In this document: in pieces, positions 1-20,253 of the stretch
Layout of the letters: each line of letters starts with the position of its first letter
Position numbering within the stretch: the stretch's first letter is position 1
From: a virus
IMG/VR virus record: IMGVR_UViG_3300042691_016649
Coordinates: 1 to 20,253 of that record
DNA: 20,253 bases
Direction: 5' to 3' (one strand)
Position numbers and translations under genes: made by a program
The notes under the pieces: model-generated
Databases searched by the model: none
What the model saw: the letters and a program-made list of their open reading frames with translations, nothing else
Told to the model about the DNA's origin: nothing

Positions 1-2547
1 ATCGCGTTCCTTCAGCAGAGCGGCCTCCCCGGCTCGACCGCAGGCACGGCGCTCAACCAGATGCTCCTCCAGACGGTGAAGAACCTCGACAAGGTCGAGG
101 GCGCAATCGGAAACCTGCGGGACGCCGCCGGCGAGTTCCTGCCGTTCGATCAAATTCTGAACAAACTTCGCGACCACGTGAAGAACATGCCGGGGCCGGA
201 GCGCCTTCAGTTTCTCAACGACATGTTCGACGTCCGCGGCATGCGAGGCGCCTCTGCGCTCCTGCAAAACGTCGAGGCGTGGATCGAGCTGAACAGGCAG
301 GCCGACGCATCGATGGGGGCCAGCAAGGCGAAGGCTGGCGAGATGAGCAAGGCATTCATGGTCAGTTTCGACAAGATGCGGAACGGTCTTGTCGACATGT
401 CATACGCAATCGGCGAGGTGCTGGACGGCACGCTCCGCGATGCGTTTGAAACCCTTGCCAACTTCACCACAGCGCTCGGGCCTTTCATTAAGGCGAACGC
501 CGGGGCTGTCGTTGCAGTTGCAAAGTTCGCAGCGGCGCTCACCGCGAGCGGCGTGGCCTTTTTTGCCGCTGGAATCACACTACAACTCGCTGCGTTCTCA
601 TTTGAGGGCTTCGTAAAACTAGGCCGCGCGGCGATTTCGCCGATCACTGGCGTCGTTCGGGCCGTCGAACTGCTCGGCAGTGTGGCTTACAGTGCTGCTG
701 GGTCGCTCATGTACGTTGCCAGGGGCGCCGGGTTTATGATCGCTGGGCTTGGTCGTGGGGCGTTTGCGGCAGTGCGTGCGATTACCGTTGCCCTCGGAGC
801 GCTGAGTATCGGAACCGGCGAAGTGGCGCTCCTGAGTCTTGGTGCCGCCGTCGTGGGAGTGGCTGTCGGCATGGCGCTGCTGCGGAAATCCGCGGACGGC
901 GTCGGGGCGTTGTTCGGCGCGATCGGGTCTGGCGTTTCCCGCGTGTGGCAGGGTCTTGCCGTTAGGGGGAAGCAAGCGTTCGTTGAGTTGCGAGGAATTG
1001 CCGCAGCCGGCTGGAGGGGTGTCGTGGACGCCATAAACGCCGGCGACCTGTCGCTCGCGTGGGACGTCTTCGTTCTTTCGGCGAAGGCGGCGTTCTCGCA
1101 GGTGATGGTTGTCGTTGGGCCGCTCGGCGACGACATGATGTTCCTGTTCCGAGACATAGCCGAAAAGTTTAAGACTGTTTTCTGGGAGGCGGTGCGCGTT
1201 GGCGGAAACGTCTTCGCGTCAATCAAGTCGCTTGCCGAGCCGGTCGCCGCTGTCATGGCAGACATCGGCGACAGTCTCGTGTCCAGCCTGTCTGGGGCAA
1301 TGAATTCGGCCAGTTGGAGCTTCGATTACCTCGGGCGCATCGCCGAGCATGCCGGGAACAGAATCTTCAGCGCGTTGTCAGCCGGCGACATCGTCCGCGC
1401 GTGGCACGAAGCAACGACGGCGATTGCCTCAATGTTCGTGGTCCTCGGCAGCGCTTGGGACAGGCACGTCGCAAAACCAATTCAGCTCGCAGCGGTTCGC
1501 GCCGCAGAGGGAGTGCAGGAGCGGGAGATCCGCATGCGTGCGCATGCTGCCGCCCACCCGGATGAAACTAAAAATTTCCGCCGCGGTGACGGATCTTTCG
1601 CCGATAAAATCTTGGATATCCTCGACTCCGGAAGCCCCGAGGAACTTGCTCGCGCTAGGGGCAGCATTGGGATGGTTGACGAACGGGGCAACGCCGCCCC
1701 GCCGTCCCCGAAGCAGGCAGGCGTGATCGCCGATGCCGTGGACATGGTGACGGCTAGGTTCAAGCAACTCGGCATTCAGACCGAGGATGCGCGGAAAGCG
1801 GAGGTGGCGCGGAAGGTGGCGGCTTTATACGCCGCGAGCGCCGACAAGATGAAGGCAATCGAGGATGAGCGGGCCGCAAACGCGACGAAAAGGCGGGCCG
1901 ACGCAGACCGCGCTGCCGCCGCCGCCGCCGGCGCGGCCGATAGAGCGCGTGGCGCGCGTGACATCAAGGAGTTTGAAGGCCGCATTGCCGCAGCCGCCAA
2001 GCCTGCCGAAATCGAGGCGCTCTGGCAGGAACTCAAGACGGCGGCTGCGAAAAGCCTCTCCCTCGACCGCACGTGGGGAGTCGAGCCGACAATCACTGGA
2101 GGGATGACCGACCAGGAGGCCGCAGCCGCACAGATTGCAGACGACAAGAAGCGGGCGCGAAGCGCCTCGATCATGCGAGAGGAGGCCGCTCGGATGCGTC
2201 GTGCCGGCGACGAGCGCGGCGCAGCGGAGTACGAGGACGCTGCTGCAAAACTGGTCGCTGCCGTCGATAAACTTGAGTTTTGGGGACTCCGAGACAAGAT
2301 CGACGACCAGCGTCGCAGAATGGCCGAAGAGCAGCGCATGCGGGAGCGGGCCGCTGGCGCCGGCGGCGAACTGGCCCAGCAGAAGGCTCGGGAAATCGAC
2401 AGCATCGGCGGGTTCATGTCGAGCGCGTTCGACCGAATCGGGTACTCGCCAAACCTCGCCGAGCGGCAATTGAAGGCCGCGGAAGAGGGCGCCAAAAACG
2501 GCAGGGAACTCGTTGATCTGGTTCGCCGCGGGGGTGTGTTCGTATGA
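1..2547 (+). CDS. Phage tail tape measure protein (5' partial)
   Basis: The frame is open from the first base, so the true start lies upstream; 848 codons are visible. Tape measure proteins set tail length, line the tail tube lumen and are ejected into the host during infection. The visible N-terminal part has the TP901-type signature: a GSTAGTALNQ segment followed by an FDQIL segment and a MFDVRGMRGASALL segment, matching the GTxLN ... lFG-aa-Ll pattern of that domain. Long Ala/Gly/Val-rich hydrophobic stretches follow (about 505-600 and 660-890), as is typical of these proteins. The last third (about 1780-2480) is charged, Ala/Arg/Glu-rich and probably coiled coil. The stop overlaps the next gene's ATG (ATGA). 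Its position before a run of tail-like genes fits. The family call is strong; its length cannot be judged because the start is missing. Confidence 0.88.
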   Translation: MAFLQQSGLPGSTAGTALNQMLLQTVKNLDKVEGAIGNLRDAAGEFLPFDQILNKLRDHVKNMPGPERLQFLNDMFDVRGMRGASALLQNVEAWIELNRQADASMGASKAKAGEMSKAFMVSFDKMRNGLVDMSYAIGEVLDGTLRDAFETLANFTTALGPFIKANAGAVVAVAKFAAALTASGVAFFAAGITLQLAAFSFEGFVKLGRAAISPITGVVRAVELLGSVAYSAAGSLMYVARGAGFMIAGLGRGAFAAVRAITVALGALSIGTGEVALLSLGAAVVGVAVGMALLRKSADGVGALFGAIGSGVSRVWQGLAVRGKQAFVELRGIAAAGWRGVVDAINAGDLSLAWDVFVLSAKAAFSQVMVVVGPLGDDMMFLFRDIAEKFKTVFWEAVRVGGNVFASIKSLAEPVAAVMADIGDSLVSSLSGAMNSASWSFDYLGRIAEHAGNRIFSALSAGDIVRAWHEATTAIASMFVVLGSAWDRHVAKPIQLAAVRAAEGVQEREIRMRAHAAAHPDETKNFRRGDGSFADKILDILDSGSPEELARARGSIGMVDERGNAAPPSPKQAGVIADAVDMVTARFKQLGIQTEDARKAEVARKVAALYAASADKMKAIEDERAANATKRRADADRAAAAAAGAADRARGARDIKEFEGRIAAAAKPAEIEALWQELKTAAAKSLSLDRTWGVEPTITGGMTDQEAAAAQIADDKKRARSASIMREEAARMRRAGDERGAAEYEDAAAKLVAAVDKLEFWGLRDKIDDQRRRMAEEQRMRERAAGAGGELAQQKAREIDSIGGFMSSAFDRIGYSPNLAERQLKAAEEGAKNGRELVDLVRRGGVFV

Positions 2548-3428
2548 CGGCGATGAATACGTGGTATCTGCGGTCGGACTCCGAGGAGGCGAGCATTCGC
2601 CGAGCAGGCTCGTCGGAGCAGTCCACCTACAAGAAGTGCTGGTTGGTGTATGCCGGCCAGGACGCCACCGCGGCGCATGCGAGTTTTTCGCAGAAACTCG
2701 ACGGCGAATTCGGCGCCATCCCGGGGAAGTTCGGGGACTATTGGTTCAACTATGACGGCTACACGGCGAAGCATCTCGGCAACGGCTACTGGGAGGTCGA
2801 GGCCACCTATGTGACGTCTGGCGGCGGGCAGCAGGCAGAGAACCGAGACAACCAAAACATCGGCGTGTCGATTGGCGTCTCGTTCGACACCACCGGCGGA
2901 ACAACGCACATCACCGAGGCGCTGGATGAGGACCGCTACGGCAACGGGCCGGCGATGCAGAAAGCCATTCGCGTCAACGGCGACAGCGTCGAGGGCTGCG
3001 ACATCGTCGTGCCGACGTTTGAATGGAGCGAGGATTACGAGATCCCGGGCGGCAACCTGAAACAGGACTACGTGAACGCGGTCGCGGACTTGACAGGCAA
3101 GACGAACAACGCAGCCTTCCGGGGATTCGGCACGGGCGACGTCTTGTTTCTCGGATGCACTGGTTCGCAGAAATACAACCCCAACCAGGCGCTCTACTCA
3201 GAGGCGTCGGTGGTGCAACTCTCGTATCGGTTTGCCTACAAGCCAAGACGCAACGGGTTCACGGTCGGCAACGTCTTCGTGTTCACAAAGGGTGGGTGGG
3301 AGTACATGTGGGTGCAATACGAGGATGACGTCCGCGACAACACCCACCTCAAGAAGGCCACCGGCGTCTACATCAACAAGGTGTACGAAGAGGGCGACTT
3401 CAAAACGCTGAAACTGCCGGGGAACTAA
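2544..3428 (+). CDS. Putative tail protein downstream of tape measure, unknown family
   Basis: The 294-residue product starts at an ATG sharing four bases with the tape-measure stop. I do not recognise a named domain. The protein is rich in Trp, Tyr, Gly and Thr, has no signal peptide or membrane segment, and reads as mostly beta structure (for example the GYWEVEATYVTSGGG and FVFTKGGWEYMWVQYEDD segments). In tailed phages the gene directly after the tape measure usually encodes a distal tail or baseplate-hub component, so I infer a tail-tip role from position. The next gene starts one base inside its stop (TAATG). The reading frame and start are secure; the function is inferred only. Confidence 0.8.
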   Translation: MTAMNTWYLRSDSEEASIRRAGSSEQSTYKKCWLVYAGQDATAAHASFSQKLDGEFGAIPGKFGDYWFNYDGYTAKHLGNGYWEVEATYVTSGGGQQAENRDNQNIGVSIGVSFDTTGGTTHITEALDEDRYGNGPAMQKAIRVNGDSVEGCDIVVPTFEWSEDYEIPGGNLKQDYVNAVADLTGKTNNAAFRGFGTGDVLFLGCTGSQKYNPNQALYSEASVVQLSYRFAYKPRRNGFTVGNVFVFTKGGWEYMWVQYEDDVRDNTHLKKATGVYINKVYEEGDFKTLKLPGN

Positions 3429-4174
3429 TGGACGCATCCGGCCACGCGACAACGCGCGACAAAAAGATCCCGGTTCGCATCTGGAATCAGCTCGTTCGCA
3501 ACTCGAGCCGCGTCGAGCGTGACCTGCTATCGACCAAAGACGTCAGCCCAGAGGTGCAGCGAGCCAGGAACGTGATCTGGCTACAGAACGGCACCAGCAG
3601 CGAAATACCGATGTTCGGCGCTGCAATGTTCGGAGGAGTCGCCACAGATCCGACAGCCGGCCCATCGGCTGTAAGTTCGTTCGCGTCGTTCCCGGTTCTC
3701 ATCGCGGCCCCGCAGGAAGAGGACAACCCTGCGTTCGGCATCGCGGTAGACCCAATCCCTGCCGGGGCTATAGGCAGGGTCGCCGTTGGCGGCGCGATCC
3801 CGGCAAAAATCAATGTGACCGACAACGACCACGAATATGCGGCGCTGTCGGCCACTGCGGGTGAACTGAAAAGCGCCGAGTCTGGCCCCGCCGTCATTCT
3901 GTGGAAGGAGTCTGGCGTGGGGTCCAACAAGTGGGCAATGATTCGCCTCGGGGGCCAGGGCGAGCCGTCGCACCATCTAAGCAAAACATCGTCCGCGTGG
4001 TCAAAATCGTCCAGCCAGACGCTGACGGTCTACGAAGGCGCGCCAGGCAGCGAAACCCCCGTAACTGGGAAGACCGTAGATGCGTGGAATAAGTTTTCCG
4101 ACGTCGCCACGGGGAAGTGGGTGATGGTGGGGAGGGCGAACGGCACGTGGTATTTGATTTCAGCGGAGTGCTGA
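3428..4174 (+). CDS. Putative tail-tip or baseplate-associated protein, unknown family
   Basis: This encodes 248 residues and starts at the ATG of a TAATG junction with the previous gene. The N-terminal 50 residues are charged (RIWNQLVRNSSRVERDLL). A Gly/Ala/Pro-rich middle and a beta-rich C-terminal half follow, ending in a Trp-rich strand pattern (KWVMVGRANGTWYLI) that resembles the last repeat of many phage minor structural proteins. No enzyme motif or membrane segment was found. Its place in the uninterrupted post-tape-measure block suggests it is part of the virion. An adhesin or minor tail role is possible but cannot be decided from the sequence alone. Confidence 0.78.
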   Translation: MDASGHATTRDKKIPVRIWNQLVRNSSRVERDLLSTKDVSPEVQRARNVIWLQNGTSSEIPMFGAAMFGGVATDPTAGPSAVSSFASFPVLIAAPQEEDNPAFGIAVDPIPAGAIGRVAVGGAIPAKINVTDNDHEYAALSATAGELKSAESGPAVILWKESGVGSNKWAMIRLGGQGEPSHHLSKTSSAWSKSSSQTLTVYEGAPGSETPVTGKTVDAWNKFSDVATGKWVMVGRANGTWYLISAEC

Positions 4175-4175
4175 A

Positions 4176-4712
4176 ATGGTTTTGCTTCCATGCTCGTCAT
4201 GTTGCAGTAAATGCGATTGCCGTGAATGCCAAAACGTGGTCATCGATTGGTCGATAGTCACCCAGTCTGGGGTGGCATATTCAGGCACAACGTCCACGAT
4301 GTCGTGCGTGTCTGGTGTTTCCGGATATGACCTGACGCTTGGCTTCCTGCCCTATGCTAACTACGGAATTGCCAACGGCATAAACGTCAGCGACCTCAAC
4401 CGCGCGGGAGGCACTGGCAGCAGCATCGTCGGTTCTGCGACTATCTGGTGCGGTTCCGCATATGGGCTAAACCGTGGCGAGTGGCTTGTGGATTTCACGC
4501 TCGACATTCGCACAAGGATTCCGGCGCCTGGTTCCACTACGATCAGCCCGCCCGTAGAGGGATTCTGCGTGTGGTCTGGCATAGTCCGCAGGTGCGACTC
4601 AAGCGGCTTTCCGCTTGTTCGCCGGGACGACCTGACGTTGATGAGCCACTCGGGCAGTCTTGGGCTTTCAGGCTGCGCAGATTTTCAGTTTCAACTGCGA
4701 GTTGTGCCGTGA
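4176..4712 (+). CDS. Cys-rich hypothetical protein in tail gene block
   Basis: This is a 178-residue product whose ATG lies one base after the upstream TGA. The N terminus carries a dense cysteine cluster, CSSCCSKCDCREC (residues 6-18), with further cysteines spread through the protein (for example near residues 44, 91, 130 and 139). The rest is Ser/Gly/Thr-rich and beta-like, with no transmembrane segment. The cluster could bind metal or form disulfides in an extracellular virion protein; no family is recognised. The stop overlaps the GTG of the next gene by four bases. It lies in the tail block, so a minor structural or tail-fibre-related role is possible, but this is inference from position. 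Confidence 0.75.
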   Translation: MVLLPCSSCCSKCDCRECQNVVIDWSIVTQSGVAYSGTTSTMSCVSGVSGYDLTLGFLPYANYGIANGINVSDLNRAGGTGSSIVGSATIWCGSAYGLNRGEWLVDFTLDIRTRIPAPGSTTISPPVEGFCVWSGIVRRCDSSGFPLVRRDDLTLMSHSGSLGLSGCADFQFQLRVVP

Positions 4713-4933
4713 GTACCGACCCGGAATCAGTTCGCGCACGGGTGAAGCACCTGCGGGGATTGGGTGACATGTTTGCGGACGGGCTTGCGTCAATCGGCAT
4801 CACAAAAGAGAGGGTGTCATCACTTCTTGGGCGTGACTGTGACTGCCCCAAAAGGCAGGAGCAACTCAACGCCGTTGGCAGGCTGCTCGGGATAGGTCGC
4901 GATTCCGATGAACCAAAAGGCCGAAACCCCTAG
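4709..4933 (+). CDS. Small phage protein with GITKERV / CxC..RQ..LN motif
   Basis: This encodes 74 residues, starting at GTG in a GTGA overlap with the previous stop; longer starts upstream would run inside the preceding gene. The core GITKERVSSLLGRDCDCPKRQ followed by LNAVGRLLG matches a small-protein pattern seen in many tail or packaging regions of phages, where a two-cysteine CxC pair precedes a K/ExRQExLN helix. The pattern suggests a short metal-binding or disulfide-bearing helical domain, but I know of no established function. The protein is soluble with no membrane segment. A non-coding gap of about 60 bases follows it. Confidence 0.72.
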   Translation: MSTDPESVRARVKHLRGLGDMFADGLASIGITKERVSSLLGRDCDCPKRQEQLNAVGRLLGIGRDSDEPKGRNP

Positions 4934-4996
4934 CAAAAAGGTTCTTTAGAGGCAGACCAGCACCCTTGGAAAGAGCGTTGACAGACTGCCCTGCCT

Positions 4997-5311
4997 GTGG
5001 GCGACCATGTGCAAATGGCCGCGCCACGACGACACCGAATATCGATTGGCGGGCGCAAGTGGACGCTCGAGGTTGGCGTGAAACTCCCGGCGGATCGCTG
5101 GGGGGATTGCTCAAACCCGAGCGGCAGGAACCGGCGGATTCGGATTTCACGATCAGCGAAGGGGCTACTGTGGCTCGACGTTTTAATCCACGAACTGATT
5201 CACGCGAGGTGGTGGGCGCTGTGCGAAACCGAGGTGACGGCGTTCGCGTCGGAGCTGACCGCGATCCTGCGTCTGCTGCGGGAGGAAGTCGAGGAGGCTC
5301 TGGAGGACTGA
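4997..5311 (+). CDS. Minimal zincin-like (HExxH) phage protein
   Basis: This encodes up to 104 residues. The motif LIHELIHARWW holds HExxH, with a downstream CETEVTAFASEL helix whose Glu could be the third metal ligand. A Gly-rich strand (ISIGGRKWTLEV) and a GDCSNPSGRNRRIRIS segment come before it, matching the layout of short phage SprT/zincin-like proteins that have one beta-sheet and a metal helix pair. The start is uncertain: GTG 4997, GTG 5009 and ATG 5015 are all in frame, and none has a clear ribosome site. Peptidase activity is inferred from the motif only. The last codons overlap the next gene's proposed CTG start. Another frame is also open across the whole of this gene, but the HExxH frame fits known proteins better. 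Confidence 0.78.
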   Translation: MGDHVQMAAPRRHRISIGGRKWTLEVGVKLPADRWGDCSNPSGRNRRIRISRSAKGLLWLDVLIHELIHARWWALCETEVTAFASELTAILRLLREEVEEALED

Positions 5312-5535
5312 AGCGGGCGATCCTTGATGCGGCGAGCGCGGAGGCTCCGCGTATCGGAACGTGGCTCGCGAGGCTCCCCGCGGAGCAGGCCGCGACGCTA
5401 GTCGAACTGCGTGGCGAGTATCACGACGGGAAGTTGCCTCACACAGCCGCCGCCCTGGCTCGATCAATCTCGGGCCTGCTCGACACCAAGGTCAGCATAA
5501 GGACGCTTTCACGTTGGCTAAAAGAAAAGAACTGA
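5308..5535 (+). CDS. Small helix-turn-helix-like phage protein (start uncertain)
   Basis: The believable part is the last 75 residues, an all-helical protein ending in TAAALARSISGLLD and VSIRTLSRWLKEK, which reads like a helix-turn-helix with a recognition helix near the C terminus. Small proteins of this type occur in phages next to packaging or metallophosphoesterase genes and may bind DNA. The start is unresolved. CTG 5308 sits in a CTGA overlap with the previous stop, and GAGGAGG lies ten bases upstream. In-frame GTG codons at 5170, 5209, 5212 and 5221 and a TTG at 4966 are alternatives that would overlap the zincin gene. The stop lies inside the next gene, which starts at TTG 5514. Confidence 0.62.
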   Translation: MKRAILDAASAEAPRIGTWLARLPAEQAATLVELRGEYHDGKLPHTAAALARSISGLLDTKVSIRTLSRWLKEKN

Positions 5536-6560
5536 GGGCGAGCATCCTTGCCGCCGCCGGTGACGCATCCCGCGTTGCCGCAGACGCGGAGATTGCGCGG
5601 CTGCGCGCCGAGGTTTCGTCGTTGCGCGGCAAATATAAGGCGGCGCTGGATTCGCTGGCGGCAGCAGACCAGCGGGCCGAAGCGCTCGCGGGGCTTTCGG
5701 GGATCTCCAGCCGCCGCCCGCCCGGTAGCCGGCGCAAAGGCAAGGCGTCGCCGCTGACGGCGATCCTAGTGCTGTCCGATTGGCACGTTGAGGAATTCGT
5801 TGACGCCGACACCGTCGCCGGCAGGAACCACTACACGCTTGAAGTCTGCGAGAGGCGGGTCGCGGAGATGACTCGTCGCGCGATGATGATGCTCGACCAC
5901 GAACGCCGTCTGGCTCCCATCGACCGCGTCGTCGTGGCGGCGCTGGGCGACTTCATCACCGGCGCGCTGCACGAAGACACACCGAGACTGCTCGATCCCC
6001 TGCCGGCCACACGCCTGGCGGGCGAATTGTTGTCTGGGGTAATCGACACCGTGGCAGACTCCTACCGAGATGTGATCGTGGCTACGTGCGTCGGCAACCA
6101 CGGCAGGACGACCAAGAAGCCAACGATCAACACGCTGTTCTCCTACGAACACAACCTCTACCTGACGATGCAGGCGGCGAACCGCCGGAAGAACGTCGAG
6201 TACCGCGTCGGCAGCGGCTACCACAACTGGCTCGACCTCGACGGGTTCAAGGTTCGCCTGCATCACGGCGAGGCAATCAAGAGCAACGGCGGCATCGGCG
6301 GCGTCTCGATTTCGGCGAACAAAGCGATCGCGCAGTGGAACAGGATGGACACCGCCGGCCTGGATGTGTTTGGGCATCACCACCAATTCAGTTGGAGCTA
6401 CGGGCGCTACGTATCAAACGGAAGCCTCATCGGATGGAACGCATTCGCCAATTTCATCCGCGCCGAATACCAGCCCCCGGTGCAGTCGCTGGTGCTGATC
6501 GATAGCGAGCGCGGCGTCACCAAGGCTATGCCCATATTCTGCGAGGAGGCCAGACGGTGA
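5514..6560 (+). CDS. Calcineurin-like metallophosphoesterase
   Basis: This encodes 348 residues, beginning MAKRKELRAS at TTG 5514 with AAGGA ten bases upstream; the frame stays open further upstream, but only as an out-of-frame shadow of the previous gene. Residues 1-65 form a charged helical or coiled-coil segment, followed by a basic linker (SRRPPGSRRKGK). The catalytic domain shows the ordered motifs of the superfamily: LSDWHVEE (Asp89, His91), ALGDFITG (Asp146), VGNHGR (Asn195, His196), LHHGEA (His250/251) and FGHHHQ (His288-290). These residues build a two-metal site for phosphoester hydrolysis. Phage members have been suggested to act on nucleic acid ends or nucleotides; the substrate here is unknown. 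It is followed, with a GTGA overlap, by nucleotide-metabolism genes. Confidence 0.88.
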   Translation: MAKRKELRASILAAAGDASRVAADAEIARLRAEVSSLRGKYKAALDSLAAADQRAEALAGLSGISSRRPPGSRRKGKASPLTAILVLSDWHVEEFVDADTVAGRNHYTLEVCERRVAEMTRRAMMMLDHERRLAPIDRVVVAALGDFITGALHEDTPRLLDPLPATRLAGELLSGVIDTVADSYRDVIVATCVGNHGRTTKKPTINTLFSYEHNLYLTMQAANRRKNVEYRVGSGYHNWLDLDGFKVRLHHGEAIKSNGGIGGVSISANKAIAQWNRMDTAGLDVFGHHHQFSWSYGRYVSNGSLIGWNAFANFIRAEYQPPVQSLVLIDSERGVTKAMPIFCEEARR

Positions 6561-6934
6561 AGGTCTACATAGCAGGCCCGATGACAGGCATGCCCGGGTG
6601 GAACTTCCGCGCGTTCGATGCGGCGGCAGAGTTCCTTCGTGGATGCGGGTACGTGGTTGTCAGCCCAGCAGACCTCGACCGCGAGGTCGGATTTGACCCG
6701 TCGTCGGAGAGCGCCGTCACCAAGGACTTCCTGCGGTCGGCGCTGACGCGCGACCTCGCGGCTGTCTGTGCCTGCGACGGCGTGGCAGTGCTGGACGGCT
6801 GGCTGTCGAGCCTCGGGGCCGTCGTGGAGGTCGCCCTGGCCGTGCGGCTTGGGCTTCGCGTGTTGGATGCCGGCACGCTCGAGGACATCACTGACGACAC
6901 CCGGGAATACATCCGCTGGAGGCTGCTGGCATGA
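6557..6934 (+). CDS. DUF4406 / nucleoside 2-deoxyribosyltransferase-like protein
   Basis: This encodes 125 residues, starting at GTG in a GTGA overlap, with GAGGAGG about eight bases upstream. The opening MKVYIAGPMTGMPGWNFRAF and the later SPADLDRE and CDGVAVLDGW...GAVVEVALA segments match the DUF4406 family, related to nucleoside 2-deoxyribosyltransferases. The Glu in the GAxxEVxxA segment corresponds to the position of the catalytic Glu in that fold. A role in nucleotide salvage or removal of modified nucleosides is inferred. The gene sits between a metallophosphoesterase and a dNMP kinase, which supports a nucleotide-related job. The family call is good; the reaction is untested. Confidence 0.85.
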   Translation: MKVYIAGPMTGMPGWNFRAFDAAAEFLRGCGYVVVSPADLDREVGFDPSSESAVTKDFLRSALTRDLAAVCACDGVAVLDGWLSSLGAVVEVALAVRLGLRVLDAGTLEDITDDTREYIRWRLLA

Positions 6935-7521
6935 TCGTCATCGGGCTGTGCGGGCGGGCCGGGGCCGGGAAGAACGCCGTGGCGACCGCCCTGGTGCGGA
7001 GGCACGGGTTCTCCGAGATGGCGTTTGCCGACCCGATCTACAGCGGGCTGTCGGCGATGTGCGGCATTCCCGTCGAGACGCTGAAGAACCGAGCCACCAA
7101 GGAACTGCCGATCCCGTGGTTCGGAGGTGTCTCCCCGCGCAGAGCGCTCCAGACCCTCGGCACAGAGTGGGGCAGGCAGATGATCGCCGACGACCTGTGG
7201 GTGCGGCTCGCGTTACGCCGCCTGGACGAACTCCGCGAGTCGGGGTCACCGGGGGCAGTCGTCACTGATGTGCGATTCGACAACGAGGCTTCGGCGCTGC
7301 GAGAGTGGGCGACGGGAATGGCGCAGGTCTGGCAGGTGTGCCGGCAGTCTGCGCCGATCATCGAAGCAGGCGCTGCCGCGCACTCGTCCGAGGCCGGGAT
7401 ATCGGCGACTGCCATCGACGCCGTCATTCACAACGACGGCACGTTGCAGACCCTCGCGGAAGAGGTTTCGCGGCTACTTGGACGCCAATATCGTGCCATT
7501 GGCGGCTGCTGCCGCGTGTAG
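6931..7521 (+). CDS. Deoxynucleoside monophosphate kinase
   Basis: This encodes 196 residues, starting at ATG in an ATGA overlap. A P-loop GRAGAGKN lies at residues 8-15, with Asn in place of the more common Ser/Thr after the Lys, and is followed by helix AVATALVRRHGF. The middle segment SPRRALQTLGTEWGRQMIADDLWV is the hallmark of phage dNMP kinases (T4 gene 1 type), and VTDVRFDNEA is the later conserved strand. The enzyme phosphorylates dNMPs to dNDPs using ATP in the cytoplasm, supplying precursors for phage DNA synthesis. The C terminus (QYRAIGGCCRV) is short and variable. It directly follows the deoxyribosyltransferase-like gene, forming a nucleotide module inside the late operon. Confidence 0.87.
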   Translation: MIVIGLCGRAGAGKNAVATALVRRHGFSEMAFADPIYSGLSAMCGIPVETLKNRATKELPIPWFGGVSPRRALQTLGTEWGRQMIADDLWVRLALRRLDELRESGSPGAVVTDVRFDNEASALREWATGMAQVWQVCRQSAPIIEAGAAAHSSEAGISATAIDAVIHNDGTLQTLAEEVSRLLGRQYRAIGGCCRV

Positions 7522-7530
7522 TCTGGCGGC

Positions 7531-7704
7531 ATGATCTCGCGACCACCTGACCAGCGGCGTCGGCGGGTGGCGCCGCGAGTCCAAACAGCGGGCAGGACTA
7601 CGGCTGCGAAGGCGCCGAGGCGGGCGTTTTTTGAACGTCTCGCCCGCCGTCTCGGCTGCTCTGTCGAGTCCGCGATGCGGGCATGGGAACTGCGATTGGT
7701 ATGA
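7531..7704 (+). CDS. Small basic protein of unknown function
   Basis: This is a 57-codon frame from ATG 7531, nine bases after the kinase stop. Its TGA overlaps the ATG of the next gene (ATGA at 7701-7704). The product is strongly basic: an Arg/Pro-rich N-terminal half (MISRPPDQRRRRVAPR) and a short helix (FFERLARRLGCSVESAMRAWELRL). The tight fit between neighbours and the four-base overlap argue that it is translated, but its low complexity and lack of a recognised family leave doubt. It might bind nucleic acid; this is a guess from charge only. Confidence 0.5.
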   Translation: MISRPPDQRRRRVAPRVQTAGRTTAAKAPRRAFFERLARRLGCSVESAMRAWELRLV

Positions 7705-8159
7705 GCATCTCGCAATTTACCAGCAGCCTGTCGGCGACCCTGCGGTGGACTGCCGCAAGTTCCGACAGCCTCGCCACCACGACAGACACGCAACTGCTGA
7801 CGCACACCGCGTCGAAGGTGTACGGCACCGGCAGCGGTCAGGCGAACATAATTTGGCACGACACGCTGAACTCCGCTGCGACGCTGTCGCTGTCTGCGCT
7901 GCCGAGGTCGATTCTGGGGATCGCCGGCAACTACTCGTTCTCGTCTGTCAGGACGCTGCGGATCAAGAACGCCGCGTCGAGCGGGAACGTGACGGTGACG
8001 ATGGCGGCATGCGGGCTGTCGTCGCTGACGCTGCCCCCGGGTGGCGTGATCGTCATCGACTCGCCGCCTGGCTGGACTGCCTCGGGGACGCTCGCCATCG
8101 GCGGCACCGTGACGGCTGTCGAGGTGGTTCTGATCGGCGTCGGCACCGGGGAGTCGTGA
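7701..8159 (+). CDS. Beta-rich probable virion protein, first of a tandem pair
   Basis: This encodes 152 residues from ATG 7701 (ATGA overlap); an in-frame ATG at 7683 would add six residues. The sequence is Thr/Ser/Ala-rich and beta-like, with a central WHDTLNSAATLSLSALP segment followed by SSVRTLRIKN and a Gly-rich end. The same pattern (W-x-D-x-x-x-L-A...LSALP...LAI.G....V..I.N) occurs in the next gene, so the two appear to be tandem relatives. Proteins with the W-[HQ]-D...TLAA pattern occur in phage structural regions, so a head or tail decoration role is plausible. There is no membrane segment. Confidence 0.78.
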   Translation: MSISQFTSSLSATLRWTAASSDSLATTTDTQLLTHTASKVYGTGSGQANIIWHDTLNSAATLSLSALPRSILGIAGNYSFSSVRTLRIKNAASSGNVTVTMAACGLSSLTLPPGGVIVIDSPPGWTASGTLAIGGTVTAVEVVLIGVGTGES

Positions 8160-8160
8160 C

Positions 8161-8667
8161 ATGGCGACGCTGCTTTCCAATAGCGACCTGAAACTCACGT
8201 GGGCATGGAAAGACCCCCTCGACCTGTCCGAAATCGTGGATCGTGGCGAGATCCGCCAGACGGCGATCATTGACGACATCTCGACCGCGAACATGGTGTG
8301 GCAGGACAGCCGCACACTCGCTGCCAGCACCATCGAGACGATTGACCTGTCGGCGCTTCCGCTGAAAGCACTTGCCATCGAAGGCGTCGTTCAGTTGACC
8401 AAGGTTCACCGTGTCTACATCGCCAACACGACGACCGACGCGGCGCTGACGGCTGCTGGGGCGACCGTTGCGGAGTTGCGCGTCGGCCTTCCGGACAACG
8501 GTCTTGCGACAAGTTACGCGCTGTCTGTTTTTCAACAGTCGCACAACTACCTCTTCTCGCGGCAGGGGTGGACTCCCACCGACCTGCTGCGAATCGGCAA
8601 CGTGTCAACGCTGCCGATCACCTATGACATCGTTCTCGTTGGGAAAGGAAGCGTGGTCAGTGCCTGA
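8161..8667 (+). CDS. Beta-rich probable virion protein, second of a tandem pair
   Basis: This encodes 168 residues, with the ATG one base after the upstream stop. It shares with the previous product the centre ANMVWQDSRTLAASTIETID, then LSALPLKALAIEG and a VHRVYIAN strand, and the two are of similar length, which points to an old duplication with strong divergence. Its C-terminal half (LFSRQGWTPTDLLRIGNVS) has no counterpart that I can align by eye. No catalytic motif, signal peptide or membrane segment is present. I infer a structural or decoration role from position and from similarity to its neighbour. The next gene begins eight bases inside its end. Confidence 0.78.
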   Translation: MATLLSNSDLKLTWAWKDPLDLSEIVDRGEIRQTAIIDDISTANMVWQDSRTLAASTIETIDLSALPLKALAIEGVVQLTKVHRVYIANTTTDAALTAAGATVAELRVGLPDNGLATSYALSVFQQSHNYLFSRQGWTPTDLLRIGNVSTLPITYDIVLVGKGSVVSA

Positions 8668-8950
8668 CATCACGACGGCAGTGCTGGGGCGGCTGTTTCC
8701 GCAACTCGTTTCGTACCTGCCGCTGATCCCGCTGCTTCAGCGGATCGCGAACAACAGCGACCCCAACGCTAGGGCGGTCGCCATTCTGGAACTGCTTCGC
8801 TTCGGCGCTGGCCGCACTCCATCGAGTCTGGACGACGAATTGCTGGCGCTGCTGGAACCGGCCTTGCGAACTCCGGAGTCGCAAAAACTTGTGCAGTGGC
8901 TGGCCGACAAGCTGACCGCTGGAATCTTCGCAATGGAGCAGGCGCCGTGA
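8660..8950 (+). CDS. Small helical protein of unknown function
   Basis: This encodes 96 residues from GTG 8660 (M-P-D-I-T-T-A-V...), overlapping the previous gene by eight bases; GGAAAGGAA lies about ten bases upstream. The product looks all-helical and Leu-rich, with a moderately hydrophobic stretch (VSYLPLIPLLQRI) that is too polar at its flanks for me to call a clear membrane segment. The C terminus ends in WLADKLTAGIF. No family is recognised. Its place immediately before a run of membrane proteins could make it part of the lysis cassette, but nothing in the sequence proves that. Confidence 0.68.
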   Translation: MPDITTAVLGRLFPQLVSYLPLIPLLQRIANNSDPNARAVAILELLRFGAGRTPSSLDDELLALLEPALRTPESQKLVQWLADKLTAGIFAMEQAP

Positions 8951-9207
8951 GCATCGAGCAAGTGGCAGGAATCGCCGTTGCCGTTTTCGCTGCGGCATAC
9001 GCCGCGTATGACGTCGCCGTCGCCCGCAAGCGCGGGACTGCCGGCGACAAGTGCATGGACGAGTGCGCTGCCGACGCGCTGCGGCTCGCCGCACGGCTCC
9101 GGGCCGGCGGATGCCCCGAGGGTGTCGCCGCCTGTCAGGCGCTCCTGAACGTGATCCTCGAGCATCCCGCGCATGGCAAGCAGCAGCCGCCAGAGGTGAA
9201 AACGTGA
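8947..9207 (+). CDS. Small single-span membrane protein, lysis-region
   Basis: This encodes 86 residues from GTG in a GTGA overlap. Residues 5-23 (QVAGIAVAVFAAAYAAYDV) form one N-terminal membrane helix, followed by the basic cap AVARKR and then a soluble helical part with three or four cysteines (KCMDECAADALRL, GGCPEGVAACQALL). The layout, with a short N-terminal anchor and a cytoplasmic tail after a positive cluster, is compatible with a holin-like or accessory lysis protein. No named family is recognised. It is the first of several membrane-anchored small proteins packed around the peptidase gene. Confidence 0.72.
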   Translation: MSIEQVAGIAVAVFAAAYAAYDVAVARKRGTAGDKCMDECAADALRLAARLRAGGCPEGVAACQALLNVILEHPAHGKQQPPEVKT

Positions 9208-9641
9208 GCCGCGCCGCCGTCGCTGCGGCGGTCGCCGCTGTCGCCATTGCCGTAGCAATAGTTTCCCCGGGCCGGCAGCGGACAGCCCCGGCAGTCGATC
9301 ACACCCCAGCCGGTCTGTCGCAGGCTTTCGCGGCGGTCAGCACCGCAGACCGGAAAGCAATCGCTGGGCTGTACTCGTCGCTTGCGACAGCCATTGAGAG
9401 GGACGACACGCTGATCGCCGGCACTGGGGTGATGGCGGCTGGAATCGGCAGGTCGCTCGACCTCGCCTTCGACGGTCGCAAGGTTTCCCCGGACGGGAGC
9501 CTTGGCAGCGCAATCGATGCCCACGTGGCGTCGGCGCTTGGCTTCCCAGCAGGCGATATGCTCGACGTCGTGATGACGCCGGCGCTTCGGGCAAAGGCCG
9601 CAGCAGCCCTCCGCGAAGTATCCGCCGCCGCCGCGAGGTAG
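9204..9641 (+). CDS. Small secreted or membrane-anchored protein, lysis-region
   Basis: This encodes 145 residues from GTG in a GTGA overlap. The N terminus SRAAVAAAVAAVAIAVAIV is an Ala/Val-rich hydrophobic segment that could be a signal peptide or a membrane anchor, with PGRQR after it. The remaining 120 residues are soluble and Ala-rich, with an acidic and helical middle. No family is recognised. It ends three bases before the peptidase gene and lies within the cassette of membrane proteins, so export to the periplasm with a lysis or spanin-like task is possible. That task is inferred from position and topology only. Confidence 0.7.
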   Translation: MSRAAVAAAVAAVAIAVAIVSPGRQRTAPAVDHTPAGLSQAFAAVSTADRKAIAGLYSSLATAIERDDTLIAGTGVMAAGIGRSLDLAFDGRKVSPDGSLGSAIDAHVASALGFPAGDMLDVVMTPALRAKAAAALREVSAAAAR

Positions 9642-9644
9642 CCG

Positions 9645-10682
9645 ATGCCGCTCGACCGCGACGATTACGGGCGCCCCGCCAAACTCCCGCCGGGGATGCG
9701 GCACTGGCCGGAAGACCGCGCCGATGTGACCGACCCCGTCGAGATCGCGCGGCTCTACAACCGCGGCTTCGCCGGCGCGTACCGCGACCAGGAGGCGACC
9801 GAGGCGCTCCACGCAAGTTTCGGCAGCAGGCAGACGTTTGCCGATTGGGCAGCGAGCGACAGCGGACTCGCCGGGGCCGGCGAAGGCAAGTTGGCGCTGC
9901 TCTACGCATACGTGCTGAAACTGGCGCCCCGGGCCTATGACGTCGCGCAAAAACGTGGCGACTGCGTGAGTTTCGCATTCAAGAACGCATGCGACGCCGT
10001 GCGCGCGACAGAGATTCTCGCCGAGGGTCAGCCAGAGGCGTGGATCGCCGAAACTTCTCCTGAGTGGCTGTATTGGGGGCGAGGCCACAGCGGCGAGGGC
10101 GCGTCGTGCGCGACGGTTGGCGAGTGGGTGTCGGCGAGGGCCGGCATGATGTTGCGTCGCAACTATCCGGAGTTCGGGTTTGACGTCTCCACCTACGATC
10201 CGCGAGTCGGCCAGGACGGCAGATCCGGCCCACCTCGAGCCGCCATCGACGCAGCGAAATTGCACAACGTCGCGATGCTGACGCGGATCACATCAATCGA
10301 GGAGGCCCGCGACGCGATTGCCGCTGGGCATGCGCTGTCGTGCTGCTCTGGGTTGTCGTGGAGCGATCAGCGGGACGCTCGCGGCGTGTCGAAGCGCACT
10401 CCAGGCGGGTGGGCGCACGCCATGTGCTGGTCGGCGGTCGATGCGCGAGTTGACACCGTGAAGCAATTCGGCGGGCCACTGTTCGGAGTCAACCAGAGTT
10501 GGGGCAATTGGAACCGCGGCGGATGGAGTGCCGACTACGGCACCTGCCCCACCGGCATGTTCTGGATTCTCCCGCAAGACGCGGCAACCGCCATCAGTCA
10601 CGGCGGCACGTATGCCGTCGCCGATGCCCGCGGGTTCCGCCCCACAAAATTGCCGAGCCTCGGCGCCAGGGGGAGACTGTGA
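9645..10682 (+). CDS. Papain-like cysteine peptidase, candidate endolysin
   Basis: This encodes 345 residues from ATG 9645. Three segments match the catalytic blocks of C1-type peptidases in the right order. QKRGDCVSFAFKNACDA places Gln102 and Cys107 like the oxyanion Gln and the nucleophile before a long helix. GGWAHAMCWSAVD holds His258 at the start of a strand. FGVNQSWGNWNRGG (Asn283) resembles the NSWG..W block. No signal peptide is seen at the N terminus. The gene lies among small membrane proteins, where phages usually keep the endolysin, so cleavage of peptidoglycan stem peptides is a reasonable inference. A virion protease is the main alternative. No known muramidase, amidase or lytic transglycosylase gene is in the window. 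Confidence 0.72.
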   Translation: MPLDRDDYGRPAKLPPGMRHWPEDRADVTDPVEIARLYNRGFAGAYRDQEATEALHASFGSRQTFADWAASDSGLAGAGEGKLALLYAYVLKLAPRAYDVAQKRGDCVSFAFKNACDAVRATEILAEGQPEAWIAETSPEWLYWGRGHSGEGASCATVGEWVSARAGMMLRRNYPEFGFDVSTYDPRVGQDGRSGPPRAAIDAAKLHNVAMLTRITSIEEARDAIAAGHALSCCSGLSWSDQRDARGVSKRTPGGWAHAMCWSAVDARVDTVKQFGGPLFGVNQSWGNWNRGGWSADYGTCPTGMFWILPQDAATAISHGGTYAVADARGFRPTKLPSLGARGRL

Positions 10683-11017
10683 ACCGCGTCGCTCTGCTGA
10701 TCTTTGTTGCCGTGGCCGTCGCCGGGTGCGCACCCGTCGCCGAGCCGCCTCCTGACGCAGTCGGGCCTGCATGCGTCGGGCTGGCGTTCGCTACCCTCGA
10801 GCAGGTGACGCCATCGCCAGCACCAAGGAAGTGCTGCGGCGAGTGTGGCGGCACCGGCAAAGTGCGGAGCGGAGACGGCATCGCATTGATCTCCTGCGGA
10901 TGCGACGCGGCATGCAAGTGCCAGAAGCCAAAGCAGCCAGCCGCCCCAGCAGCCGCCGCCCCCGCAGCTCCAGCGGCGAAGCCTTCATGCCCAACTGGGA
11001 AGTGCCAGACAAAATGA
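10679..11017 (+). CDS. Cys-rich lipoprotein, lysis-region
   Basis: This encodes 112 residues from GTG in a GTGA overlap. The N terminus NRVALLIFVAVAVAGCAPVA is a clear signal peptide ending in the lipobox AVAGC, so Cys19 should be lipidated and the protein held at a membrane surface. The mature part has a CCGECGGTGKV block (residues 54-64) like the CxxCxGxG zinc repeats of DnaJ, then SCGCDAACKC, a Pro/Ala-rich linker and a final CPTGKCQTK. The cysteine pairs could bind zinc or form disulfides. In this cassette a lipoprotein could act like an outer-membrane spanin subunit, but it lacks the short Pro-rich form of classical Rz1 and the role is unproven. Confidence 0.75.
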   Translation: MNRVALLIFVAVAVAGCAPVAEPPPDAVGPACVGLAFATLEQVTPSPAPRKCCGECGGTGKVRSGDGIALISCGCDAACKCQKPKQPAAPAAAAPAAPAAKPSCPTGKCQTK

Positions 11018-11397
11018 ACTGCTCCGATTCAGAAGTTGCCGACGCCTCGCGTGACGTCACGTGGCAGATAGCCCACGACTGCGCCGGCGCTGTGGCGTTG
11101 GCTCCCACCACGACCCACCGCGTGGTACGGCTGGCCGTGGAACTCCTGCCGGCTGTCGTCCCGCTCCAGAATCCCGCCGCCGGCAGGGACGCGCACAGGG
11201 CAGCGATCCGCGTGATGCGGCAACGGATCAGGGACGCCTACCAAGATCGGCACGGGTGCGGGATCATCGCGACCCTCATCCTGTCGGCGATCATTCAGCA
11301 GGTCGTCTCCGCGCTGATCGCCAGGTGGTGGTCTGGCGATAGTTCGTTCCGAAGGCAGGTCAGGCTTGCGCAGTTCGGACTACGGGGGAAACCATGA
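11014..11397 (+). CDS. Membrane protein with C-terminal hydrophobic helix, holin candidate
   Basis: This encodes 127 residues from ATG 11014 (ATGA overlap); ATG 10987 is a possible earlier start. The first 80 residues are soluble and helical. A single hydrophobic segment, GIIATLILSAIIQQVVSAL (about residues 89-107), follows, ending IARWW before a basic tail (RRQVRLAQFGLRGK). One C-terminal membrane helix with a positive tail suggests an anchored protein. In a phage lysis cassette this could be a holin or antiholin-like factor. No family is recognised, so the holin label is only a hypothesis. Confidence 0.72.
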   Translation: MNCSDSEVADASRDVTWQIAHDCAGAVALAPTTTHRVVRLAVELLPAVVPLQNPAAGRDAHRAAIRVMRQRIRDAYQDRHGCGIIATLILSAIIQQVVSALIARWWSGDSSFRRQVRLAQFGLRGKP

Positions 11398-11717
11398 GCA
11401 TCGACGTCGTATCGAACGCGATTCTGGATATCGGAGGAAAGTTCGGCGTCCCAGCCGTCGTGCTGGGGCTGGTGCTGTGGATGGGCCGCGAGGCGGCTAT
11501 CGCCGTCCACCAGACTGTCGTCTCACCAATCGTGACGTCGCACACGCGATTCATTGACACGATCTCGGAGCAGTCCCGGCAGCAGACCGAGGTCATGGGG
11601 CGTCAAGCCGACGCCTTCCGCGAACTCGCCGAGGCGCACGAAGAGCAGATCACTATTTTGCGTGAGGCTTTCCCAGCCTCTGGAGGACGTCGCACGGCGC
11701 AGGAGGCCCGCCCGTAA
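11394..11717 (+). CDS. N-terminal membrane anchor plus coiled coil, holin- or i-spanin-like
   Basis: This encodes 107 residues from ATG in an ATGA overlap. Residues 18-31 (GVPAVVLGLVLWMG) form a short membrane helix, and the rest (from about residue 50: HTRFIDTISEQSRQQTEVMG and AEAHEEQITILREA) is a long amphipathic, probably coiled-coil, region. This topology resembles inner-membrane spanin subunits and some phage holin-like proteins, which pair with a lipoprotein such as the one two genes upstream. It is the last late gene. Its final 65 bases overlap the minus-strand integrase 3' end, so late transcription would run into the integrase antisense. Confidence 0.75.
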   Translation: MSIDVVSNAILDIGGKFGVPAVVLGLVLWMGREAAIAVHQTVVSPIVTSHTRFIDTISEQSRQQTEVMGRQADAFRELAEAHEEQITILREAFPASGGRRTAQEARP

Positions 11718-12579
11718 TCTTCGGGTCTAGGTAATACCTCTCGGTGATCCTTTTTGATGAATGACCGAGCAGGGCGCTGCTGTCTTGCCCAGCGGCAGCA
11801 TACGCGCTCGCGACCGTGCGCCTGATTTTGTGGAATTTGCTTGACCGCCCGCCGGCAAGCCCAGCGGCTTCCACGATCTCGCCGAAGATCGGCCAAATTC
11901 TGGCCCGCTGAGACGGTGGGATCGTGATCAGCATCGGCGACGACGGGACGACGATTGCGTCGAGCAGGTCGCACGTTTCGTCCGACAGGCGGAACAGTTT
12001 GTCCTTCTTCTTGCCCTTCCTCGCCTCCGCGCGCACAAGGCAGTGCGGTCGGTGGTAGTCGTCCCGCAGCGCCTCTAGGCATGCGGTCACGCGCTCGCCG
12101 GTGTCATAGATGAAACTGATCAGTGCTGGCATGACGGCGCTGGTCAGAAGTTTCCCGATTCGCCCATTCGCTGACTTGGCGGCGTCGAACACCCTGACCA
12201 TCTCTTCGTGCGTCCACGCCTCTGGCGTCCTCTCTGGGAGAGTCTCCGGTGCAATCGCCAGCCTCGCGCCAGTGAGGATGCCCCGGTCGAACGCCAATCG
12301 TGCCATCGCGCAAATCTGCGTCCGCTGCTTCTCCACGGTGTATGGAGACAGCCGCCGGCCCGTTCGCCCGCTGACCGTTGTCGAGAGCAGTTCAAGGTAG
12401 CGCGTCACGGTCAGGTCGTCGGAGATGTCGCCAATCGTCGGCTCGCGACCGATGAGCCGTCGCATCGACGCGAACGTCGCCTCGTAGAGGCGGGTTGTGT
12501 TAGCGCTTTTGCCTCGGAGTTTCAGAGGCCGATAGACCTCCCGAAAGAAAACTGTCAATTGCGTCATGGAGTCCATCAC
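11653..12579 (-). CDS. int: Tyrosine recombinase / phage integrase
   Basis: This encodes 308 residues and carries out site-specific integration and excision of the phage DNA. The N-terminal part (about residues 1-100) is a core-binding/SAM-like domain; the C-terminal part is the catalytic domain. Visible catalytic residues are Arg163 (GERVTACLEAL), a Lys in the ARKGKKKDKLF beta turn, His250 and Arg253 (FHKIRRT), His273 (LLGHSS) and the nucleophile Tyr282 (ERYYLDP), nine residues after His273 as in lambda-type enzymes. Alternative in-frame ATGs at 12576 and 12567 are possible starts. It reads against the late operon and diverges from the early genes. The attachment site was not located. Confidence 0.9.
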   Translation of the reverse strand: MMDSMTQLTVFFREVYRPLKLRGKSANTTRLYEATFASMRRLIGREPTIGDISDDLTVTRYLELLSTTVSGRTGRRLSPYTVEKQRTQICAMARLAFDRGILTGARLAIAPETLPERTPEAWTHEEMVRVFDAAKSANGRIGKLLTSAVMPALISFIYDTGERVTACLEALRDDYHRPHCLVRAEARKGKKKDKLFRLSDETCDLLDAIVVPSSPMLITIPPSQRARIWPIFGEIVEAAGLAGGRSSKFHKIRRTVASAYAAAGQDSSALLGHSSKRITERYYLDPKITGGPPAPCDVLQRLGKPHAK

Positions 12580-12591
12580 GGGGTGTCCCCA

Positions 12592-12619
12592 TTAGTACGG
12601 TACGCATCCAGCAAGTCAA
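12592..12619 (-). promoter_or_regulatory. Possible integrase promoter (weak)
   Basis: On the minus strand TTGACT (plus 12614-12619) is followed by a 16-base spacer and TACTAA (plus 12592-12597), just upstream of the integrase start. The -35 element matches five of six consensus bases and the -10 element only three. It is plausible because of its position but weak as a promoter. Confidence 0.3.
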
Positions 12620-12624
12620 AAATG

Positions 12625-12649
12625 CCGGTCGCATCATGCGATCCGGTCG
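12625..12649. repeat. Palindrome with flanking direct repeats upstream of int
   Basis: The perfect short palindrome CGCATCATGCG (12630-12640, five-base arms around one centre base) sits between two copies of CCGGTCG (12625-12631 and 12643-12649) at an 18-base spacing. It lies next to the candidate integrase promoter, so a binding site for a regulator or for the recombination machinery is possible. Confidence 0.35.
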
Positions 12650-12775
12650 TGACGCATTGAGCGACGAATCGACCAAGCGTGCCGGCCTACATCCGGCGCG
12701 CATGGCGAAATCGTCACGACACGACTTGGAGGCACCACCCCTACGGGCTAACAACCCCCGTGTCCTGTCCCCGCC

Positions 12776-12781
12776 ATTATA
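12776..12781 (-). promoter_or_regulatory. Perfect TATAAT hexamer facing integrase
   Basis: Plus-strand ATTATA reads TATAAT on the minus strand, about 195 bases upstream of the integrase start, and stands out in a very G+C-rich region. No good -35 hexamer lies 16-18 bases upstream, and the region there falls in the GC hairpin at 12788-12815, so it might need an activator or be chance. Confidence 0.28.
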
Positions 12782-12787
12782 TGTCGC

Positions 12788-12815
12788 CCCCCCACTGGAA
12801 GGGTCTAGTGGGGGG
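12788..12815. repeat. GC hairpin in integrase/early control region
   Basis: Nine-base arms (CCCCCCACT at 12788-12796 and AGTGGGGGG at 12807-12815) flank a ten-base loop. No T-run follows on either strand, so it is not a classical intrinsic terminator. It sits between the divergent integrase and HTH genes, just upstream of an ATTGTTG element, and may insulate or regulate the two directions. Apart from the sites listed, I see no gene in 12580-12852. Confidence 0.45.
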
Positions 12816-12828
12816 CGGGTCTTGGCTG

Positions 12829-12839
12829 AATTGTTGCCT
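12829..12839 (+). promoter_or_regulatory. ATTGTTG intergenic element, copy 1 (short form)
   Basis: AATTGTTGCCT lies 14 bases before the ATG of the double-HTH gene, next to its ribosome site. The same eleven bases recur at 15173. It shares only the AATTGTTG core with the longer copies at 13479, 16825 and 19056. Confidence 0.35.
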
Positions 12840-12852
12840 GGAGGACTCGCAA

Positions 12853-13398
12853 ATGGTGGAGCGGACAGGTTCCGACGAATGGATTTCGATCACCGAGGCC
12901 ACGCAGATCATGGGCTGCTCAAAGTCCTGGGTTCTGCTGCTCCTCCAGCGAGGCGCCCTGGCCGGTCAAAAAATCCACTCCAGAGCGTGGGTCGTGAGCA
13001 AGCGGGCCGCGGAGGCCGACGCCTCCCGCTACCGCGAAGACGCAGCCGCAGGGAAGGTGGGCAGGCCGAGGGCGCAGCAGCAGACCCCGCCCAAGAAGGC
13101 CGGCTGTGGACGGCGGAATACTCGACATGTAGACTTGGGATCGAGGGCCACGGACATGAAGATCGCATACGACGACGCCGGCGTGATTCCGGCATCCGAT
13201 CTGATCGGCATCAAGACGGCGGCAGAGCTGACCGGAATCCATCGGTCGTGGTTGCACGCGCTCATCTCGCGCGGCGACGTTCAGGTGGTCGAGATCGACG
13301 GCAAGCCGTTCGTGCGGCGGTCGCAGGTCGAGAAAATGCCTCGCAACAAGCCCGGGCGCCCGCGGAAAACCTCCGCGATTTCAGCGAAAAAGCGCTGA
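12853..13398 (+). CDS. Double helix-turn-helix DNA-binding protein, excisionase- or repressor-like
   Basis: This encodes 181 residues from ATG 12853, with GGAGGA seven bases upstream; longer in-frame starts would read through the GC hairpin. There are two similar domains. Residues 10-50 (WISITEATQIMGCSKSWV...RGALAGQKIHSRAWVV) and 117-162 (LIGIKTAAELTGIHRSWLHALISRGDV...GKPFVRRSQVEK) each look like a MerR/excisionase-type winged helix. Each is followed by a GRPR basic motif (residues 70-73 and 168-171), like an AT-hook minor-groove contact. Its location next to the divergent integrase fits an excisionase or lysogeny regulator. Which of the two it is cannot be told from sequence; an autoregulatory role is suggested by the dyads right after it. 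Confidence 0.78.
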   Translation: MVERTGSDEWISITEATQIMGCSKSWVLLLLQRGALAGQKIHSRAWVVSKRAAEADASRYREDAAAGKVGRPRAQQQTPPKKAGCGRRNTRHVDLGSRATDMKIAYDDAGVIPASDLIGIKTAAELTGIHRSWLHALISRGDVQVVEIDGKPFVRRSQVEKMPRNKPGRPRKTSAISAKKR

Positions 13399-13400
13399 CC

Positions 13401-13429
13401 TTGACCTTTTTCTGACACCGCGTCAGAAT
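13401..13429 (+). promoter_or_regulatory. Candidate early promoter with internal operator
   Basis: TTGACC (13401-13406, five of six consensus) and CAGAAT (13424-13429, four of six) are separated by 17 bases. The perfect dyad TCTGAC-ACCGC-GTCAGA (13411-13427) fills the spacer and enters the -10 element, as repressor operators do. It would drive the early genes starting at 13518. Confidence 0.45.
13411..13427. repeat. Inverted repeat TCTGAC/GTCAGA, possible operator
   Basis: Six-base perfect arms with a five-base centre lie in the gap between the double-HTH gene and the first early gene. The position inside the candidate promoter makes a repressor site likely. A transcription terminator is less likely since no T-run follows. 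Confidence 0.5.
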
Positions 13430-13438
13430 ATCTCTCGT

Positions 13439-13458
13439 TCGGTCGAGCGTTCGACCGA
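13439..13458. repeat. Perfect 8-bp inverted repeat, possible operator or leader hairpin
   Basis: TCGGTCGA, four bases GCGT, then TCGACCGA gives a perfect 20-base dyad. It sits downstream of the candidate promoter's -10 element, in the leader of the early transcript, and could be a second operator or an RNA stem-loop. No T-run follows. Confidence 0.5.
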
Positions 13459-13478
13459 TGAAACCAGCGGTCACGCCG

Positions 13479-13495
13479 AATTGTTGGCGTGAGCG
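13479..13495 (+). promoter_or_regulatory. ATTGTTG intergenic element, copy 2 (long form)
   Basis: AATTGTTGGCGTGAGCG differs by one base from the copy at 16825 over its length. It lies just upstream of the ribosome site of the next gene. A partial dyad (GTTG ... CAAC to 13501) overlaps it. Confidence 0.5.
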
Positions 13496-13517
13496 CACAA
13501 CGAGGGAGACGATGACC

Positions 13518-13907
13518 ATGTCGAAGATCACGGTTGACCTGCTGAAGAAGATGCGCGGCGACATCGAGGCCGCGATGAAGACCGTCGAGGCCGCTCACGG
13601 CGTCAAGTTGTCGCTGGGCCGCTGCACCTACTGCGAGGACACGGCGACGTTCAAGTTGGAGGTGGCCCGCGTCGGTGACGGCGGCGAAGCCATCACGAAG
13701 GACGCCGCCGACTTCAAGTTGTACGCGCCGATGCTCGGCATCGCCGCCGACATGCTCTTCAAGACGGTGCGGCTGCTCGGCACCAACTACAAGATCGTCG
13801 GACTCAAGCCCCGGCGGGCGAAGCCGGTGCTGGCGATCAGCGAGCGCGACGGTCGCACCTACTGCTTCACGGCAGACGCCATCAAGTCTGCCCACTTCGT
13901 TTCGTGA
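13518..13907 (+). CDS. Conserved-type early phage protein, unknown function
   Basis: This encodes 129 residues from ATG 13518, with AGGGAG nine bases upstream; ATG 13512 in the same frame would add Met-Thr. The N-terminal half is a helix (KITVDLLKKMRGDIEAAMKTVEAAHGV) followed by a beta-type domain with ATFKLEVARVGDGGEA, DAADFKLYAPMLGI, GTNYKIVGLKPRRAKPVLA and RTYCFTADAIK. This pattern (a GxxYKIVGLKPRxxKxPVLA strand block) resembles a protein family present in many phages, but I know of no function. It is the first gene after the candidate regulated promoter, so it is likely expressed early. Confidence 0.75.
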   Translation: MSKITVDLLKKMRGDIEAAMKTVEAAHGVKLSLGRCTYCEDTATFKLEVARVGDGGEAITKDAADFKLYAPMLGIAADMLFKTVRLLGTNYKIVGLKPRRAKPVLAISERDGRTYCFTADAIKSAHFVS

Positions 13908-13950
13908 TCAATCTCCACTCCACCCAACCACCAACCAAGAGGGCATGACG

Positions 13951-14502
13951 ATGAGCAAGATGAGCGATTATCAGATCCAGTGCGACGCAGCGGCCAGAGA
14001 GCAAGGCGTCGATCTTGTGATCAGAGCGCTGCGGGCATTCGGCACCGAGGCCGACCTGCTTCAGACGGGAGGGTTCACGATGTGTTTCGGCGTCGCCCGC
14101 CCCGGCGGCAAGTACATCCTCGGCAACGCCAGCGGCGCAGCCGAGTATGGGAGCAGCGAGTGCTACCCCGAGGACATCGCGGCCCTCATCTGCTCCTTCT
14201 CCGAGGACTCGCACTCGTCGGAGTTCGTGGCCGACGCGGTCGCCGCCCACATCGACGGCAGGTCGCCGAGTGATTCCACGATGTCCGCGATGTTCCGGTC
14301 GTTGCCGTTCGCGGCGATCACCGACCACGAGGCCGATGTGCTGGCAGCGGAGATCAAGAGCGGTCTGTATCACCGCGCGATGGCTCGTTTGTTCGATGAC
14401 GTGATGACGCATCAGCAGTGCGGAAACATGATCAAGGCCGACACGCTCGTCGGCGTGGTGAACCTGCTGGCGCAGGCGAACGAAAACGGAGGTGTCCGAT
14501 GA
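13951..14502 (+). CDS. Hypothetical early phage protein
   Basis: This encodes 183 residues from ATG 13951 (AAGAGGG seven bases upstream); an in-frame ATG at 13945 lies six bases earlier. Residues M-S-K-M-S-D-Y-Q-I-Q start a soluble, acidic and mostly helical protein with a short Gly-rich middle (VARPGGKYILGNASGAAEYG). No known domain, membrane segment or catalytic motif is seen. It ends in an ATGA overlap with the next gene, so the two are probably co-translated. Its role is unknown. Confidence 0.72.
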   Translation: MSKMSDYQIQCDAAAREQGVDLVIRALRAFGTEADLLQTGGFTMCFGVARPGGKYILGNASGAAEYGSSECYPEDIAALICSFSEDSHSSEFVADAVAAHIDGRSPSDSTMSAMFRSLPFAAITDHEADVLAAEIKSGLYHRAMARLFDDVMTHQQCGNMIKADTLVGVVNLLAQANENGGVR

Positions 14503-14960
14503 ACGACCGTCTGCTGGCGTCCCTGCGTGAGGCTCTGCGGTTCATCGAGGTGCGCGAGTGCTACCACGGCTCGATGACCGCGGATGAAGTCGAGGCCGCG
14601 GTGCTGTCCTACCGTGCCGTGTCGGCGGTCGAGATCGGGGCGAACTCTGCCAATGTGCTGGCACGGTTTAATCTGGCCGAAGCCCGTGCCTTAATCGCCG
14701 AGGCCGACGCGCCGCGAGTCGAGAAGCATCGCTCCGGCGACGGGTGGATTTTCGGCTGCCAGCAGGGACACATGCACCGTGGCGTGATGCTGGTGCGGAC
14801 CAGCGGCGCTGGGCTGTACCGGCTGTCGGGCGCCCAGACGCTGGTGCGTGGCGACACCACCGAGATCGTGCAGCATGCGTCCCCTGCGATGCAGATGGCA
14901 TACGGTGACGCGGCTGCAATGGCAGAGCGGTGGTGCATCACCGGGACGTGGAACCAATAA
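14499..14960 (+). CDS. Hypothetical early phage protein
   Basis: This encodes 153 residues from ATG in an ATGA overlap; GGAGG lies just upstream. The N-terminal half is helical (RLLASLREALRFIEVRE, EVEAAVLSYRAVSAVEIG, AEARALIAEA). The C-terminal half has a short motif with Cys and His, IFGCQQGHMHRG, then a strand-rich end (TLVRGDTTEIVQ). The Cys/His pair is not a complete zinc site. No family is recognised. A 22-base gap with a strong ribosome site (CAGGAGG) comes before the next gene. Confidence 0.72.
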   Translation: MNDRLLASLREALRFIEVRECYHGSMTADEVEAAVLSYRAVSAVEIGANSANVLARFNLAEARALIAEADAPRVEKHRSGDGWIFGCQQGHMHRGVMLVRTSGAGLYRLSGAQTLVRGDTTEIVQHASPAMQMAYGDAAAMAERWCITGTWNQ

Positions 14961-14982
14961 CCCGTAGCAGGAGGATCGTGAG

Positions 14983-15168
14983 ATGGTTGCGATGATCAAC
15001 GTGGACGATGATCGGACGCGGGCCAGCATCCTGCTGGTGGCTCTCGAGAACGCTGTCACAGTGCTGGAGGCCGACGACGCGCTCCTGTCCCTCTTCGACC
15101 CCAAGTACAGCGGCACTCCGGAATGCATCGCCGAGTGGCGCGCCCTAGTCGAATCGATGCGGTCTTAG
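14983..15168 (+). CDS. Small acidic early protein
   Basis: This encodes 61 residues from ATG 14983, with CAGGAGG before it. It is acidic and largely one helix pair (TRASILLVALENAVTVLEADDALLSLF), ending in ECIAEWRALVESM. It could be a small regulator or an interaction protein, but no family is recognised. The strong ribosome site and tight spacing support translation. Confidence 0.65.
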   Translation: MVAMINVDDDRTRASILLVALENAVTVLEADDALLSLFDPKYSGTPECIAEWRALVESMRS

Positions 15169-15172
15169 GTTC

Positions 15173-15183
15173 AATTGTTGCCT
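15173..15183 (+). promoter_or_regulatory. ATTGTTG intergenic element, copy 3 (short form)
   Basis: AATTGTTGCCT is identical to the copy at 12829 and is followed by a CACACACACGACAG run. It lies about 30 bases upstream of the next gene's ATG, before a GAGAGGG ribosome site. Confidence 0.35.
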
Positions 15184-15212
15184 CACACACACGACAGAAA
15201 GAGAGGGTTCCA

Positions 15213-15677
15213 ATGACGTTCAAGGAGTTCCAGCGGGGCCGGCAGCATGTGGACGACGTCGCCGCAGCGGTGCAGCAGCCCGGGATGTGGGACAGGCCGC
15301 AGAGCGGGTTCATCTATGACGGGACATGGTTCATTCTTGATCCGGCGCAGGAGGGCGACCCCTACTTCACCGAGATCGAGAACACTTCGCCAGAGGGGAC
15401 GCTTGAGCAGGTCGAGCGACGGCTGTACCTGTTCGCAGCCACCAGCAGCCCCGGCTGGGTCGATCACGACTTCGTGGTCGTCTACCAAGTGTGCGACGAC
15501 GACGACGACGAGTTGCTCGGCGTCATCGAGTGCGTGATTGACGAGGGGGTTCGCCCGCGTCGGTGGTCTGACACGCTGCCCGCGTGGGTCGCCGATTGGT
15601 TCCTCGGCAACGACCACAGCGATGCCGCCCTCGCCTGCCCGCACGACCCGTTCTTCATCGTCGGGGGTGCCGCGTGA
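15213..15677 (+). CDS. Hypothetical acidic early protein
   Basis: This encodes 154 residues from ATG 15213, with GAGAGGG five bases upstream. The protein is acidic, with an Asp-rich run (CDDDDDELLG) in the middle, many aromatics (GFIYDGTWFILDP, LPAWVADWFLG), and beta-like N- and C-terminal halves. No catalytic or membrane motif is recognised. An acidic, aromatic-rich small protein could mimic nucleic acid or bind a host protein, but that is speculation. It overlaps the following GTG by four bases. Confidence 0.72.
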   Translation: MTFKEFQRGRQHVDDVAAAVQQPGMWDRPQSGFIYDGTWFILDPAQEGDPYFTEIENTSPEGTLEQVERRLYLFAATSSPGWVDHDFVVVYQVCDDDDDELLGVIECVIDEGVRPRRWSDTLPAWVADWFLGNDHSDAALACPHDPFFIVGGAA

Positions 15678-15985
15678 AGACCGTCTATCACGACGAATGG
15701 CGGGTGTCTCCGAGAGTCGTGCTGCGGAGGGGCGACAAGTTCCGCGTCAGCGGTGGCCCGTATTGGCGAACGCCAGACGGGGCGAAGGTGCGGATGGCGG
15801 CGCGCGGCGTGATGAAGTTCGTCCGCGCCGCCGTCCGCGGCAAGGTGGTGATGATCGAGGCTCACGGCGAGGACGGGTTCACCGTCCTGCACATTGAGGG
15901 CCGCAGGAGGAACAGGGTTGATCCGGCACTGGTGTGCCGGCCCTACAGGATCACGGGACGGGTGCGAAGCAAAGGAGCGGCATGA
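15674..15985 (+). CDS. Small basic beta protein of a family common in phages
   Basis: This encodes 103 residues from GTG in a GTGA overlap. The block RRGDKFRVSGGPYWRTPDG followed by KVRMAARGVMKFVR and a basic ending (GRRRNRVDPALVCRPYRITGRV) looks like small basic phage proteins that I associate with early or packaging regions. The repeated strand pattern suggests a small beta-barrel, and the charge suggests nucleic-acid binding. No function is known to me. The next ATG overlaps its TGA (ATGA). Confidence 0.72.
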   Translation: MKTVYHDEWRVSPRVVLRRGDKFRVSGGPYWRTPDGAKVRMAARGVMKFVRAAVRGKVVMIEAHGEDGFTVLHIEGRRRNRVDPALVCRPYRITGRVRSKGAA

Positions 15986-16344
15986 TGGCACAGGCGCATG
16001 GACAGCGCGCGACAAGTGGTCACCGGAAGATCAGATCGAAGATCGATGACGAGAGTCTGAAAAGCATGTGGGCTACCGAGATGACGGTCATGGAAATGTG
16101 TGCCGCGTTGGGCGCGCTTCAGCATGACGTCATGCGTCGCGCTCGGCTGCTGGGGCTTCCTCGGCGAAGCCGGGGTGGCACATACGAGCGGGCCGCAGAC
16201 CCATCCCGCGAAGAGATCGAGCGCATGTGCGAAGAGATTCAGGCAAGGCACTGGACTGAGGAGGAACGCAGCGTCCGCTGGCAGGGCAATGGCACTTGCC
16301 ACTGGACGCTGCCCGTGGTTAGCGTTGAAGAATCCCAAACCTAG
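15982..16344 (+). CDS. Helix-turn-helix-type regulator candidate
   Basis: This encodes 120 residues from ATG 15982 (ATGA overlap), with AAAGGAG upstream. Residues from about 34 to 60 (MTVMEMCAALGALQHDVMRRARLLGLPRR) read as a helix-turn-helix with a recognition helix ending in Arg-rich residues. A basic Arg-Ser-Arg-Gly-Gly linker and a segment PSREEIERMCEEIQARHWTEEERS follow. This layout (DPSREEIxxxxxxIxxxWTEEER) occurs in small DNA-binding regulators of phages and bacteria. DNA targets are unknown. It may control early or late genes. Confidence 0.68.
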   Translation: MMAQAHGQRATSGHRKIRSKIDDESLKSMWATEMTVMEMCAALGALQHDVMRRARLLGLPRRSRGGTYERAADPSREEIERMCEEIQARHWTEEERSVRWQGNGTCHWTLPVVSVEESQT

Positions 16345-16359
16345 AAAGAGGGTGATCCG

Positions 16360-16692
16360 ATGAGCGTGGTGTTATTCGCAGCAGGGTTCGTGGCCGGCGC
16401 CGGATGCTGGTGGGCCGTCGCCGCCGTTCGCCGACGCAGCACCGTCAGCGAGGCTGCGCTGGTCGCGTACAGCAACCGACTCGATGACGTCGAGCGGCTC
16501 TGGAAGCCTGCCGGCGTCGGCGTCGGATACAGCATCGACTACGGCACCGGCGAGGTAGATCTGACGATCCGCGCCCCAAACTGCGGCGAGGACGTCGCGT
16601 TTCATCTCGCCACCCCCAACGTCACCCGTCGCAAGCGCGGCGTGGCAGAGACGCTGGGAATCTCCACTGAAGTCCCGCCGAGCCTCCGATGA
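16360..16692 (+). CDS. Small membrane-anchored early protein
   Basis: This encodes 110 residues from ATG 16360, after a GAAAGAGGGTGA ribosome region. Residues 3-22 (VVLFAAGFVAGAGCWWAVAA) form an N-terminal membrane helix or uncleaved signal, followed by VRRRS, so the N terminus is predicted outside or in the membrane with the basic side inside. The soluble part is beta-like (GYSIDYGTGEVDLTIRAP). No family is recognised. A membrane-anchored protein in the early region could act at the host envelope, for example in superinfection exclusion, but nothing shows this. It overlaps the next small gene by four bases. Confidence 0.68.
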   Translation: MSVVLFAAGFVAGAGCWWAVAAVRRRSTVSEAALVAYSNRLDDVERLWKPAGVGVGYSIDYGTGEVDLTIRAPNCGEDVAFHLATPNVTRRKRGVAETLGISTEVPPSLR

Positions 16693-16826
16693 AGATCAGT
16701 CGACACCTCGATGCCGCGATCAGAGCGCTGGTGCTGGTGCGGCTTGGGCAGGAGTTAGGGACAGACTCGACGCTGGCACGCGCTGTCCACGACCTCGCCA
16801 CGCTCGTCCTGTCGGCGCTGCGATAA
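16689..16826 (+). CDS. Very small early protein
   Basis: This is a 45-residue frame from ATG in an ATGA overlap with the previous stop. It is basic and helical (MKISRHLDAAIRALVLVRLG, then STLARAVHDLATLVLSALR). The TAA stop overlaps the first bases of an ATTGTTG element. The short length and lack of a family leave some doubt, but the overlap and helical character favour translation. Confidence 0.5.
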   Translation: MKISRHLDAAIRALVLVRLGQELGTDSTLARAVHDLATLVLSALR

Positions 16827-16844
16827 TTGTTGTCGTGAGCGTAG
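16825..16844 (+). promoter_or_regulatory. ATTGTTG intergenic element, copy 4 (long form)
   Basis: AATTGTTGTCGTGAGCGTAG begins at the stop codon of the 45-residue gene. Nineteen bases (16826-16844) are identical to 19057-19075. It lies in the leader before the helicase gene and precedes two hairpins (16879-16897 and 16913-16940). Confidence 0.6.
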
Positions 16845-16878
16845 ACACCGAGGCGGGTCAGCGATAAAACCGCCCCTA

Positions 16879-16897
16879 CCACGGCAGGAAGCCGTGG
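16879..16897. repeat. Hairpin in helicase leader
   Basis: CCACGGC and GCCGTGG (seven-base arms) flank AGGAA. It has no T-run after it. The loop AGGAA could resemble a ribosome site and be sequestered, but the gene start chosen is further downstream. Confidence 0.45.
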
Positions 16898-16912
16898 AGG
16901 CAGGATGCCGGG

Positions 16913-16940
16913 GCGGCGCCGCGAGGGATTGCGGCGCCGC
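16913..16940. repeat. Repeated self-complementary decamer in helicase leader
   Basis: GCGGCGCCGC occurs twice (16913-16922 and 16931-16940), eight bases apart. Each copy is its own reverse complement, so the two can also pair into a ten-base stem. It lies about 30 bases before the helicase start and could affect translation or transcript processing. Confidence 0.45.
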
Positions 16941-16968
16941 TACCGGCACCACGGGCAAGGACGCCGGC

Positions 16969-18363
16969 ATGCTCAAGGACGAGCCGTACCCGCACCAGCG
17001 TGAGATCGCCGGCAGGATCGAGCGGCAGCGGAATCTGCTTGTCGCCGCCGACATGGGAACAGGCAAGAGCCGCGCCGTGTTGATGGCGTGTGCCGACGAC
17101 CAGTTCCTCGTCATCGTGGCCCCGGTGGCTGTCGGCCCCGCGTGGGTCAAGCAGATCGCTTCTTGGGACGACGGGCGGCAGGTTTTCCAGGCATTCGACG
17201 GCCACGCAAATCGCCGGCAGGCTGCGGTGACTGCCGCGGTCGGCGCCGCTGGCCGGCGGGCGCTGATCCTCAACTACGATTGGTTCTGGCGAGACAAGCC
17301 GCTGGCCGCGCTCTTGGCTGCGGCGCGGCACGAATCGACTCGCCCAGCGGCAATCGTGGCCGACGAGTCGCACAGGGCGAAGTCGCCGTCGAGCCGAGCC
17401 AGCCGCGCCCTGCACAGGCTGGCAGCAGCGTGTCCGACCGCCAGGAGGCTCGCGCTCACCGGAACGCCGATGCCGCTGGGGCCGCAGGATGTCTACGCGC
17501 AGGCTCGGTTCGTTGACCCATCCGTATTCGGAACGAACCACCGATCATTCCTGTCGCAGTTCTTCCACACCGACCCTATCTACCCGTCGCGGGTCACCGG
17601 CACTAAGAATCAAGAAGAATTCTCCCGGCGGCTCGACCGGATCTGCTATCGGGTCAGGGCCGACGACGTCCTGCAACTCCCCGAGGCGCTGCACGAGACG
17701 GTGCGGGTGCAACTCCCGCCGTTGGTCGAGCGCGTGTACCGCGAGATCGAGCGGGCCGTCGCGTTGGAGATCGCCGGCGGCACGGTGAACCTCGCGAACG
17801 GCATGGTCAAGTTGCTTAGACTTCAGCAGGCGACGAGCAGTTATCTCGGAACCGACGACGGCGACCGATACCTTGAGCCTGTCCCGGCGAAGATCGCCGC
17901 GCTTGAAGATTGGATGCAAGACCTGCCAGCCGACGAGCCGGTCGCTGTCTTCTGCCGATTCCGCCATGACCTCGATGAGCTCTCAAAAATGTCGGCGCGC
18001 CGCGGTCGGCGTCACGCCGAGTTGAGCGGTCGCGAGAACACGCTGGACGCGTGGCAGCGCGGCGAGTGCGACATGCTGGCAGTCCAGATTCAGTCGGGCG
18101 GCGCCGGCATAGACCTGACACGCTGCGGCGACCGGCCATGCCGCTACGTGGCCTACCTGTCGGTCGGGTTCAACGGCGGCGACTACCAGCAGTCGCTCGC
18201 GCGGGTGCGACGGCCAGGGCAAACGAGTTCGTTCGTCCGCTACTACCACTTCGTCGCCGCCGGAACCGTGGACGAAGCCGTGTACGGGGCGCTTCGGAAG
18301 AAAGCCAACGTGGTCGAGGCAGTTCTTGGTTCTCTGGCCGGCACGACGCCGGCCCGGGTCTGA
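16969..18363 (+). CDS. SNF2-family DEAD-like helicase
   Basis: This encodes 464 residues from ATG 16969 (AAGGA seven bases upstream); an in-frame GTG at 16894 would add 25 residues through the hairpins. Helicase motifs in order: PHQ near residue 8, Walker A AADMGTGKSRA (residues 26-36), the DESH box IVADESHRAKS (about 130-140), LTGTPMPLGPQD (163-174), and in the second lobe QIQSGGAGIDLT followed by QSLARVRRPGQ (from about 408) with the arginine residues of motif VI. The enzyme couples ATP hydrolysis to movement on DNA or remodelling of protein-DNA complexes in the cytoplasm. Phages often carry such an ATPase in the replication or recombination region. Its exact target is unknown. Confidence 0.88.
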   Translation: MLKDEPYPHQREIAGRIERQRNLLVAADMGTGKSRAVLMACADDQFLVIVAPVAVGPAWVKQIASWDDGRQVFQAFDGHANRRQAAVTAAVGAAGRRALILNYDWFWRDKPLAALLAAARHESTRPAAIVADESHRAKSPSSRASRALHRLAAACPTARRLALTGTPMPLGPQDVYAQARFVDPSVFGTNHRSFLSQFFHTDPIYPSRVTGTKNQEEFSRRLDRICYRVRADDVLQLPEALHETVRVQLPPLVERVYREIERAVALEIAGGTVNLANGMVKLLRLQQATSSYLGTDDGDRYLEPVPAKIAALEDWMQDLPADEPVAVFCRFRHDLDELSKMSARRGRRHAELSGRENTLDAWQRGECDMLAVQIQSGGAGIDLTRCGDRPCRYVAYLSVGFNGGDYQQSLARVRRPGQTSSFVRYYHFVAAGTVDEAVYGALRKKANVVEAVLGSLAGTTPARV

Positions 18364-18380
18364 AACAGGAGGTGGTTGTC

Positions 18381-18629
18381 ATGGACGACGCATCGGATGA
18401 TCGGCCTATTTTCGCACGCGACTATGACGACCGCTGGGTCATTGACCAGGCGGAATACATGGGGCTTGTGAAGGTGCTGGTGCGCGCTCGCGCCGTCGTG
18501 CGGGCCTTTCAGAAGAACGGAGACGGCAGTGTGCGAGTCCCGCCGCGCGCTGCTGGCGATCTGCGGGTGTGTTTGCAGGAGTTTGCTGGGATCGATCAAG
18601 CGAGGAGGATGCCATGTCGGCTGCGATGA
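18381..18629 (+). CDS. Small hypothetical early protein
   Basis: This encodes 82 residues from ATG 18381, after a CAGGAGG ribosome site. The protein is acidic at its start (MDDASDDRPIFARDYDDRWVID) and helical after that (YMGLVKVLVRARAVVRAFQ), ending in a basic tail. It shares 16 bases with the next gene. No family is recognised. Its place between the helicase and a coiled-coil protein suggests a small accessory replication role, which is inference only. Confidence 0.65.
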   Translation: MDDASDDRPIFARDYDDRWVIDQAEYMGLVKVLVRARAVVRAFQKNGDGSVRVPPRAAGDLRVCLQEFAGIDQARRMPCRLR

Positions 18630-19057
18630 CCGAGTCTGCAACGCTCGACGGCTTGAAGGGGCTTTTGGCCCAGGTCACCGAGAAGCGGAAGCAGATGGAA
18701 GAGATGAGTGCGAAACTGAAGGCGCTGCGCATCGAGGCTGAAAACCTCGAGCGTGTCGCCGCCGAGCAATTGGCCGGGATCGAGGGGTTTCGTTGCCACG
18801 GGAAAACGTGGTGGGCCGGCATCGATCTGCACGTGAACTGCGTGTCGGCGAACCGCGACAAGATCATTGCCGCCGCGAAGTCGGTGGATCTGGACGCGGT
18901 GAGCGTGAACACCAGCCGCATCAAGGGCTGGCTGCTGGAGGAGGCGCAGAAGCGTCGCGACGCCGGCCAGGACGTCGAGAAGTTCGCCGAAGGGACGCCG
19001 TTTGAAGGTTTGGTGAGCGAGTACAGCGAGAAGCGGCTGTATCACCGCAGCGTCTGA
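18614..19057 (+). CDS. Coiled-coil phage protein of unknown function
   Basis: This encodes 147 residues from ATG 18614, with GAGGAGG five bases upstream. Residues about 11-55 (LDGLKGLLAQVTEKRKQMEEM ... KALRIEAENLERV) form a long amphipathic coiled coil. The second half contains a WWAGIDLHVNCVSANRDKI segment, then VNTSRIKGWLLEE and GTPFEGLVSEYSEKRLYHR, a set of blocks that I associate with a phage family of unknown function from replication regions. It could be an oligomeric DNA-associated protein. The next gene follows a 54-base leader with an ATTGTTG element. Confidence 0.7.
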   Translation: MSAAMTESATLDGLKGLLAQVTEKRKQMEEMSAKLKALRIEAENLERVAAEQLAGIEGFRCHGKTWWAGIDLHVNCVSANRDKIIAAAKSVDLDAVSVNTSRIKGWLLEEAQKRRDAGQDVEKFAEGTPFEGLVSEYSEKRLYHRSV

Positions 19058-19081
19058 TTGTTGTCGTGAGCGTAGTTGTTG
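19056..19081 (+). promoter_or_regulatory. ATTGTTG intergenic element, copy 5 (long form, with extra TTGTTG)
   Basis: GATTGTTGTCGTGAGCGTAG (19056-19075) shares 19 bases with copy 4 and is followed at once by a second TTGTTG (19076-19081), giving an 18-base spacing of TTGTTG units. It sits about 30 bases before a very strong ribosome site (AAGGAGGT) of the next gene. Confidence 0.6.
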
Positions 19082-19111
19082 GTTCGTGTTCTTTTACCAA
19101 GGAGGTGCCTA

Positions 19112-19909
19112 ATGGCACGCGCGATCGAAGGTGAGTTGGTGTCGGCTGCGAAGGCTGCGGCGCAGGATGGCGAGTTCCGCCTGTCTGTGCTGGATGAGGG
19201 TTCGGAGGTGGCGGAAGCGATGCGGGTAAACCTCTCCACTGGCGAGACGATCAGTCCCAGCCTGCTGGAGCGGGTTCCGATGCCCACCGGGGGATCGACT
19301 ACGTGGTCGTTCACGGTCAACGGAAACGACATCTCCACGAAAGAGATCGTCGGCGTCCCCGTGTACTTCGCGCCCAGGCTGACGCTGTGGCCGACCGATG
19401 AGCCGAGCGGCAAGTCGCCGGTGCTGGTGGCGAATGATCTGATGACCGCGCACCGCGTGAGCGAGGAGATTGGCGACCTCGACCCCGCGGTGCTGGAGGC
19501 GGCTCGGATCGGCGACAAGACCTATTCGCTCCAGAAACTCTGGTACGCGCAGTGGGGCAGCGGTCGCAACGGCAAGGGGAAGCGGATGCGGGAAAGCCGC
19601 ATCATCTGCATCCTGCGCGAAACCGATGCGTGGCCGCTGCTGATCCAGTGCGGCGCGATGTCGGTTGGGCCGCTGTCGGAGTTCTTCGTTCGGCTGTCTG
19701 TGCCGTACTACCAGAGCGTGATCGGGCTGTCCCTCACCAAGGAGCAGAACGCCGCCGGCCAGCCGTACGCGCGTGTCAAGCCGAGGCAGATCGCCAAGTT
19801 GACGCGGGAGCAGGGTCAGCGCCTCAACGCCACCTACACGGCGGCGCTGACTCGCATGATGCAGTCGGTCGGTGCCGGCGGTGCCTCCGGTGCCGAGTTC
19901 GCCGGCTGA
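19112..19909 (+). CDS. Phage replication-region protein, conserved C-terminal domain
   Basis: This encodes 265 residues from ATG 19112 after an AAGGAGGT ribosome site. The N-terminal half contains a strand-rich ISTKEIVGVPVYFAPRLTLWP segment. The second half has a compact domain with IICILRETDAWPLLIQ, SEFFVRLSVPYYQSVIGLSL, NAAGQPYARVKPRQIAKLT and a final helix, matching the end of a phage protein family often found next to replication genes (patterns like ELSLxxxxNAxGxxYSRxxxR). Related proteins often have a Cys-rich middle; here that middle looks reduced. I know of no proven function; single-stranded-DNA or replisome binding is a guess. The primase-polymerase gene follows. Confidence 0.74.
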   Translation: MARAIEGELVSAAKAAAQDGEFRLSVLDEGSEVAEAMRVNLSTGETISPSLLERVPMPTGGSTTWSFTVNGNDISTKEIVGVPVYFAPRLTLWPTDEPSGKSPVLVANDLMTAHRVSEEIGDLDPAVLEAARIGDKTYSLQKLWYAQWGSGRNGKGKRMRESRIICILRETDAWPLLIQCGAMSVGPLSEFFVRLSVPYYQSVIGLSLTKEQNAAGQPYARVKPRQIAKLTREQGQRLNATYTAALTRMMQSVGAGGASGAEFAG

Positions 19910-19926
19910 CGCCGTGGTGACACCGT

Positions 19927-19963
19927 CCCCCGGCGCGGCGATGCCCAAGCGTCGCGCCGGGGG
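19927..19963. terminator. Strong GC hairpin before prim-pol gene
   Basis: CCCCCGGCGCG (19927-19937) and CGCGCCGGGGG (19953-19963) are perfect 11-base arms around a 15-base loop. There is no T-run after it, so it may terminate weakly or act as a leader stem limiting read-through from the previous gene into the replication gene. The type is uncertain. Confidence 0.4.
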
Positions 19964-20009
19964 CGGCTCACGCCACGCCACTCCAAACCCGCACCCAGAG
20001 GACGACAAC

Positions 20010-20253
20010 ATGGACGCCGTGACGGCGGCAATTCGGCTGGCCGACGAGTTCAACTGGCGGATCGCGAGGCTTTACGGGGTCGCCGCTCCAGGCGTGTGCC
20101 GGTGCGCCAAGGGGCCAGCCTGCCCGTCGCCCGGGAAACACCCCATCGGCAACGATTGGGGCGAGGCCGCGACCGCCGACAGTGAACGAATCTCGGTCGA
20201 GTTCTCCGACACCGACAATATCGGCCTGCTGCTTGGGCCGAAGAGCGGCGTGA
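20010..20253 (+). CDS. Bifunctional DNA primase/polymerase (prim-pol), 3' partial
   Basis: Only the first 81 codons lie in the window; the frame is open to the end. ATG 20010 has AGAGGA seven bases upstream; in-frame ATG 19941 and GTG 19914/19917 would add residues through the hairpin. The N-terminal zinc knuckle CRCAKGPACPSPGKHP (Cys30, Cys32, Cys38, His44) and the segment NIGLLLGPKSG are the hallmark of the prim-pol N-terminal domain that primes and extends DNA in many phages and plasmids. The catalytic acidic pair lies beyond the window. It probably anchors the replication module started by the helicase gene. Confidence 0.84.
   Translation, partial: MDAVTAAIRLADEFNWRIARLYGVAAPGVCRCAKGPACPSPGKHPIGNDWGEAATADSERISVEFSDTDNIGLLLGPKSGV

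Follow-up and report, generated by a model that had tools for sequence, protein, structure and literature searches.

We document a short element that recurs in the gaps between the early genes of a phage and of its relatives. The element is repeated, follows the strand of transcription, keeps its position with respect to genes, is restricted to phages, is selected as nucleotide sequence within one gene, and switches type genome-wide. Judged from sequence comparison, it may be an elongation-control operator that works like the stoperators of phage L5 without belonging to that family, a reading to which we give a probability of about 0.5.

The window, that is, the whole stretch of DNA analysed (20,253 nt), is a complete IMG/VR record of a 20-kb fragment, and all virus records used here are fragments or of uncertain completeness. 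ATTGTTG lies in gaps on the + strand of the window at 12830, 13480, 15174, 16826 and 19057, and does not occur on the - strand; a sixth + strand match, within an exonuclease-like gene at 6026..6032 (GAATTGTTGTCTGGGG), is probably due to chance and possibly a weak copy of the element. The string AATTGTTG occurs five times in the window, against 0.26 expected by chance. When the window's ten gaps were subjected to 2000 dinucleotide shuffles, in a test corrected for the search across all words, no shuffle had any 7-mer in five gaps (0/2000) or a shared string of 19 bases (0/2000, the longest being 15). The first-pass annotation of this DNA had pointed to these five gaps, all in the same orientation, and to a 19-base identity between the copies at 16826 and 19057; both observations hold, the identity being exact. 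Its (A)ATTGTTG core stands as ATTGTTG in all five gaps and fails in the leading base, which is G at 19056. A search of the window for the 16-mer with up to three mismatches returned 13480, 16826 and 19057 only, with the single mismatch at 13480 that had been reported.

The short copy AATTGTTGCCT at 12829..12839 (+) precedes by 23 nt the gene for a two-HTH protein, for which it is possibly an autoregulatory site. The copy AATTGTTGGCGTGAGCG at 13479..13495 (+) occupies the gap between this HTH gene and the first early gene, 32 nt from the next start and downstream of the single sigma-70-like promoter that the region yielded, and a second short copy, again AATTGTTGCCT, sits at 15173..15183 (+), 4 nt past a stop codon and 39 nt before the next start. 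Each full copy shares bases with the stop codon of its upstream gene (TAATTGTTG and TGATTGTTG). The first, AATTGTTGTCGTGAGCGTAG at 16825..16844 (+), covers the TAA of 16689-16826 upstream of an SNF2-type helicase gene, 68-143 nt from its start, a range that reflects the uncertain start of the helicase; the other, GATTGTTGTCGTGAGCGTAG at 19056..19075 (+), covers the TGA of 18614-19057, 55 nt before the next start, in a gap that also carries the element in relatives. The gap at 13908-13950 has no copy. With starts 23 to 68-143 nt away, the earlier description of copies lying just before ribosome sites does not hold for all of them. Separately, the stretch at 16879-17003 holds a hairpin, CCACGGCAGGAAGCCGTGG; after it come a ribosome site and a possible basic ORF of 32 aa that overlaps the helicase start.

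Megablast of the window against known phages gave no match and no close DNA relative, and searches of IMG/VR proteins with the helicase and the protein at 19112-19909 gave none either. The exact 16-mer was found in nine IMG/VR stretches as single, scattered occurrences in unrelated contexts, which we attribute to chance. The successful route ran from the protein at 9645-10682 to G004 and then to a helicase alignment. A search with the peptidase-like protein returned a Phycisphaerales contig and G004, a virus record of 69.7 kb whose early genes follow the order seen in the window (int, HTH, helicase, 18614 homologue, 19112 homologue, primase-like gene). Next came prophage-like regions of Planctomycetota genomes (G303, G049, G737 and G745) and then G755, and the conserved downstream helicase led to 49 loci; protein searches gave about 40 related phages and Planctomycetota prophages in all. 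By these protein similarities, the window phage is part of a large, largely undescribed family related to Planctomycetota prophages, and the related prophages serve as the guide to its putative host.

In the relatives, the element is of the type GATTGTTCGG-nTAC-CCnAAC and forms a single, compact conserved block of about 20 bp. Across the 49 loci, ATTGTTYGG occurs 132 times on the operon strand and never on the other. G004 has nine copies of this type on one strand and none on the opposite one, and in G755 the split is 8 to 1, with no occurrence of the reversed pattern. Among 38 core loci freed of near-duplicates, ATTGTT as such is found in 164 operon-strand contexts versus 36 on the other strand, and the consensus G-ATTGTTCGG-[GA]T[AT]C-CC-N-AAC emerges from the operon-strand set only. 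Conservation of the left half is partly circular because the copies were selected on it; an orientation-neutral scan with GTTNGGN4CCNAAC also revealed this polarity, by way of the 5´ ATT flank. The family consensus, GTTYGGN4CCNAAC, is partly palindromic, and the window version alone is asymmetric, having only ATTGTT, the orientation and the position in common with it. For the window-type (G7) element, GNCGTGAGCG may be the full site.

The element belongs to the phages rather than to their hosts. The G745 pattern TTGTTYGGNNACYCNAA has five matches in the 3.2-Mb host genome, all on the prophage contig and on one strand, and control matches in this genome number zero. Across 397 Planctomycetota genomes, the consensus was found 13 times versus about nine for the control, which is near background; it is therefore not a host motif, and a host-wide motif can be set aside. 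The proposal in the first-pass annotation of a phage-specific regulatory element is borne out.

The position of the element relative to genes was examined for 115 strong copies, counting upstream ORFs of at least 60 codons and taking 575 random positions as controls. The first A of the element is shared with the stop codon of the upstream ORF in 49 of the 115 copies and in none of the controls. Downstream, the distance to the next start that has a ribosome site is 31 nt or more (median 43 nt) and reaches about 150 nt in the family, and the offset to the Shine-Dalgarno sequence varies. Copies are spaced one every 1-4 kb. Of 26 distinct core-family sequences, 17 contain ATTGTT in the gap before the homologue of 19112-19909 and none its reverse complement; the window, G755 (ATTGTT) and G745 (TTTGTT) carry the element there as well, and among eight distant relatives tested none has ATTGTT in this gap (0/8). 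The annotation had proposed to look for the element in matching gaps of relatives as against random scatter, and the former is what we found. The start codon of HTH1, an Xis-like HTH protein encoded beside the integrase, is overlapped by a copy facing int in 18 of the 20 int loci, a set that includes near-duplicates. This copy is antisense to the HTH1 gene, and its conservation may in part be that of the HTH1 ribosome site.

One conserved copy lies well inside a gene, at codon ~161 of a helicase gene, about 480 nt in. It reads [AG]TTGTTCGN-NTA-NCCGAAC and is a near-perfect palindrome, GTTCGGATATCCGAAC (L089:10481 and homologous sites across phages). Rare codons dominate the site: GTT accounts for 16% of valine codons overall in these genes and, for NTA, ATA accounts for 9% of isoleucine codons. 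The in-gene copy is gone in L087, L097 and L100, where intergenic copies are likewise missing. Retention of rare codons, and loss alongside the intergenic copies, indicate selection on nucleotide sequence at a site remote from start codons, and this speaks against a pure translation signal.

We therefore doubt that the element is a translation leader signal, placed upstream of the ribosome site of each gene and raising or repressing initiation. Such a role would suit the location of most copies in gaps, at a median of 43 nt from the next start, and there is a precedent in the SAS and ESAS of Cluster K mycobacteriophages, which are also repeated, in the same orientation and tied to a subset of genes; ESAS, moreover, have inverted repeats that are imperfect, the left arm matching the consensus better (PMC3203893). 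SAS, however, are placed at the translation start and are partly complementary to 16S rRNA (PMC3203893), whereas the family element stays at least 31 nt upstream, is separate from a ribosome site to which it has no fixed offset, often lies over the previous stop, and has the nucleotide-conserved copy inside the helicase gene. The same copy counts against a phage-specific promoter, another of the options first suggested; such a promoter would be repeated ahead of every early gene and recognised by an unusual sigma factor or by a phage RNA polymerase. An oriented element of about 20 bp that lies in gaps and precedes many starts by roughly 30-45 nt is what it might look like. Yet the block is single, with no second box between -60 and -3 and none of the two boxes at fixed spacing of the sigma-70 type, and it is partly palindromic. 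Eight promoter-like matches were found upstream of the 115 copies, with a convincing sigma-70-like score in G004 alone, and in G745 and G004 the element lies only 13-17 nt downstream of a standard promoter. We consider a translation signal improbable and a promoter slightly more so. The sigma-70-like promoter of the window, TTGACC-17-CAGAAT at 13401..13429 (+), is the one found, against 0.8 expected in shuffles; the corresponding gap of G004 has TTGACC-17-TATCGT. A palindrome, TTCTGACACCGCGTCAGAA at 13410-13428, overlaps this promoter and a second, CGGTCGAGCGTTCGACCG, lies at 13440-13457; the two are candidates for conventional operators.

The main rival to an operator is a site that acts in RNA, where a phage factor would bind the transcribed element in nascent or mature mRNA, as a nut- or put-like antitermination signal, a pausing site or a processing site repeated along the operon. 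The nut sites of lambda and the put sites of HK022 are sense-oriented and transcribed, with a conserved block followed by a phage-variable part. The element shares these traits, being nearly always transcribed in sense orientation and having a constant 5´ ATTGTT before a variable part, much like a constant box followed by a phage-specific one. Its location just downstream of the G745 and G004 promoters would fit as well, as would the hairpins into which some copies fold. The predicted folds differ, however, and we found none common to the copies. The variable inner pair of the stem (7-16) is paired in 42 of 115 copies versus a shuffle mean of 46.2, so that covariation is not convincing, with pair 8-15 slightly above shuffles (86 versus 79.4). 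There is no conserved boxB-like hairpin adjoining a linear box, as in nut sites, and no Rfam match in the window region. The element is also present in many more copies than nut or put sites, one every 1-4 kb exceeding the need of one antitermination site per promoter, and at the HTH1 start the copy runs antisense to that gene. An RNA hairpin, which the palindromic copies had brought up as the main reading, was dropped given the differing folds and the lack of covariation at 7-16. Together with the missing Rfam match, these results lean towards recognition as sequence, most simply in duplex DNA, with binding to single-stranded RNA less likely, and we rate an RNA-level site as less probable than an operator. 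Of the four options that the first-pass annotation had left side by side, the operator thus fits best, as a directional elongation operator.

Repressors of the L5 type act at 20-30 sites oriented with transcription, most of them not at promoters; the stoperator is a 13-14-bp site without dyad symmetry, its reversal abolishes repression, and the monomeric repressor (Rep), which has an HTH and a Stoperator domain, blocks elongation when bound (PMC9283540, PMC6550527). The element resembles the stoperators of Cluster A phages (L5, Bxb1) in that there are many short sites per genome, phage-specific and absent from the host, whose orientation follows transcription (132 versus 0, with an int-facing copy in the divergent region). 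Most sites occupy short gaps between genes, at a distance from promoters, the motif varies between related phages, and there is a site near a regulator's own gene. The element differs from stoperators in being partly palindromic over 16 bp, with a polar extension on the 5´ side, in having as its candidate reader a small Xis-like protein of the HTH kind, for which we detected no relation to the L5 repressor, and in its carriers, which are relatives of Planctomycetota prophages and not actinobacteriophages; a block to elongation would here be argued by analogy. The two-HTH protein of the window is similar in size to the L5 repressor and has two HTH domains; sequence searches with it returned HTH_17/excisionase families only, with no L5-type repressor structure. 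Given the partial palindrome and this lack of a detected relation, we call the element stoperator-like in its working, not a member of the class.

The base at position 7 may give a clue to the reader. It is of one type genome-wide, C/T, A or G: G in all five window copies, and A in six of seven copies of L111, including the in-gene copy, where arginine is encoded by AGG versus CGN in nearly all others. This switch is the sole standout of the comparison within phages; a general convergence of all copies within a phage found no support in the main group, where the observed value was reached in 178 of 500 shuffles. In the C/T7 phages examined, the helix of HTH1 is [TS]D[VA]W or SDVG; the A7 phage has TQVW and the window SKSW, so that Asp goes with C/T7, Gln with A7 and Lys with G7. 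Such pairings agree with general amino acid-base preferences, and the correlation covers three types only, the two proteins that depart from Asp being also among the most divergent. In the window, the candidate reader is the two-HTH protein at 12853..13398 (+; 181 aa), with matches to Pfam HTH_17 (9.2e-9, two stretches) and to a PHROG excisionase/regulator family. HTH1 as the only reader is weakened by G764 (L201) and G769 (L202), which keep the element and HTH2 and lack int and HTH1, unless HTH1 was recently lost or lies outside the fragment records; both are possibly virulent derivatives. HTH2, of the GNPxWIA type, is in turn absent from both off-type phages, which leaves the two candidates confounded. 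The single 181-aa protein of the window may combine the roles of HTH1 and HTH2. A CsrA-family gene immediately preceding the helicase gene of the G745 prophage (L053:2813-3016, -; PF02599, 2.2e-22) could be a separate regulator. CsrA sites have a GGA core, which the element does not, and CsrA was rejected as its reader. Beside the integrase, the window has TCCTGTCCCCGCCATT at 12763-12778, next to a strong hairpin; this sequence is common to relatives and resembles the 3´ end of a tRNA gene, and for both reasons it is likely the attP core.

In the mechanism that we favour, the element would be a directional DNA operator within early transcription units, and it would most likely be bound by a phage HTH protein whose gene lies between those of the integrase and the first early protein, in the window the two-HTH protein. 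With its sites lined up in the direction of transcription along a series of gaps, the bound protein would stop or throttle elongating RNA polymerase, with the outcome that each early gene would be silenced in the prophage, and it would also act near its own gene. Binding of a protein to DNA, the identity of this reader and elongation as the controlled step are what we infer from the sequence patterns. We suggest more tentatively an undescribed phage control system, unconnected with the L5 repressor. Here a small Xis-like or HTH2-type protein would read polar, half-palindromic sites at gene ends and within a gene and would gate transcription gene by gene, the genome-wide switch in site specificity being matched by the recognition helix.

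Stoperator-type control has been described in the literature for Cluster A mycobacteriophages. If our reading is correct, a second, unrelated family would have the same layout, and silencing of a prophage by many roadblocks to elongation would have evolved more than once. The in-gene copy and the matched specificity types would then allow direct tests of why orientation matters, and the element would be the first regulatory signature for a little-studied group of phages.
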